From Moritella marina ATCC 15381 (GTDB lineage Bacteria > Pseudomonadota > Gammaproteobacteria > Enterobacterales > Moritellaceae): 64,000 nucleotides of DNA. The notes beneath the pieces are model-generated. The model made no database searches. It had not been told where the DNA came from and worked only from the letters and a program-made list of their open reading frames with translations. A program made the position numbers and the translations under genes. How positions within the stretch are numbered: the first letter of the stretch is position 1; each line of letters opens with the position of its first letter. The DNA lies in contig NZ_CP044399.1 of assembly GCF_008931805.1 (NCBI RefSeq), positions 1 to 64,000 on the forward strand, read 5' to 3'. Of the stretch, positions 1 through 64,000 are shown one piece after another.

Positions 1-28
1 TATTTATAGTTGGTTCTTTATAGATCGT

Positions 29-50
29 TGTTTATAGGAATTAGTATAAA
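29..50. repeat. Solitary end of a palindromic miniature repeat (family 1)
   Basis: The stretch TTTATAGGAATTAGTATAAA matches the right terminus of the fuller family-1 elements at 55-213 and 8391-8551. It probably belongs to a neighbouring or broken copy. Short match, so low certainty. Confidence 0.4.
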
Positions 51-54
51 CAAC

Positions 55-213
55 AGTATAATAGCAATTCTTAAAACGAAGTGCTCGAAATGATATTGCT
101 CCTGCAAACCGCTCAAGACATCCATGTGTGCTTAGACAAGGCCATCTATGGCCATGTATGTTTGCGATAGCAATAACATTTTTTGCATAGTTGTTTATAT
201 GAATTAGTATAAT
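55..213. repeat. Miniature inverted-repeat element, family 1, copy 1
   Basis: About 160 bp that align along most of their length with the reverse complement of 8391-8551. Shared blocks include AAATGATATT, GCAAACCGCTCAAGACATCC, CTTAGACAAGGCCATC and ATGTATGTTTGCGATAGCAA. The ends are imperfect inverted repeats related to ATTATACCAATTCC. A central hairpin, GGCCAT-CT-ATGGCC at 140-153, keeps its stem in the other copy while the loop changes. No ORF lies inside, so this looks like a non-autonomous MITE-type element just upstream of thiL. Confidence 0.7.
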
Positions 214-255
214 AGCGTTATTAATTTAACACCGATAATGGAAAGTAAGATCAAT

Positions 256-1341
256 ATGGCAACAGGCGAGTTTGATTTAATTGGGCAGTATTTTACGCAT
301 AAATCAGTATCACGAGATGACGTTATTGCAGGTATTGGTGATGATTGTGCGATCCTATCTGTTCCTGCAGGTAAGCAGTTAGTTGTCACTACAGATACTA
401 TGGTGCGTGGTATCCACTTTCTACCTGATGCTAACCCTGCTGATGTAGCGCATAAATTGGTTGCGGTAAACATCAGTGATATCGCTGCTATGGGCGGTCA
501 GCCTGCGTGGGCATCCTTAGCGTTGACCCTGCCGGATTATGATCATGCTTGGCTTGCGGCTTTTAGTGATTGTCTACATCAACAATTACACCGTTATGGT
601 GTCAGCCTGATTGGTGGTGATACCACGAAAGGCGAGATGACCTTGACACTAACACTGCAAGGTTTTGTCGACCAAGGACAAGCATTACGCCGACAAGGTG
701 CACAAATTGGTGATTTGATTTACTGTAGCGGCACGATTGGTGATGCCAATGCGGGGTTGAAATTATTAATCGATGCTGATAACCGCACAGCTCTTAATGT
801 TGAAAAGCATGCGCTGGCAGCAATGGATGAAGCAGCATTAACGGATAGCGAGCGAGCATTTTTAATCGCCCGTCACCAACGCCCTACGGCGCGCGTTGCA
901 ACAGGCCAAGTTTTAGCGGGTATTGCTAACAGTTGCATTGACCTGTCAGACGGATTAGCATCCGATTTACAGCATATCCTTAAGGCGTCAAGTTGTGCTC
1001 GTGGCACCACACTATCGGCAAATATTGAACTGACAGCATTACCCTTATCCAGCCCGTTGCAAACTTATATAAGTAAAGCGTTATGGGCGCAATATGCACT
1101 TGCTGGCGGTGATGATTATGAATTACTATTTACCGTATCAGCAGAAAATAAAACCAAATTAGAACAAGCGATGGCGGACACTGACTTACCTTGTACGCAG
1201 GTTGGTGTGATTATCGCTACTGACATCATTGACACAGAAACAGATGACTCAGAAACCGCTGGATCACAAATTCATTATTATAATAATCAGCAATTAACAA
1301 CGCTCACTTTACAGGGATGGGACCATTTCAATGAACAATAA
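256..1341 (+). CDS. thiL: Thiamine-monophosphate kinase ThiL
   Basis: ThiL phosphorylates thiamine monophosphate to thiamine pyrophosphate with ATP, the last step of thiamine cofactor synthesis, in the cytoplasm. The N-terminal AIRS-type fold carries the ATP/metal motifs GIGDDCAIL (about residues 27-35), DTMVRGIHF and NISDIAAMGGQP, followed by IGGDTTKGEMTLTLT. The C-terminal lobe has DLSDGLASDL and GGDDYELLFT, both typical of the family. I chose the ATG at 256 (protein begins MATGEFDLIGQYF) because family members start this way; an upstream in-frame ATG at 238 would add six residues. At 361 residues it is longer than the E. coli protein, mainly near the C terminus. It overlaps pgpA by 11 bp, the usual thiL-pgpA arrangement. 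Confidence 0.95.
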   Translation: MATGEFDLIGQYFTHKSVSRDDVIAGIGDDCAILSVPAGKQLVVTTDTMVRGIHFLPDANPADVAHKLVAVNISDIAAMGGQPAWASLALTLPDYDHAWLAAFSDCLHQQLHRYGVSLIGGDTTKGEMTLTLTLQGFVDQGQALRRQGAQIGDLIYCSGTIGDANAGLKLLIDADNRTALNVEKHALAAMDEAALTDSERAFLIARHQRPTARVATGQVLAGIANSCIDLSDGLASDLQHILKASSCARGTTLSANIELTALPLSSPLQTYISKALWAQYALAGGDDYELLFTVSAENKTKLEQAMADTDLPCTQVGVIIATDIIDTETDDSETAGSQIHYYNNQQLTTLTLQGWDHFNEQ

Positions 1342-1834
1342 TTTTTTATCACCAGAGTTACAAAAATTAAATTACGCTAACCCTGTGCATTTAGCGGCTG
1401 TTGGTTTTGGCAGTGGTTTGTTCCCTAAAGCGCCTGGCACGATGGGCACGCTTGCTGCTATTCCATTGTATTTACTCATGACGAGTGTATTAGAGCTCGG
1501 CTTATGGCAGTACATCGTTATTGTTGCCTTCGCATCCGTTGTTGGTGTGTATATTTGTGCTAGCGCGAGCAAGGCGATGGGCGTACATGATCATGGCGCT
1601 ATCGTGTGGGATGAATTTGCTGGTTACGGTGTTACTATGATCGCTGCGCCGCAAGGCTGGTTGTGGGTTATTCTTGGTTTTGCACTGTTTCGCTTTTTTG
1701 ATATTGTCAAGCCTGGCCCTATTGGCTGGTTAGATAAAAATACCCATGGCGGTTTTGGTATTATGGTTGATGATATACTCGCGGGCGTGTTCGCTTTAGC
1801 TGGTGTACAGTTGGTCGCTTACATTGTGCTTTAG
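1331..1834 (+). CDS. pgpA: Phosphatidylglycerophosphatase A
   Basis: PgpA removes the phosphate from phosphatidylglycerophosphate to give phosphatidylglycerol in the inner membrane. The 167-residue protein has the family pattern: GFGSGLFPKAPGTMGTLAA near residue 26, then several hydrophobic helices, with the acidic motifs IVWDEFAGY (about 91-99) and FRFFDIVKPGPI (about 121-132) that form the metal-dependent active site, and a late MVDDILAGV. The start codon lies inside the end of thiL, so the two are translationally coupled. Family match is clear. Confidence 0.94.
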   Translation: MNNNFLSPELQKLNYANPVHLAAVGFGSGLFPKAPGTMGTLAAIPLYLLMTSVLELGLWQYIVIVAFASVVGVYICASASKAMGVHDHGAIVWDEFAGYGVTMIAAPQGWLWVILGFALFRFFDIVKPGPIGWLDKNTHGGFGIMVDDILAGVFALAGVQLVAYIVL

Positions 1835-2089
1835 TGTATTCTATTTTTAGTGTTTAATGCTGCTTATTGTGCATTGCTATTGCCGTTTAATCTTGAAACC
1901 TGTGTTAATCGGCGTTTAAAATACTATTGAGGAATATTCATTTTAGAGGCTTGTTTTTCATAAAATGTTAAATATTTATGCTATAAAATACTATAACGAT
2001 TTATTTAACTGCGTTATTAGTCTAAACCGACAAATTACACTGCTTTAATTATCATCAATAGCCAGTGAAATCTCCCATTTTACAAAAAT

Positions 2090-2105
2090 CGTGAATCAAG
2101 TCACG
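2090..2105. promoter_or_regulatory. CRP-like site upstream of dppA
   Basis: CGTGA-ATCAAG-TCACG is a symmetric match to the CRP/FNR-class pattern TGTGA-N6-TCACA, with the outermost base of each half changed. It sits about 380 bp before dppA in a 650-bp spacer (1835-2483) that holds no gene I can see. The distance is large, so the link to dppA is tentative. Confidence 0.4.
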
Positions 2106-2483
2106 TTTAGTCATCTATCCTGCTCCTATCATCCTGCTTTTTATCGTTATTCCTTTTTGTTATCTATTAGTTCTTTGAATTATAACGGTTATTCTTAATG
2201 TCACTCGAGTTAAATTAAATTTTATCTTTATAGTATTACTTTAAGCTGTTGTCGCATCTGTTACTTTTTCTTACTCAGCCAGTTTATCTGACTGTTTCAG
2301 TGGATAATATCGCCGCGTTGTCATTGGTTATTCCGCTGACATAGGTTTACATCTCTGCGCTAAAAACGTAATTTTGCGGTGAAAATAACAATTCGCAGAC
2401 AATGTATCTGCAAAATGGCGTTAACTCAAATCTAGTCTAGTATCTGCAGTTAACGTTATCAACATCGCATAATGGAGTAAGGC

Positions 2484-4127
2484 ATGAATAAAGGGAAAGT
2501 CGCGTTATCGCTATCTATCGCCAGTATTATCACGTTAGGACTAAGTGGTTGTTCGGACGATAAAACAGCGAAAGATTCATCTTCAGCAGAAGCTAAAAAA
2601 CCCGTTTCTTTTGTATATTGTTCGGAAGCAAGCCCTGAAGGCTTCAACCCTGGATTATTTACTACTGGTACCACGTTTGATGCATCATCAAAAACTATCT
2701 TTAACCGCCTGGTTGAATTTAAACAAGGTACAACTGAAGTTATTCCTGCACTTGCAGAAAGCTGGGACGTATCGGAAGACGGTTTAGTTTATACATTTAA
2801 ACTCCGTCATGATGTACCATTCCACACAACGAAAGACTTTACTCCAACACGTTCATTCAATGCAGATGATGTTATCTTCTCATTCGACCGTCAAGGTAAT
2901 ACCGAAAACCCTTATCATAAAGTGTCTGGTGGTTCATACGAATACTACAATGCCATGAGCATGGGTTCGTTAATCAAAGAAATTAATAAAATTGACGAGT
3001 ACACAGTGCAATTTGTACTTAACCAACCTGAAGCGCCGTTCATCGCTAACTTAGCAATGGATTTCGCCTCAATTATGTCTGCAGAGCAAGCTAAAGTATT
3101 CCTTGAAAAAGGCATGGCAGCACAACTTGACGTAATGCCTTCTGGTACAGGTCCATTTGCACTACAACAATATCAAAAAGATTCACTGATCCGTTACGCG
3201 GGTAATGCTGATTATTGGGATGGCGCACCTGCTATCGATCGTTTAGTTTTCTCTATCACACCAGATGCATCGGTACGTTTTGCTAAATTGCAAAACAACG
3301 AATGTCAAATCATGGCATTCCCGAACCCATCAGATCGTAAAATGATGGAAGAAGATAAAAACATTAATCTGCTTTCTCAAGAAGGCCTAAACATTGGTTA
3401 TCTTGCATTTAACGTTGATAAAAAACCGTTTGATGACGTGCGTGTACGCCAAGCATTAAACATGGCTGTAAACAAGCCAGCGATTATTGATGCGGTATTC
3501 AATGGTTCAGGTAAAGCTGCGACCAACCCAATCCCACCAACAATGTGGTCGTATAACGCTGACATTAAAGATTACGAATTCAATCTTGAAAAAGCCAAAG
3601 CGCTACTTGCTGAAGCGGGTTACCCAGACGGTTTCGAAACGAACATCTGGGCAATGCCTGTACAACGTCCTTACAACCCGAATGCACGTCGTATGGCTGA
3701 GATCATGCAGTCTGATTGGGCTAAAGTTGGCGTTAAAGCGAAAATTGTGACGTTTGAATGGGGCGAGTACTTAAAACGCGCATCTAAAGGCGAACACGAT
3801 ACGATCCTACTGGGTTGGACTGGTGATAATGGTGATCCAGATAACTTCCTAGCGGTATTACTTGGTTGTGACGCTGTTGGCGGTGCTAACCGTTCTATGT
3901 GGTGTAACGCAGAATTTGACTCGTTAGTTAAAGAAGCAAAAACAACGGCAGACCAAGCGGTAAGAACTGAGTTGTACGAAAAAGCACAAGTCATCTTCAA
4001 ACAACAAGCGCCGTGGGCAACAATTGCACACTCGGTTGTATTTGAACCTGTACGTAAAGAAGTTAAAGGTTACGTGATTGATCCACTTGGTGGTCACAAC
4101 TTCTACGGCGTAAGCTTAGAAAAGTAA
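2484..4127 (+). CDS. dppA: Dipeptide ABC transporter substrate-binding lipoprotein DppA
   Basis: This family-5 extracytoplasmic binding protein captures short peptides in the periplasm and delivers them to the DppBC permease. The N terminus is a lipoprotein signal with lipobox LSGC (Cys 23), unlike the soluble E. coli DppA. Family features include PALAESWDVSEDGLVYTF near residue 90, FNADDVIFSFDRQ, a SGTGPF loop, DVRVRQALNMAVNK near 325 and a C-terminal GWTGDNGDPDNFL segment. The start has a good ribosome site (TGGAGTAAGGC). It is first in a five-gene operon. Heme or other peptide-like ligands are possible, because family 5 is broad. Confidence 0.9.
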   Translation: MNKGKVALSLSIASIITLGLSGCSDDKTAKDSSSAEAKKPVSFVYCSEASPEGFNPGLFTTGTTFDASSKTIFNRLVEFKQGTTEVIPALAESWDVSEDGLVYTFKLRHDVPFHTTKDFTPTRSFNADDVIFSFDRQGNTENPYHKVSGGSYEYYNAMSMGSLIKEINKIDEYTVQFVLNQPEAPFIANLAMDFASIMSAEQAKVFLEKGMAAQLDVMPSGTGPFALQQYQKDSLIRYAGNADYWDGAPAIDRLVFSITPDASVRFAKLQNNECQIMAFPNPSDRKMMEEDKNINLLSQEGLNIGYLAFNVDKKPFDDVRVRQALNMAVNKPAIIDAVFNGSGKAATNPIPPTMWSYNADIKDYEFNLEKAKALLAEAGYPDGFETNIWAMPVQRPYNPNARRMAEIMQSDWAKVGVKAKIVTFEWGEYLKRASKGEHDTILLGWTGDNGDPDNFLAVLLGCDAVGGANRSMWCNAEFDSLVKEAKTTADQAVRTELYEKAQVIFKQQAPWATIAHSVVFEPVRKEVKGYVIDPLGGHNFYGVSLEK

Positions 4128-4161
4128 GTTCACTCAATGAAGAAACCTCAGGTGCTCACGT

Positions 4162-4217
4162 AAGTGCTATGTAGCAAGTGCTATTTAGTAAGTGCTATGT
4201 AGTAAGTGCAGTGCGCT
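4162..4217. repeat. 14-bp tandem repeat, four units, in the dppA-dppB spacer
   Basis: Four consecutive 14-bp units related to AAGTGCTATGTAGT. Units 1 to 3 differ by one or two bases and unit 4 is degenerate. The array lies between the dppA stop and an inverted repeat just before dppB. No coding role is apparent. Confidence 0.8.
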
Positions 4218-4264
4218 AAGTCTAATAAAGCCGATAACCTGTACTTGAGTGTTTTGGATAGCGT

Positions 4265-4301
4265 AAGCCAAGGTTAATCCACAAGTGATTGATCTTGGCT
4301 T
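4265..4301 (+). terminator. Intercistronic hairpin between dppA and dppB
   Basis: AAGCCAAG (4265-4272) pairs with CTTGGCTT (4294-4301), followed by a weak T-rich stretch. A hairpin at this place commonly protects or partly terminates the binding-protein mRNA, making DppA more abundant than the permease. That role here is inferred from position. Confidence 0.5.
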
Positions 4302-4336
4302 TATTGATAACCCTTTAAAGACCCTCAGAGTTTTCT

Positions 4337-5347
4337 ATGTTCCAATTTATTTTAAAGCGATTAGGTACAGTGATCCCGACATTCTTCGGCATCACCTTAC
4401 TGACTTTTACGCTCATTCATATGATCCCCGGTGACCCGATTGAAATCATGGCTGGCGAGCGTGGTATTTCACCAGAACGTCATGCCATCTTGTCTGCTGA
4501 ACTGGGTTTAGATCAACCAATCTGGAAGCAATACTTCTCTTATGTAGGAGGTATCCTACAAGGCGATCTAGGTAACTCTCTGGTAACCAAAAAGCCAGTC
4601 GTGGAGGAGTTCTTCGAGCTATTTCCTGCCACTGTTGAACTGGCTTTCTTAGCAGCTTTATTTGCCATTTGTATTGGCTTACCCGCTGGTATTATTGCTG
4701 CTGTTAAGCGTGGCTCTGTATTCGATCACACGGTAATGGGTGTGTCACTCACTGGTTACTCAATGCCGATTTTCTGGTGGGCATTACTACTGATGTTAGT
4801 GTTCTCGGTAAATCTAGGCTGGACGCCGGTTTCTGGCCGTATTGATGTGTCATTGTGGATTGACCATGTAACTGGTTTCATGTTGATTGACTCATTACTC
4901 TCGGATGAAGTGGGCGCATTTGGCTCTGCTATTCATCATCTTATCTTGCCTTCTATCGTACTTGGTACCATCCCACTGGCTGTTATTGCGCGTATGACAC
5001 GCTCTTCAATGTTGGAAGTGCTAGGTGAAGATTATATCCGTACTGCACGTGCCAAGGGACTCGCGCCATGGCGTGTGATAGTGATCCACGCACTGCGTAA
5101 TGCGTTGATTCCAGTTATTACTGTTATTGGTCTGCAAGTCGGTATTTTATTATCTGGTGCGATCTTAACTGAAACAATTTTTGCTTGGCCGGGTATCGGT
5201 AAATGGTTAATTGAATCAATTGGCCGTCGTGATTACCCCGTAGTGCAGGGCGGTATTTTAATTATTGCCACGTTAATTATCTTAGTTAACTTACTGGTAG
5301 ATATTATCTACGGTGTGGTTAATCCACGTATTCGTCACGCGAAATAG
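4337..5347 (+). CDS. dppB: Dipeptide ABC transporter permease DppB
   Basis: Inner-membrane permease subunit that forms the peptide channel with DppC. The N terminus FILKRLGTVIPTFFGITLLTF is the first membrane helix of the DppB/OppB class, followed by HMIPGDPIEIMAGERG and about five more helices. The cytoplasmic EAA loop that contacts the ATPases is at roughly residues 233-262 (EDYIRTARAKGLAPW then RNALIPV). Length (336 residues) matches E. coli DppB (339). dppC follows 43 bp downstream. Confidence 0.93.
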   Translation: MFQFILKRLGTVIPTFFGITLLTFTLIHMIPGDPIEIMAGERGISPERHAILSAELGLDQPIWKQYFSYVGGILQGDLGNSLVTKKPVVEEFFELFPATVELAFLAALFAICIGLPAGIIAAVKRGSVFDHTVMGVSLTGYSMPIFWWALLLMLVFSVNLGWTPVSGRIDVSLWIDHVTGFMLIDSLLSDEVGAFGSAIHHLILPSIVLGTIPLAVIARMTRSSMLEVLGEDYIRTARAKGLAPWRVIVIHALRNALIPVITVIGLQVGILLSGAILTETIFAWPGIGKWLIESIGRRDYPVVQGGILIIATLIILVNLLVDIIYGVVNPRIRHAK

Positions 5348-5389
5348 CATACCGGATACAAGGGAACAAGGTACAAGGAATAGAAGATT

Positions 5390-6280
5390 ATGAGTGAAGT
5401 TTCAAATAACGCGCCAGTGCTAGAACTGAAGCCGTTAACGCCATTACAAGAGTTTTGGAAATATTTTAGTTCAAACAAAGGCGCCGTAGTGGGTCTAGTT
5501 TATATCTGCATTATTATTTTTATTGCTGTATTTGCTGACTTAATTGCGCCTTATTCTCCAGTTGAACAATTCCGTGATGCGCTATTACAGCCACCATCAT
5601 GGACCAGTGGTTACCTGTTGGGAACGGACGCTGTGGGCCGTGATATTTTGTCGCGTCTTATGCACGGTGCCCGTTTGTCACTGTTTGTGGGTATGCTCGT
5701 TGTTACATTATCACTGGGCATGGGGATTTTATTAGGCCTGATTGCTGGTTATTACCGTGGTCGCGTTGAAACCATCATCATGCGCTTAGTGGATATCATG
5801 TTAGCAATGCCAAGCCTATTACTGGCTATTGCGATTGTGGCGATTATGGGCCCAAGCATTGTCAATGCGTCAATCTCAATCGCTGTGGTATCGATTCCGC
5901 ATTATGTGCGTTTAACGCGTGCATCAACCATGGCGGAAATGAGCAAAGATTATGTGATTGCATCTCGTATTGCTGGTGCAGGCCCAATTCGTATTATGTT
6001 TAATGCGGTATTACCAAACTGTTTAGCACCGCTTATCGTGCAAGCGACATTAGGCTTTTCCAACGCAATTTTAGATATGGCAGCACTGGGTTTCCTTGGT
6101 TTAGGTGCACAAGCGCCAACGCCAGAGTGGGGCACTATGCTGGCTGATGCGCGTCAATATGTACAAAGCGCATGGTGGGTTGTTACTTTCCCTGGTGTGA
6201 CTATCTTGCTAACGGTATTAGCATTTAACTTAATGGGTGATGGCCTGCGTGATGCACTTGATCCTAAATTGAAACAGTAA
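5390..6280 (+). CDS. dppC: Dipeptide ABC transporter permease DppC
   Basis: Second permease half of the dipeptide importer. A cytoplasmic N-terminal stretch ([19 protein letters not shown]) leads into the first helix. Next comes the class signature [23 protein letters not shown] near residue 78, then further helices and the EAA loop near 186-215 ([17 protein letters not shown]). The segment [21 protein letters not shown] is a hallmark of OppC/DppC proteins. It is followed 11 bp later by dppD in the same operon. Confidence 0.93.
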
Positions 6281-6291
6281 GAGGTTGGTTT

Positions 6292-7260
6292 ATGTCACTG
6301 TTAGAAATTAAAAACTTATCAGTCACATTCAGCGGCTTCAGAGCGGTTGATAACATTAGTTATAGTGTTGATAAAGGCGAGATATTGGGTATTGTTGGCG
6401 AATCGGGGTCTGGTAAATCAGTCAGTTCGATGTCAATCATGGGGCTTATTGAACATCCAGGTAAAGTTACCGCTGATAGCTTATTGTATGAAGGTCAAGA
6501 CCTGCTACAAATGCCGGAAAAACAGCGCCGTCAGTTAACTGGTGCTGATATTTCGATGATTTTCCAAGATGCGATGACCAGTTTAAACCCGTGCTTCACG
6601 GTCGGTTATCAAATCATGGAAGCATTAAAAGTACATCAAGGCGGCAGTAAGGCTGTACGTAAAGCACGTGCGATTGAATTACTTGATCTGGTTGGTATTC
6701 CCGCGCCGGAAAGTCGCTTAAATGTCTATCCGCATCAACTGTCTGGCGGTATGAGCCAGCGTGTGATGATTGCCATGGCATTAGCTTGTGATCCCAAATT
6801 ACTGATTGCCGATGAACCGACAACCGCATTGGATGTCACGATCCAGGCGCAAATTATTGATTTGTTAGTTGATCTGCAAAAGAAAAATAACATGGGGTTA
6901 GTATTGATTACCCATGATTTAGCCTTAGTCGCTGAAGTGGCTGATCGCGTTGTGGTGATGTATGCAGGACAAATTGTGGAAACGGGTATTGCTGAGGAAG
7001 TATTTAAACATCCTAAGCACCCGTACACGCAAGCGTTGTTAGCGTCATCACCTGAATCAGCAATTGGCCAATCACGCCTTGCGGCATTACCGGGTGTGGT
7101 ACCTGGTGCATATGATCGCCCCGTCGGTTGCTTACTTAATCCACGTTGTCCTTATGCAACGGATAGGTGCCGTACTGAAGTACCCGATGCACATGCAAGC
7201 CCACTTGGCCAAGTTAAATGCCATACGCCGTTAACGATAGAAGGGAGACCTGCAGCATGA
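6292..7260 (+). CDS. dppD: Dipeptide ABC transporter ATPase DppD
   Basis: ATP-hydrolysing subunit that powers peptide import at the inner face of the membrane. Visible motifs are Walker A GESGSGKS (about residues 37-44), Q-loop [14 protein letters not shown] signature LSGGMSQR, Walker [13 protein letters not shown] and the switch histidine in LITHDLALV. The C-terminal oligopeptide-transporter tail has the Cys-rich [15 protein letters not shown]. The stop codon overlaps the dppF start (ATGA), so the two ATPases are translationally coupled. Confidence 0.94.
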
Positions 7261-8261
7261 GTGAAGTTGTAAGTATAAATACTGCAGAGCAACAACCATT
7301 ATTAAAAGCGGTTGATCTGAAAAAACATTACCAAGTTGAGCAAGGTTTCCGTAAACCTGACGCAACTGTTAAAGCGTTAGATGGCGTATCGTTTACGTTA
7401 GACGCAGGCAAGACGTTAGCGATTGTCGGTGAGTCAGGTTGTGGTAAGTCTACGCTAGGGCGTTTGCTAACCATGATTGAAACACCGACCCATGGTGAGA
7501 TTGATTTCCAAGGGCAAGATCTACTGAAAATGGATAAAGACACGTTTAAAGTATTACGTCAAAAAATCCAAATCGTATTTCAAAACCCGTATGGTTCATT
7601 AAATCCACGTAAAAAAGTGGGACAAATATTAGAAGAACCATTGGAAATTAATACCAAGTTAAGCAAAGCGCAGCGTAAAGAAAAATCCATGGCGATCATG
7701 GCTAAAGTAGGCTTGAAAACCGAACATTACGACCGCTACCCACACATGTTCTCGGGTGGTCAACGTCAACGTATCGCGATTGCCCGTGGCTTGATGTTAG
7801 ATCCAAACGTGGTTGTGGCAGATGAACCTGTTTCAGCACTGGATGTATCGGTACAGGCGCAAGTATTAAACTTGATGATGGATTTACAAGATGAGCTGAA
7901 CTTAAGCTATGTGTTTATCTCGCATGATTTATCTGTGGTTGAGCACATCGCCAATGACGTGATTGTGATGTATCTGGGCCGTGTTGTTGAGCACACAACG
8001 AAAGAAGAGTTGTTTGCTAATCCACGCCACCCTTATACGCAAGCCTTGCTATCAAGTACACCGCAGCTAAATCCTGCACACCGCCGTGAACGTATTAAGC
8101 TGGTGGGCGAGTTACCTTCACCACTTGATCCGCCGAAAGGCTGTGCGTTCCACGCCCGTTGTCAGTTTGCTAATGAGCGTTGTAATGTAGAACAGCCTAA
8201 ATTAGCTGAATATGGTAAATCGCTAATTGCTTGTCATGCTGTTGAAGAACAACGTATTTAA
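7257..8261 (+). CDS. dppF: Dipeptide ABC transporter ATPase DppF
   Basis: Partner ATPase of DppD. Motifs: Walker [10 protein letters not shown]-loop [14 protein letters not shown], signature FSGGQRQR, Walker [22 protein letters not shown], and the C-terminal [15 protein letters not shown] tail. I set the start at the ATG overlapping the dppD stop, preceded by AAGGGAG; an in-frame extension to 7218 would run into dppD and lacks such a site. Last gene of the operon. Transcription probably ends at the hairpin shared with dxs at 8568-8607. Confidence 0.94.
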
Positions 8262-8329
8262 TTTTAACTTTTAGATAAACGGTAAACAGTAAACGTACAA
8301 GCTGGATTAGTTAAAATAAGCCTACTGTT

Positions 8330-8347
8330 GCTGGCATGGATGCCAGC
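8330..8347. repeat. Palindromic REP-like hairpin after dppF
   Basis: GCTGGCAT-GG-ATGCCAGC is a perfect 8-bp stem with a two-base loop, followed by CAGGGATGGATTTACAGC. This combination resembles dispersed intergenic palindromes of marine gammaproteobacteria. That comparison is from memory; within the window I see one copy. Confidence 0.5.
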
Positions 8348-8390
8348 CCCAAGCTTCCAGGGATGGATTTACAGCGTGTAGGGCGTTTTT

Positions 8391-8551
8391 AACTAATACC
8401 AATGCCTATAAATAACTGTACAGAAAAATGCTATTGCTATCGCAAACATACATGGCCATGGATGGCCTTGTCTAAGCGAACAGGGATGTCTTGAGCGGTT
8501 TGCTGGAGTAATATCATTTTGATCACTTAGTTTTCGGAATTGGTATAATTT
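8391..8551. repeat. Miniature inverted-repeat element, family 1, copy 2
   Basis: This is the inverted counterpart of 55-213. The termini AACTAATACCAATGCC and (reading inward on the other strand) AAATTATACCAATTCC form imperfect inverted repeats. The central hairpin is GGCCAT-GG-ATGGCC at 8454-8467. No coding potential is apparent. It sits between the convergent dppF and dxs genes. Confidence 0.75.
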
Positions 8552-8567
8552 GGCGAAAGGCGAAACA

Positions 8568-8607
8568 AAAAAGGCGCTACTTGATGTGAATCGAGTAGCG
8601 CCTTTTT
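8568..8607. terminator. Bidirectional terminator between dppF and dxs
   Basis: AAAAAGGCGCTAC pairs with GTAGCGCCTTTTT around a 13-14 base loop, with T-runs on both strands. It serves the two convergent genes. Confidence 0.88.
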
Positions 8608-8634
8608 ATTAGCTAGCATTTGTAATGATGAAAA

Positions 8635-10500
8635 TTACAGCGCAACAAACGCCTTAATGCTGGCTTCAATACCAATATTATCTAAGCCTAATTCCGCGTA
8701 GATCTCATCTTGCGTACCTTGATGAATAAACTTGTCTGGCAGACCTAAGTTTAACGTTGGTGTCATTAACTTATTCGCCATCAAGTATTCATTCACACCA
8801 GAGCCAGCACCGCCCATGATAGCGCCATCTTCAATCGTAACTAAGATATCATGAGTCTGCGCCATCTCCGTTAATAGTGCTTCATCAAGCGGCTTAGCAA
8901 AGCGCATATCAACCACTGTCGCATTTAAACGTTCAGCCGCTGGCATCGCGTTATGCATCAAAGTACCGAAACATAATATCGCCACTTTTTCACCTTGACG
9001 ACGGACAATACCCTTACCGATTTCAAATTTAGTAAATGCTTGTTCAACATCAACGCCAGTACCGCTGCCACGTGGATAACGTACTGCCGCAGGGCCATTA
9101 TACTGGTAACCTGTGTGTAGCATTTGACGACATTCATTTTCGTCACTTGGCGTCATGATCACCATTTTCGGGATACAACGCATAAAGCTAATATCAAACG
9201 CACCTTGGTGAGTCTGGCCATCTGCGCCAACTAAACCAGCACGGTCAATGGCAAATAATACCGGTAAGTCTTGGATCGCCACATCGTGGATAAGTTGATC
9301 ATAACCACGTTGTAAAAACGTTGAATAGATAGCCACAACAGGTTTGTGACCACCAATCGCCATACCCGCAGCGAACGTAACACAGTGCTGTTCAGCAATC
9401 GCCACATCAAAATATTGTTTTGGGTAAGTCTCAGAAAACTTGATCATACCCGAGCCAGCACCCATTGCAGGTGTTACAGCCGCTAGCTTGTTATCTGTCG
9501 CCGCAACATCACATAACCAGTTACCAAATATCTTCGAGAAAGTTGGTTTCGATGGTGCTGCTACCGGTAACGTATCTTCTTCTGGGTTGAATTTAGGCAC
9601 TGCATGATACCCGAGCTGATCTTGTTCAGCAGGTGCATAACCTTTACCTTTCTTGGTGATCACATGTAAAAATTGTGGGCCTTTCAGGCTACGCATATTA
9701 CGCAGTGTTTCGACTAAACCATTTACATCGTGACCATCAATTGGACCGATATAGTTAAAACCAAATTCTTCAAATAATGTGCTTGGGACTACCATGCCTT
9801 TCAAGTGCTCTTCAGCACGACGCGCAAGTTCTTTAATCGGTGGAATACCCGAGAGTACCTTTTTACCGTTTTCACGGAAACTTGAATAAGCAACACCTGA
9901 TAATAATTTGGCTAAATGTTTATTTACCGCACCGACATTTTCAGAAATAGACATATCGTTATCATTTAAAATAACCAGTACGTCTTTGTCGATATGACCT
10001 GCGTGGTTTAATGCTTCAAAAGCCATGCCGCCAGTGATCGCGCCGTCACCAATAATAGCCACCGTCTTGCGGTTTTTATCTTCTTGCTCGGCAGCAACTG
10101 CAAGGCCAAGTGCTGCACTAATAGAAGTCGATGAATGACCTACATTAAGGTGGTCATATTCACTTTCATCGCGCCAAGGGAAAGGGTGTAACCCACCTTT
10201 TTGACGGATTGTAGACATGCGATCACGACGACCGGTTAAGATCTTGTGTGGGTAGGCTTGATGACCTACATCCCATAACAGTTTGTCGTAAGGTGTATTG
10301 TAAACATAATGCAAGGCAACTGTTAGCTCAACAACGCCTAAACCAGATGCAAAGTGACCGCCACTTTTACCAACCGAATGTAATAAATAGCTACGCAGTT
10401 CATCGCATAAATCATCTAGGCGATCAGCAGGTAATTGACGCAATTCTTCAGGGATGTCTGCTAAGGCCAATGTAGGGTAGTTCGAAATATCTAAGCTCAT
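8635..10500 (-). CDS. dxs: 1-deoxy-D-xylulose-5-phosphate synthase
   Basis: Dxs condenses pyruvate with glyceraldehyde 3-phosphate, using thiamine diphosphate, to make DXP. DXP is the entry compound of the MEP isoprenoid pathway and a precursor for thiamine and pyridoxal. Visible features: [23 protein letters not shown] near residue 43, the thiamine-diphosphate motif [18 protein letters not shown] then [10 protein letters not shown] near 150-185, the transketolase pyrimidine domain with [15 protein letters not shown] near 370, and [18 protein letters not shown]. Length (621) is as expected. It is third in the minus-strand operon xseB-ispA-dxs, 33 bp after ispA. Confidence 0.96.
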
Positions 10501-10533
10501 AATTTTTATAATTTTATACTTTGTTAGAATCTG

Positions 10534-11424
10534 TTACTTATTTCGCTCGATGATGTACTGCGTAAATAAAGCGAGAGTGCTGGTATCATGCGGAATGGTT
10601 TCTAAGGCAAACATCGCTTGTTGATACAGAGCTTGGGCTTTTTCTTGTGCCCCAGCTAAACCGAGCAGTGCTGGGTAAGTTGATTTGTTTAATTCAACAT
10701 CTGAACCTTGCGGTTTACCGAGCGTTTCAGTATCACTTATTATATCGAGAATGTCATCTTGAACTTGAAATGCCAACCCAATTGCGTTTGACCAGTTATC
10801 TAATGCAGTCAATAACTCAACCGAGCAAAGTGGTGATGCAAGGCAACCCAGTTTGGCTGCGCAATTAATTATCGCACCGGTTTTATTATTGTGGATAGCT
10901 TCGAGTTGTGCCAACGAAACCTGTTTATCGGTTGCGGCTAAATCCATTGCTTGGCCACCGCACATACCGCTATAGCCACTCGCTCGGGTAAGTGATTTCA
11001 GCATCGCCAAGCGATTTTTTTCTGCTTCAGGGGCTAATGGGCAATCAAGTAACATTTCAAAAGCAAATGGTTGCAGCGCATCACCGGCTAAAATAGCTGT
11101 CGCATGATCGAATTTAATATGGCAAGTCGGCTGGCCACGGCGTAAGTCATCATCATCCATTGCCGGTAAATCATCATGAATTAATGAATACGCATGAATT
11201 GATTCGATTGCAGCGGCTGGACCATCAAGATCGTTTAAGTTAACACCGAGCATTTCGCCGACGGCATAGACGATCACGGGACGCACACGTTTGCCTCCCT
11301 GTAATAGGCCATATTCCATTGCGGCTGCAAGCTGGGTGCCATGTGTTGGTAGCAAGTTTATTTGCTGTTGCAAATAGTCATTGATACGACCCTGGTATTG
11401 GGTAATTGAGTTTGAAAGCTGCAC
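10534..11424 (-). CDS. ispA: Farnesyl diphosphate synthase
   Basis: Cytoplasmic prenyltransferase that extends dimethylallyl diphosphate with two isopentenyl units to make farnesyl diphosphate, for quinone and undecaprenyl synthesis. The first aspartate-rich motif is in HDDLPAMDDDDLRRGQPTCH near residue 83, and the second in FQVQDDILDIISD near 220. GGKRVRPV near residue 43 binds substrate. Length (296) fits the E. coli enzyme (299). It begins 3 bp after the xseB stop, so it is probably coupled to it. Confidence 0.95.
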   Translation of the reverse strand: MQLSNSITQYQGRINDYLQQQINLLPTHGTQLAAAMEYGLLQGGKRVRPVIVYAVGEMLGVNLNDLDGPAAAIESIHAYSLIHDDLPAMDDDDLRRGQPTCHIKFDHATAILAGDALQPFAFEMLLDCPLAPEAEKNRLAMLKSLTRASGYSGMCGGQAMDLAATDKQVSLAQLEAIHNNKTGAIINCAAKLGCLASPLCSVELLTALDNWSNAIGLAFQVQDDILDIISDTETLGKPQGSDVELNKSTYPALLGLAGAQEKAQALYQQAMFALETIPHDTSTLALFTQYIIERNK

Positions 11425-11427
11425 GGT

Positions 11428-11673
11428 TTAATTACTACTGTCAGAATTGAAAGGTGCAAGCGTTTGCTGGTCACCGTTGGCGAGTAATATGGCTACTTGT
11501 TGTTCAGCATGTTGCAATTTTTGTGAGCTAGCACGTGTTAAGCTAATACCACGTTCAAATTGCTTCAACGCATTATCAAGTTCACTATCACCTTGCTCTA
11601 AGCTGGTCACAATTGTCTCTAACTCTGCAATAGACGCCTCAAACGTCATATTTTCTGGTTTTTTTACCGCCAT
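11428..11673 (-). CDS. xseB: Exodeoxyribonuclease VII small subunit
   Basis: Small subunit of exonuclease VII, a single-strand DNA exonuclease whose large subunit XseA is not in this window. The 81-residue protein has the family core MTFEASIAELETIVTSLEQG followed by ELDNALKQFERGISL, two helices that bind XseA. The start has an upstream AGAGGGAC ribosome site. First gene of the xseB-ispA-dxs operon. Confidence 0.94.
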   Translation of the reverse strand: MAVKKPENMTFEASIAELETIVTSLEQGDSELDNALKQFERGISLTRASSQKLQHAEQQVAILLANGDQQTLAPFNSDSSN

Positions 11674-11857
11674 CGGGTGTCCCTCTGATAATATACTCGG
11701 GTATTATACCCAAATTACTAAGGTATATACAGCTTAACGGTGAGATGACAGTGATAAGCAGAATAAGATCACTTCAGAATTTTATTTGCTTGCCGATATA
11801 GATCATTGAATACACTCGCTAGAATATGATGATAATTTGCTTGGGATGGGGAATGTT

Positions 11858-12622
11858 GTGGATTTAGCAACTTTAATAGGATTAATCGGCTCGTTTGCGT
11901 TTGTTGTTATGGCAATGGTATTGGGTGGCGATATAAGCACGTTTGTTGATACGCAGTCAGTGTTGATTGTATTTATCGGCTCACTCTTTGTGGTATTGAT
12001 GCATTTTAATTTTGGTCAATTTTTAGCTGCTGCAAAAATTGCGATTAAAGCATTTATGTTCAAAATCGATAAACCTGAAGAGTTAATCGAGCAAGCGGTT
12101 GAAATGGCGGATGCGGCCCGTAAAGGTGGTTTTTTAGCCCTTGAAGAAGCGGAAGTGAAAAATGAATTTATGCAAAAAGGTATCGATTTATTAGTGGACG
12201 GCCACGATGCAACTGTGGTTAGTCAAACATTGCAAAAAGATATTAAATTGACCACAGCCCGCCACAAAAGCGGTATTCATGTCTTTACTATGATCGGTGA
12301 AGTTGCCCCTGCGATGGGCATGATTGGTACGCTGATCGGTCTCGTTGCCATGTTGTCTAACATGGATGACCCTAAATCAATTGGCCCTGCAATGGCGGTA
12401 GCCTTATTAACCACATTATATGGTGCTGTTTTTGCCAATATGATAGCGATCCCGATCGCCGGTAAGTTGAAATTACGTTCTGAAGAAGAGATGCTCAATA
12501 ACACCCTGATCATGGATGCTATTTTAGGTATTCAAGAAGGGCGAAACCCAAGGGTAATCGAAAGCTTGTTAAAAAATTACCTCAATTCATCAAAACGTGA
12601 AGTTGCCGATGGCGGCGTTTAG
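11858..12622 (+). CDS. pomA: Sodium-type flagellar stator protein PomA (MotA family)
   Basis: PomA and PomB form the ion-conducting stator that drives flagellar rotation; the PomA type uses sodium. I start at the GTG at 11858 (protein MDLATLIGLIGSFAFVVMAMV), which follows a GGGGA ribosome site and matches the family N terminus; the TTG at 11837 would add seven residues. Helices lie near residues 4-22 and 30-50, with the third and fourth around 150-200 (IGEVAPAMGMIGTLIGLVAML; AVALLTTLYGAVFANMIAIPI). The cytoplasmic loop in between touches the rotor. The sodium preference is inferred from similarity to PomA rather than MotA. Confidence 0.92.
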   Translation: MDLATLIGLIGSFAFVVMAMVLGGDISTFVDTQSVLIVFIGSLFVVLMHFNFGQFLAAAKIAIKAFMFKIDKPEELIEQAVEMADAARKGGFLALEEAEVKNEFMQKGIDLLVDGHDATVVSQTLQKDIKLTTARHKSGIHVFTMIGEVAPAMGMIGTLIGLVAMLSNMDDPKSIGPAMAVALLTTLYGAVFANMIAIPIAGKLKLRSEEEMLNNTLIMDAILGIQEGRNPRVIESLLKNYLNSSKREVADGGV

Positions 12623-12663
12623 TTAGTTTCAACATGACCGCTGAATAAGTAGAGAGATACCCT

Positions 12664-13575
12664 ATGTCAGATGAATGTGATTGCCCACCCCCAGGCCTCC
12701 CCGCCTGGATGGGAACATTTGCCGATTTAATGAGCCTGTTAATGTGCTTTTTTGTATTACTGCTGTCATTTTCAGAAATGGATGTAGTGAAATTTAAGCA
12801 AATTGCAGGTTCAATGCAGTTCGCATTTGGTGTCCAAAATCAGATTGATGTAAAAAACATCCCGAAAGGCACCACGGTGATCGCACAGGAGTTTCGTCCG
12901 GGTCGTCCGGATCCCACGCCAATCGAAACCATCATGCAGCACACTATTGATAATAGTGAAGCTGAATTGGATTTCAAAGATGGGGAAGATCAAAATGCGG
13001 GTGGTAAAAATAAATTAGAGGAAGACAGTAACGGCGGAAAATCGCCCGAAACCTCAACACGTGATAACACACCAACAGAAAATGTTGAAGTGACAGAAGA
13101 TACCAGTGAATTGGTTAAAGCGTTGGCTGAAGCATTAAAAGAAGAAGTGGATAGCGGTGGCGTTGAGGTTGAAAACCTAGGTCAACAAATCATTATTCGT
13201 ATTAATGAAAAAGGCTCATTTCCTGCGGGCTCGGCATTTTTACAACCTCGATTCCGTCCTGTGATCCAAAAGGTAGCGCAATTATTAGCGACGATACCTG
13301 GCATGATCACGGTTGCCGGACATACGGGGAAAGAGCAGTTACATTCTGAGTTATATCGCTCGAAATGGGATCTGTCTAGTCAACGTGCAGTGTCTGTTGC
13401 TCATGAGATGCTAAAAGTAAAAGACTTTACTGAAAATCGCTTGATCGTGCAGGGAATGGCGGATACGCACCCACTCACCGATGTTGAAAGTGAGTTACGC
13501 CGTAATCGACGTGTTGAAATCAGCATAATGCAAGGTAAAGCGAAACTGTCAGAACCTTTGGATGTAGTTAAGTAA
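12664..13575 (+). CDS. pomB: Sodium-type flagellar stator protein PomB (MotB family)
   Basis: PomB carries the single transmembrane helix with the ion-binding aspartate (Asp 21 in WMGTFADLMSLLMCFFVLLL) and anchors the stator to peptidoglycan. The OmpA/MotB domain occupies roughly residues 165-290, ending with the diagnostic RRNRRVEIS. The acidic linker at 85-150 (Glu/Asp/Asn rich) probably contains the plug region. The start is preceded by AGAGAGA. It pairs with pomA 41 bp upstream. A terminator hairpin follows at 13618. Confidence 0.92.
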   Translation: MSDECDCPPPGLPAWMGTFADLMSLLMCFFVLLLSFSEMDVVKFKQIAGSMQFAFGVQNQIDVKNIPKGTTVIAQEFRPGRPDPTPIETIMQHTIDNSEAELDFKDGEDQNAGGKNKLEEDSNGGKSPETSTRDNTPTENVEVTEDTSELVKALAEALKEEVDSGGVEVENLGQQIIIRINEKGSFPAGSAFLQPRFRPVIQKVAQLLATIPGMITVAGHTGKEQLHSELYRSKWDLSSQRAVSVAHEMLKVKDFTENRLIVQGMADTHPLTDVESELRRNRRVEISIMQGKAKLSEPLDVVK

Positions 13576-13617
13576 GACTTAATACGAATAAATAAAAAAT
13601 CGTCATTTAGACAAATT

Positions 13618-13668
13618 AAAAGGCTCATGGTTATGGATCATTTCATACGATGAGCCTTTTTTATTTTT
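13618..13668 (+). terminator. Rho-independent terminator after pomB
   Basis: AAAAGGCTCAT pairs with ATGAGCCTTTT across a 21-base loop, followed by a T-rich tail. Confidence 0.8.
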
Positions 13669-13862
13669 CGCTAATTGACATAATGCAATGACTTGTTGGG
13701 CAGTAAAGTCTTGTTGCATGCTGCTAAGCAATCAATATCTCTGTATGTTCGTTTTCGAAACAAGGCTAAAGCGTGCGTCTTCTCACTGTAACCTTGATTT
13801 TAGGCAGTACTTTCGCTCGTTAGCTGTCAGCCATAAGTATTAATACTAACCAATTGTTGAGC

Positions 13863-13978
13863 ATATATTCCAATAAGGAGCAATTAAGTATATTAGCATC
13901 ACATTTAGATACTTAATCTTAGCAATTGTCATATTGTAGGTATTAACGGTTGTCGATTGATGATAGTTTGGAATATAT
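13863..13978. promoter_or_regulatory. Nested inverted repeats in the oppA leader
   Basis: The outer pair ATATATTCCAA (13863-13873) and TTGGAATATAT (13968-13978) is an exact 11-bp inverted repeat. Inside it, ATTAAGTAT (13883-13891) and ATACTTAAT (13909-13917) form a second exact pair. They lie in the 534-bp pomB-oppA spacer, 130-250 bp before oppA. They could be looped operator sites or a structured leader; I recognise no known class. The remainder of the spacer shows no gene I would call. Confidence 0.45.
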
Positions 13979-14109
13979 AGCAATTAAATGAATTAATTGT
14001 TACTGTGAATACTACTCCTTTAGAGATGCTTGGTATTTCAATTCAACAAAAATTGAAATATAAAACAAATTTAAAGGTCATGGATGTAATTGTCGTACTG
14101 GAGTTGTAC

Positions 14110-15741
14110 ATGTTAAAAAATAAAATCACCCAATCATTACTATTAGGCGCAGGTCTTGCGTTTGCTGCCACTTCCCTTACTGCCACTGCTGCTGAAGTTC
14201 CTGCCGGTGTTAAGCTTGCGAAAAACCAAGAGCTTGTTCGTGGTAACGGCACTGAAGTTGCGTCGTTAGACCCACAAAAAGTAGAAGGTGTGCCTGAGTC
14301 GCATGTATTGCGTGACTTACTTGAAGGCCTGGTAAACCAAGATGCGGATGGTATAACGATACCGGGTGTCGCTGAAAGCTGGGAAACAACAGATAATAAA
14401 ACCTTTACCTTCCACTTACGTAAAGATGCTAAATGGTCGAATGGTGATGCTGTAACGGCCGATGATTTTGTATATAGCTTCCAACGTGCTGTAGATCCTG
14501 CAACAGCTTCACCTTATTCATGGTATCTAGATATGACTACTATGGTGAATGCGTCTGATATTATTGAAGGTAAAAAAGACAAATCTACTTTGGGTGTTAA
14601 AGCAATTGATGCCAATACATTTGAAGTAACACTCGAAACAGCAGTACCTTATTTCGTTAAAATGATGGCTCACACAACAATGAAGCCAGTACATAAAGCG
14701 ACTGTTGAAAAATTCGGTGATAAATGGACTAAACCAGAAAACTTCGTTGGTAACGGTGCATTTGTGGTGAACAAATGGGTTGTGAACGAACGTCTAGAAC
14801 TAACACGTAATGAACAGTACTGGGATAACGCAAAAACAGTACTTAATAAAGTGACTTACTTACCAATTGAAAACCAAGTTGCGGAAATGAACCGTTTCCT
14901 ATCTGGCGAAATTGACTTTACTTATGAACTGCCAAACGAGCATTTCCGTCGTTTACAAAAAGAACATGCAGAGTCGGTAGCAATCAAAGGTAACTTGTGT
15001 ACTTATTACTACAACTTCAACACGCATAAGCCACCATTTGATGATGTGCGTGTACGTAAAGCGATTTCTTATTCTATTGATCGTAATATCGTTGCTAACG
15101 CAATTCTTGGTCAAGGCCAGAAACCAGCTTATTTCTTAACACCTGAAATCGTTGCTGATTTTAGCCCTGAGACGCCTGCTTATGGTAAGTTGACGCAAAA
15201 AGAACGTAATGAAAAAGCGAAAGAATTGTTAGCGGAAGCGGGCTACAACAAGTCAAATCCACTTGAATTCAGCCTATTGTATAACACGTCAGAAAACCAC
15301 AAGAAAATTGCCGTTGCGATTGCATCTATGTGGAAGAAAAACTTAGGCGTATCAGTAACACTTGAAAACCAAGAGTGGAAAACCTACCTAGAAACTAAAA
15401 AGCAGGGTGATTTTGAAGCCGCTCGTGCTGGTTGGTGTGGTGATTATAATGAAGCATCTACTTTCACTTCATTAATGGAAGGTACCAACACGACTGGTGG
15501 TATCCACTACAAGAGCTCAACATATGACAAGCTAACAAAAGATGCAGTGAAAGCGACATCGGAAGCGAAACGTCAAGAGCTGTATTATGCTCAAGAAGCA
15601 CTATTAACGAAAGATATGCCTATTGCTCCTATCTATCAGTATGTTACTGCGCGTTTAGTTAACCCACATGTGGGTGGCTATGCGGAAAACAACGCACAAG
15701 ATCAACTTTACTCTAAAGATATGTACATCATCGCTGAGTAA
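14110..15741 (+). CDS. oppA: Oligopeptide ABC transporter periplasmic binding protein OppA
   Basis: Family-5 solute-binding protein for oligopeptides. The start at 14110 gives a classical Sec signal (KITQSLLLGAGLAFAATSLT, cleavage after TATAA) and follows GGAGTTGTAC; an ORF extension back to 14005 has no such support. After the signal come RGNGTEVASLDPQKVEGVPE, GVAESWETTDNKTFTFHLRK, DAVTADDFVYSFQRAVDP, DVRVRKAISYSIDRN and GWCGDYNEASTF, the pattern of OppA/MppA. It has no lipobox, unlike the DppA-like protein at 2484. First gene of a five-gene operon. Confidence 0.92.
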   Translation: MLKNKITQSLLLGAGLAFAATSLTATAAEVPAGVKLAKNQELVRGNGTEVASLDPQKVEGVPESHVLRDLLEGLVNQDADGITIPGVAESWETTDNKTFTFHLRKDAKWSNGDAVTADDFVYSFQRAVDPATASPYSWYLDMTTMVNASDIIEGKKDKSTLGVKAIDANTFEVTLETAVPYFVKMMAHTTMKPVHKATVEKFGDKWTKPENFVGNGAFVVNKWVVNERLELTRNEQYWDNAKTVLNKVTYLPIENQVAEMNRFLSGEIDFTYELPNEHFRRLQKEHAESVAIKGNLCTYYYNFNTHKPPFDDVRVRKAISYSIDRNIVANAILGQGQKPAYFLTPEIVADFSPETPAYGKLTQKERNEKAKELLAEAGYNKSNPLEFSLLYNTSENHKKIAVAIASMWKKNLGVSVTLENQEWKTYLETKKQGDFEAARAGWCGDYNEASTFTSLMEGTNTTGGIHYKSSTYDKLTKDAVKATSEAKRQELYYAQEALLTKDMPIAPIYQYVTARLVNPHVGGYAENNAQDQLYSKDMYIIAE

Positions 15742-15834
15742 TAGTTCTCCATACTATTAATTTTTAGATCAACTGCATGCGGATCTCGCATGCAGTCTTC
15801 TTCATTTTTAAATTGTCATAGATTGAGTTAGATT

Positions 15835-16755
15835 ATGCTTAAATTCATCTTAAAACGAATTCTGGAAGCAATACCGACAATGCTGGTATTGATCACCGTG
15901 TCTTTTTTCCTTATGCGCTTTGCCCCTGGTAGCCCATTCTCAAGCGAGAGAACACTGCCGCCACAAGTGATGGCAAACATTAATGCTAAGTATGGTTTAG
16001 ACAAGCCAGTGCTTGAGCAATACACTACCTATCTTACTAATGTCATCCAAGGTGACTTAGGTCCTTCTTTTAAATACAAAGATTTTACCGTGAATGAACT
16101 GGTTGCTTCGGCATTACCGGTATCAGCAAAAATCGGTGCTTTCGCGTTTGTATTTGCACTGGTATTCGGTGTTTTTGTCGGCACAATGGCGGCCTTAAAA
16201 CAAAATACGTGGTTAGACTACAGCATTATGTCAACCGCAATGATCGGGGTGGTGCTGCCTTCTTTTGTTCTCGCACCTGCACTTATTTATTTATTTTCGA
16301 TCGATCTTGGCTGGTTCCCTGCTGGTGGTTGGTTAGATGGCTCGATGAAATACATGGTCTTACCGGTATTAGGCATGTCGATGTTATATGTGGCAACTTT
16401 CGCCCGTATCACCCGCGGTAGCATGATTGAAACCATGAACAGTAACTTTATCCGTACTGCGCGTTCGAAAGGCTTGAGCTTTCCATATATCGTCATGAAG
16501 CATGCATTGAAACCAGCGATGTTACCTGTTGTTTCATACATGGGACCTGCTTTCGTGGGTATCATCACAGGTTCTGTGGTTATTGAAACTATTTTTGGTT
16601 TACCAGGTATTGGTAAGCTGTTTGTAAACGCGGCGTTTAACCGTGATTACTCGTTGGTTATGGGTGTTACGATCCTTATCGGATTCTTGTTTATTTTATT
16701 CAATGCAGTAGTGGATATTCTACTTGCTTATGTTGATCCGAAAATTCGTTACTAA
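15835..16755 (+). CDS. oppB: Oligopeptide ABC transporter permease OppB
   Basis: Channel-forming inner-membrane subunit. The first helix is in FILKRILEAIPTMLVLITVSFF, followed by RFAPGSPFSSERTLPP, a stretch typical of OppB. The EAA loop NSNFIRTARSKGLSFPYIV near residue 205 contacts the ATPases. The C-terminal helices end in a DPKIRY tail shared with this permease class. Length (306) matches E. coli OppB. oppC begins 10 bp later. Confidence 0.93.
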   Translation: MLKFILKRILEAIPTMLVLITVSFFLMRFAPGSPFSSERTLPPQVMANINAKYGLDKPVLEQYTTYLTNVIQGDLGPSFKYKDFTVNELVASALPVSAKIGAFAFVFALVFGVFVGTMAALKQNTWLDYSIMSTAMIGVVLPSFVLAPALIYLFSIDLGWFPAGGWLDGSMKYMVLPVLGMSMLYVATFARITRGSMIETMNSNFIRTARSKGLSFPYIVMKHALKPAMLPVVSYMGPAFVGIITGSVVIETIFGLPGIGKLFVNAAFNRDYSLVMGVTILIGFLFILFNAVVDILLAYVDPKIRY

Positions 16756-16765
16756 GGGATTAGGT

Positions 16766-17668
16766 ATGTTATCTAAAACAGCTAAAGTCGAAGCGTTAAA
16801 CAACTTCTCGACAAATTTAGAAATTGAAGGCCGTAGTTTATGGCAGGATGCGCGTATTCGTTTTATGCGTAATAAAGCGGCAATGGTCAGTTTATTCATC
16901 TTATTTTTGATTACGCTTTCGGTGATCTTCGTGCCGATGTTCAGTCAATATGCATTCGATGATACGGATTGGTATGCGATGCATGCGCCGCCATCAGCGG
17001 ACCATTGGTTTGGTACTGACAGCTTAGGCCGTGATTTATTTGTACGTACCTTTATTGGTGGTCGTATTTCGATGATGGTTGGTGTGATGGGCGCATTTGT
17101 TGCTGTGCTTATCGGTACATTATATGGCGCTGCATCTGGCTTTATTGGTGGTAAAACTGACCGTGTGATGATGCGTATTCTTGAAATCCTTTACGCTATT
17201 CCATTCATGTTCCTGGTGATCGTATTAGTGACTTTCTTTGGTCGTGACATCATCTTAATCTTTGTAGCGATTGGTGCAATTGCGTGGTTAGACATGGCGC
17301 GTATTGTTCGTGGTCAAACGCTAAGTTTACGCGGTAAAGAGTTTATCGAAGCAGCACATGTATGTGGTGTGAGTAAGTGGGGTATTATTACCCGTCATAT
17401 CGTACCGAATGTATTAGGTATTGTTGCCGTGTACTCAACGTTGCTTATTCCAAGCATGATTTTAACTGAATCTTTTCTTAGCTTCCTTGGCTTAGGCGTG
17501 CAAGAGCCTATGACCAGTTGGGGCGCGTTATTGCAAGAAGGTGCACAAACGATGGAATTGGCTATCTGGCAATTAGGTTTTCCAGCGCTGTTCATGGTTG
17601 TCACACTATTTTGCTTTAACTATGTCGGTGATGGTCTTCGTGACGCGCTTGATCCAAAAGACAGATAA
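16766..17668 (+). CDS. oppC: Oligopeptide ABC transporter permease OppC
   Basis: Second permease subunit. The start at 16766 is preceded by AAGGGATTAGG; an extension to 16724 would overlap oppB and lacks a ribosome site. Features: cytoplasmic N terminus EGRSLWQDARIRFMRNKAAM before the first helix, HWFGTDSLGRDLFVRTFIGGR near residue 93, EAA loop KEFIEAAHVCGVSKWGIITR near 190, and ESFLSFLGLGVQEPMTSWG near 235. All are diagnostic for OppC. Confidence 0.93.
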   Translation: MLSKTAKVEALNNFSTNLEIEGRSLWQDARIRFMRNKAAMVSLFILFLITLSVIFVPMFSQYAFDDTDWYAMHAPPSADHWFGTDSLGRDLFVRTFIGGRISMMVGVMGAFVAVLIGTLYGAASGFIGGKTDRVMMRILEILYAIPFMFLVIVLVTFFGRDIILIFVAIGAIAWLDMARIVRGQTLSLRGKEFIEAAHVCGVSKWGIITRHIVPNVLGIVAVYSTLLIPSMILTESFLSFLGLGVQEPMTSWGALLQEGAQTMELAIWQLGFPALFMVVTLFCFNYVGDGLRDALDPKDR

Positions 17669-17676
17669 TTGCTAAA

Positions 17677-17719
17677 TAGAATGGCTTAAAGTGAGCAGAA
17701 CCGAATTTAAGCCATTCTA
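17677..17719. other. Intercistronic hairpin between oppC and oppD
   Basis: TAGAATGGCTTAAA and TTTAAGCCATTCTA make an exact 14-bp stem with a 15-base loop. No T-run follows, so it is more likely an mRNA-stability or processing element than a terminator. Confidence 0.6.
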
Positions 17720-17782
17720 GCTGAAAATATATTGCTGACTACACAGTTAGATGTAGCGCTAGAACAAGATTAAGGATGTCAG

Positions 17783-18748
17783 ATGAGTTTACTAGATGTT
17801 AAAGACCTACGCGTTGAGTTTACTACCCAAGACGGTAATGTAACTGCGGTTAATGATTTAAATTTCTCGCTCAGCCCTGGTGAAACGCTGGGTATTGTTG
17901 GCGAATCTGGTTCGGGTAAATCTCAGACCGTCTTTGCGATCATGGGATTGCTGGCAAAAAACGGTATTATTACTGGTAGTGCTAAGTTCGAAGGTAAAGA
18001 GATTTTAAATTTGCCGGAAAAAGAACTTAACCATGTGCGTGCAGAACAAATCGCAATGATTTTCCAAGACCCAATGACATCATTGAACCCTTACATGAAG
18101 GTCAGTGAACAGATGATGGAAGTACTTATTCATCATAAAGGTATGTCACGTAAAGAAGCGTTTGAAGAATCAGTGTTCATGCTGGAATCGGTCAAGATCC
18201 CGGAAGCGCGTATGCGTATTAATATGTACCCACATGAATTCTCGGGTGGCATGCGCCAACGTGTCATGATTGCGATGGCGTTGTTATGTCGTCCTAAGCT
18301 ACTGATTGCTGATGAACCAACAACGGCATTGGATGTAACGATCCAGGCGCAGATCATGCAGTTGTTGAACGAATTAAAAGATAAGTTTAATACCGCGATT
18401 ATTATGATCACTCATGATTTGGGTGTGGTTGCTGGTAGTTGTGACAAAGTATTGGTGATGTATGCTGGTCGTACGATGGAGTATGGTAAGGTGAATGACA
18501 TCTTCTATACACCAAGCCACCCTTATACAGAAGGGCTGCTTAAGTCTATTCCACGTTTAGATACCGAAGGTGATATTTTACCGACGATTCCGGGTAATCC
18601 ACCTAACTTGTTATCATTACCTAAAGGCTGTGCATATCAAGATCGTTGTCATCGTGCACAAGAAAATTGTCAACAAGAACAACCACAATTAATTCCATTT
18701 GCTGGCGACCGCTTACGTGCCTGCTTCTCAGACCAGGGGACATGGTAA
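17783..18748 (+). CDS. oppD: Oligopeptide ABC transporter ATPase OppD
   Basis: ATPase subunit of the oligopeptide importer. Walker [11 protein letters not shown] near residue 38, Q-loop IFQDPMTSLNP, signature FSGGMRQR, Walker [13 protein letters not shown] and switch MITHDLGVV are all present. The C-terminal oligopeptide-transporter domain has GCAYQDRCHRAQENC. The stop codon overlaps the oppF start (TAATG). It lies 114 bp after oppC, with a strong hairpin in the gap. Confidence 0.94.
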   Translation: MSLLDVKDLRVEFTTQDGNVTAVNDLNFSLSPGETLGIVGESGSGKSQTVFAIMGLLAKNGIITGSAKFEGKEILNLPEKELNHVRAEQIAMIFQDPMTSLNPYMKVSEQMMEVLIHHKGMSRKEAFEESVFMLESVKIPEARMRINMYPHEFSGGMRQRVMIAMALLCRPKLLIADEPTTALDVTIQAQIMQLLNELKDKFNTAIIMITHDLGVVAGSCDKVLVMYAGRTMEYGKVNDIFYTPSHPYTEGLLKSIPRLDTEGDILPTIPGNPPNLLSLPKGCAYQDRCHRAQENCQQEQPQLIPFAGDRLRACFSDQGTW

Positions 18749-19806
18749 TGACTATTATTGAAAAGCAAACCGTTGAAAAGCAAGCTGTAGCAACAAAACA
18801 ACGGAACGTTGCTGTACAAGCAGTAAAAAAAGAATTGCTACTCGAAGTGAACAACCTGAAGGTGCAGTTTGATATTCCGTCTAAGTCATTTTGGCCTTGG
18901 GCGCCACCGACACCACTGAAAGCGGTTGATGGTGTGAGTATCAAATTATATGAAGGTGAAACGTTAGGCGTAGTAGGGGAATCTGGTTGTGGTAAATCAA
19001 CCTTTGCCCGTGCACTCATTGGTTTGGTGCCAGCTGCTGCCGGTAATGTGGTGTGGTTAGGTCAAGATCTTACGCGTTTACCGCACAATGAAATGCGTGA
19101 AAAACGCAAAGAAATTCAAATGATTTTCCAAGACCCGTTAGCGTCGCTTAATCCGCGTATGACGGTGGGTGATATTATTGCTGAGCCGCTACGTACTTTC
19201 TTCCCTCGTCTGACTAAAGATGAAGTGAGAGAGCAGGTGAAAGAGATGATGACGAAGGTAGGTTTATTACCGAACGTGATCAACCGTTACCCACATGAGT
19301 TCTCGGGGGGTCAGTGTCAACGTATCGGTATTGCCCGTGCACTTATCTTAAAACCTAAGATGATCATCTGTGATGAACCTGTTTCGGCATTGGATGTATC
19401 AATTCAAGCGCAGGTAGTGAATCTATTACAATCACTGCAGAAAGAACTGGGTTTAAGCCTGATCTTTATTGCCCATGATTTATCGATTGTAAAACACATT
19501 TCCGATCGTGTATTAGTGATGTATCTGGGTAATGCAGTGGAACTGGGAGAATCAAAAGCCTTGTTCGCCGAGCCTAAACACCCGTACACCAAAGCCTTGA
19601 TGTCTGCAGTGCCGATCCCTGATCCTATATTAGAACGTCAGAAAAAGATTGAAATGCTAGAAGGTGATTTACCGTCGCCACTCAATCCGCCATCTGGTTG
19701 CGTATTCCGTACCCGTTGTCCGGTCGCTAAAGCGAGTTGTGCTGAGACGAAACCGACATTATCTGGTGATGAAGTACATTCTGTGTCTTGTTTGCTAGTG
19801 GCTTAA
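18748..19806 (+). CDS. oppF: Oligopeptide ABC transporter ATPase OppF
   Basis: Partner ATPase of OppD. I chose the ATG at 18748, which overlaps the oppD stop and follows AGGGGAC; a start at 18742 is possible and would add two residues. Residues 1-30 are a Lys/Gln/Val-rich extension ahead of the conserved LLLEVNNLKVQF. Motifs are Walker [24 protein letters not shown], signature FSGGQCQR (Cys where Arg is common), Walker [13 protein letters not shown] and FIAHDLSIV, with the C-terminal GCVFRTRCPVAKASC. Confidence 0.93.
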   Translation: MTIIEKQTVEKQAVATKQRNVAVQAVKKELLLEVNNLKVQFDIPSKSFWPWAPPTPLKAVDGVSIKLYEGETLGVVGESGCGKSTFARALIGLVPAAAGNVVWLGQDLTRLPHNEMREKRKEIQMIFQDPLASLNPRMTVGDIIAEPLRTFFPRLTKDEVREQVKEMMTKVGLLPNVINRYPHEFSGGQCQRIGIARALILKPKMIICDEPVSALDVSIQAQVVNLLQSLQKELGLSLIFIAHDLSIVKHISDRVLVMYLGNAVELGESKALFAEPKHPYTKALMSAVPIPDPILERQKKIEMLEGDLPSPLNPPSGCVFRTRCPVAKASCAETKPTLSGDEVHSVSCLLVA

Positions 19807-19868
19807 TGTCTTTGGTGAGATAAGTCGATTGAAAATAATATAACATAACGAACATAGTCATAATCCCG

Positions 19869-19905
19869 TATACCTGTCAGCAACGTGTTGATGGGTATTT
19901 TTTTG
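19869..19905 (+). terminator. Terminator after the opp operon
   Basis: An imperfect stem built from ATACC(T)GTCAGCA and TGTTGATGGGTAT is followed by seven T residues. Confidence 0.7.
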
Positions 19906-19931
19906 TCTCTCCCCTGATTACGGATAATTAT

Positions 19932-21584
19932 ATGAAACTTAAAAATATCGCGCTTTCTGCTTTAACTATTGCCATTGCAACAGGTTGCGCTACTGCAGAT
20001 CAAAAACCTCAGCACCAATGGGTACAAGATAAAGAATATAACCTGACGATCCTGCACACCAATGATAACCACGGTAATTTCTGGCAGAACAAATATGGCG
20101 AACGTGGTATGGCAGCCCGTGCGACCTTGATTAATGACATCCGTGCGGAAGTAAAGTCTGAAGGTGGCTCGGTATTATTGCTCTCTGGTGGCGATATTAA
20201 TACCGGTGTTCCGGAGTCAGATTTGCAAGACGCTGAACCTGATTTCATCGGCATGAGCATGATTGGTTACGATGCCATGACATTGGGTAATCATGAGTTT
20301 GATAACTCGCTTGATGTATTGGCTAAGCAAGCTGGTTGGGCAAATTTCCCATTCATCTCAGCTAATATTTATAAAGATGGTGAGCGTATGTTCGACGCTT
20401 ACAAGATCTTTAATAAAGACGGTATCAAGATCGCGGTTATCGGTTTAACGACGGAAGATACGGCTGAAATTGGTAATCCTGAATTTATCAGTGAATTAGA
20501 ATTCCGCGACCCGAAAGTAGAAGCGAAAAAATTAATCGCTGAATTAAAAGCAAATGAGAATCCTGATGTGATCATCGCGGCAACACACATGGGCCATTAC
20601 CTTAACGGTGATAACGGCTCTAATGCACCGGGTGATGTCCAGCTAGCACGCTACCTTAATGAAGGTGATTTAGATATGATCGTCGGCGGCCATTCACAAG
20701 AACCTGTGTGTATGGAAGGCGCAGAATACGCAAACTTCAAACCAGGCCAAAGCTGTACACCGGATGTGCAAAACGGCACTTACATTGTGCAAGCACATGA
20801 GTGGGGCAAGTACGTTGGCCGTGCTGATTACACCTTCAAAAATGGTGAATTTACACTCGCCTCGTACAACCTTATTCCGGTTAACTTAAAGAAAAAAGTT
20901 AAAAATGCTGATGGTAAAAAAGTACGTGTATTCATCCAAGACGAAATTACGCAAGATCCGGCTGTACTGGCAACGCTAAAACCGTTCCAAGAAAAAGGCC
21001 AAGACGCGTTGAATATCAAGATTGGTGATGCTAATGGTTTGCTGCAAGGTGACCGTGACGTAGTACGTAACAACCAAACTAATCTTGGCCGTTTAATTGC
21101 AACTGCCCATATGCAGCGCGCTAAAGCGGATTTCGGTATTATGAATTCAGGTGGTGTACGTGCGTCAATCGAAGCGGGTGACATTACGTATAAAGATGTA
21201 TTAACGGTACAACCGTTTGGCAATATCGTCACGTATGTTGATATGACTGGCAGTGAGGTAATGGATTACTTAAACGTTGTTGCTACTAAGCAGAAAGATT
21301 CTGGTGCATTTGCACAATTTGCTGGTATCTCGATGACAGTAGCAAACGGCCAAGTGTCTAACGTGGTTATTGCAGGTAACGCTATTGATTTAGCTAAGTC
21401 ATATCGTTTCACGATCCCATCGTTTAACGCTGCGGGTGGTGATGGTTATCCAAAAATATCAACACACTCAGCTTTTGTTAACACGGGTTATGTTGATGCT
21501 GAAGTACTGAAAGAATACATTGAAGCTAACTCACCGCTTAACGTGGCTGATTTTGAACCAAAAAATGCAATGCTTTATAAATAA
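19932..21584 (+). CDS. ushA: UshA-type 5'-nucleotidase lipoprotein, copy 1
   Basis: Hydrolyses extracellular nucleotides (and UDP-sugars in E. coli) to nucleosides and phosphate. The N terminus is a lipoprotein signal with ATGC as lipobox (Cys 19), so it is probably membrane-anchored, as in Vibrio 5'-nucleotidases. The metallophosphatase domain has LHTNDNHGNFW near residue 40, LLSGGDINTG, GNHEFDN near 118, HMGHY and GGHSQEPVC. The C-terminal nucleotide-binding domain has NLGRLIATAHMQ, MNSGGVRASIEAGDI and FNAAGGDGYP. Overall it follows E. coli UshA closely (550 residues). A second copy lies at 27299-28963. The opp terminator separates it from the operon upstream. Confidence 0.93.
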   Translation: MKLKNIALSALTIAIATGCATADQKPQHQWVQDKEYNLTILHTNDNHGNFWQNKYGERGMAARATLINDIRAEVKSEGGSVLLLSGGDINTGVPESDLQDAEPDFIGMSMIGYDAMTLGNHEFDNSLDVLAKQAGWANFPFISANIYKDGERMFDAYKIFNKDGIKIAVIGLTTEDTAEIGNPEFISELEFRDPKVEAKKLIAELKANENPDVIIAATHMGHYLNGDNGSNAPGDVQLARYLNEGDLDMIVGGHSQEPVCMEGAEYANFKPGQSCTPDVQNGTYIVQAHEWGKYVGRADYTFKNGEFTLASYNLIPVNLKKKVKNADGKKVRVFIQDEITQDPAVLATLKPFQEKGQDALNIKIGDANGLLQGDRDVVRNNQTNLGRLIATAHMQRAKADFGIMNSGGVRASIEAGDITYKDVLTVQPFGNIVTYVDMTGSEVMDYLNVVATKQKDSGAFAQFAGISMTVANGQVSNVVIAGNAIDLAKSYRFTIPSFNAAGGDGYPKISTHSAFVNTGYVDAEVLKEYIEANSPLNVADFEPKNAMLYK

Positions 21585-21636
21585 GATTACGGTGTAGTTT
21601 TACTATAATGTGATGTTATAAAGTAGGATTATTAAA

Positions 21637-21667
21637 AAAGGCTAATAAACAGTGTTTATTAGCCTTT
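21637..21667. terminator. Bidirectional terminator between ushA copy 1 and the endonuclease gene
   Basis: AAAGGCTAATAAAC and GTTTATTAGCCTTT form a long exact stem with a tiny loop between two convergent genes. Confidence 0.85.
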
Positions 21668-21696
21668 CATATAACATATTTTAGAATTAGTAACTA

Positions 21697-23109
21697 TTAA
21701 TTACCCCAGATCTCGCTTACATATTCAGGGTGATCAACGAATGGATTACGGTTACCTTGATACTGGAATGCCGCATCATTACGATATTCTTCTTTTGTAC
21801 TAACAGGATCGTTAGTATGCCACTCTTTCAACATAGCGATAACCCAAGGTTCAAATACAGCGTCTGTGCTACCATTTAATACAGCATCTGAGTTCGTAGA
21901 GTTAGTTTCCCAAGAACCAATCGTATTTTCATAGCGAGTCGCCATGTAAAAATAGGCTCTTGCTAAATCACCTTTAAACTCATCGATTGGTTCAAACACT
22001 GTATCGCCTGTAAAACCTAATGTAACTAAGTTAGCTGTTGGTGAGCCTAATTTACTGCCATTAGATGATGTGAAAGTTGCTGTATCAACTTCGCCGTATG
22101 GGAAATTACTACGTTTACCATTCACGTAACCGTCTGTTGCGAAGAGGTGATGAACATCGCTATACATTGGGTACTTATCATCAAACCAACTTTTCGGGAA
22201 AGAATGTTCACGATTATAACAATCACCTTCTGCTTTGTAATTACCACATTGTTTAAGTATGGGTGCAAAGTTATAGCTGTCTGAAGCTGATGGGATTTCA
22301 GAGTACATATCTAAGATAGTATTATCGTTTTCATAATAAGTATCTAATGAATACGTAGACATGAAAGTCCATAAATCATTATATGTTTTGTTCGTATGAC
22401 CTTTAATTATATCATAAAGTGCTGTTTTTAATTCAAAACCAGTTTTTCCTTCACTGCTTTGATAATATGCTTTTAAAGCTTCAGGGTCTTTACCAATAGC
22501 TGGTGGTGGTAAAAGAGGAGCTGGTTCTTGAGCTTCGCCTGTTGCTAATAATACTAGATTATCAATATAAACGATTTCTTCATTATCAAAGGTACCGCTT
22601 ACAGAATAAAAGCGCGTCCCAATTTCAATATTTTTATCTTCAGTCGGTTTGTATTCAAAGCTAATTTCTTGCCATTGATTGACTAAGCTAGGATCTGAAT
22701 ACACATTTACATAATCAGCTAGGTAAAGTCGAGTTTTCACACCGCCTTCAGTATGATAAACCGACATAGAGAGTGTATATGTTTTACCATTGACCACGTC
22801 GACATTTTGGCGGAAATCGGCTTTAGTTTTAGTCACTGTAAAAGCGCCAGAATTTAAACCGGTTGTAAAAATTGCACTATCTTGTGCGACTGCTACTCCC
22901 CAGGTATCAATCGTCGTCCAGCCAGTGGGGGTTGTAGGATCAGTAAAAATTTCGAAACTACCATTAACTGCAACATCGACACCGACAGGTGTTTCCTGTC
23001 CGACAGTTGTAACACTACTCATTGTTGATTTATCGTCACTACTATCACCGCATGCAGCTAGTGAGGTAAGTGATAATAGCAGTATGGCTATTTTAGTTTT
23101 GTTATTCAT
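21697..23109 (-). CDS. Endonuclease I-family nuclease lipoprotein with N-terminal binding module
   Basis: Likely cuts DNA or RNA at or outside the cell surface. The signal peptide ends in LAAC (Cys 20), a lipobox. Residues about 45-190 (VNGSFEIFTDPTTPTGWTTI to EEIVYIDNLVLL) look like a beta-sandwich carbohydrate-binding-type module. Residues about 210-465 match the endonuclease I family: CYNREHSFPKSWF and DVHHLFATDGYVNGKRSNFP hold the catalytic His and metal-binding residues, and ARAYFYMATRYE follows. It is probably the last gene of a minus-strand set with exeM, a porin and ushA copy 2. The function of the N-terminal module is inferred from its pattern only. Confidence 0.85.
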   Translation of the reverse strand: MNNKTKIAILLLSLTSLAACGDSSDDKSTMSSVTTVGQETPVGVDVAVNGSFEIFTDPTTPTGWTTIDTWGVAVAQDSAIFTTGLNSGAFTVTKTKADFRQNVDVVNGKTYTLSMSVYHTEGGVKTRLYLADYVNVYSDPSLVNQWQEISFEYKPTEDKNIEIGTRFYSVSGTFDNEEIVYIDNLVLLATGEAQEPAPLLPPPAIGKDPEALKAYYQSSEGKTGFELKTALYDIIKGHTNKTYNDLWTFMSTYSLDTYYENDNTILDMYSEIPSASDSYNFAPILKQCGNYKAEGDCYNREHSFPKSWFDDKYPMYSDVHHLFATDGYVNGKRSNFPYGEVDTATFTSSNGSKLGSPTANLVTLGFTGDTVFEPIDEFKGDLARAYFYMATRYENTIGSWETNSTNSDAVLNGSTDAVFEPWVIAMLKEWHTNDPVSTKEEYRNDAAFQYQGNRNPFVDHPEYVSEIWGN

Positions 23110-23221
23110 ATTTAATTGCCTATAAATTTTAACTTAATAAGAGACTGTTCACGACAGCGTAATAGCAATCACTAAAGTAATAAGTGATTGCTCGTTTGTC
23201 GTTAAATTAGGTAGTTATTTG

Positions 23222-26062
23222 TTACGCTTTAATCCGACGTAAAAAACCTAAACCCAATAGTGATAAAATGCCAAAAAGACTAAATGAACCACCGCTATTA
23301 TCGCTTTCAGGTATGACAATTTGGGGAGTTAATGAGTCTGATTTGACTACTTCAATTGTCATTGATTGGCCATGTTCAGGCATCTCTTTACCATTTCGTA
23401 CTAATTTCATTGTTGCGCTGTAAGTACCTGCTTTAATAACGTCGACTTCAATATGCACTAATGATTGACCATCTTTAGTGACTGCGACTGTAGGAAGTAA
23501 TACGTCACTCATATCAACACTTGATGATAATGATATTTCTGCTGTGTCCCCTGCTTTTACTGATGCTGAGGCCGGAATACTATAAGGAATACTAATCGCT
23601 CCATTTTCAATCACGAGGTGGACAGCTTCGCCATTACTTACTTCGCCATATTTATACGATATAGACATAATCGCAGGATCATGATCTGATGAACGATATG
23701 AATCGTCTACAACAAAGTTAGTCGAGCCGTTTTCACCTTTTGAATATACAAGGCCTTTTGTCTCATCGAGACGATATGTACTGTAATCGTAATAGACTGA
23801 TTCAGCAGCATTGATGTGCCAATCAGTCGCATCAATAAGGCGAGACTCTAATGACGGGGTAATTAAGATATGATCGAGAGAGCCAATTGAATCATCGTAT
23901 GCATAACTCCAGCTAACGTGCCCACGTTCCTTGTCTTTCTTACCTACGGCACTAATGTAACCATATGTTTTATTAACGACAATCGGCTCGCCAGTATTAT
24001 TAAACTGTGGGGTTTTACCAATAAAAGTATCACGCGCAGTTTTGATTACTTTTTGGGTGACATTCTCTGTTAACACTAAAATAGGATCTTCTTTGGCGTA
24101 TGAATTCATATCGCCAATGACGACACGATCACCACCTATTTTTTCTAATTCGTCACCTAGTTGAACCGCCGCAGCGACACGGAAATTCTCACATTGGCCC
24201 TGGAAATCTAAATCAGGGGCATCATCATTCCCTTGAGCATTTGTATACTGGCCTGCGTCATTAAATTGATCTTCACTAAAATCGACACCCTCCCAATCTT
24301 CATGGCAGGTTGAACCTTTTGATTTAAAGTGATTCACTGCAACAGTCAGATGTTTACCTGTTTGGTTTATCACAAATGTTGCTGCGACGGTATCGCGTTG
24401 GTAATTATCTCCACTTTCTAATGTTTGACCTTTTTGATCTTTCACCACAACATTGTTGTAATCCACTGTTGCCGGAGCATGTTGCTGTGGCATCTGTATG
24501 ATCTTAGTGCTTTTGATACTGACTTTTGACGGGCGATAGATAATGCCTGAAGTAATAACATCAGAACCAATAGAATCTAGTTCATCTAATACGGTGTCAC
24601 CATTTGAATCGAAGCCAATAAATGCATACTTATTAACTGACGATTCAGGGTCATTCTTATCTTCAGGTCTTGGGTTGTAATATTTAGCATTAATTGCTTC
24701 TACAAATTCAGCAATTGTACCTGTATCTGAGAAACCATTATTTTCTATTTCCATTAAGCCAACAATATCAGCATTTAAGCCATAAACAGCTTCTACTAGC
24801 TTGGCTTTCTGATGTTGATATTCTGACTCAGTATTTGCGCCACGACTTCCGCCATGTAAGTTATCTGCACCGCCAAATGGAGAGTTGAATAAATTCAATA
24901 CATTTTGAGTCGCAATTTTGATAGCAAAATATCCATCTTCTACCGTTGTGCTAAGCGTTGGTTTTGCTGGTCGCTCAGTTCGATCGAAGTTAGAACTATC
25001 AACTTCCTTTGTCACAAGTAGTTTATAGCCGAACTCACTTTCTACAATAATACCTTGTATCGTTTTGATCTTATCATTAATACGAATAGCGTTATTGGCG
25101 GAATCAGTATGGAAGGTTGGGTAATAAGCGATGGTGCCATCTTCTGCAGGGAAGACACTGTCAATGATTAGTGTATTACTGACGTTATCTAATTGTTGTT
25201 TTCCAGCAAATGAGGTTCCTGCAACAAACTCTTGGTTTGGCTGAACGTTAGCACGCTTGTAAGAAGCACTCATGTTATTCGTGTAGCCGTTGACGTTAAA
25301 TCCAAAGCTACGCGTGATCACTAAGCTCTGATCTTCAGCTTCGTCATCATTAACGTCAATGTTAATGATGACTTCTTTACCTACATAGCGTGCAAGCGCA
25401 GTTATGAATGAGCCTTCGTCATCAGCTGTCATTTTGAACACTTCAGGATCAGCCGGTAAAGCTGCTGGGCTGCCATATGTTGGAGTCCCTAAATCAGTAA
25501 ATCCATTGGCTGTCGTATCGAGCCAGTTTTCTTCAATGTATCTGATTTTATCGCCACTTGGAGTTGAAGCGTCATTCGCTAAACGACGTGTAAACGATTT
25601 ATTTTCACCCCATTTTGTACCATTGACACCAATAACATCGACTACATTAACCCCACGTTTTAATAATACTTGGTCATCACCACTAAATCCTAAGTGGTTG
25701 TATTTGTGTTCGTCAAGGTACTTATAGCTAGTCGCAGCGACTTTTGAACCTGTAATTTTAGCTATCTCGTCAGCAGCCATTAGTCGATCATAGATAACTA
25801 ATGTTCCGCCTGCGGGTATTGATTGTCCAGTGAAGATATTCTTACCATCTGGATTTAAAATTTGATTAGAATATGAGCTGTATTCAAGCGTGTCTTCATC
25901 TTTAAACGTATAGTTACTCGTGCCTGTATTGGTTAATTCAATTACGTTACTGTTATAACTAGTACTTTCTATATATTCAGTAATGATAATATTATTCATA
26001 TCAGCTTGAGCACTTGCTGATAATACGCCGCCGATTGTGAGGGCTAATAATTTCTTTTTCAT
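23222..26062 (-). CDS. ExeM-like extracellular nuclease with lamin-tail domain and GlyGly-CTERM
   Basis: A 946-residue secreted nuclease. Residues 1-20 form a Sec signal. Residues about 22-190 resemble a lamin-tail domain (NNIIITEYIES ... VIELTNTG). A linker region (about 200-370) follows, then an endonuclease/exonuclease/phosphatase domain at about 378-800: IATQNVLNLFN, IVGLMEIENNGF (catalytic Glu), VAVNHFKSKG, VVIGDMNSYAKEDP, SLDHILITPSL and SSDHDPAIM. The C terminus has SGGSFSLFG, a hydrophobic helix and RRIKA, fitting a GlyGly-CTERM sorting signal normally cut by rhombosortase. This architecture is that of Shewanella ExeM, which degrades extracellular DNA. Confidence 0.88.
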   Translation of the reverse strand: MKKKLLALTIGGVLSASAQADMNNIIITEYIESTSYNSNVIELTNTGTSNYTFKDEDTLEYSSYSNQILNPDGKNIFTGQSIPAGGTLVIYDRLMAADEIAKITGSKVAATSYKYLDEHKYNHLGFSGDDQVLLKRGVNVVDVIGVNGTKWGENKSFTRRLANDASTPSGDKIRYIEENWLDTTANGFTDLGTPTYGSPAALPADPEVFKMTADDEGSFITALARYVGKEVIINIDVNDDEAEDQSLVITRSFGFNVNGYTNNMSASYKRANVQPNQEFVAGTSFAGKQQLDNVSNTLIIDSVFPAEDGTIAYYPTFHTDSANNAIRINDKIKTIQGIIVESEFGYKLLVTKEVDSSNFDRTERPAKPTLSTTVEDGYFAIKIATQNVLNLFNSPFGGADNLHGGSRGANTESEYQHQKAKLVEAVYGLNADIVGLMEIENNGFSDTGTIAEFVEAINAKYYNPRPEDKNDPESSVNKYAFIGFDSNGDTVLDELDSIGSDVITSGIIYRPSKVSIKSTKIIQMPQQHAPATVDYNNVVVKDQKGQTLESGDNYQRDTVAATFVINQTGKHLTVAVNHFKSKGSTCHEDWEGVDFSEDQFNDAGQYTNAQGNDDAPDLDFQGQCENFRVAAAVQLGDELEKIGGDRVVIGDMNSYAKEDPILVLTENVTQKVIKTARDTFIGKTPQFNNTGEPIVVNKTYGYISAVGKKDKERGHVSWSYAYDDSIGSLDHILITPSLESRLIDATDWHINAAESVYYDYSTYRLDETKGLVYSKGENGSTNFVVDDSYRSSDHDPAIMSISYKYGEVSNGEAVHLVIENGAISIPYSIPASASVKAGDTAEISLSSSVDMSDVLLPTVAVTKDGQSLVHIEVDVIKAGTYSATMKLVRNGKEMPEHGQSMTIEVVKSDSLTPQIVIPESDNSGGSFSLFGILSLLGLGFLRRIKA

Positions 26063-26112
26063 AATTTACCTTAAAATTCGTTAACTGGTTCTACATCGAA
26101 ATGATGGAAATA

Positions 26113-27225
26113 CTAGAAGTAAACGCGTGCGTAAGCGTAAGCATCTTGTGCGGCTTCGCCTAAGTTGCCTTCAATCGCGAAAATAACTGAGCTTGATGGG
26201 CGGAAGTTTACGCCGACAGTGCTCCAAGTTCGCTCGTCGCCCCAAGAATATGGAGTCGCGTCGTACTCTGCATTATCGATAGCCCATTGCTCATATTCTT
26301 CGAAGTTATAAGAACCTGTTACTTCCCATTTTTCAGAAAATTTATAACGTGCAGAAACTAAAGCACCTTTATTTTGGAAGGTTTGATAATCGTTGTATAC
26401 AGTCACATTGTTATCAGGGTTAGCTGGGTCAACAACGAGATTAGTTTTGTCTTGAGCTATATCTTCATCTTCAATATAACCATTTACACCCAGTGAAAGA
26501 GCATCAGTTATGTTTAAACGTGCGCCAAAACCAAATAGGATTTGCTCACCGTATTTAGATGTGCCTGCAGATCCTGCGCGTTGTTCTACACCGATTACCG
26601 CTGAAATAGTCTTGCCAAAGTAACCCACATAACCATTGACGATATCGCCTAGTGCAGAGCCTGATGATGATTCACCTTGGTAAGAGTAAGATGCACCCAT
26701 TTTGAAGTTTTTAATTTTACCTTCATATTTTACGGTGTTCTGTTGGTCACCAGCTTCACCAGTTTCTACCGTGGTATCAAACGTGAAATCACCGTATTTA
26801 TCGTAATCATCAAATGCGGTATCAGTTAAACCCACTTCGATAGCATGGTTGCTTGTTAGCTTGTAACCAATAAACAGTTTATCGATTGCTAATACCATAT
26901 CGCCTGAACCATAAGCCCAGTTTTCACGTTCGTAATCAAGTTCTACGCGGTAGTAAACTTCTTGATACGTACCTTTTACACCAATAGTGGCAAAGCTATC
27001 ATCGATATAGCTAGTATCAGTACCGTAGCCATCTTTATTTTCGTGTAATGGTGATTCAACAAATTCACCGTATTCGTAATTTGGGTTGAAATGACCACCA
27101 ACGCCAACTTCACCGTATAGTTTGATCACGTCACCATTGTCATTATCATAGATAGTCACAGCTTGCGCTGCAGTACCAACGAATAAAGAAGAGAGTGCTA
27201 TTGCAAGAGCAGTTTTCTTTAACAT
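26113..27225 (-). CDS. Outer-membrane porin within the nuclease gene set
   Basis: A 370-residue general-porin-type beta barrel. I start at the ATG at 27225 (MLKKTALAIALSSLFVGTAA, signal cleaved after AQA); thirteen extra in-frame residues upstream look non-coding. The mature N terminus VTIYDNDNGDVIKLYGEVGVG is typical of gram-negative porins, and the last residues AYARVYF end in the Phe expected for BAM recognition. It lies 73 bp after ushA copy 2 and 50 bp before the ExeM-like gene, so it is probably co-transcribed. Substrate is unknown; nucleotide or phosphate passage would fit the context but is inference. Confidence 0.85.
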   Translation of the reverse strand: MLKKTALAIALSSLFVGTAAQAVTIYDNDNGDVIKLYGEVGVGGHFNPNYEYGEFVESPLHENKDGYGTDTSYIDDSFATIGVKGTYQEVYYRVELDYERENWAYGSGDMVLAIDKLFIGYKLTSNHAIEVGLTDTAFDDYDKYGDFTFDTTVETGEAGDQQNTVKYEGKIKNFKMGASYSYQGESSSGSALGDIVNGYVGYFGKTISAVIGVEQRAGSAGTSKYGEQILFGFGARLNITDALSLGVNGYIEDEDIAQDKTNLVVDPANPDNNVTVYNDYQTFQNKGALVSARYKFSEKWEVTGSYNFEEYEQWAIDNAEYDATPYSWGDERTWSTVGVNFRPSSSVIFAIEGNLGEAAQDAYAYARVYF

Positions 27226-27298
27226 GTGTTTATCTCTGTAAGGGTTTACCGCACATATCTGCACGGTGTAAGTTTAAATAAATTGATTATTTTTATTA

Positions 27299-28963
27299 TT
27301 ACAGGTGAGTAATTTCACCTTTAGGTGCAAAGTCATCAACGTTAATCGGTGAGTTTGCTTGTATGTAGTCTTTTAGAACTTCGGCATCGACATAACCTGT
27401 GTTTACAAATGCAGGGTGTGCTGTGATATTTGGATAACCATCACCGCCAGCAGCGTTAAATGACGGAATAGTGAAACGGTAAGTTGCTGCTGTATCAAGC
27501 GCTTTACCTGCAATCACAACATTTGTAACCTGGTCACTTGCAACAGTCATTTGAATACCAGCAAATTGAGCATAAGCACCTGAATCACGGGTCTTAGTGC
27601 CCACTACATTCAGGTAATCCATGACTTCTGCGCCTGTCATGTCAACATAGGTGATGATATTGCCAAACGGTTGCACTGTTAATACGTCTTTATAAGAGAT
27701 ATTACCTGTTTCGATTGAGGCTCTTACACCACCAGAATTCATTATTGCAAAGTCAGCTTTAGCACGTTGCATATGCGATGTTGCAATTAAACGGCCTAGG
27801 TTTGTTTGGTTATTACGAACGATTTTACGTTCACCTTGAAGGACACCATTACTTTGACCGATCTGGATATTTAGCGCGTCTTGGCCTTTATCTTGGAAAG
27901 GTTTTAACGCATTAAATACGGCTTGGTCCTGTGCTATTTCATCTTGGATAAGTACGCGTACTTTTTTACCTTCGGCATTTTTAATTTTTGTCTTTAAGTT
28001 AACTGGAATGAGGTTGTACGATTGCAGTGTGAACTCACCATTTATAAAGGTGTAATCTGCACGGCCCACATATTTTCCCCATTCGTGTGCTTGTACAATG
28101 TCAGTACCGTTTTGCACATCGGGTGCACAGTCTTGACCTGGTTTGAAGTTTGCGTATTCAGCGCCTTCCATACACACAGGTTCTTGTGAATGACCGCCGA
28201 CGATCATATCTAAATCGCCTTCGTTAAGATAACGCGCTAACTGTACATCACCCGGTGCATTTGAACCGTTATCACCGTTTAGGTAATGGCCCATATGCGT
28301 TGCAGCAATTATTACATCTGGATTTTCAGTTGCTTTCAATTCAGCTATTAATGCTTTAGCTTCCACTTTCGGATCGCGGAATTCTAATTCGCTAATAAAT
28401 TCAGGGTTACCAATTTTGGCAGTATCTTCTGTCGTTAAACCAATAACAGCGATCTTGATACCGTCTTTGTTAAATATCTTGTAAGCATCAAACATACGCT
28501 TACCATTTTTATAGATATTTGCAGAGATGAATGGGAAGTTTGCCCAGCCTTCTTGCTTTGCTAGTACATCAAGTGTGTTATCGAATTCATGATTACCTAA
28601 TGTCATTGCATCGTAACCAATCATGTTCATACCAATAAAATCTGGTTCGGCGTCTTGCAAGTCTGATTCAGGAACTCCGGTATTTATATCACCACCAGAG
28701 AGTAGTAAGACTGAGCCTCCCTCAGCTTGGACTTCATTACGGATGTTGTTTACGAGTGTTGCACGCGCAGCCATGCCGCGTTCACCGTATTTATTTTGCC
28801 AGAAGTTACCGTGATTATCGTTGGTATGTAAAATTGTCAGGTTGTATTCTTTATCTTGGATCCAATCGTGATTGAACGCTGCACTATTAGTCTGGTTGGT
28901 ATTTGAACTGGAACAGCCTGTAGCCACTGCCAAGGCGGTTAAAGCGAGGTTTTTATAAGTCAT
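27299..28963 (-). CDS. UshA-type 5'-nucleotidase lipoprotein, copy 2
   Basis: Same family and domain order as the copy at 19932: metallophosphatase domain (LHTNDNHGNFW, GNHEFDN, GGHSQEPVC) and C-terminal nucleotide-binding domain (MNSGGVRASIETGNI, FNAAGGDGYP). The lipobox is VATGC (Cys 17). Long blocks of protein are identical to copy 1, but the DNA differs at many third codon positions, so the duplication is not recent. It is the first gene of the probable operon ushA2-porin-exeM-endonuclease. The upstream 1.07 kb (28964-30031) must hold its promoter, which I could not define. Confidence 0.92.
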   Translation of the reverse strand: MTYKNLALTALAVATGCSSSNTNQTNSAAFNHDWIQDKEYNLTILHTNDNHGNFWQNKYGERGMAARATLVNNIRNEVQAEGGSVLLLSGGDINTGVPESDLQDAEPDFIGMNMIGYDAMTLGNHEFDNTLDVLAKQEGWANFPFISANIYKNGKRMFDAYKIFNKDGIKIAVIGLTTEDTAKIGNPEFISELEFRDPKVEAKALIAELKATENPDVIIAATHMGHYLNGDNGSNAPGDVQLARYLNEGDLDMIVGGHSQEPVCMEGAEYANFKPGQDCAPDVQNGTDIVQAHEWGKYVGRADYTFINGEFTLQSYNLIPVNLKTKIKNAEGKKVRVLIQDEIAQDQAVFNALKPFQDKGQDALNIQIGQSNGVLQGERKIVRNNQTNLGRLIATSHMQRAKADFAIMNSGGVRASIETGNISYKDVLTVQPFGNIITYVDMTGAEVMDYLNVVGTKTRDSGAYAQFAGIQMTVASDQVTNVVIAGKALDTAATYRFTIPSFNAAGGDGYPNITAHPAFVNTGYVDAEVLKDYIQANSPINVDDFAPKGEITHL

Positions 28964-30031
28964 AATGTTATGCCTAAAAATATTAATTACGGTAAAAATT
29001 CAAGCCTTCAAGATTGAATTGAAGATAAGGTTATACGGCTAAATTATTTATTCTAAGAATGCCAACAATAGTCACCACTACCGCTCTCACGATCAATATC
29101 ACTGCCATCTGGGCTTAATATAGGGAAATCAACTATACATCAATGTTTGAAATAGCCAAGTTTGTGGCAATTTAAATACTGTAAGTGTGATTTAGAGCTA
29201 TTGCTTTATCATTTTCCGTTAAAAAAATAAAACATTCGTCATACATTATTTATACATTTTATTTGTATGCTGGAGATTCAACGTATTCTTTTACAAAGGA
29301 TTAGTTCGTCAATGTTGTTTTTTTGGTTTTTTTATAACTTAACTTGTGAATTTGATTTACTTTTTGATGTGTTGATTATGTTGGTGGATTAGCTTTTTTT
29401 ACAAATTTAGGAGGTGTTACTACTAGGATGCTTGTTTAGCATAAAACCCTGTTTGTGTTTTTTGGTTAATTAATCTTATTTTGATATTTTGAGGTGACCT
29501 ATGATGATTTTTAACGGTAGCCATTGATTATTTTATCTATGTTATTATGTACAATATATTTTATAGCTGGTTGATTATCCGGTTTTAAAATATGGATAGT
29601 TTTTAAACTACTCATAGTCGATTGCATTTCTTTTCCTTTATTTACAGTTATTTACGTTTTATTGTCGTTTTTCACTTTTGCTTTTTTTATTTTATAGACT
29701 AAGTGTAAATAAGCTTAAATTTAAATTTAAGCTACTATTTTCATAGAAGGTAATATAAATCAAATGTTTAAATAATTATTTCGATACTATGGGTTAATCG
29801 TATTTTCAATAAACTTGTCATTAACAACTACTTACTTTTAAATTGCGATAATCTAGTTAAATAGTTTGCTTATCATTCTAAATGCAGTTAATTAAACTTT
29901 TGATCACATTTTTGGATATTTATTGCAGTATTTGTTACAGATTTATTGAACTTTTTTGTAATCGCGATACACTCGCGCCATAAAAATAGCGCTGACTCAT
30001 ACGAGCTGTGCACCATAAAATGGAAGTAATG
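28964..30031. other. AT-rich 1.07-kb spacer between divergent ushA copy 2 and the tsx-like gene
   Basis: No convincing gene. The region is strongly AT-rich with long T-runs (around 29320 and 29390). It must carry promoters for both flanking genes. A half-site TGATCACA near 29901 could be part of a CRP site. An ORF of 19 codons at 29059-29118 and an open 28-codon stretch on the opposite strand overlap each other and were not called. Confidence 0.6.
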
Positions 30032-30934
30032 ATGAAAAACATTAAAAATGCAGCATTAGCTGCAACAACTCTTGCTGCTATCTCTTGCAACGCGTTTGCA
30101 GCTGATTATTCTGATGACACTCACAAGAATGATTACAAATGGGCACAATTCAACTTGATGTATGCAGAAGGCGAAAAACCAAGTACACAAGATGGCCAAG
30201 GCCATGACTACTTGGAATTAGAGTTTGGTGGCCGTTCGGGTGTTATCGACCTTTATGGTTACGTTGACGTATTTAATATTACAAACAGCGATTCAGGCGA
30301 TAAAACTGACGGCGCAAGTAAAATGTTCATGAAACTTGCACCACGTTTCTCTATCGATGGCCTGACGGGTAAAGATTTATCATTCGGTCCTGTGCAAGAG
30401 TTATATGTAGCGACATTATTTAATATTGGTGGTGGTGGTATCACTGGTGAGCGTGACCATGATGCAGCATTTACTGATCCTAACTATGCAGATAAAAAAA
30501 CACCTATTGATGGTGATACTAACAACGGTAACATCGGTCTAGGTTCTGATGTAATGGTGCCTTGGTTTGGTAAAGTAGGCGTGAATCTTTATGCTCAATA
30601 CGACATCAATGCAAAAGACTGGAACGGTTACCAATTATCAATGAACTGGTTTAAACCTTTCGTTAATTTTGATAACGGTAGCTTTGTTTCTTACCAGGGT
30701 TATGTCGATTACCAGTTCGGTATTGATGCAACAAATGATCCAACAGCATTCTCTAATTCTGTTAGTCATGGCGGCGCTATGTTTAATGGTATCTACTGGC
30801 ATTCAGAGCGTTACTCTGTAGGTTATGGCTTAAAATTATATAGCGATATATATGGTGTGAAGAACAACGGTGGTACTGGCCATTTAGAGTCTACAGGCGT
30901 TTCACATTACTTCGCAGCAACTTACAAATTCTAA
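30032..30934 (+). CDS. Tsx-like nucleoside-specific outer-membrane channel
   Basis: A 300-residue outer-membrane barrel of the Tsx/OmpK family, which admits nucleosides. The signal peptide is MKNIKNAALAATTLAAISCN and cleavage probably follows AFA. The mature part has DYKWAQFNLMYAEGE, then YLELEFGGRSGVIDLYGYVDV, a hallmark of the family, and ends YFAATYKF with terminal Phe. The start at 30032 follows GGAAG; ATG codons at 30020 and 30029 are alternatives. Placed between nucleotidases and the ribose operon, nucleoside uptake is a plausible role. I left out the symbol because OmpK-type members of this family have other names. Confidence 0.85.
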   Translation: MKNIKNAALAATTLAAISCNAFAADYSDDTHKNDYKWAQFNLMYAEGEKPSTQDGQGHDYLELEFGGRSGVIDLYGYVDVFNITNSDSGDKTDGASKMFMKLAPRFSIDGLTGKDLSFGPVQELYVATLFNIGGGGITGERDHDAAFTDPNYADKKTPIDGDTNNGNIGLGSDVMVPWFGKVGVNLYAQYDINAKDWNGYQLSMNWFKPFVNFDNGSFVSYQGYVDYQFGIDATNDPTAFSNSVSHGGAMFNGIYWHSERYSVGYGLKLYSDIYGVKNNGGTGHLESTGVSHYFAATYKF

Positions 30935-30959
30935 GAACCTAAACTTAGAATAAGTTTGT

Positions 30960-30985
30960 GGAGTCACGTCTCGCGTGGCTCCTGA
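30960..30985 (+). terminator. Terminator after the tsx-like gene
   Basis: GGAGTCACG and CGTGGCTCC form a 9-bp stem with one G-T pair and a 5-base loop, followed by a moderately T-rich tail. Confidence 0.65.
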
Positions 30986-31182
30986 TTTCCTTTCAAGTTA
31001 TACCAGCCTTTATTAAACACCCCGTAACAGATCTCAAATCAGCCTTACTCTCAACATTATTCTATTTGTATCTCGCAATCTTGTGACCTTATTAACGTTA
31101 ATCTACTAATCGCTTTATATCGTATGATGATCATCATATGTATTTTACTTTCAGCACAATAAATTGAGCTTCAGACAGGCCA

Positions 31183-31207
31183 AAGAGCTAGTGATGTTCT
31201 AGCTCTT
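31183..31207. terminator. Hairpin downstream of the DUF1097 gene
   Basis: AAGAGCTAG and CTAGCTCTT are an exact 9-bp stem with a 7-base loop. It lies 45 bp past the end of the minus-strand gene at 31252 and probably terminates it. Confidence 0.6.
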
Positions 31208-31251
31208 ATTGTGGTTTCGATATGAATTATTATGAGACTAAATGACAGAGA

Positions 31252-31716
31252 TTAAGCGTGCTGTGGCGTGGTTTTAAAACTAACGAACAAGGCTGTTAAT
31301 TGCGTCATGCTGTAGCCGAGTAGGCCGCCGATGAGTAGCGGTGGAATAATGGCATGCACATCGCCAGCCATGGCAAAGGTGATACAGCAGCCAATAAAAG
31401 CACCGGGGATAAAAGCCAGTTTACTGTAGCTCGCTTGTAAGCACATCGCACTGGTGACTATACCTGTGAGCAGATAACCTAATAGCGGTGTATCAAGCCA
31501 GCCACTGCCATAAATTGCCAGCCAAGCCCAAAATACGCCGGATAAATTAGTAAACCAAGTCATTAACACGCCGTTAAATCCAGCCTTCGGCTGCGCGAAG
31601 AAAGTGCTGCAACTTAAAAAACCTATCCAAGTGACTAAATGAAATGTATCGGCGATACCACACCATAGTGCAGCAAGTAGGCCAGCGGAAAGGGCGACTT
31701 GATAACGATTTTTCAT
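31252..31716 (-). CDS. DUF1097 family inner-membrane protein (YcdZ-like)
   Basis: A 154-residue membrane protein with about five hydrophobic segments. The pattern GLLAALWCGIADTFHLVTWIGFLSCSTFFAQP, LSGVFWAWLAIYGS, LGYLLTGIVTSAMCLQA, FIPGAFIGCCITFA and GGLLGYSM runs parallel to E. coli YcdZ. The molecular function of the family is not established; membrane transport is a guess. It is divergent from the rbs operon and shares the 485-bp spacer 31717-32201. Confidence 0.8.
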   Translation of the reverse strand: MKNRYQVALSAGLLAALWCGIADTFHLVTWIGFLSCSTFFAQPKAGFNGVLMTWFTNLSGVFWAWLAIYGSGWLDTPLLGYLLTGIVTSAMCLQASYSKLAFIPGAFIGCCITFAMAGDVHAIIPPLLIGGLLGYSMTQLTALFVSFKTTPQHA

Positions 31717-32110
31717 ATTTTAACTCTATTATATACAAATAATATTAGAGACTAAATTACCGCATAACCAAGAATAAAAACATGAAGGAGGTCGTAAATT
31801 CAATATTAAAACCTACCTAGTTATAAATACTCAGTGTGTTCTTTTACTCTCTTTCTACGTAACTTTAGAATTTGATCGTTTTGTTATGGCGTGAAGATTA
31901 GCTGATGACCGTTATCATTTTATTTTCGATTAATTTTACCAGTGCTATTACCTACAATATGTCCAGACTATTACTTTCGATATAAGCGTTTTTCTTCGTA
32001 AAAATAACACCTCGATTTCAAATGAAAGAAATTGGCCTAGTTCTTAGATCCAACTCGCATTTTTATACTTAAAGACTAGAATTATCCTTATTTTTGGCTA
32101 TATTCAACCC

Positions 32111-32138
32111 ATCGAAACGTTTGCGCAAACGTTTCGAT
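32111..32138. promoter_or_regulatory. Paired LacI-family operator, probable RbsR site
   Basis: A perfect 28-bp palindrome made of ATCGAAACGTTTGC and its reverse complement. It contains two AAACGTTT cores 12 bp apart, each resembling the E. coli RbsR box core CGAAACGTTTCG. It sits 64 bp upstream of rbsD, whose operon encodes a LacI-type repressor, so RbsR control is a strong inference. Confidence 0.85.
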
Positions 32139-32201
32139 GACGTTAACATGAACCATATTAAAGACTCAGATTTAGCTATTTTCACCTTGAAGGCGTGACC
32201 C

Positions 32202-32621
32202 ATGAAGAAAAATGCACTTATCAACGCAGACTTATCTTACTTAGTTGCAACGCTAGGCCATACCAACGAGATCACCATTTGTGATGCTGGTTTACCGGTT
32301 CCGGCGTCAACGCAGCGTATCGACCTTGCGCTTATTCCGGGTGTACCGACATTTATCGCGACAGTGACAGCGATACTGGGCGAGATGCAAATTGAAGGTA
32401 TCGTATTAGCAGAAGAATTTGCCGCGGTGAGTCCTGAATTGCACAGCGTTTTACTCGATGTGATTGCCAATGAAGAGCAGCTAACCAATAAAAAAATCGC
32501 AATTACTTATATTAGTCACGAAGCATTTAAACAGCGCACAGAGCAAAGCAAAGCGGTGGTGCGTACGGGTGAGTGTACACCTTATGCCAATGTGATATTT
32601 CAATCTGGCGTGGTGTTTTAG
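32202..32621 (+). CDS. rbsD: D-ribose pyranase RbsD
   Basis: Interconverts beta-pyranose and beta-furanose forms of ribose so that ribokinase can use the sugar. The 139-residue protein follows E. coli RbsD: LGHTNEITICDAGLPVPAST near residue 18 carries the conserved His and Asp, then RIDLALIPGVPTF and a C-terminal AVVRTGECTPYANVI that contributes to the active site. It opens the rbs operon just after the paired operator, with an upstream GAAGGCGTG ribosome site. Confidence 0.95.
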   Translation: MKKNALINADLSYLVATLGHTNEITICDAGLPVPASTQRIDLALIPGVPTFIATVTAILGEMQIEGIVLAEEFAAVSPELHSVLLDVIANEEQLTNKKIAITYISHEAFKQRTEQSKAVVRTGECTPYANVIFQSGVVF

Positions 32622-32701
32622 TTTCGTTGTTGTAACTCACACAGCATGGATTAACCAAAACGTATTAACAGCTATTTATGCGGAATAAAGTAGGAACTGA
32701 C

Positions 32702-34207
32702 ATGACGCAAGCAATTTTAAAACTCAGTGGTATCGAAAAATCATTTCCTGGTGTGAAAGCACTGGATAATGCCTGTTTGAATGTATATCCAGGTAAAGTA
32801 ATGGCCTTACTGGGTGAAAATGGTGCCGGTAAATCGACATTGATGAAGGTGCTTACGGGCATCTATCATATGGACAAAGGCGCGATCAACTACCAAGGTA
32901 GTGATGTGACGTTTGACGGTCCGCGTCACTCTCAAGAAGTCGGTATCAGTATCATTCATCAAGAACTAAACTTGATCCCTGAGTTAACAATTGCTGAAAA
33001 TATCTTTTTAGGTCGTGAAAAGACTAATGTATTTGGTGGCATCAAATGGGCTGAAATGTATCGCGATGCTGATGCATTATTACAACGCTTAAATGTAAAA
33101 CACAGCTCGCGCCAACTATTGGGCGAGCTGAGTTTAGGTGAGCAGCAAATGGTGGAGATCGCCAAAGCGCTGTCATTTAAATCACAAGTGATCGTGATGG
33201 ACGAACCGACCGACGCATTAACAGACAGCGAAACGAAATCATTATTTAAGGTGATTAACGAACTGCGTAACGAAGGCTGCGGCATTGTTTATATCTCGCA
33301 CCGTTTAAAAGAAATTTTTGAGATCTGCGATGACATTACCGTATTACGTGATGGTAAATTTATTGCTGAAATAGCCGTGTCCGATATTGATGAAGATGGC
33401 TTAATTGAAAAAATGGTTGGTCGCCGTCTTGATGAAATTTATCCGCGTATCGATGCTAAACACGGCACCTTATGTTTGGAAGTTGAAAACATCGTTGCAC
33501 CAGGTGTGCATGATGTCAGTTTCACGTTAGACCATGGTGAAATTTTAGGTATTTCAGGTTTAATGGGCGCTGGCCGTACCGAATTAATGAAAGCGATTTA
33601 TGGCGCGCTACCACGCCAGTCAGGCGATGTAATTCTCGATGACAAAGTGGTGAGCCCGATCACCCCGCGTGATAGTTTGGCTAATGGTATTGCTTATATC
33701 TCTGAAGATCGTAAAGGTGATGGTCTTATTCTTGGGCTGTCAGTGAAAGAAAATATGTCTTTGTGTGCGTTAGACGCCTTGTCGAAAGGTCTACAATTAG
33801 ACCACGTTAAAGAAGCGACTGCAGTAGAAGACTTCATGCGTCAGTTTAATGTGAAAACCCCGAGTCGCGATCAAATCATTGGTAACTTGTCTGGTGGTAA
33901 TCAGCAGAAAGTCGCGATTGCCAAAGGCTTGATGACCCGTCCTAAAGTACTCATCTTAGACGAACCAACCCGTGGTGTGGATGTGGGTGCTAAAAAAGAG
34001 ATCTACCAGTTAATCAATCAATTTAAAGCGGAAGGCATGAGCATCATCCTAGTGTCGTCAGAGATGCCAGAAGTATTGGGCATGAGTGACCGTATTTTAG
34101 TGATGCACGAAGGCCGTATCAGTGGTGAGTTTATAGCTGCAGACGCGGATCAAGAAAAGCTAATGGCATGTGCCGTTGGTAAAAAAATCAATGAGGCAGG
34201 GCTATGA
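32702..34207 (+). CDS. rbsA: Ribose ABC transporter ATPase RbsA
   Basis: Energises ribose import. It is a fused double ATPase of 501 residues, the same length as E. coli RbsA. The first domain has Walker [10 protein letters not shown] near residue 38, signature LSLGEQQM and Walker [13 protein letters not shown]. The second half has a degenerate Walker A ([10 protein letters not shown] near 290), signature LSGGNQQK and Walker [12 protein letters not shown]. The start at 32702 follows AGGAACTGAC; an upstream in-frame ATG at 32678 is less likely. Its stop overlaps the rbsC start. Confidence 0.95.
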
Positions 34208-35250
34208 GCCAGAACCAAGTGGCAAATAGCAATGCTAGCACTAATACCAACAATAATTCCAATTCCAATAAAAATGTGACCGGTGATGTTATGACGAAAA
34301 CTTTAACCCAAAAATTCTTTACTAAAGAATGGTTTTTTGAACAAAAATCATTAATTGCCTTAATTTTATTGATTGTGGTGGTGTCTTTCTTGAACCCACA
34401 TTTTTTCACTACGGGTAATATTTTAAACATATTGCGTCAAACATCGGTGAGCGCGATCATCGCTGTGGGCATGACCTTAGTGATTTTAACCGGTGGTATT
34501 GATTTAGGTGTTGGCTCGGTATTAGCCCTCTGTGGTGCCTTTGCCGCGTCCTTAATATCAATGGAAGTGTCAGTGATGATTGCGGTGCCAGTGGCATTGT
34601 TTGCGGGCGCTGCATTAGGTGCTATGAGCGGTATTATTATCGCCAAAGGTAAGGTGCAAGCCTTTATCGCCACGCTGGTTACCATGACATTATTACGCGG
34701 TGTGACGATGGTTTATACCGACGGTCGCCCAATTTCAACTGGTTTTACTGATGTTGCTGATAGCTTCTCGTGGATCGGTACAGGTTACTTATTAGGTGTG
34801 CCAGTGCCAATCTGGTTAATGGTTATTGTGTTTGCATCGGTTTGGTATTTACTTAACCACACACGCTTTGGTCGTTATGTTTATGCGCTTGGTGGTAACG
34901 AAGCTGCGACACGTTTATCAGGGATTAACGTTGATAAAGTGAAGATTGGTGTGTATGCCATTTGTGGTGTACTGGCTGCATTAGCGGGTCTGATTGTTAC
35001 TTCACGTCTGTCATCTGCGCAACCAACTGCTGGTATGGGTTATGAGCTAGATGCGATTGCTGCGGTAGTTGTCGGCGGTACCAGTCTTGCTGGTGGTAAA
35101 GGCCGTATTATGGGCACGTTAATCGGTGCATTAATTATCGGTTTCCTAAATAACGCCTTAAACCTATTAGATGTATCTTCATATTTCCAAATGATTGCTA
35201 AAGCTGTGGTGATATTACTGGCAGTATTAGTCGAAACGAAAAAGAAATAA
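34204..35250 (+). CDS. rbsC: Ribose ABC transporter permease RbsC
   Basis: Membrane channel of the ribose importer, about ten hydrophobic helices. Family motifs include [66 protein letters not shown] and [17 protein letters not shown]. With the start that overlaps the rbsA stop (ATGA), the protein has about 29 extra N-terminal residues rich in Asn, Ser and Thr that E. coli RbsC lacks. A start at the ATG at 34291 would give the usual length, but its ribosome site is weak. Confidence 0.93.
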
Positions 35251-35369
35251 CAATCATAATAATAAAACCATGATAGCAACAATACAAACACGATAAATAA
35301 TCATAACAAAATCTGTGAACCTCATACCCTATCGAGGCAGCAGAATTAACTAATAAGAAGGTATATGTA

Positions 35370-36248
35370 ATGAAAAAATTAGCAACCTTGATCTCTGCTG
35401 CTCTCGTTTCAGCATCTTTTAGTGCAACGGTAATGGCGCAAGATTCGATTGCCATGGTCGTTTCTACACTAAACAACCCTTTCTTTGTCACCATGAAAGA
35501 AGGTGCAGAAGCGAAAGCTGAAGCCTTAGGTTATGAGTTAATTGTGCTGGATTCGCAGAACGATCCAAGTAAAGAATTATCGAATGTTGAAGACTTAACG
35601 GTACGTGGTGTTAAAGCGATTCTAATCAACCCAACGGATTCAGATGCAGTATCGAACGCTATCCGTATGGCTAACCGTTCAGGCATTCCGGTATTAACAT
35701 TAGATCGTGGTGCAAGTCGCGGTAAAGTGGTGAGTCACATTGCTTCTGACAACGTTGCTGGTGGTGAAATGGCGGGTCAATATATTACTGACACGATTGG
35801 CGCTAATGCCAAAGTGATTCAGTTAGAAGGCATCGCAGGTACATCTGCGGCACGTGAACGTGGTCAAGGCTTCATGCAAGCTGTTGATAAAAATAAGATG
35901 GATCTGCTAGGTAGTCAACCAGCTGATTTTGACCGCACAAAAGGGCTTAATGTAATGGAAAACATGCTTGCTGCTAATCCTGATGTACAAGCTGTATTTG
36001 CCCAGAACGATGAAATGGCATTAGGTGCTTTACGTGCAGTGCAAGCATCGGGTAAAGACGTATTAATCGTTGGCTTTGATGGCACTAAAGACGGTATCGC
36101 TGCAGTTAATCGCGGTATCTTAGGCGCGACAATTGCACAACAGCCTGGACTTATTGGTGCGCTGGGTGTTGAAGCCGCTGATAAAGTACTTAAAGGTCAA
36201 CCGGTAGAAAAAAGCATCGCTGTACCACTTAAAGTGATCACTAAGTAA
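35370..36248 (+). CDS. rbsB: Ribose ABC transporter periplasmic binding protein RbsB
   Basis: Captures D-ribose in the periplasm. Signal peptide [20 protein letters not shown] with cleavage after VMA. The mature protein follows Rbs[77 protein letters not shown] and [13 protein letters not shown]. Length (292) matches E. coli RbsB (296). A 119-bp gap separates it from rbsC; I saw no clear hairpin there. Confidence 0.95.
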
Positions 36249-36428
36249 TAATGCTTACCGCATAAATCGACTAGGGGCTAGTGTTTATCGCTATCCCCTT
36301 CATTCCACCCTTTGAATCCTGACTTAAGTGCATTGACGAGTTAGCTAATATTATTCAATAGCGTCGTTAATCTAATGTCATTAAGTCATGTTTTATTCTC
36401 TCCAGTTACAATGTATTAAGGCTCCTTT

Positions 36429-37349
36429 ATGAATAAGTTAGTTGTGTTAGGCAGTGTTAACGCTGATCATGTTTTACAAGTGGCTTCTTTCCCGCGTCCA
36501 GGCGAAACCTTACTTGGGCATAGCTATGCTGTGATCCCTGGCGGTAAAGGTGCGAACCAAGCGGTAGCCGCTGCACGTTTAGGTGCTGATATAGCCTTTA
36601 TCGCTTGTGTGGGTGATGATAGTTTTGGCACTAATATGATCGCCGAGTTTGGCCGCGATGGTATCAATACCCAAGCGGTGATGACGGAACAAGGCACGCC
36701 AACAGGTATCGCCATGATCCAGGTGGCTGCAACGGGCGAAAATAGTATTTGTATCTCGGCTGAAGCCAATGCCTGTTTAACACCAGAGCGACTTGCACCA
36801 CATAGCGAGTTAATTGCACAAGCTGATACATTATTAATGCAATTAGAAACGCCGATTGCAACTATTACACAAGCCGCTAGAATAGCTAAACAATCGGGTA
36901 CGCGAGTGGTATTAAACCCAGCGCCTGCGCAGCCATTAAGTGATGAACTATTGGCTGTCGTTGATTTGATCACGCCCAATGAAACCGAGGCTGAACTGTT
37001 AACTGGCATTAAAGTGACGGATATGGCATCAGCACAAATTGCGGCAGATGTATTACATGATAAAGGTATTAGCGAGGTGATGATCACGCTCGGTAGTCAA
37101 GGTGTGTGGATCAGCAAATCGGGCACAGGCAAACAAGTCAAAGGTTTCCGTGTTGATGCGGTAGATACGACAGCGGCAGGTGATACCTTTAATGGTGGCC
37201 TATTAGCGGGATCACAGGCTGGGTTAGCGTTAGATGATGCTATTTTATTTGCCCACGCAGCCGCTGCTATTTCTGTTACCCGCGTCGGTGCACAAACATC
37301 AATTCCAACAAAAATGGAAGTAGATGCGTTTTTAGCATTACAAAATTAA
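36429..37349 (+). CDS. rbsK: Ribokinase RbsK
   Basis: Phosphorylates ribose to ribose 5-phosphate with ATP. PfkB-family motifs are present: GSVNADHVLQVASFPRPGET at the N terminus, GGKGANQAVAAARLGAD near residue 39, INPAPA-type VLNPAPAQPL, ITPNETEAELLTG, and the catalytic DTTAAGDTFNGG near 252. Length (306) matches the E. coli enzyme (309). It is preceded by a 180-bp spacer containing a weak AGGGGCTAG/CTATCCCCT hairpin (36273-36299). Confidence 0.95.
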   Translation: MNKLVVLGSVNADHVLQVASFPRPGETLLGHSYAVIPGGKGANQAVAAARLGADIAFIACVGDDSFGTNMIAEFGRDGINTQAVMTEQGTPTGIAMIQVAATGENSICISAEANACLTPERLAPHSELIAQADTLLMQLETPIATITQAARIAKQSGTRVVLNPAPAQPLSDELLAVVDLITPNETEAELLTGIKVTDMASAQIAADVLHDKGISEVMITLGSQGVWISKSGTGKQVKGFRVDAVDTTAAGDTFNGGLLAGSQAGLALDDAILFAHAAAAISVTRVGAQTSIPTKMEVDAFLALQN

Positions 37350-37442
37350 CACGAATGATAGGTTGTGAAGATTTATAGGTGGTGAGTATTGAGTCGCCTT
37401 TTATTTACAACCTTTTATTCATAACATGGACAATATTAGCGA

Positions 37443-38450
37443 ATGGCAACAATTAAAGACGTAGCAAAACATGCAGGTGTATCAACGTCAACAGTGAGTC
37501 ATGTATTAAATAATACCCGCTATGTGAGTGAAGATGTGTCTGCGCGTGTGAAAGCAGCCGTTGACGAATTACGTTATGCGCCCTCTGCATTGGCGCGCAG
37601 TCTTAAAGTCCAGAGTACGAAAACATTCGGTATGTTGGTTACGACCTCAACCAACCCCTTCTTTGGGGAAGTGCTGAAGGGGGTAGAGCGTCGCTGTTAT
37701 GAACATGGTTATACGCTTATTTTATGTAATACCGAAGGGGATGTGGCGCGTATGCATGCTAACCTAGATACACTATTACAAAAACGTGTTGATGGACTCA
37801 TGTTGATGTGTAGCGAAGTTGAAAGCCAAGGTTTTAATTTATTTGAACGTCATAAACCAGTCCCTACAGTGGTGATGGATTGGGGCCCAACAAACTTCTC
37901 GTGCGATAAGATCCAAGATAATTCCCATCGCGGTGGTTATATGGCCACGCAGCATCTGATTGCCAAGGGCCATACTGAGATTGGCTGTATTACTGGTGTA
38001 TTAGATAAATTAACCGCGCAGCAGCGTTTTGCGGGTTTTACCCAAGCAATGAAAGAAGCGGGTTTAGCGATTAATCCTAACTGGGTGACAGCGGGTAATT
38101 TTGAGTGCGAGGGCGGTGAACAAGCCTTTGCTGAAATGTTCGCTAACGGTCCATTGCCTTCGGCTTTGTTTGTCTGTAATGACATGATGGCGATGAGTGT
38201 GATTAATAGCGCGAGTAAAAAGGGTATCTCAGTACCACAAGACCTGTCTATTATCGGTTACGATGACATTAAGTTAGCTAAATACATTACCCCGTCATTA
38301 ACCACTATTCACCAACCTAAGCACCGTTTAGGTAAAAAAGCCGTGGATATGTTGATCGAACAAATTAACTCGAAAACTGCAAGTAACCAAATTGTTGAGT
38401 TAGAGCCTACTTTAGTTGAACGCGACAGTGTTAAACATTTGAATAAGTAA
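37443..38450 (+). CDS. rbsR: LacI-family ribose operon repressor RbsR
   Basis: DNA-binding repressor of ribose uptake, last gene of the rbs operon. The helix-turn-helix is at residues 3-25 (IKDVAKHAGVSTSTVSHVLN), followed by the hinge SALARSLK. The periplasmic-binding-protein-like effector domain has TSTNPFFGEVLKGVER and ends with LVERDSVK. The palindrome at 32111-32138 carries the AAACGTTT cores expected of its class, which supports autoregulation of the operon. Length (335) is typical. Confidence 0.93.
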   Translation: MATIKDVAKHAGVSTSTVSHVLNNTRYVSEDVSARVKAAVDELRYAPSALARSLKVQSTKTFGMLVTTSTNPFFGEVLKGVERRCYEHGYTLILCNTEGDVARMHANLDTLLQKRVDGLMLMCSEVESQGFNLFERHKPVPTVVMDWGPTNFSCDKIQDNSHRGGYMATQHLIAKGHTEIGCITGVLDKLTAQQRFAGFTQAMKEAGLAINPNWVTAGNFECEGGEQAFAEMFANGPLPSALFVCNDMMAMSVINSASKKGISVPQDLSIIGYDDIKLAKYITPSLTTIHQPKHRLGKKAVDMLIEQINSKTASNQIVELEPTLVERDSVKHLNK

Positions 38451-38482
38451 GTGCTGTAAAGTTAAATTAATGAAGCATACTA

Positions 38483-38533
38483 TTTATTAGAAATATGAGT
38501 TTATTAGAAATATGAGTTTATTAGAAAGATTAA
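38483..38533. repeat. 17-bp tandem repeat after rbsR
   Basis: TTTATTAGAAATATGAG occurs twice in a row, and a third unit begins TTTATTAGAAAGATTA. A further TTTATTAG starts at 38534. The array sits just before the rbsR terminator. Confidence 0.8.
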
Positions 38534-38541
38534 TTTATTAG

Positions 38542-38572
38542 CAAGGTTAGCCATTTTGGCTAACCTTTTTTT
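38542..38572 (+). terminator. Terminator of the rbs operon
   Basis: AAGGTTAGCC and GGCTAACCTT form an exact 10-bp stem with a short loop, followed by a run of T. Confidence 0.88.
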
Positions 38573-38866
38573 CACCTTTTTAGTCACTATCTATACTGAA
38601 AAATAACACTCCGCTGTCTTAATTCGACTATTTTCTGGTTATTAATTACTTTATCTACAAAATATATCATTTAAGATTTTTTTTCTTAATATGAAATATT
38701 ATTTTCATTTGTAGTCGGTAATATGCCATATCAATTTGTTATAAAGTGTAACACTGTGTTTCACCTCACATAAGCTTATGAAAAATTATGTTTGGGATTA
38801 TTCAGTATATTGATGCTATTGCCGTATTTAAGACGGCATTTATAATTAAATAGTATGGAGCTGAAT

Positions 38867-38986
38867 ATGAAATGTTGTAAAGGTGGTCGAGTGATTAAGG
38901 TAAGCCGTACTTGGTTACAAAAATTATTTTATAGTAGTATCTATAAGTGTAATTCCTGTGGTGCTGTCACTAAATTGAAAAAATAG
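38867..38986 (+). CDS. 39-residue zinc-ribbon-like protein
   Basis: Short ORF starting MKCCKGGRVIKVSRTWLQKL, with a later CNSCGAV and the end KLKK. Four Cys in two pairs (CC near the start, CxxC near residue 28) and many basic residues suggest a small zinc-binding nucleic-acid-associated protein. GGAG six bases before the ATG is a good ribosome site, and a terminator-like hairpin follows at 39008. I do not recognise a named family. The 416-bp spacer before it (38451-38866) otherwise holds only the rbs terminator and repeats. Confidence 0.65.
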   Translation: MKCCKGGRVIKVSRTWLQKLFYSSIYKCNSCGAVTKLKK

Positions 38987-39007
38987 TACATATTAGTTTA
39001 AAAAGAA

Positions 39008-39055
39008 AACCTATTTAGATACTTATTTGAAGTGATCATCAATAGGCTTTTTTGT
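39008..39055. terminator. Bidirectional terminator between the zinc-ribbon-like gene and the monooxygenase
   Basis: ACCTATT and AATAGGCT arms with a 25-base loop, T-runs on both sides. The long loop makes this moderate. Confidence 0.5.
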
Positions 39056-39063
39056 TTCTGAAA

Positions 39064-40173
39064 TTAAAATACAGAGCGACTATTCACTGCGGTAAACTGC
39101 TGATATAAGCTTTGCACTTCAATGGGATCGAAAGGTTCTATGTAAGTTAGTTGACTCAAGCGATGCGTAATATTCTGTAAATCGTGTGAACGCTGTTGTG
39201 CTCGATGTTGATAGCGCTGTAGTGCACTTGGAATATCGTTAAAGTTAGCGGCTAGACTTTGCGCTAGAATATAGGCGTTTTCAATACCTAAACTAAAACC
39301 TATGCCCATGGTTGGCAATACCGAACAACATGCATCGCCAAGTAATACTGCATTACCTCTGCTCCATTGTGAGAACGGGGCGAGATCGGCTAAAGGCGAG
39401 GGCATGATTTGCGATTCAGGTGTACTTTTAATCATCTCGAGTAGAAATGGCGAATAGTGAGCAAATTTTTCTAAAATACGCGCTTTATCCAGTGTTTCAC
39501 CTTTTGCAACAGGGCAGGCTGCAAACCAGTACTTTGAATGGTTTTCTCGGTCGTAAGTATAAGTAACAATACGTGATTGCATACCAGCAAACACGTAACA
39601 CTCATCATCACTTATTTCAGGTGCATTAAAGTCAACGGTACCACGACAACAGTAAACGCCAGGTTGGCGTATGCTTACTTCTGGCGCAACAAACTGGCGA
39701 ACTTGTGAGAATAACCCATCCGCACCGACAATAACGTCAGCAATAAGTGGTTCCCCGTTAATCAGAACCGTTTCGTTTTCAACACTGCAGTGCTGGCCTG
39801 TCAGGATATTTTCTGCACCAAAAGCAGTTAATAATAATTGATAAAGATCGTGCCGATGAAACAAGCCTATCGGGGCATTAACGCTATTGTCTGTCGCTTG
39901 CATGGACAGTTGGTTAATCATGTCAGATGTTGCGGTTAATGTGGTAATAAGATCAACGCTATTGCCTGTCGAGCTCACCTTCTTGGCATCCGTTAACGCG
40001 GCTAAGATCTGCATGCCTTCAGGCCACATGATAATACCTGTACCATCTGCTCTTGGCTTATCTGCTTTTTCATAAACAGTCGCTTCAATGCCAAACATGC
40101 GCAGTGATAAAGCCAGTGCTAGACCGTTTAACCCTGCACCGACAATGGCTATGTTTAGATCTTTTTTGTCCAT
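39064..40173 (-). CDS. FAD-dependent monooxygenase, PHBH/UbiH-like
   Basis: A 369-residue flavoprotein of the aromatic hydroxylase class. The N-terminal Rossmann motif is IAIVGAGLNGLALALSLRMFG (GxGxxG) with the acidic residue VYEKAD. The second motif is VIVGADGLFSQVRQ (DG motif) near residue 146. The third is VLLGDACCSVLPTMGIGFSL near 277, where most relatives have GDAAH; here two Cys follow the Ala. The substrate cannot be read from the sequence; no pathway genes lie next to it. The 313-bp spacer to the divergent porin (40174-40486) shows no gene. Confidence 0.82.
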   Translation of the reverse strand: MDKKDLNIAIVGAGLNGLALALSLRMFGIEATVYEKADKPRADGTGIIMWPEGMQILAALTDAKKVSSTGNSVDLITTLTATSDMINQLSMQATDNSVNAPIGLFHRHDLYQLLLTAFGAENILTGQHCSVENETVLINGEPLIADVIVGADGLFSQVRQFVAPEVSIRQPGVYCCRGTVDFNAPEISDDECYVFAGMQSRIVTYTYDRENHSKYWFAACPVAKGETLDKARILEKFAHYSPFLLEMIKSTPESQIMPSPLADLAPFSQWSRGNAVLLGDACCSVLPTMGIGFSLGIENAYILAQSLAANFNDIPSALQRYQHRAQQRSHDLQNITHRLSQLTYIEPFDPIEVQSLYQQFTAVNSRSVF

Positions 40174-40486
40174 TAACTTATTCCTTATTTTCTATGCGTT
40201 ATTGTGTACTTGATGTGACTAACTCACTGTTTATTAAAATATAACACGGCATGATGATGTTTTTAATCGTTTATATTTTTCATCTAAGGCGTGAAGTTCC
40301 ATTGAAATTGAAAAAAGACGGTTATCTAGTATTTTTACGAGTTACCCAGTATTAGTTTTACTAATACAATGTTCACAAGCAAGGCAAGGTACACGTGCTA
40401 TGACTAAGAGTTTCAATGACGCTTGTAGATAGCGACAGCGTAACAACTTGTTTTAATCTTCGACTTTATCAATATTGGAATTTTTT

Positions 40487-41458
40487 ATGAAAAAACTAAA
40501 TAAAGCATTGTCTCTTACATTAGCTGCAATCGTATCTATGCCAACACTTGCTGAAAATATTAATACCGATGATTTTTCTTTTGGTGGTCGTGTTGAAGCA
40601 AGAGCTGGACTGACTGATAGTGATTTTGATGACAAGTCTCGTGTACGTTTAAACGGCCAAGGCAAGCATGTTATTAATGACGATATAACAGCGGTTGGTA
40701 AATTTGAATATGAGCTAACGCAAGAAGATAACTCATCAGATACAACTGTACAAAATAAAACACGTTATTTATACGTTGGTGCTGAGACTGCATTCGGTAC
40801 AGTGACATATGGTACGCAAGATAACGCTGTTACTTACCTAACAAACTTCACTGATATGGCTGAATACTTCAGTGGTTACACTAATGAAAGTATCACTGCA
40901 AGTGGCGACAGAGCTGAAGACACAGTGCTTTATGCTATCAATAAAGGTGACTTAACTGTTCATGCATCGGCTAATCTAAAAGAGACCGAAAATGGCGGTG
41001 GCTTGATGGTTGCTTATAAAGTACATCAAAACATTGAAATCAGTGCGGGTTATGCAGCAACTGAAGGTTTTACTGAAAATAACAGCGACACATTCTTAGA
41101 TGAGACTGAATCATCAGACGTTTACATGATCGGTGCACGTTATACGAAAGATGGCTTGTTAGTGTCTGGTCTTGTGCAAGCGGGTAGCTATGGCGGTTCA
41201 GATTTCGATGCTGTTGACGCATTCGCTGCTTACTCATTTGGTGAAAACAGTGTAAACGTTTCATATAACTACTATAGTGCGGATGATACAAACGAGTTAG
41301 ACGTAAACTTTGTAGCGTTTGAATATGCACGTTATATCGGTGATGTTGCTGCATACGCGAGTTATAAAATTGCTTTAGATGATGATACATCAGCTGGTAG
41401 CGGTCCTAACAATAAGAATGCAGATGAATTCATTATCGGCGCTCGTTATTCTTTCTAA
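40487..41458 (+). CDS. Outer-membrane porin, paralogue 1
   Basis: General porin of 323 residues. Signal peptide MKKLNKALSLTLAAIVSMPT, cleavage after LA. The mature start ENINTDDFSFGGRVEARAGL, alternating beta-strand pattern, YGTQDNAVTYLTNFTDMAEY constriction-loop-like segment and the final FIIGARYSF support a trimeric gram-negative porin. I start at 40487 rather than the in-frame ATG at 40475, because the ribosome site GGAA and signal peptide fit. It closely resembles the porin at 42338. Confidence 0.88.
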   Translation: MKKLNKALSLTLAAIVSMPTLAENINTDDFSFGGRVEARAGLTDSDFDDKSRVRLNGQGKHVINDDITAVGKFEYELTQEDNSSDTTVQNKTRYLYVGAETAFGTVTYGTQDNAVTYLTNFTDMAEYFSGYTNESITASGDRAEDTVLYAINKGDLTVHASANLKETENGGGLMVAYKVHQNIEISAGYAATEGFTENNSDTFLDETESSDVYMIGARYTKDGLLVSGLVQAGSYGGSDFDAVDAFAAYSFGENSVNVSYNYYSADDTNELDVNFVAFEYARYIGDVAAYASYKIALDDDTSAGSGPNNKNADEFIIGARYSF

Positions 41459-41493
41459 TCCTACCTAATTAATACCGTTATGTAGCGATACTA

Positions 41494-41515
41494 GCCTCCC
41501 ACGTGGAGGCTTTTT
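41494..41515 (+). terminator. Terminator after porin paralogue 1
   Basis: GCCTCC-CACGT-GGAGGC stem-loop followed by five T residues. Confidence 0.85.
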
Positions 41516-41653
41516 CGATCTTAGCTAATGGCTATTTAGGTTTGAATCGTTTATGTCATTCGAACCAATATATCCCATCTGAAATACTCATTTATCCTTC
41601 TGATTCTCACGTGTTAAGGTATTAATTCATTTCGCTAACTCAAGGATGAGTGT

Positions 41654-41989
41654 ATGCAATTAAGATCACTTCGGTTAATTCTATCGATATTTAAGACATT
41701 TTTCATATCATCGTTTATGGCACTATTAATATCTATATCACCGCCAGTTTATGCAAAAGCGGAGGATTTCTTTCGGCTTAACAGTGGCGGGTTGTTGATA
41801 AGTGGTATTGAAATGAAATATTCAGACGTGATGGCGATGATTAAAAAAGACCAATCGTCGGAACGAATTGGACGTGATCGTTATATTTTAGATGCCTCGA
41901 TAGGAGGTAAATTTGATGTTCAATTCAAATTTAGCCGTGGTAAGTTAATTGAAATTGATGCTAAACAGCTAGGTCGTCAACATCATTAG
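41654..41989 (+). CDS. Small secreted protein of unknown function
   Basis: A 111-residue protein with an N-terminal hydrophobic segment (about residues 15-33) ending in VYAKA, consistent with a Sec signal. The mature part (EDFFRLNSGGLLISGIEMKYSDVM, then basic and charged residues to a His-His end) matches no family I know. The start is preceded by CAAGGATGAGTGT. It lies alone between two paralogous porin genes, which may be coincidence. Confidence 0.6.
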   Translation: MQLRSLRLILSIFKTFFISSFMALLISISPPVYAKAEDFFRLNSGGLLISGIEMKYSDVMAMIKKDQSSERIGRDRYILDASIGGKFDVQFKFSRGKLIEIDAKQLGRQHH

Positions 41990-42337
41990 CCTGACTTATG
42001 CTTGATTTTGACCTCAAATTTACGCTAGGCAATTCGTTTTATACTTTTTGAACTGAATTTTATATAAGCATACTCATTAAGTTGTATTGATATCGATAGT
42101 AGCTGATTTTGATCAAAGTAAAGTTAAGTAAAAGGAATACACTATCATTAAGTTGTTTATTAGTATTTATGGTTGAGTGTTGGTTTAAACTTGGGTTAAT
42201 CTGCGTTTTTACTAATTAATCGATTAATTTAAAATATTATTTTTAACTATTATGTTTAAATCTTAATGGTAACACTCACTGTCACTATCAACGTAATTCA
42301 CACTTTTAACTATCACTGCATTTAAATGGAATGATTC
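41990..42337. other. AT-rich spacer upstream of porin paralogue 2
   Basis: About 350 bp with no gene visible. It must contain the promoter for the porin at 42338. A TTTTGATCAAAGT stretch near 42107-42119 is palindromic at its centre (TTGATCAA) and might be a regulator site. Confidence 0.5.
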
Positions 42338-43285
42338 ATGAAAAACATAAATAAAGCATTATCTCTGACATTAGCAGCAATCGTATCTATGCCAACACTG
42401 GCTGAAAGCATCAACACTGATGACTTCTCTTTTGGTGGTCGTATCGAAGCAAGAGGCTCACTTACGGATAGTGATTTCAATGATAAATCACGTGTACGTA
42501 TTAATGGTCAAGGTAAGCATGAGATTAATGAAGCTTTAACTGCTGTTGGTAAATTCGAGTATGAATTAACGCAAGAAGATAATAGTTCTGACACAACAGT
42601 TAAAAATAACCTTCGTTATGCATACGTTGGTGTTGAAACTGCGCACGGTACTTTGACATACGGTACGCAAGATAACGCTGTTACTTATCTTACTAACTTC
42701 ACCGATGTTGCTGAAGTTTACAGTGGTTACACAAACGAAGAGTTTTCTGCAAGCGGTGACCGTTCTGAAGATACTGTGCTTTATAGTGTGGTTAAAGGTG
42801 ATTTAACATTCAACGCATCAGCTAATCTACAAGAAAATGAAAAAGGCGGCGGTTTGATGGCTGCTTATAAATTGCTACCAAGCGTTGAAGTAAGTGCGGG
42901 TTATGCAGCAACAGAAACTGCTGTGGGTGAAACTGATTCATCTGATGTTTATATGCTTGGTGCTCGTTATACTAACGGCGGTGTTTTAGTTTCAGGTCTA
43001 GTACAAAAAGGTGCTGCAGACGGTACTGATTTTGACGCAGTTGACGCATTCGCATCTTATGGCTTTGGCGAAAACAAAGTAAGTGTTTCATATAACTACC
43101 TACAATTTGATGGCGACGATATGGCTCAAGATGTTAACTTTGTGGCATTTGAATATGGCCGTTATATTGGTGACGTAGCTGCATACGCCGGCTATAAAGT
43201 TGCATTAGGCTCTGATATGTCAGCTGGTAAAGGCAATAACAACAACGCAGACGAATTCATCGTTGGTGCTCGTTACTCTTTCTAA
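42338..43285 (+). CDS. Outer-membrane porin, paralogue 2
   Basis: General porin of 315 residues. Signal MKNINKALSLTLAAIVSMPT, cleavage after LA. Large parts are the same as the porin at 40487, for example TAVGKFEYELTQEDNSSDTT and YGTQDNAVTYLTNFTD, while a surface loop near residue 200 is shorter (about 8 residues fewer). It ends FIVGARYSF. The pair comes from an old tandem duplication, as the intervening 880 bp are unrelated. A terminator follows at 43419. Confidence 0.88.
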   Translation: MKNINKALSLTLAAIVSMPTLAESINTDDFSFGGRIEARGSLTDSDFNDKSRVRINGQGKHEINEALTAVGKFEYELTQEDNSSDTTVKNNLRYAYVGVETAHGTLTYGTQDNAVTYLTNFTDVAEVYSGYTNEEFSASGDRSEDTVLYSVVKGDLTFNASANLQENEKGGGLMAAYKLLPSVEVSAGYAATETAVGETDSSDVYMLGARYTNGGVLVSGLVQKGAADGTDFDAVDAFASYGFGENKVSVSYNYLQFDGDDMAQDVNFVAFEYGRYIGDVAAYAGYKVALGSDMSAGKGNNNNADEFIVGARYSF

Positions 43286-43418
43286 GGTTGATTGATTCAA
43301 TGTGACTATGCATTGAATTTTATCTCCAGTTAGGCAGCGTGAAAGCAATCGTTCACGCTCGCCACTTCTACCGGTTTCTTAGTCTTTCCCGTAGCAGAAG
43401 TAATAGTTATTTATATGA

Positions 43419-43449
43419 AACCCCGCTTATTTGCAGTAAGCGGTTTTTT
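43419..43449 (+). terminator. Terminator after porin paralogue 2
   Basis: ACCCCGCTTA and TAAGCGGTTT form a stem with a 7-base loop followed by a run of T. Confidence 0.88.
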
Positions 43450-43455
43450 TTGATC

Positions 43456-44136
43456 TTAAAACTCGCTATCTTCCAGTCGTCTATCTCGAACATATTCTGC
43501 GTAATAAAGGGACATCACAATATGTGTTTTTTCGATTGCAGATGAACCTTGGGTACCTGTTAGTTTTATCGTTTTGTGAGGTTTGCATTTTTCCACATAG
43601 GATTGCAGTGACTTAGCTCTAGTGCGCTTTCCGCTTTTAACTTCTACAGGAACGATCCTGCCCACTTCATCGGTGAAGATAAATTCAATTTCAGCTCTTG
43701 CGTCACCCCAAGAAAAACTAGGCTCGATACCGCAAGCTGCAAACTCTTGTTGAACAACATTTTCTGCAATATAACCCTTGTACTCGTAACCTTGTAGTTT
43801 AATTTCCCTGTAGCTTGTCCCTAGCATATGGTTCAGCAACCCAGTATCAAAGAAAAATAGTTTAACGGTATTGTCTTTTTGATAAGCAGCAAGTGGTGAT
43901 CTAGGTTGACCTTCAACTGGGAAGTTCTTTAATGCTAAGCGGCATTTGTGAAGCCATGTGATAGCTGTTTCAAACTCTGTATATCTAGATTTTCGTTCAT
44001 GCACGCCTTTGAATTTGAAACGTTTGACAGAACCATCAAATACAGATGAAAGTTGAGAAGGAATGTCCCTAAAGACGGATAGTGACGTGTAGGGAGGTAA
44101 TAAGGCTGAGTGACGAAAATACTCTAAGATAAAGCT
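43456..44136 (-). pseudogene. 5'-truncated AAA ATPase / DUF4143 fragment
   Basis: Reading on the minus strand, the frame is open from 44136, just after an in-frame TGA, to the stop at 43456. It encodes only the C-terminal half of a DUF4143-type ATPase: SVFRDIPSQLSSVFDGSVKR, ERKSRYTEFETAITWLHKC, VKLFFFDTGLLNHMLGTSYR, YIAENVVQQEF and EVKSGKRTRAKS (restriction-endonuclease-like segment). Full-length relatives are roughly 400-480 residues and start with a P-loop ATPase domain; none is present here. A GTG at 44004 could start a 182-residue product, but no good ribosome site is seen. It reads as a decayed remnant. Confidence 0.8.
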
Positions 44137-44200
44137 TCATGCGACTAGCTGAAGGGGCCGTCCATGGTTTGTAAGGCATGGACTCATTTTACGCGCTAAC

Positions 44201-44509
44201 CTACATCCAATAAGTACGTTGCTCTGGCATAAAGTCGCTGGTATCAGACATGTTTTTCATTTCGCCATTTTGTTCTTCTGTCTCTGGCACTTCTAATTTT
44301 TCGCCCTGGGCATTAACGACATCGCTCGCGTTTATTTGTGGCTTATCCAAGTCATCAACGCTAATTGATTGATCTGCTGTGACATCTTCAACGCTGGCAG
44401 GGGCGAAAGATTGGATATTACTTGTTGGTTGGTTCATTGGTAAGTTTGAGTTTGTGCTGCAACCTTGATTCAATAAACAAAGCAGTATAATTATTTTTAA
44501 TTTATTCAT
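44201..44509 (-). CDS. Small lipoprotein with acidic tail, unknown function
   Basis: Protein of 102 residues starting MNKLKIIILLCLLNQGCS; the lipobox is NQGC (Cys 17). The mature part is acidic and Ser/Asn rich (VEDVTADQSISVDDLDKP) and ends RTYWM. The ATG at 44509 follows GGGGTG; the GTG at 44515 is an alternative. The N terminus resembles the two lipoproteins at 44548 and 45001, but the rest does not. No known family recognised. Confidence 0.65.
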   Translation of the reverse strand: MNKLKIIILLCLLNQGCSTNSNLPMNQPTSNIQSFAPASVEDVTADQSISVDDLDKPQINASDVVNAQGEKLEVPETEEQNGEMKNMSDTSDFMPEQRTYWM

Positions 44510-44547
44510 GAACACCCCATACAGGTATGGTTATATATTTATTAAAA

Positions 44548-44742
44548 CTATTCGACCTGAGTTTTCAGCACAGCCATAACAGCCATGAACTCACCAATGG
44601 CGAGTAAACCATTCTTTTCTGGTTTTTTTTCTTCTGCTTTATTACCGATTTTAGCCAAAGCACCGTCTTTATCGCTACCAGTTCCGTTACTGCAAGCTTG
44701 AAGTGATAGACAAAGAAACATCGTTAAAACTAATTTACTCAT
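44548..44742 (-). CDS. Small lipoprotein of a paired family, member 1
   Basis: A 64-residue lipoprotein: MSKLVLTMFLCLSLQACSN with lipobox LQAC (Cys 17), a charged Lys/Glu linker, then a conserved C-terminal block NGLLAIGEFMAVMAVLKTQV. The same block recurs in the gene at 45001. The ATG at 44742 has GGAG at good spacing; the GTG at 44748 is less likely. The function is unknown. The two-ended conservation (signal and C-terminal helix) suggests that the tail is the functional part. Confidence 0.7.
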   Translation of the reverse strand: MSKLVLTMFLCLSLQACSNGTGSDKDGALAKIGNKAEEKKPEKNGLLAIGEFMAVMAVLKTQVE

Positions 44743-44804
44743 AACCACTCCATTTATTTACGCTTTAAAAACAAGGTTTTATCAGTTTTTGTTGCATTTT
44801 AGAT

Positions 44805-44847
44805 AAAGAAAAGCCCATTGAATCAAACCATTCAATGGGCTGCGACA
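44805..44847 (-). terminator. Terminator of the lipoprotein at 45001 (duplicate of the ssrA terminator)
   Basis: AGCCCATTGAAT and ATTCAATGGGCT form an exact 12-bp stem. On the minus strand it is followed by TTTTCTTT. The 43 bp are identical to 45293-45335. Confidence 0.85.
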
Positions 44848-45000
44848 TTAATTCGTTGCAGATTCATTAGGTTAAGCTGATTTTTTGGTTTATTAAAATA
44901 TCCAGGAGCGCATTTTAGTACTTATCCCATACCAAATCAATTCTACAGTATGCTTTTCTTTTTCATTAGCGAGACTCTAGGTCTTATACTTTGTATTGTG

Positions 45001-45219
45001 TTATGACTGCACTTGAGTTTTTAATAGTGCCATTACCGCCATAAATTGTGTAATGGCAAGAAGACCATTCTTCTTTTTATCTTCTTTAGTTTTATTCTCT
45101 GGCACTGTTAGTTTATTTGTCGTTGATGTGTCGCCAATACCTATCGCGAGATTAATGCCGAGGTTACTACAGGCTTGAAGTGACAGAGAAAGGCAGATTA
45201 TAAGGACTATTTTGTTCAT
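45001..45219 (-). CDS. Small lipoprotein of a paired family, member 2
   Basis: A 72-residue lipoprotein starting MNKIVLIICLSLSLQACSN (lipobox LQAC, Cys 17). A variable Thr/Lys/Asn-rich middle is followed by the shared block NGLLAITQFMAVMALLKTQV. It is a clear paralogue of the gene at 44548. The ATG at 45219 has only a weak ribosome site; the TTG at 45225 is possible. It is flanked on both sides by the 43-bp terminator repeat. Confidence 0.68.
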   Translation of the reverse strand: MNKIVLIICLSLSLQACSNLGINLAIGIGDTSTTNKLTVPENKTKEDKKKNGLLAITQFMAVMALLKTQVQS

Positions 45220-45292
45220 TTTCAAATCTTACTTTATTGTTTAATTACAGGCGCTTACAAACGCTTACAATTTAATTTGTTGAATTTTAGGC

Positions 45293-45335
45293 AAAGAAAA
45301 GCCCATTGAATCAAACCATTCAATGGGCTGCGACA
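45293..45335 (-). terminator. Terminator of ssrA
   Basis: Exact 12-bp stem AGCCCATTGAAT/ATTCAATGGGCT with a 6-base loop, 30-65 bp beyond the ssrA 3' end. On the minus strand a TTTTCTTT tail follows. An identical 43-bp copy lies at 44805-44847. Confidence 0.88.
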
Positions 45336-45364
45336 CTTAGGAGGGTGCCGTTCTAACTTGCGTT

Positions 45365-45723
45365 TGGTGGAGTCGGGGGGAGTTGAACCCCCGTCCGAAA
45401 AACCTACATCCGCGGTACTACATGTTTAGTCATCTCTATTAATTTAACTTTATGCGAAGCCGAGTGACAGGCCGAACAAAAGCGTGCTCGATTGGTTTTA
45501 GCACTTTCTCTACGAGCGAAGAGTCCATGCGATCCTGATATTTAATGACCATACAATATTAGAGACCCTCAGGCAGGGTTCTAAATGATGGCTAGCAAGC
45601 CTAAGCTGCTAGAGAGTAGTTAGAGTCGTTTGCAACTATAACAGTGCGGCTTTTTACGAGGCCAACCGCCCCTCGACATGCACCTAGGGTTTCGTGAATC
45701 TCGTCGAATCCTAAATCGACCCC
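45365..45723 (-). ncRNA. ssrA: Transfer-messenger RNA (tmRNA)
   Basis: tmRNA rescues stalled ribosomes together with SmpB and tags the incomplete peptide for proteolysis. On the minus strand it begins GGGGTCGATTTAGGATTCGA and ends with CGACTCCACCA. The 5' GGGGTCG pairs with the 3' CGACTCC to form the tRNA-like acceptor stem, with CCA encoded. The T-arm GGGGGTTCAACTCCCCC precedes it. The tag reading frame at 45602-45634 encodes ANDSNYSLAA followed by TAG, with resume codon GCA; E. coli has ANDENYALAA. The gene is 359 nt long. smpB lies immediately upstream, as in many relatives. Confidence 0.97.
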
Positions 45724-45732
45724 AGAACTAAA

Positions 45733-45760
45733 ATTCTACGCCAATAGTGTAGAATTGCAA
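45733..45760 (-). promoter_or_regulatory. Putative sigma-70 promoter of ssrA with overlapping inverted repeat
   Basis: On the minus strand TTGCAA (-35) and TAGAAT (-10) are separated by 16 bp, and nine bases lie between the -10 and the mature 5' end. An 8-bp inverted repeat (AATTCTAC / GTAGAATT) overlaps the promoter. Confidence 0.6.
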
Positions 45761-45764
45761 CAAA

Positions 45765-46244
45765 TTAACGAACTTTATGCTTCATCATTCGTTCTTTGTC
45801 TATTTTCCATTCACGATCTTTCACATCTGAACGTTTATCGTGCTCTTTTTTACCTTTTGCAAGGCCAATATTGATTTTCACCCATGCCTGTTTCCAGTAC
45901 ATAGATGTCGCCACGATAGTATAACCTTGACGCTCAACTTTACTTGCTAGCACTTCTAATTCGCGCTTGTTTAATAACAGCTTACGAATACGTGTTGGGT
46001 TACATACTACGTGCGTTGATGCTGCGTCGAGTGGCATGATCTGCGCACCAGACATAAATGCTTCACCGTTTTTAATAAACACATAACTTTCAGTAATGTT
46101 TACTTTACCAGCACGTAATGATTTAACTTCCCAACCTTGAAGTTCTAATCCAGCTTCTAAGCGGTCTTCGATTTTATATTCGAAACTAGCGGTCTTATTT
46201 CGCGCTATCGTGTTTTCGCTATTTTTTGGTTTTTTCTTAGCCAT
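45765..46244 (-). CDS. smpB: tmRNA-binding protein SmpB
   Basis: SmpB binds tmRNA and occupies the decoding site during trans-translation. The 159-residue protein has the OB-fold pattern: [38 protein letters not shown] near the N terminus, then [31 protein letters not shown] and [12 protein letters not shown]. The basic C-terminal tail ([18 protein letters not shown]) reads the empty mRNA channel. It is transcribed toward ssrA and ends 41 bp before it. Confidence 0.96.
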
Positions 46245-46465
46245 AATTTATCTTTATGCACCCATCATTGACGGAATTTAATGTTATAAATATTATAACA
46301 AAATCGCATTTTATCCTAGTACTTGTCTTGCTTTGCGCGGAATAACAAATGAATTTTAGTGAGATAAATGCTAAAGTTGCCTGCTTATTACTAACGGCCG
46401 CGAGATATTGAGCCTTTAGTAAACGATTTGATTTTTAGATTATAGTTTTGAAGATAGGGGCACGT

Positions 46466-46909
46466 ATGCCACGGATAACGCGCAGCGCACTGTTAATGTA
46501 TAGCGCTGACCAAATGTTTAATTTAGTAAACGATGTTGATGCATACCCAGATTTTTTACCCGGTTGTACAGGTACTCGTATTTTAGATGAACACGATGAC
46601 CAAATGACAGCCGCGGTTGATGTTGCTAAAGCCGGTATTAGTAAAACCTTCACCACCAAAAATACCCTGATACCAGGGCGACAAGTGAAAATGGATCTTG
46701 TTGATGGACCGTTCAAAAAACTCACCGGTGGTTGGACGTTTAAAGCATTAGATGAAACGGCGTGTAAAGTGACGCTTGATTTAGAATTTGTATTTAGTAG
46801 TAAATTAGTGGAAGTGGCGTTTGGCCGTATTTTCTCTGACTTAGTGAATAACATGGTGCAGTCTTTTACCGACCGTGCTAAAGAGGTTTATGGTGTCGAG
46901 AAAAATTAA
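46466..46909 (+). CDS. ratA: Ribosome association toxin RatA (START-like, coenzyme Q-binding family)
   Basis: A 147-residue START-domain protein. In E. coli RatA was reported to bind 50S subunits and block association, while relatives (Coq10 class) bind ubiquinone. The sequence follows E. coli RatA: ITRSALLMYSADQMFNLVND, YPDFLPGCTGTRIL, AGISKTFTTKN, LVDGPFKKLTGGW and AFGRIFSDLVNNMVQSFTDRAKEVYG. The start at 46466 follows AGGGG; the frame extends upstream to 46448 without support. It overlaps ratB and is divergent from smpB. Confidence 0.92.
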   Translation: MPRITRSALLMYSADQMFNLVNDVDAYPDFLPGCTGTRILDEHDDQMTAAVDVAKAGISKTFTTKNTLIPGRQVKMDLVDGPFKKLTGGWTFKALDETACKVTLDLEFVFSSKLVEVAFGRIFSDLVNNMVQSFTDRAKEVYGVEKN

Positions 46910-47219
46910 TGTTGAAGTGATTTATGCGCTGCCGAAAGAGCAAATTACCTTTAAGGTAAGTATTGAGCAGGGGGCAACAGCACAGCAAGTGATCGAGGTA
47001 TCTGGTATTTTAGTTAAATACCCAGAGATAGAATTAAAAACCAATAAACTGGGTATTTATAGCCGTTTAATCAAACTAGATACTGTGATTGAAGACGGTG
47101 AGCGTGTTGAAATATATCGCCCATTAATCGCAGATCCAAAAGAAATGCGTAAGCGTCGCGCGGGAAAAGCCAAAGAAGAAGGGCGATTGCACGAAAAGAC
47201 CGGTCAGAAAATAAAATAA
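46890..47219 (+). CDS. RnfH/RatB family ubiquitin-fold protein
   Basis: A 109-residue protein of the RnfH family (RatB in E. coli), with a beta-grasp fold. Conserved runs are INVEVIYALPKEQ, QGATAQQVIEVSGIL, KLGIYSRLIKLD and DGERVEIYRPLIADPKEMRKRRA. The exact role is not established; the gene is regularly paired with ratA. Overlap with the ratA end is 20 bp. AAGAGG lies just before the ATG at 46890; the GTG at 46893 is an alternative. Confidence 0.9.
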   Translation: MVSRKINVEVIYALPKEQITFKVSIEQGATAQQVIEVSGILVKYPEIELKTNKLGIYSRLIKLDTVIEDGERVEIYRPLIADPKEMRKRRAGKAKEEGRLHEKTGQKIK

Positions 47220-47240
47220 TGCCATTGGCAGAATATAAAT

Positions 47241-47273
47241 AAAAATCACAATCTAGCGCAGGTTGTGATTTTT
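47241..47273. terminator. Bidirectional terminator between ratB and bamE
   Basis: AAAAATCACAA and TTGTGATTTTT form an 11-bp exact stem between convergent genes, with T-runs on each strand. Confidence 0.88.
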
Positions 47274-47311
47274 ATTATCTAAACTCAGGTTAAATAGAAA
47301 TTGCAGTTTTT

Positions 47312-47668
47312 TTATTGACCCAGGGGTGTTGAAAAGTCTGGGCTTAGTGGATAATCACCCACCACAGTCTTCAAGTTATTACCTGAAAATGTTAACACCA
47401 ATTCTTTTGTGGTTACATCACCACGGCCTGTTTTAAAGCGGTATAAGTAATTCCACACATCACGATCGAACGAATCAACCAGCATCGGACTACCAAGCAC
47501 AAATGTGACTTGTTCTTTAGTCATATCAACACGTAATTTGTCTACTTGGTCATCTTCAACATAGTTACCTTGTGGGATATCAATTTTATAAACCAGTTTT
47601 TCAAGAATTGAGCAGCCCGATAAACTAAAGATAGCCAAGCCTGCAATAAGTAAGTGTTTTAAGCGCAT
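47312..47668 (-). CDS. bamE: Outer-membrane assembly lipoprotein BamE (SmpA)
   Basis: BamE stabilises the BAM complex that inserts beta-barrel proteins into the outer membrane. I start at 47668 (MRLKHLLIAGLAIFSLSGCS), giving a short lipoprotein signal with Cys 19; the in-frame ATG at 47692 would put eight residues before the signal. Conserved positions include YKIDIPQGNYVEDDQVDKL, MTKEQVTFVLGSPM and WNYLYRF. It ends close to the ratB terminator. A recN-bamE-ratBA-smpB cluster is usual in gammaproteobacteria. Confidence 0.93.
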   Translation of the reverse strand: MRLKHLLIAGLAIFSLSGCSILEKLVYKIDIPQGNYVEDDQVDKLRVDMTKEQVTFVLGSPMLVDSFDRDVWNYLYRFKTGRGDVTTKELVLTFSGNNLKTVVGDYPLSPDFSTPLGQ

Positions 47669-47821
47669 AAGTATTTTGCTAATTAAGTCCATATAATAAA
47701 GGTAAATAGTAACTCGGCTGGCGAGTGAAGTAAATCGGTGTATTCGCCGACTCGCTTAAGTTAGTTGATTAGAGGTTAAATGCAGGGAATAGTTCCCTAC
47801 ATTTATGGATAGGATGCGTGT

Positions 47822-49483
47822 TTAAACTAACATTTCAGCGGCGTTGTTCAAGGTTGAGGCGGTGATCTTATCGCCACCGAGTAAACGTGCAAGTTCTTCG
47901 ATACGCATTTCTTGGCTTAAGGCTTTCATACAGGTCTCGGTTGTTTTACCGTCGGTGGTTTTACTTACATACATTTGTTGATGGCCTTTTGATGCCACTT
48001 GCGGTAAATGGGTTACGCACATGACCTGTGTTTTCTCACCTAACTGGCGCAGTAATTTACCGACAATAGAGGCTGTTTGTCCTGAGATACCGACATCGAC
48101 TTCATCAAAAATGAGCGTTGGCGTTGATATTTTTTGCGCCGTGATCACTTGGATCGCTAAACTAATACGGGACAGCTCACCACCTGATGCCACTTTACCT
48201 AATGCTTGTAATGGCTGGCCAGGGTTGGTTGAAACTAAGAAGTTAATATTATCTAAGCCGTGTGGGTTAGGGGTTTTATGTTCAAAAGCTTCAAGCACCA
48301 TTTCAAAACAACCGTTTTCCATGCTTAACTCGTGCATGCTGGCTGTGATCAGTTTATTTAGCTGTTTGGCGTATTTCTGACGACTAATCGACAGCTTTTC
48401 TGCTTGTTGGTTATATTTACTTTGTGACTCAGCTAATTCAAGCTTAATGCTTTCGATACGTTCGTCATCATCGGCAATATTTTCTAATTCGGCTTTCAAC
48501 ATGTGGTGATGTGTTGCTAACTGATCTGCTGGTACTTGATGTTTACGAGCGAGTTCTAAGGCTTTACCTAAGCGTTCATCAAGGTATTCGAATTGCTGTG
48601 GATCACGGTCAAGGTTATCGGTGTAGCTGCGGAGTTCATTACCTGCTTCTTCAACCAGAACGACCGCTTCTTGTAAGGTATCTGTGATGGATTTTAATTT
48701 TGGATCCATGTCGAGCAAGTTTTCTAAGCGATGAGTAACGACTTGCAGCATACTGCAGATGGTGTTGTCTTCATTTTCATACAGGGTATCAGCACTGATC
48801 ATGCACTCTTCAACTAACTCGGTGCTATTGGCAAGTAATCTATGTTCTGCTTCAATTTGGCTGTATTCACCATCAGCAAGGGCAAATTCGTCTAATTCTG
48901 ATACTTGGTATTGTAATAACTGCTGTCGTGCGGCGCGTTGTTGTTGGTTTTGTAATAATTTCTTTTCTTCATTAGCGAGGTTGTGCCATGTTCGGTAACC
49001 GTCACGCACATTGAGCTGCAGTTTAGTATGACTTGCATAACCATCAAGAATGGCTAGCTGAATCTCTGGTTTTAATAAGGTTTGGTGAGCATGTTGTCCG
49101 TGCACTTGTACCAAAAATTGTGAGATTGATTTAAGTTGTTGTAATGGTACTGGGATCCCATTGATATAACCTTTAGATCGACCTTCAGCGGTGATCACGC
49201 GACGCAGGATACATTCATCTTCATTATTTAATTCGTGCTCGACCAACCATTTATAGGCGAGTGAACTTGGTTCTACGGTAAAGATCGCGCTTATTTCAGC
49301 TTTCTTTTCACCGGGGCGCACTGTACTAGCGTCGGCGCGAGATCCTAAAGCGAGCCCTAAAGCATCGATAGCAATAGACTTACCGGCACCAGTTTCACCT
49401 GTTACGGTTGTCATTCCCGATTTTAGTTCAAGTTCTAAAAATTTAACGATAGCAAAATTATGAATAGTGAGTTGCGTTAGCAT
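47822..49483 (-). CDS. recN: DNA repair protein RecN
   Basis: SMC-like ATPase of 553 residues that acts in double-strand break repair. Walker A is TGETGAGKSIAIDAL near residue 31, coiled coils run at about 160-370 (for example ENLLDMDPKLKSITDTLQEA), the ABC signature is VASGGELSRISLAI near 425, Walker B is LIFDEVDVGISG near 455, and VCMVTHLPQVA-like MCVTHLPQVAS follows. The gene has an SOS box directly upstream (49508-49523). Confidence 0.95.
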   Translation of the reverse strand: MLTQLTIHNFAIVKFLELELKSGMTTVTGETGAGKSIAIDALGLALGSRADASTVRPGEKKAEISAIFTVEPSSLAYKWLVEHELNNEDECILRRVITAEGRSKGYINGIPVPLQQLKSISQFLVQVHGQHAHQTLLKPEIQLAILDGYASHTKLQLNVRDGYRTWHNLANEEKKLLQNQQQRAARQQLLQYQVSELDEFALADGEYSQIEAEHRLLANSTELVEECMISADTLYENEDNTICSMLQVVTHRLENLLDMDPKLKSITDTLQEAVVLVEEAGNELRSYTDNLDRDPQQFEYLDERLGKALELARKHQVPADQLATHHHMLKAELENIADDDERIESIKLELAESQSKYNQQAEKLSISRQKYAKQLNKLITASMHELSMENGCFEMVLEAFEHKTPNPHGLDNINFLVSTNPGQPLQALGKVASGGELSRISLAIQVITAQKISTPTLIFDEVDVGISGQTASIVGKLLRQLGEKTQVMCVTHLPQVASKGHQQMYVSKTTDGKTTETCMKALSQEMRIEELARLLGGDKITASTLNNAAEMLV

Positions 49484-49507
49484 GCGTATCCTGTTTATTT
49501 TATCAGG

Positions 49508-49523
49508 CTGGGTTTATATACAG
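49508..49523 (-). promoter_or_regulatory. LexA (SOS) box upstream of recN
   Basis: On the minus strand CTGTATATAAACCCAG matches the CTGT-N8-ACAG pattern with one change in the right half. It lies 25 bp before the recN start, and recN is an SOS gene in E. coli. Confidence 0.8.
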
Positions 49524-49706
49524 TATATATGCGCTAACCCATAAGTGTAAATACTTTGCGTTTAGTTGCGTGGTTTATTTTTATTTTGTGATCTCGATTT
49601 ACTGGCGTGATCTCGGGAAACTCTTTGGGGAGTGTGGATAGAGTGAGTCGATGAGAAGTGAGTTGGTCGTGACCTGATAGAAATGGATAATAACGACAGA
49701 AGAGCG

Positions 49707-49743
49707 CTGCGTAAGGCTTAATCGTGGTATGAGCCTTACGCAG
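49707..49743. other. Strong hairpin downstream of nadK
   Basis: CTGCGTAAGGCT and AGCCTTACGCAG form an exact 12-bp stem with a 13-base loop, 13 bp after the nadK stop. No T-run follows on the minus strand, so it may stabilise the nadK mRNA end or terminate weakly. Confidence 0.6.
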
Positions 49744-49755
49744 TGACTATTTAGG

Positions 49756-50637
49756 TTAAAATAATTTACTGCCCCAACCTAGCTTTTCACGTAAAACATT
49801 AAAATAATCATAACTCTTAGGATGGATCAGGTGTAGATGGTTTTTGTCACGCTTAATGATTATTTCATCACCAGGTAACACACCAATGTGCACATGACCA
49901 TCGCAACTGACCATCATGTTCTCTTCATTGTTTGGCGATACGACTAAGCGTACTGTGCTATTCGCATTGATCACAATTGGTCGGCTCGACAACGTATGCG
50001 GGAACATGGCCATTAGCGAGATAGCTTCTAAGTTTGGCGATACGATTGGACCACCGGCTGACAATGAGTAAGCGGTTGAACCTGTCGGCGTTGATACCAG
50101 TAGGCCGTCGGCACGTTGACTGAGCATAAAGCTATTGTCGATATAGACTTCAAACTCGATCATGGCAGGGATCTTACCTGGATGTAAGATGGTTTCATTA
50201 AAGGCAAGGTTGGTTGCTTTTAACATGCCGTAGCGATATATCGAGGTATTCAATAAAATACGCTTTTCTGAAATGTACTCACCTTTTAATACCCCCAATA
50301 AGTGTTCGTCGAAGGCTTCAGGATCAAGGTCGGTTAGAAAGCCTAAATTACCTCGGTTAACTCCGATAACGGCGATATCGAAACGTGATAATACCCGGCC
50401 TGCGCCTAACATATTACCATCACCACCGACGACGATGGCGAGGTCGGCTTCTTCACCTAAATTCATCAGCGGGCGGGATACGACTTCTGCCATCTCCAGA
50501 TCTTGGGATACACGGCTATCCACAATGACGATGTAGTTATGTTTAGTTAAAAAATTATGTAAGGCAATAAGGGTTTTCGTTGTTTCTGGATGCTTGGGTT
50601 TGCCGATTAACCCGATAGTTTTGAATTCTCTCTTCAT
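49756..50637 (-). CDS. nadK: NAD kinase
   Basis: Phosphorylates NAD to NADP in the cytoplasm. Family motifs: [16 protein letters not shown] at the N terminus, [17 protein letters not shown] with the catalytic [20 protein letters not shown] and the C-terminal lobe [23 protein letters not shown] start at 50637 ([15 protein letters not shown]) rather than 50679: the upstream 14 codons run into the repeat element at 50666 and are not conserved. Length (293) matches E. coli NadK (292). It is divergent from grpE. Confidence 0.95.
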
Positions 50638-50665
50638 TGCCTTGATTCCACTAAGTAAGTATAGA

Positions 50666-50940
50666 AGTAGTATACCCAAACTACTTCAGGATGCTATACC
50701 AGAGACTAGCAGGGATAACAGAACAAGGCTCAATATACAGATAATGGTTACTCCATTTTCAAATATTGTAACGAAGTACTGTTATTCCAGCTAGCCTCCC
50801 GCAGGGCAAGCCGAAAGAAAGCATCTTCGGCGTTATGAAGTCTTGATTTAGAATAACTAAATCGTCGACTTCATGCCTTGAATATACTCTCCTTTCGGTT
50901 TGCTGGTTGTGAATCTTGAAGTGGTGTGGGTATATATACT
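50666..50940. repeat. Palindromic miniature element, family 2, between nadK and grpE
   Basis: About 275 bp with imperfect terminal inverted repeats: AGTAGTATACCCAAACTACT on the left and, on the other strand, AGTATATATACCCACACCAC on the right, each continuing into TTC(A/G)(A/G)GAT. Inner pairs are GCAAGCCGAAAG/CTTTCGGTTTGC and ATGAAGTC with GATTTAG/CTAAATC with GACTTCAT around a centre near 50853. No ORF is convincing inside. It looks like a MITE. A short related end occurs near 11705 (TTATACCCAAATTACT). Confidence 0.75.
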
Positions 50941-51053
50941 TAAGCGAGTTGAAGATTCAAAGATTAAAGACAATATATATAGCGCTTCATTAGCTATTTC
51001 AGCTGTAATTTTCACACTATTTTACCCTAGGAGTTAACTAGAGATGAATTTGA

Positions 51054-51082
51054 CTTGAATCTCGTGTTAGGATCCCCATAAT
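51054..51082 (+). promoter_or_regulatory. Heat-shock (sigma-32) promoter of grpE
   Basis: CTTGAAT (51054-51060) and CCCCATAAT (51074-51082) are separated by 13 bp. This fits the sigma-32 consensus (CTTGAAA, 13-15 bp, CCCCATnT). It lies 75 bp before the grpE start, and grpE is a heat-shock gene. Confidence 0.82.
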
Positions 51083-51156
51083 ATTTCGGTATAACCCATA
51101 AATTGTAATATAGTGTGCTTATATAAAGTATGCTGAATTGAATGTCGGAGAAAGTA

Positions 51157-51813
51157 ATGAGCAGCGAAGAGCAAAAAGTACAGGCTGAAAAGCAAGTTGA
51201 AGCACAGTCAGTAACAGAAGCTGAAGTACAGCCTGTCGTTGAAGGCGTTACAGCTGAAGAAGTGGCAGTTGAAGAAGCAACTGTGGAAGTTGATGAGTCT
51301 GTTGCACGTATCGCTGCACTAGAAGCTGAACTTGCAAAAGCAACGGCATCTGCAGCTGAATTTAAAGACGCTGCATTACGCGCTAAAGCTGACGCTGATA
51401 ACATTCGTCGCCGTGCTGCGATTGATGTCGATAAAGCCAAGAAATTCGCGTTAGAAAAATTTGCTAATGAACTACTACCGGTTATTGATAACATGGAACG
51501 TGGTCTACAACATGCAGATAAAACCAATGAAGCATTACTACCGCTTATCGAAGGTATCGAGCTAACGGCTAAATCGCTTGAATCTGCATTAGAAAAATTC
51601 GGTGTTAAATCGGTTAACCCTGAAGGTGAAAAATTCAACCCTGAGTTACATCAAGCAATGAGCATGATTGAAAACCCAGATGTTGAACCAAATACAGTGA
51701 TCACTGTAATGCAAAAAGGTTATGAGCTTAATGGTCGTTTAATTCGTCCAGCTATGGTGATGATCTCTAAAGCCGCACCAGCAGTAACACCAACAATTGA
51801 TACTCAAGCTTAA
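51157..51813 (+). CDS. grpE: Nucleotide exchange factor GrpE
   Basis: GrpE releases ADP from the chaperone DnaK. The 218-residue protein has an acidic, Ala/Glu/Val-rich N terminus (about residues 1-55), a long coiled helix ([20 protein letters not shown] then [18 protein letters not shown]), then [13 protein letters not shown] and the C-terminal beta domain with [12 protein letters not shown] and [22 protein letters not shown] precedes the ATG at 51157. A frame extension to 51142 exists but lacks that spacing. dnaK is not in the window. Confidence 0.95.
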
Positions 51814-51838
51814 TTGTTGATATAAAAATAATTAAATG

Positions 51839-51867
51839 AAAATAGAGCCGTTTGGCTCTATTTTTTT
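51839..51867 (+). terminator. Terminator after grpE
   Basis: AAAATAGAGCC and GGCTCTATTTT make an exact stem with a 4-base loop, followed by a run of T. Confidence 0.9.
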
Positions 51868-51885
51868 GTCTGCAATTTATCCGTG

Positions 51886-51910
51886 ATTTATAGGCATTGG
51901 TATAATTTAG
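51886..51910. repeat. Solitary end of a family-1 miniature repeat
   Basis: ATTTATAGGCATTGGTATAA matches the TAC-CAATGCC end of the family-1 element at 8391-8551. Only the terminus is present, next to the anmK stop. Confidence 0.55.
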
Positions 51911-51918
51911 TGTATCGA

Positions 51919-53115
51919 TTAATCTGCAGGATAAAATGCGCCAAGAATCGCTGGGCGACTCGCGCCTGTCACGGCCGGTAGATTACCTGGTTGTTTATGT
52001 ACATGCTGTTTTGCTAACCACGCAAACGCAATGGCTTCAACCCAATCCGGATCAATACCAATCTCTGCGGTAGTCATCACGGGGTAGTTTGGTAAGACTT
52101 CGGCTATATCAGCCATCAGTAATGGATTCGCCGCGCCGCCACCACAAATATACACTTCAGTTCGATTATTTAAGTTATTAGAGTTGTTATTATTATCAAG
52201 CGCTAATTTATTCACTTCATTAGCAATCGACACTGCAGTAAAACGGGTTAAAGTGCGCTGTACATCGGCATCGCTATATGTATTGCCATGTGGGCTATTA
52301 GCTAAATAGGGCTGTAACCAAGCTAAGTTAAATAACTCCCGACCCGTGCTTTTCGGTGGCGTTAATTCAAAGTAAGGGTGCTGTAGTAATAAATTTAATA
52401 GTGGCTGAATAATTACGCCCGATTTAGCCCAGTTACCGTCTTCGTCATAATTTTTCGTACTGTTGTTTTTAGCAGAAAACCAAGCATCGAGTAGTGTATT
52501 TCCCGGGCCGGTATCATAACCCACGACAGGTTTACTTTGATCTAAGCTGGGTAGGTAAGTGATATTCGCTAAGCCGCCAATATTAACAATCGCGCGATTG
52601 ATGGCAGGGTGTTGAAATACCGCTTGATGGAACGCGGGCACTAAAGGTGCTCCTTGGCCGCCAAGGGCCATATCTTTGCGTCTAAAGTCGGCTACGGTAT
52701 CAATATTAGTTAAAGCGGCAAGGATATTGGCGTCACCTATTTGCAGGGTAAAGCCATGTTCAGGATGGTGCCGTATGGTCTGGCCGTGAGAGCCAATGGC
52801 TGTGATATCACTGGCGGTATACGCTGTTTTAGCCAGTAACTGCTGACAAGCAAGTGCAAAGGCTTGTGCAAGCGGCAGCTCTATCCTTGCTAATGCACTG
52901 ATCTCATCATTGCTTGGTCGACATAATTGATGCAGTTGTGCGGTTAGCTCCGCTGGCATAGGCTGTAAATGTTCAGCGACTAATTCACAGCGGTTACCAG
53001 CACCATCATTAGCACCATCATCATCAGCACTATTAAATGCAACCAACGCCGTATCAATACCGTCAATACTGGTGCCCGACATGAGACCGATATATAATTC
53101 TCGTTGCTTGGCCAT
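51919..53115 (-). CDS. anmK: Anhydro-N-acetylmuramic acid kinase
   Basis: AnmK phosphorylates and opens anhydro-MurNAc released during cell-wall turnover, yielding MurNAc-6-phosphate. The N terminus YIGLMSGTSIDGIDTALVAF has the ATP-binding GTSIDGID motif. GSHGQTIRHHPE, LQIGDANILA, NIGGLANITYLP, GYDTGPGNTLLDAW and CGGGAANPLLM follow the family. The ATG at 53115 follows AGGGAAAG; a TTG three bases before is less likely. It is slightly longer than E. coli AnmK because of an Asn-rich loop near residue 305. A 20-bp gap separates it from the M23 peptidase gene. Confidence 0.94.
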   Translation of the reverse strand: MAKQRELYIGLMSGTSIDGIDTALVAFNSADDDGANDGAGNRCELVAEHLQPMPAELTAQLHQLCRPSNDEISALARIELPLAQAFALACQQLLAKTAYTASDITAIGSHGQTIRHHPEHGFTLQIGDANILAALTNIDTVADFRRKDMALGGQGAPLVPAFHQAVFQHPAINRAIVNIGGLANITYLPSLDQSKPVVGYDTGPGNTLLDAWFSAKNNSTKNYDEDGNWAKSGVIIQPLLNLLLQHPYFELTPPKSTGRELFNLAWLQPYLANSPHGNTYSDADVQRTLTRFTAVSIANEVNKLALDNNNNSNNLNNRTEVYICGGGAANPLLMADIAEVLPNYPVMTTAEIGIDPDWVEAIAFAWLAKQHVHKQPGNLPAVTGASRPAILGAFYPAD

Positions 53116-53135
53116 CAACTTTCCCTATGCTGAGT

Positions 53136-54437
53136 TTATTGTCCGATTAAGCTATATAGCTTGGCGTTATTTTCCAATTGCTCGATGATGTTTTTCGCTT
53201 TCGACACAAACTGGGTTTTATCCTTGCCACGTAATGAATCGGCTTTGGGCAATGCTACCGTTTTGGGGTTTTTATGCTTACCATTAACCAAGAATTCATA
53301 ATGTAAATGCGCGCCTGTTACACGGCCCGTAGCCCCCACAGTACCAATCTTTTGGTTCTGTTTAACACGTTGGCCCTTTTTGACTGTGCGTTTATTCAAG
53401 TGCAGATATTTAGTGACAATGTTAGCGTTATGCTTAATAAAGACGTAATTACCGTTAAAACGATTATAAGCAGAGGCGATCACTTTACCATCACCAGCAG
53501 ATACAATTGGCGTGCCGGTTCTTGCTGCATAATCAATACCATTATGAGCACGTACTTTACCGGTCACTGGATGGCGGCGATTACGGTTAAAGCTAGAACT
53601 AATATATTTAAAGTTTACTGGCGCACGTAGGAAGGCTTTACGCATAGAGCGACCTGATGGTGTGTAGTAACTGCCATCTTGGTGGCGCACAGCTTGGAAT
53701 TTATCACCTTGGTTAATAAACTCGGCGGCTAAAATATTACCGGTAGAGATAAAACCACCGTCAATGTATTGCTCTTCATAGATAACTGCAAAACTATCGC
53801 CAGCACGTATATCTAAGGCGAAATCAATATCCCAACCAAAGACGGTGGCTAAGTTCATTATTTGTTTTGCTGGCATATCTGCTTTTACCCCGGCATTCCA
53901 GAAGTTACTGGTGATCTCCGCGCGGGCAAACTGTTCTCGAATTTCAATTTGGTTTTTAATGTTTTTGGTACTGTAACCATCAGCCGTTTTATTGATATAT
54001 AACGATTCTGTGGTGCTATATGGGTATATCAGCTCAACAAATTCGCCATTATTATCTGTTGTAATGGTTAATTTTTGGCCAGGATATATGCTGCGTAAGC
54101 GTTTTGCCGATGTTAATCTGTCGATTTCATAGATAGTTTTTGTCGATAAATGGCCACGCTTGCCGATTAATGACAGGTTATCACCCGATTTCACGACAAT
54201 CTCTTCAGTGGTTAATCGTTGAATAACCGGCTTATTATCCTCTGCTGCGACTATATTTGGTAATTTTAAACTGTAGCGGTCGCCGATTTTATAGAGATAG
54301 AAAGATTCTGCATCTGATGATACTGGTGCGCTGGTGGACACAGGTAGAAACAGCAGCGTAATGATCAAACCAAAGATAATGAGAATGAACGTTCGGTGTT
54401 GTTTTGGTAATAGCTTAAAACGCTTACCGAATGACAT
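53136..54437 (-). CDS. M23-family peptidoglycan endopeptidase, MepM-like
   Basis: A 433-residue membrane-anchored murein hydrolase. A single N-terminal helix (about residues 17-35) is followed by an OapA/LysM-like segment (about 75-125: IVVKSGDNLSLIGKRG, SIYPGQKLTI). The Zn peptidase domain at about 285-385 has HNGIDYAARTGTPIVSAGDG with HxxxD and the later GAHLHYEFLVNG with HxH. The pattern resembles E. coli MepM, which cuts D,D cross-links during cell growth. It shares a minus-strand unit with anmK and is divergent from tyrS. Confidence 0.87.
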   Translation of the reverse strand: MSFGKRFKLLPKQHRTFILIIFGLIITLLFLPVSTSAPVSSDAESFYLYKIGDRYSLKLPNIVAAEDNKPVIQRLTTEEIVVKSGDNLSLIGKRGHLSTKTIYEIDRLTSAKRLRSIYPGQKLTITTDNNGEFVELIYPYSTTESLYINKTADGYSTKNIKNQIEIREQFARAEITSNFWNAGVKADMPAKQIMNLATVFGWDIDFALDIRAGDSFAVIYEEQYIDGGFISTGNILAAEFINQGDKFQAVRHQDGSYYTPSGRSMRKAFLRAPVNFKYISSSFNRNRRHPVTGKVRAHNGIDYAARTGTPIVSAGDGKVIASAYNRFNGNYVFIKHNANIVTKYLHLNKRTVKKGQRVKQNQKIGTVGATGRVTGAHLHYEFLVNGKHKNPKTVALPKADSLRGKDKTQFVSKAKNIIEQLENNAKLYSLIGQ

Positions 54438-54609
54438 AAAAAAGCACTACCTTGTGGTAATTTAAAAATAAGAGCCATATTCTAACAAATACTAAGGTCT
54501 GTGCAAAAAAAATTATCCTGAAATGCCAGAGTGCAACGGTTTTCAATTGTGATGCTATCCAGTACTATAGAGTGATTATATTTAGGTAATAAGTGTGGAG
54601 CTTAACATT

Positions 54610-55806
54610 ATGACGCAAATCAATGATGCGTTACGCGAAATTAAACGTGGTACAGAAGAAATCCTAGTTGAAGAAGAGCTAGTTGCAAAACTAAAAGAAG
54701 GTCGTCCGCTAAGAATTAAATTAGGTGCTGATCCAACCGGTGCAGATCTACATTTAGGCCATACTGTTATCTTAAACAAGTTACGCCAATTCCAAGATCT
54801 TGGTCATGAAGTGATTTTCTTGATTGGCGATTTCACGGCAACTGTAGGTGATCCGTCAGGTAAAAATTCGACGCGTCCACCGCTAACACGTGAAGATGTT
54901 CTGGTTAATGCAAAAACATATACCGACCAGGTATTCAAAATTTTAGATGAAGCAAAAACCCGTATTGAGTTTAACTCAACATGGTTAAATGAATTAGGTG
55001 CTGCTGGCATGATCCGTTTAGCGTCGCAACAGACTGTTGCACGTATGCTAGAACGTGATGATTTCAAAAAACGTTATGCGTCTAATCAAGGTATTGCGAT
55101 CCACGAGTTCATGTACCCATTACTACAAGGTTATGATTCGGTTGCGCTTAAATCAGATGTTGAGCTTGGCGGTACAGATCAAAAATTCAACCTATTAATG
55201 GGTCGTGAATTACAAAAAGCAGAAGGTCAAAAACCACAATCGGTTATCATGATGCCACTGCTTGTTGGTCTAGACGGTGTTAAAAAAATGTCTAAGTCAG
55301 CGAACAACTATATTGGTGTAACAGATGCACCAAACGAGATGTTTGGTAAGATCATGTCTATTACAGATGACTTGATGTGGAACTACTTTGAGCTGTTATC
55401 ATTCCGCCCATTGGCTGAAATTGAGAAATTTAAAGCAGATATTGCAGCAAACGCAGTAAACCCGCGTGATGTTAAGATCTCATTAGCGAAAGAAATCATT
55501 GCTCGTTTCCACGATGAAGCGGCTGCTGAAAGTGCACATAATGATTTCACTCAGCGTTTTTCTAAAAATGCGATCCCTGATGAGATGCCTGAATTTGATT
55601 TTGCTGTCAGTGATGAGCTCGCGATTGCTAACTTATTAAAAGAAGCTGGTTTGGTATCTGGTACGTCGGAAGCGATGCGCATGATCAAACAAGGCGCTGT
55701 GAAGATTGATGGCGATAAAGTAGAAGATACACGCTTTGTACCTGCTGCCGGTACTGCTGTATACCAAGTGGGTAAACGTAAGTTTGCACGTATTACCCTT
55801 GGCTAA
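54610..55806 (+). CDS. tyrS: Tyrosyl-tRNA synthetase
   Basis: Charges tRNA-Tyr. Class I motifs: HIGH equivalent HLGH in [20 protein letters not shown] near residue 40, and KMSKS in [15 protein letters not shown] near 225. A C-terminal S4 RNA-binding domain is at about 330-395 ([15 protein letters not shown]). The [13 protein letters not shown] signature and 398-residue length fit the TyrZ-type subgroup. The start at 54610 follows GTGGAG; five extra codons upstream are unsupported. Confidence 0.95.
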
Positions 55807-55843
55807 TCGCTGATAATGCGTATTTAATAGTCAAGTAATAAAG

Positions 55844-55881
55844 AAAAAGCCCGTTATGATGATTGTCATAACGGGCTTTTT
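55844..55881. terminator. Bidirectional terminator between tyrS and the UPF0126 gene
   Basis: AAAAGCCCGTTATGA and TCATAACGGGCTTTT form an exact 15-bp stem with a short loop, between convergent genes. Confidence 0.92.
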
Positions 55882-55907
55882 AGTTTCAAGCGGCTAGCTA
55901 ATGTTAT

Positions 55908-56540
55908 TTATTCTCGGTGATGTTTTAAAACAAAAATGGGTAAGCGTAAATGCCAATGTACAGCTGCCATGCGCAGTGTAAATACGCCTGTCATAGCGAG
56001 TAACATTGCCAAACCTTCTGTGATCCCAAGAGCCAGTGCGCCAGTATAAACCACGCCTCCCAGCACTGAGGCTGTCGCATAGATGTCTTTTTGTAATACC
56101 ATCGGCACGCGGCTCGCCAATAGATCGCGGATAATACCGCCTGCGACACCGGTGATCACGCCCATGACTACTGCTGTCATACCCGGTGCGCCATACGCTA
56201 AGGCTTTCTGTGTACCGATCACGGTGAATAAGGCTAAACCTGCGGCATCGGCTAGCGGTAATAATATTGGCGGCATACGGTGACTACGATTGGCAAATAG
56301 TATCGTTAGTAGAGAGGTTAGAATAATAACGGTGAGGTAAGTGGGATCGTGTACCCAGAATGCAGGACCTACATCCAAAACTGCATCACGTATGGTACCG
56401 CCGCCAATGGCGGTTACCGCGGCCAATACGGTTGCACCGAAAGGGTCCATACGCATTTGACCTGCGACTTGTACGCCTGATATTGCAAAAACGGCAGTGC
56501 CAGCTAAATCGAGTAAATATATCATATCCATGTTCATCAT
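55908..56540 (-). CDS. UPF0126 family membrane protein (YicG-like)
   Basis: A 210-residue inner-membrane protein with about seven hydrophobic helices, arranged as two similar halves. The first half has LDLAGTAVFAISGVQVAGQM and AVTAIGGGTIRDAVLDVGP; the second has LADAAGLALFTVIGTQKALA and VITGVAGGIIRDLLASRVP. The repeated GGGTIRD/GGIIRD is characteristic. Pfam labels the family as glycine transporter-like or related to TRIC channels; the substrate for this member is not evident. Starts at 56540, 56537 and 56531 are all possible. Confidence 0.82.
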   Translation of the reverse strand: MMNMDMIYLLDLAGTAVFAISGVQVAGQMRMDPFGATVLAAVTAIGGGTIRDAVLDVGPAFWVHDPTYLTVIILTSLLTILFANRSHRMPPILLPLADAAGLALFTVIGTQKALAYGAPGMTAVVMGVITGVAGGIIRDLLASRVPMVLQKDIYATASVLGGVVYTGALALGITEGLAMLLAMTGVFTLRMAAVHWHLRLPIFVLKHHRE

Positions 56541-56766
56541 CAGTAAACTTATTAATCCTTTCTACATTTGTCCGTGATTACGAAATGCTGAGTATACGGA
56601 TAGAGAAAATGATTTCTTCTAGCTATATCGAAGTTCTAACAAATAAAGTTGCAAAATATAGATAAAATTTGAATTTTTGCTGTGAAATTTGGGAATGTAA
56701 TAAATCTGATATTTCAGCTGAAATAGAGGGGTAAGTGAGTGAAATAGGTGTTCTATAGACATAAAA

Positions 56767-56836
56767 AAACAGCATAGAGAAGTTTTCTATTATTTATAAA
56801 GTATCATTATAAATTAAAAACTTTTCCATGCTGTTT
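56767..56836 (-). terminator. Terminator of the small peptide gene
   Basis: Arms AAACAGCATAGAGAAGTTTT and AAAACTTTTCCATGCTGTTT pair over 20 bp with one mismatch and one or two wobble pairs. On the minus strand a run of T follows. Confidence 0.8.
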
Positions 56837-56851
56837 TCGAAACTTTTAAAA

Positions 56852-56935
56852 CTATAGGTTAGCGATTGATGGCAAAACACCACTTGTGATAGCTAAAGTA
56901 GTTAAAACAGTAAAAACGGCTAGAAATTCTTTCAT
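56852..56935 (-). CDS. 27-residue hydrophobic peptide, probable small membrane protein
   Basis: Minus-strand ORF beginning MKEFLAVFTVLTTLAITSG and ending PSIANL. Two charged residues at the N terminus precede one hydrophobic segment (about residues 4-21) rich in Leu, Val, Thr and Ala, so it fits a single-pass membrane peptide. AAGGACATAATC before the ATG is a good ribosome site. A strong terminator begins 16 bp past the stop, which supports a real transcript. It is too short to place in a family. A role such as membrane regulator or toxin is speculation. Confidence 0.55.
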   Translation of the reverse strand: MKEFLAVFTVLTTLAITSGVLPSIANL

Positions 56936-56973
56936 GATTATGTCCTTGGATTGCAGTATTGGATACATTATGC

Positions 56974-56988
56974 ACACATTCTATGTGT
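56974..56988. promoter_or_regulatory. Palindrome upstream of the small peptide gene
   Basis: ACACAT-TCT-ATGTGT is an exact 6-bp inverted repeat about 40 bp before the small peptide start. On the minus strand it lies just upstream of a CATAAT -10-like box. It could be an operator; I recognise no known regulator. Confidence 0.4.
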
Positions 56989-57405
56989 TTGGCCAGCTTT
57001 TTATGTGTAAAGTGTGTTTTTTGGTGCTTTGGGTCTTTGAAGTAGGTGAAGCGTCGATTAGTTACTATATTCACTTGCTGATTAACTCCTCGGCGTCTGT
57101 GTTCATGCCTCTATGCTCATTATAGTTTATAAAACGACTATAAAAATGTGCTTTTGGCTATCCCGTTGTTCACTTTGCTTGTGTTTGCTGAAACTGTGAG
57201 CGAGCTGTGGGTTATGCATTAATTTAACGAAAATGGGCCATGAGCGAATTCACATCTCAATAATAAGATTAAATGGATTTTATGGTTTGAATAGGGTGAA
57301 GTGTTGTCACATTCGTATTACAATGGGGCATTATGATTGTAAGCATTATCAGCATTGAACATAGAGTAATGCCATGATAATGAATTGATTAAAAAGGTTA
57401 GCATT

Positions 57406-57885
57406 ATGAGTAATATGATCCCAATGACTGCACGTGGTGCAGAGAATTTACGTGTAGAATTAGAACATCTTAAAACAGTTCGTCGTCCTGAAATTGTAAA
57501 TTCAATTGCTGAAGCGCGCGAACATGGCGATTTAAAAGAAAATGCGGAATATCACGCAGCACGTGAAGAGCAAGGATTCTGTGAAGGCCGTGTTCAAGAT
57601 ATCGAATGGAAACTGTCTAACAGCCAGATTATTGATGTGACAAAAATCACCAATAACGGTCGTGTTATTTTTGGTTCAACAGTCTGTCTTTACAACACTG
57701 AAACTGAAGAAGAGATCACTTACAATCTTGTGGGTGATGATGAAGCGAATATCAAAGAAAATCGCATTTCCATTAATTCACCAATTGCACGTGGTTTAGT
57801 GGGTAAAAGCGTGGATGATGTTGCAATGGTAACGACACCGGGCGGCGCGATTGAATTTGAAATTGTATCGGTAGAATATATCTAA
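57406..57885 (+). CDS. greA: Transcription elongation factor GreA
   Basis: GreA stimulates RNA polymerase to cleave backtracked transcripts. The N-terminal coiled-coil has [20 protein letters not shown] then [20 protein letters not shown], whose Asp and Glu reach the polymerase active site. The C-terminal domain has [27 protein letters not shown] and a final [11 protein letters not shown] start at 57406; the frame opens further upstream to 57385, and 57415 (MIPMTARG) is also possible. Length is about 159 residues, as expected. Confidence 0.95.
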
Positions 57886-57933
57886 CTATCGACACATAGT
57901 TGATTAGCAATATAGCTAACTATCGAACATAGT
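57876..57933. repeat. Direct repeat at the greA 3' end
   Basis: ATATATCTAACTATCGACAC continuing ATAGT (57876-57900) spans the greA stop. ATATAGCTAACTATCGAACA continuing TAGT (57910-57933) repeats it with one substitution and one base missing. Confidence 0.75.
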
Positions 57934-57967
57934 ATGAAGATGCAGACACGTATTATTGTGGTCTGCG

Positions 57968-58016
57968 ACCCAGTGTTAACACTGGGTATAGTCGAGCTGG
58001 GATTCCTTGCCCAGCT
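57968..58016. repeat. Two adjacent palindromes between greA and yhbY
   Basis: ACCCAGTGTTAACACTGGGT (57968-57987) is a perfect 20-bp palindrome. A second hairpin, AGCTGGG/CCCAGCT (57995-58016), follows with an 8-base loop. Neither has a T-run. They may act as convergent terminators or as a REP-like element. Confidence 0.7.
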
Positions 58017-58033
58017 GGATACTCACAAAGCGA

Positions 58034-58330
58034 TTATTTCTTTGGCAGTATGATTTTCTTTTCATCACTTGTACGATAAATAACCAGCGTGTGACCAATG
58101 CTCATTACTTTTTCTGCGTTAGCTTCTTTAACAATGGTATCCATTACTAATGCTTTTTGGTCACGGTCTTCAGACGCAACTTTAATTTTAATTAGTTCAT
58201 GATGTGCGATTGCGACTTCAATTTCAGCCATAACACCTTCAGTTAAGCCGTGTTGGCCTAGTAAGATGACAGGTTTTAATGAATGTGCTAAACCTTTTAG
58301 GTGTTGCTTTTGTTTGTTGCTTAATGCCAT
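58034..58330 (-). CDS. yhbY: RNA-binding protein YhbY (CRS1/YhbY domain)
   Basis: A 98-residue single-domain RNA-binding protein associated with the 50S subunit in E. coli. The fold signature LSNKQKQHLKGLAHSLKPV, ILLGQHGLTEGVMAEIEVAI and HELIKIKV is clear, followed by IGHTLVIYR. It is divergent from rlmE, a common arrangement next to ftsH. Confidence 0.94.
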   Translation of the reverse strand: MALSNKQKQHLKGLAHSLKPVILLGQHGLTEGVMAEIEVAIAHHELIKIKVASEDRDQKALVMDTIVKEANAEKVMSIGHTLVIYRTSDEKKIILPKK

Positions 58331-58444
58331 ATTTTAAATTTCTTATTACTTAGGGTTGAAAAAGAGTAATTTTAGCTTCATCTTCATCTTAATACCATGC
58401 CATTATGGTAATGGTTTAAAAAAATATTATTAACAGGCTTTCAG

Positions 58445-59089
58445 ATGACCCCGACACCGAAGAAAAAAAGTACCCAAAAAGGCAGTTCAAAAAACTGGCT
58501 GAACGAGCATCACAACGATAAATACGTTAAAGATGCAAAGAAACAAGGGTTGCGTTCACGTGCAACTTTTAAGCTTGAAGAGATCCAAGCAAAAGATAAA
58601 TTATTAAAACCGGGTATGAATATTGTCGATCTTGGGGCTGCTCCTGGTGGTTGGTCACAATATGCTGTGAAGCAGTTAGGTGATAAAGGTCGTGTTATTG
58701 CTTGTGATATTTTAGCTATGGATCCAATTGCAGGTGTTGATTTCTTGCAAGGTGACTTTAGAGATGAAAAAGTATTGTCGGCTTTACTCGCGAAAGTGGG
58801 TGATGGCCAGATTGATGTTGTTATCTCTGATATGGCACCAAACATGAGTGGTAATATTGGTGTTGATCAACCAGCAGCAATGTATTTGGTCGAATTAGCA
58901 CTCGAAATGTGCCGTGAAGTACTTAAACCAGGTGGTAGTTTTGCGGTTAAAGTGTTCCAAGGTGAAGGCTTTGAGCAATTTATGAAAGATGTGCGTAGTA
59001 TGTTTACTGTCGTCAGAACCAGAAAACCGGATTCATCACGTGCACGTTCACGCGAAGTCTTTATCGTTGCAACGGGTTACAAAGGTTAA
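58445..59089 (+). CDS. rlmE: 23S rRNA 2'-O-ribose U2552 methyltransferase RlmE (FtsJ)
   Basis: Methylates U2552 of 23S rRNA in the 50S subunit using SAM. The 214-residue protein has the basic N terminus [20 protein letters not shown] (first catalytic Lys), FKLEEIQ, the SAM motif [20 protein letters not shown] near residue 60, catalytic Asp in [14 protein letters not shown] near 130, and catalytic Lys in [14 protein letters not shown] near 170. It ends VATGYKG, and that end is repeated in the DNA just downstream. It is followed by ftsH. Confidence 0.95.
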
Positions 59090-59167
59090 ATTGTAGCAAC
59101 AGGCTATAAAGGTTAAAATTTGTGGCTAGCTACAAAGGATAATATCACTACTGTTATTAAAGGATAA
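59066..59167. repeat. Imperfect tandem copies of the rlmE 3' end
   Basis: 59066-59089 encodes VATGYKG-stop, the real gene end. 59093-59116 repeats it and would also read VATGYKG-stop; the four differences are all third-position synonymous changes. 59122-59142 reads VASYKG-stop. A fourth, weaker fragment at 59153-59167 reads VIKG-stop. Starts are spaced 27, 29 and 31 bp, so the copies fall in different frames. Copies 1-2 are convincing, 3 is plausible, 4 weak. Confidence 0.7.
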
Positions 59168-59399
59168 AACAGAGATTTGACGGTAATAAGCATTTTATTA
59201 TGTTAATAAATCGTCAACTCTTGATATATTCAATTAGACAGTAGAGAATATCGAAAGGGTTCTGCACCTTACGTTTTACTTGTAAGGATCACAGGATGAA
59301 AATTTAAAATGTAAGTTGTTGTTAAACTGTCTATATTTAATATATTGAGTGTATCAACTGTTTTTTTTCAGGGAACTTAAGACCCGGAGAGGCTAGATT

Positions 59400-61370
59400 T
59401 TGAGTGATATGGCAAAAAATCTGATTTTATGGCTGGTTATTGCAGTCGTATTAATGTCAGTATTTCAGAGTTTCGGACCAAATGATAATTCCAGTAATCA
59501 GTTAGATTACAGTTCATTTGTACAACAAGTTAGAAATAAACAGGTTAACGAAGTTAAGATCAACGGACGTACAATCCGTGGTGTTAGCCAAGGCGGCCAG
59601 AAGTTTGTTACTTTCTTACCAGCGGAAGACCCACAGCTGTTAAATGACTTGTTAAACAACAACGTTAAAGTATTTGGTGAGCCTGAAGCAGAAGAAAGTT
59701 TACTGACTTCTATCTTCATCTCTTGGTTCCCAATGCTATTACTTATCGGTGTTTGGGTGTTCTTTATGCGCCAAATGCAAGGTGGCGGCGGTAAAGGCGC
59801 TATGTCATTCGGTAAGAGTAAAGCACGTCTAATGAGTGAAGACCAAATCAAGACAACATTTGCTGACGTTGCAGGTTGTGATGAGGCAAAAGAAGAAGTT
59901 GCTGAATTGGTTGATTACTTAAAAGACCCGACTCGATTCCAAAAATTGGGTGGTAAAATCCCAACGGGTATCTTATTAGTTGGTTCACCTGGTACAGGTA
60001 AAACATTACTAGCAAAAGCAATTGCTGGTGAAGCTAAAGTACCATTTTTCACTATTTCAGGTTCTGATTTCGTTGAAATGTTTGTTGGTGTTGGTGCATC
60101 TCGTGTGCGTGACATGTTCGAACAAGCGAAAAAATCATCACCATGTATCATCTTTATTGATGAAATCGATGCTGTAGGTCGTAAACGTGGTTCTGGTATG
60201 GGCGGTGGTCACGATGAACGTGAACAAACGCTCAACCAAATGTTGGTTGAAATGGATGGCTTTGAAGGTAATGAAGGTATCATTGTTATTGCTGCGACGA
60301 ACCGTCCAGACGTACTTGATCCAGCACTACTACGTCCAGGTCGTTTTGACCGTCAAGTAACGGTTGGTCTACCTGATATTCGTGGTCGTGACCAGATCTT
60401 GAAAGTACATATGCGTAAAGTACCAATCAGCGATGACGTTGAGACAGTATTAATTGCACGTGGTACACCAGGTTTCTCTGGTGCTGAGCTTGCAAACTTA
60501 GTTAATGAAGCCGCACTATTTGCAGCGCGTACCAATAAACGCACAGTATCTATGGCTGAGTTTGAAAAAGCCAAAGATAAGATCTTGATGGGTGCTGAAC
60601 GTAAGAGCATGGTCATGAGCGAAGAAGAGAAAACGATGACAGCGTACCATGAAGCTGGTCACGCAATCGTTGGTCGCTTAGTACCAGAGCATGATCCTGT
60701 TTATAAAGTAAGTATTATTCCACGTGGCCGTGCGCTAGGCGTGACAATGTACTTACCTGAACAAGATCGTGTGAGTCATTCAAAACGTCATTTAGAAAGC
60801 ATGATCTCAAGTCTTTATGGTGGTCGTATTGCTGAAGAAATTATCTTTGGTAAAGACGCTGTATCTACTGGTGCTTCAAATGATATTGAACGTGCTACAG
60901 ACATCTCTCGTAAAATGGTTACGCAATGGGGTCTATCTGAAAAATTAGGTCCGATGAAGTTTGCTGATGAGCAAGGTGAAGTATTCCTTGGTGGCGGTGG
61001 CTCACAAGCTGCAAGCATGTCAGCTGATACAGCGAAATTAATCGATGAAGAAATTCGTCACTTAGTTGATACTAACTATCAGCGTTCGTATAAATTGTTG
61101 AGTGAAAATATGGACATTTTGCATGCGATGAAAGATGCATTAATGAAATATGAAACAATCGATGCGAAACAACTTGATGACTTAATGGCGCGTGTTGAAG
61201 TGCGTCCACCTGCGGACTGGGGCGAAAGCTACGGTACATTGGATAAAGATGCATCTCAAGAAAGCAAAATTGATATTGAAAAAAAATCAAATATTGATCT
61301 TGAGAAAAAAAATGTAAAAGAAAGTGAAGACAATAGCGAAAAAGAGAATGATAAAAAAGATACAGAATAA
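59400..61370 (+). CDS. ftsH: ATP-dependent zinc metalloprotease FtsH
   Basis: Membrane-bound AAA+ protease that degrades membrane and regulatory proteins. Two N-terminal helices (about residues 7-25 and 105-125) flank a periplasmic segment. AAA motifs: Walker [19 protein letters not shown] near 198, Walker [17 protein letters not shown], and [23 protein letters not shown]. The Zn site HEAGHAIVG is near 420. The C terminus is a Lys/Glu/Asp-rich tail. I start at the TTG at 59400 (MSDMAKNL) because GGAGAGG lies 7-13 bp before it; the ATG at 59409 gives the E. coli-like MAKNL start but with poor spacing. Confidence 0.95.
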
Positions 61371-61420
61371 GCTTCGCTTGCTCAGTATTACTTTATAGCT
61401 ATTAATTCATGATAGAATAA

Positions 61421-61449
61421 ACCTCGAGTCTAACTCGGGGTTTTTTTTT
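61421..61449 (+). terminator. Hairpin terminator between ftsH and folP
   Basis: ACCTCGAG and CTCGGGGT pair with one wobble around a 5-base loop, followed by eight or nine T residues. Confidence 0.8.
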
Positions 61450-61465
61450 AGGGATTGAAACGATA

Positions 61466-62320
61466 ATGCAGTTAAACTTAACGGCGAATAACAAGCATGT
61501 TAAAATGCTTAATCTGGATCAACCTGTGGTCATGGGGATTCTTAATGTCACACCAGATTCTTTTTCTGATGGTGGTCAATATCACGGTCTAGATGCTGCT
61601 TTTCAGCAAGCGCAAAAGATGGTTGCTGATGGCGCGACGATTATCGATATCGGTGGTGAATCAACACGCCCTGGTGCAAGTGCGGTGAGTTTAGAAGAAG
61701 AACTTGCCCGTGTGATCCCGATTATTGAACATATATCAGCACAACTTGATGTGATTATTTCTATCGATACCAGCAAAGCGGAAGTCATGCGCCAAGCTAT
61801 TGCTGCAGGTGCGCACATTATTAACGATGTTCGAGCATTACAGGCAGAGGGCGCATTACAAGCGGCTGCTGAACTGGCTGTACCTGTTTGTATTATGCAT
61901 ATGCAAGGTCAGCCAAGTAATATGCAAGATGCACCGGCTTATCAAGATGTCACCGCAGAAGTTGTATCGTTTCTAGAGCAACGTATCTTGGATTGTGTTG
62001 ATGCGGGTATCAAACGTGAACATATCATACTTGATCCTGGCTTTGGCTTCGGCAAGACCTTAGAGCAGAATTATCAGTTACTGGCTGACACCGCTTTGTT
62101 TCATCAATTTGGTTTACCTGTTCTGATTGGCGTTTCACGCAAGTCGATGATCGGTAATTTATTACAGTGTGATGAATCACAGCGATTAGCGGGTAGCCTT
62201 GCATGTGCGACTGCCGCTGCTGGCGATGGTGCACAAATTTTACGTGTTCATGATGTACGTGAAACTGCTGATGTATTAGCTGTCGTAGCACAACTTGCTA
62301 AGCACGGGTCAAACAAGTAA
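61466..62320 (+). CDS. folP: Dihydropteroate synthase
   Basis: Joins p-aminobenzoate to dihydropterin pyrophosphate in folate synthesis. The 284-residue TIM-barrel enzyme has MGILNVTPDSFSDGGQY near residue 23, IIDIGGESTRPGA near 60, ISIDTSK, IINDVRAL, VPVCIMHMQGQP, LDPGFGFGKTLEQNY near 190 and IGVSRKSMIG near 220, all signature stretches. It is separated from ftsH by a terminator, yet the ftsH-folP-glmM order is conserved in gammaproteobacteria. Confidence 0.95.
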   Translation: MQLNLTANNKHVKMLNLDQPVVMGILNVTPDSFSDGGQYHGLDAAFQQAQKMVADGATIIDIGGESTRPGASAVSLEEELARVIPIIEHISAQLDVIISIDTSKAEVMRQAIAAGAHIINDVRALQAEGALQAAAELAVPVCIMHMQGQPSNMQDAPAYQDVTAEVVSFLEQRILDCVDAGIKREHIILDPGFGFGKTLEQNYQLLADTALFHQFGLPVLIGVSRKSMIGNLLQCDESQRLAGSLACATAAAGDGAQILRVHDVRETADVLAVVAQLAKHGSNK

Positions 62321-62409
62321 AGCAAACACAGAATAAAAAACCAAACATTAAATGAATAGACGGGTTGAACTCAATGTTGACTCGTATTAAACGATATTAG
62401 GGATTAAAT

Positions 62410-63744
62410 ATGTCAAGAAAGTATTTTGGTACAGATGGTATCCGTGGCCTTGTAGGTAAAGCACCTATTACTCCTGAATTTGTACTTAAACTAGGTTGGG
62501 CTGCAGGTAAAGTACTTGCACAGCAAGGCACTAAAAAAGTATTGATTGGTAAAGATACACGTATCTCTGGCTACATGCTGGAAAGCGCACTCGAGGCTGG
62601 TCTATCTGCAGCGGGTCTAGATGCTGCATTCATGGGCCCGATGCCGACACCTGCTGTTGCGTATTTAACCCGAACATTCCGCGCTGAAGCCGGTATTGTG
62701 ATCAGTGCATCGCATAACCCATACCATGATAATGGCATTAAATTTTTCTCAGCGAATGGCACGAAACTACCAGACGAAGTCGAACTGGCGATTGAAGCAC
62801 AGTTAGAAAAAGAATTGACCTGTGTTGAATCTGCATTACTGGGTAAAGCAGTGCGTATCGATGATGCTGCTGGTCGTTACATCGAATATTGCAAAAGCAC
62901 ATTCCCATCACGCGCGAGTCTTAAAGGCCTTAAAATAGTGTTAGATTGTGCTCACGGCGCGACTTATCACATTGCACCAAGCGTATTTAAAGAACTCGGT
63001 GCAGAAATTATTCCGATTGGTGTTAGCCCGAATGGCTTGAACATTAATGATGGCTGTGGTGCGACAGAACCAGCGGCATTAGCTGCACGCGTGCTTGCAG
63101 AAAAAGCTGATTTGGGTGTTGCTTATGATGGTGATGGCGATCGCCTGATGATGGTCGATCACACTGGTTATGTTATTGATGGTGATGAAATTTTGTATAT
63201 CATGGCGCGTGAGGCGCTGCGCAACGGCGAGTTAAAAGGCGGTGTTGTTGGTACATTAATGGCAAATATGGGCTTAGAAGTCGCACTTAAATCTCTCGGG
63301 ATCCCATTTGCACGTAGTGCGGTAGGTGATCGCTATGTCGTGGAAATGTTACTTGAAAAAGGCTGGCGCATTGGTGGTGAGAACTCGGGTCATATTATTT
63401 CACTGGATCACACGACAACAGGTGACGGTATCGTATCGAGCTTGTTAGTGTTAGCGGCTATGATTAACAGTGGTTTAACGCTGCAAGAATTACGTTCTGG
63501 CATGAGCAAGTTCCCACAAGTACTGGTGAATGTACGCTTTAGTGGTGATTCTGATCCATTGCTAGCTGAATCTGTATTAGCTGCGGTTAAAGATGTTGAA
63601 CAAGAGCTTGCAGATCGTGGTCGTGTCTTACTGCGTAAATCAGGTACTGAACCGCTTATCCGCGTGATGGTGGAAGGTGAAGACGAAACGCATGTCTTAG
63701 CACTGGCGAATAAAATTGCTGATGCTGTAAAGGCCACTTTTTAA
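62410..63744 (+). CDS. glmM: Phosphoglucosamine mutase
   Basis: Converts glucosamine-6-phosphate to glucosamine-1-phosphate for cell-wall UDP-GlcNAc. The 444-residue enzyme has [19 protein letters not shown] at the N terminus, the catalytic phosphoserine in [17 protein letters not shown] near residue 101, the Mg-binding loop [13 protein letters not shown] near 240, GGENSGHII near 322 and a C-terminal [15 protein letters not shown] phosphate-binding loop. Length matches E. coli GlmM (445). It lies 89 bp after folP. Confidence 0.96.
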
Positions 63745-64000
63745 CCCTACATAAACCATATAGACAATGAATTAAGGCTTATTAGTGTACCGCAAGTGAT
63801 GTTGTTTTGTGCTAAAGCCTTTTATTCATTGTTTTTTTTAATAATCAGCTTGCAACTAGAGTAGAGGTTAGATAATATCTGCTTCGCTTTACCACTTGTC
63901 GTGATTTAGTTAGAGATTGACTGAATGTCGGATCAAGTGTCCCTTACCTCGGGTAAGGATGTTCGATAAAGCTATATTAAACCTTTTGAGATTTAGGTAT
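63745..64000. other. Spacer after glmM, no gene visible
   Basis: The region has an AAGGCTT/AAGCCTT pair with a loop of over 35 bases near 63774-63823, a weak terminator candidate. A small hairpin CTTACC-TCG-GGTAAG lies near 63950. In related genomes secG and a tRNA-Leu gene follow glmM; neither is reached here. Confidence 0.5.

What the first reader, a model, noticed from the sequence alone, without database searches (positions are those of the whole stretch)
44548..45335. Paired small lipoproteins bracketed by a duplicated ssrA terminator
Two lipoproteins share the signal and a C-terminal NGLLAI..FMAVMA.LKTQV block but differ in the middle. The 43-bp terminator after ssrA is repeated exactly after the lipoprotein at 45001, so direct repeats flank a 445-bp segment holding that gene. 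The segment could have arisen by insertion or duplication at the ssrA flank, a well-known integration hotspot, and could be lost by recombination.
Basis: partly seen in the sequence, partly recalled or inferred. Interest (0 to 1): 0.5.

Follow-up and report, generated by a model that had tools for sequence, protein, structure and literature searches.

The report
Prophage-end lipoproteins beside tmRNA gene
The small lipoprotein genes next to the tmRNA gene in this marine bacterium look like leftover end pieces of filamentous prophages that keep inserting at that spot; the extra lipoprotein and second terminator are most likely a stacked second end piece and not a recent local duplication.

Summary
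An exact 43-bp terminator repeat (45293-45335, 44805-44847) brackets a 445-bp segment with one of two related lipoprotein genes, and that hairpin occurs only twice in the 4.76-Mb genome. The genome belongs to Moritella (inferred). In all 11 Moritella genomes searched, ssrA is followed by this terminator (T) and lipoprotein genes: LPA (FMAVM..LKTQV family; intact in 9 of 11, truncated in 1, absent in 1) and LPB (11 of 11, window 44201-44509). The source is probably prophages. In two genomes LPB is the left (attL) end of an ssrA-integrated filamentous prophage (inovirus), a third shows tandem remnants of them, and a metagenomic inovirus contig carries the same LPB and flank. The window's own DNA just past LPB keeps short colinear traces of that phage arm. 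LPA' (45001-45219) is not a recent copy of LPA (AU p = 0.0004). Best reading: T-LPA-LPB is the left-end module of ssrA-specific prophages, and the window carries two stacked, decayed modules. Function, possibly superinfection exclusion, is inferred only. Weak points: no recognisable phage DNA in the 153-bp scar, and the second T lacks the attachment core.

The parts
45365..45723 (-). ssrA (tmRNA), tag ANDSNYSLAA; its last 23 bases (45365-45387) are the attachment core used by prophages in related genomes
45293..45335 (-). T1, intrinsic terminator 30 bases after ssrA, copy 1 of the 43-bp repeat
45001..45219 (-). LPA', 72-aa lipoprotein of the FMAVM..LKTQV family (extra copy)
44848..45000 (.). 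153-bp stretch after LPA' with no significant match in the genus or in the phage arms; contains a promoter-like site 44940-44912 (-)
44805..44847 (-). T2, exact second copy of the 43-bp terminator, not preceded by the ssrA core
44548..44742 (-). LPA, 64-aa lipoprotein, same family; closest to the single copy of G006 (89% DNA)
44201..44509 (-). LPB, 102-aa predicted lipoprotein (C-terminal MSDTSDFMPEQRTYWM), gene found at the left end of ssrA-integrated inovirus prophages
44075..44197 (-). traces of the prophage left arm in colinear order: 44159-44197 (97% to G006 phage), 44102-44150 (78%), 44075-44109 (83%, inside the Zot-like gene region of L173)
   Evidence: 0 of 100 shuffles gave any match

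Best explanation
In Moritella, filamentous prophages integrate at the 3' end of ssrA. Their left end carries, after the attachment core that rebuilds the tmRNA gene, a copy of the tmRNA terminator (T) and one or two small lipoprotein genes (LPA, LPB). Each integration stacks a new T-LPA-LPB module between ssrA and the older ones; the phage body then decays and the lipoprotein genes remain under purifying selection. The window shows ssrA-T-LPA' (a newer or foreign module cut down to T and LPA'), a scar, then an older T-LPA-LPB module with traces of its phage arm. Shown: the repeat, the family, its position, the prophages with LPB at the left end, the traces in the window, and that LPA' is not a recent copy of LPA. 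Inferred: that LPA' itself came with a prophage, that the scar is a deletion junction, and that the lipoproteins act at the outer membrane of the lysogen, most likely as superinfection-exclusion or other lysogenic-conversion proteins.
For: ssrA is followed by T and LP genes in 11 of 11 genus genomes (in G005 and G006 the contig ends just after or inside T, and the LP genes follow the second core copy). G007 has a 17.4-kb element between two cores: T-LPB, then Endonuclease I-like, Zot-like, coat-like, phage replication protein A-like and tyrosine integrase genes, then core-T-LPB. G006 has the same phage type (integrase 96%) with LPB at the far left contig end and core-T-LPA-LPB at the right. 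G005 has three cores and LPB fragments at two contig ends, fitting a tandem array. An IMG/VR contig (L173) carries LPB at 1-309, the same flank, and inovirus genes. Phage remnants lie beyond LPB in G002, G003, G008, G009 and the window, and beside the second LPB in G004; the shuffle control was run for the window stretch only. LPA' and LPA are not sisters, AU p = 0.0004. dN is well under dS for LPB pairs and for the close LPA pairs.
Against: T2 is the only T copy seen without an ssrA core before it, and no core remnant is detectable there. The scar matches no phage arm. No prophage carrying an intact LPA on its own left end was seen, because the assemblies of G005 and G006 break inside that repeat. 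G001 and G010 show no convincing phage DNA in 1500 bp past LPB. LPB was found in only one viral contig and LPA in none. Of the integrase relatives found in other genera, the six loci fetched hold no tmRNA gene and no LPA or LPB match. The modules could therefore be host genes captured by phages.
Confidence: 0.6

Rival explanations
1. Host-gene capture: LPA and LPB are ordinary chromosomal Moritella genes downstream of ssrA, and phages integrating at ssrA picked up this flank by aberrant excision and now carry copies.
For: Genus-restricted: outside the genus 0 of 383 genomes match through the end of the LPA profile, and 1 of 383 gives a marginal LPB match. T in the phage modules is the host terminator. 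A non-inovirus phage contig of G005 (C52) also has LPB at its end, as if the flank, not the phage, were the common element.
Against: Several different prophages and a metagenomic inovirus all have LPB at the same place followed by the same ~390-bp flank, which fits a stable phage arm better than repeated accidents.
Confidence: 0.3
2. Old tandem duplication of T-LPA within the chromosome, before the split of the window's species from G006, followed by divergence of LPA' and loss in G006.
For: A clade of LPA', LPA and G006 LPA is not rejected (p = 0.22); T copies are exact and could mediate loss.
Against: LPA' groups, without significant support (68/74), with G001/G004 LPA. Other extra lipoprotein copies in the genus lie at prophage or island ends.
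Confidence: 0.25
3. LPA and LPB help the phage and not the lysogen's immunity, for example as pilotin-like lipoproteins for the host secretin through which filamentous phages leave.
For: Small lipoproteins on inovirus ends; no secretin was noticed among the element's ORFs (by eye; not searched with profiles); a non-significant profile match to the pilotin OutS, E = 0.25.
Against: The match is weak and includes the signal peptide; the LP genes persist after the phage has decayed.
Confidence: 0.1

Closest known systems
Pf-tmRNA prophages of Pseudomonas aeruginosa (filamentous phages integrated at the tmRNA 3' end; PMC7549136, passages read)
   Same: Filamentous phage, tyrosine integrase, attachment core in the last ~28 bases of the tmRNA gene
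   Different: The main text has 0 occurrences of 'lipoprotein' and of 'tandem'; the Moritella elements carry a terminator and lipoprotein genes at the left end and stack in tandem
Prophage superinfection-exclusion lipoproteins such as Ltp of Streptococcus thermophilus phage TP-J34 (PMC3952083, abstract read)
   Same: Small lipoprotein gene carried by a prophage, expected on the cell surface or envelope
   Different: No significant family match of LPA or LPB in PHROGs, Pfam or PADLOC; Gram-negative host; activity untested
OsmB (NCBIfam PRK10540)
   Same: Weak match over the signal-peptide half only (E 0.003-0.015)
   Different: 15-17 bits against a cut-off of 98; the C-terminal block is outside the match

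Membership tests
ssrA-integrated inovirus prophage (related elements G007, G006) | Integration at the tmRNA 3' end with a duplicated core | tested here: met
   G007 and G006 each have two cores, G005 three
ssrA-integrated inovirus prophage (related elements G007, G006) | Tyrosine integrase, Zot-like assembly ATPase, replication protein, small coat-like protein | tested here: met
   for G007; integrase, Zot-like and replication genes in G006 (coat not tested there)
ssrA-integrated inovirus prophage (the window itself) | Phage genes and second core present at the locus | tested here: not met
   One core only and no integrase, Zot-like or replication gene match; only short arm traces. A remnant at most
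Recent tandem duplication | The two gene copies are each other's closest relatives | tested here: not met
   AU p = 0.0004; LPA 89% to G006, 57% to LPA'
Lipoprotein (Sec signal plus lipobox) | N-terminal signal with Cys at the lipobox, not Asp at +2 | tested here: met
   By inspection: LQAC/LQGC for LPA; LPB has the weaker NQGC. The lipobox and +2 rules are recalled; no predictor was run
Superinfection-exclusion lipoproteins (Ltp type) | Blocks infection by related phage | not testable with these tools
   No experiment possible
Superinfection-exclusion lipoproteins (Ltp type) | Sequence similarity to a known family | tested here: not met

The most novel reading that the evidence does not exclude
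A genus-wide arms-race locus: every ssrA phage brings its own variant lipoprotein module with a spare tmRNA terminator, so the stack of T-LP modules beside ssrA is a fossil record of past lysogenies and a growing set of envelope exclusion proteins, kept by selection and trimmed by recombination between the identical terminators.
Probability: 0.25. Interest if true: 0.65.

Novelty: new variant of a known kind. Interest (0 to 1): 0.42.

Why it matters
It turns an apparent duplication into a readable prophage record: elements that insert into tmRNA must restore its 3' end, and here they also bring its terminator and lipoprotein genes. If the lipoproteins act in exclusion, Moritella would be a natural series of retained phage-exclusion genes at a single site.

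Tried and rejected
Rejected: repeat by chance; recent in-genome duplication; OsmB, DUF7292 or a defence family for the lipoproteins; an Rfam RNA other than tmRNA in 44000-46300; a phage or plasmid record holding the segment (one 32-base match at E 0.07, and none); T, the core-T junction or a scar 26-mer in viral contigs (none); an ssrA-core remnant before T2 (in each of six comparisons 250 or more of 500 shuffles score as high).

Led nowhere: the structure prediction of LPA' gave mean pLDDT 58.6, only a signal helix and a C-terminal helix 51-70, so no fold search was run. The first scan of named genome contigs with LPA' alone found nothing. Paper searches for this locus in Moritella listed nothing about it by title or abstract start; only the library of those searches is meant.

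Full report
What is in the window. On the minus strand the order is ssrA (45723-45365), terminator T1 (45335-45293), LPA' (45219-45001), a 153-bp stretch, T2 (44847-44805, an exact 43-bp copy of T1), LPA (44742-44548), LPB (44509-44201), then a DUF4143 gene fragment and two porin genes. The T hairpin occurs twice in the genome, both here. LPA' and LPA share the signal and a conserved C-terminal block; 17 of 73 alignment columns are invariant across 10 family members, 12 of them from K50 on.

Taxon. The window is therefore taken as Moritella (inference).

Distribution. All 11 genus genomes have one full-length ssrA. An LPA gene lies beside ssrA or beside an ssrA core copy in 10 of 11: intact in G000 (two copies), G001-G004, G006 and G008-G010, truncated in G005, absent in G007. 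LPB is in 11 of 11, with extra copies or fragments in G004, G005, G006 and G007. In 394 order genomes (11 of the genus, 383 others) the LPA profile hit 38: the 11, plus 27 others whose matches are dominated by the signal half and none of which reaches the last nine positions. LPB hit 12: the 11, plus one marginal match inside a long frame. No LPA relative was found in viral contigs.

The prophages. In G007 two cores lie 17.4 kb apart. Between them come T, LPB, an Endonuclease I-like gene, a Zot-like ATPase, coat-like genes, a phage replication protein A-like gene and a tyrosine integrase, then core-T-LPB again; the flank repeat is 866 bp at 97%. Beyond it lie further Zot-like and LPB fragments, fitting older stacked copies. 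G006 has the same phage type (integrase 96%), with LPB cut by the contig end on the left and core-T-LPA-LPB on the right. G005 has three cores on three contigs, integrase genes next to two of them, and two contigs that begin inside LPB; one of these (C52) carries other phage genes. G004 has two LPB copies about 8 kb apart, with DNA similar to C52 just after the first. An IMG/VR contig, L173, starts with LPB (79% identical in its best segment), followed by the same ~390-bp flank and inovirus genes. It starts exactly at the LPB start codon, so nothing upstream is known.

Remnants. In the 1500 bp after LPB, phage-arm or integrase sequence was found in G000, G002, G003, G005 (right copy), G008, G009 and beside the second LPB of G004. 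None was found in G010 or in the right copy of G006. In G001 and beside the first LPB of G004 I found only two short matches each that I do not count; one of each pair is to the T hairpin. With the prophages of G006 and G007 this makes 9 of 11 genomes. For the window the traces are 39 bp at 97%, 49 bp at 78% and 35-36 bp at 83%, in phage order; 0 of 100 dinucleotide shuffles of that window stretch gave any match. The other genomes had no shuffle control.

Origin of the extra copy. LPA is 89% identical in DNA to the single copy of G006, the nearest species (smpB-ssrA region 97.2%), but 57% identical to LPA'. Holding LPA' and LPA together is rejected (p = 0.0004); holding LPA', LPA and G006 LPA together is not (p = 0.22); the grouping of LPA' with G001 and G004 is unsupported (68/74). 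So the extra copy is either imported or older than the split from G006. G006 might still hold an LPA' in its unassembled left arm.

Mechanism. Established knowledge: elements that insert in the tmRNA 3' end must restore it. Here the restored piece extends over the terminator and into lipoprotein genes, so each insertion leaves ssrA intact, terminated and followed by a fresh LP module. T copies in the other genomes all follow a core; the window's T2 does not, and no core remnant is visible. I read the 153-bp scar plus T2 as the junction of a deletion that removed a phage body and its core; this is inference and the weakest link. Two mature lipoproteins with non-Asp residues after the Cys should go to the outer membrane (rule recalled). 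Purifying selection is indicated by dN well below dS (for example LPB G000 against G007 0.10/0.86; LPA G000 against G006 0.08/0.27).

Function. Lysogen-expressed lipoproteins that exclude other phages are known (Ltp, PMC3952083, abstract), and filamentous prophages in tmRNA are known (Pf-tmRNA, PMC7549136, passages). No sequence family ties LPA or LPB to exclusion. I hold superinfection exclusion as the likeliest single function at about 0.35; pilotin-like help for phage export is a rival at about 0.1.

Verdict. The thing is a stack of degraded prophage-end modules, a new variant of a known kind of site.

Noticed in passing
window 44940-44905, minus strand: Promoter-like TTGATT-17-TAAAAT in the scar pointing at T2; a ~100-nt transcript ending at T2 is conceivable. 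The region has no more such sites than shuffles (4 found, 4.8 expected).
   Followed up: partly
L037 and L040 (G001, G004), just after LPB: A second terminator-like hairpin with the same 12-bp stem AGCCCATTGAAT but another loop follows LPB, so T-like hairpins bracket LPA-LPB there.
   Followed up: no
L168 (G005 contig C52) and L040: A phage unlike the inoviruses (endolysin-like and unknown PHROGs) also has LPB at its end; 600 bp of it match G004 at 82% just after LPB.
   Followed up: partly
L045:14887-15741: The ssrA element of G007 encodes a protein that looks like a sigma-70-family factor (by eye).
   Followed up: no
L167:211-4734 (G004): Between the two LPB copies lies a gene set that looks like UbiA-type prenyltransferase, GtrA-like, FAD oxidase and short-chain dehydrogenase genes (by eye).
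   Followed up: no
window 40475-41458 and 42338-43285: Two similar porin genes in tandem next to the locus.
   Followed up: no
window 19932-21584 and 27299-28963: Two very similar 5'-nucleotidase-like genes in opposite orientation.
   Followed up: no
window 43456-44004: C-terminal fragment of a DUF4143 protein between LPB and the porins.
   Followed up: no
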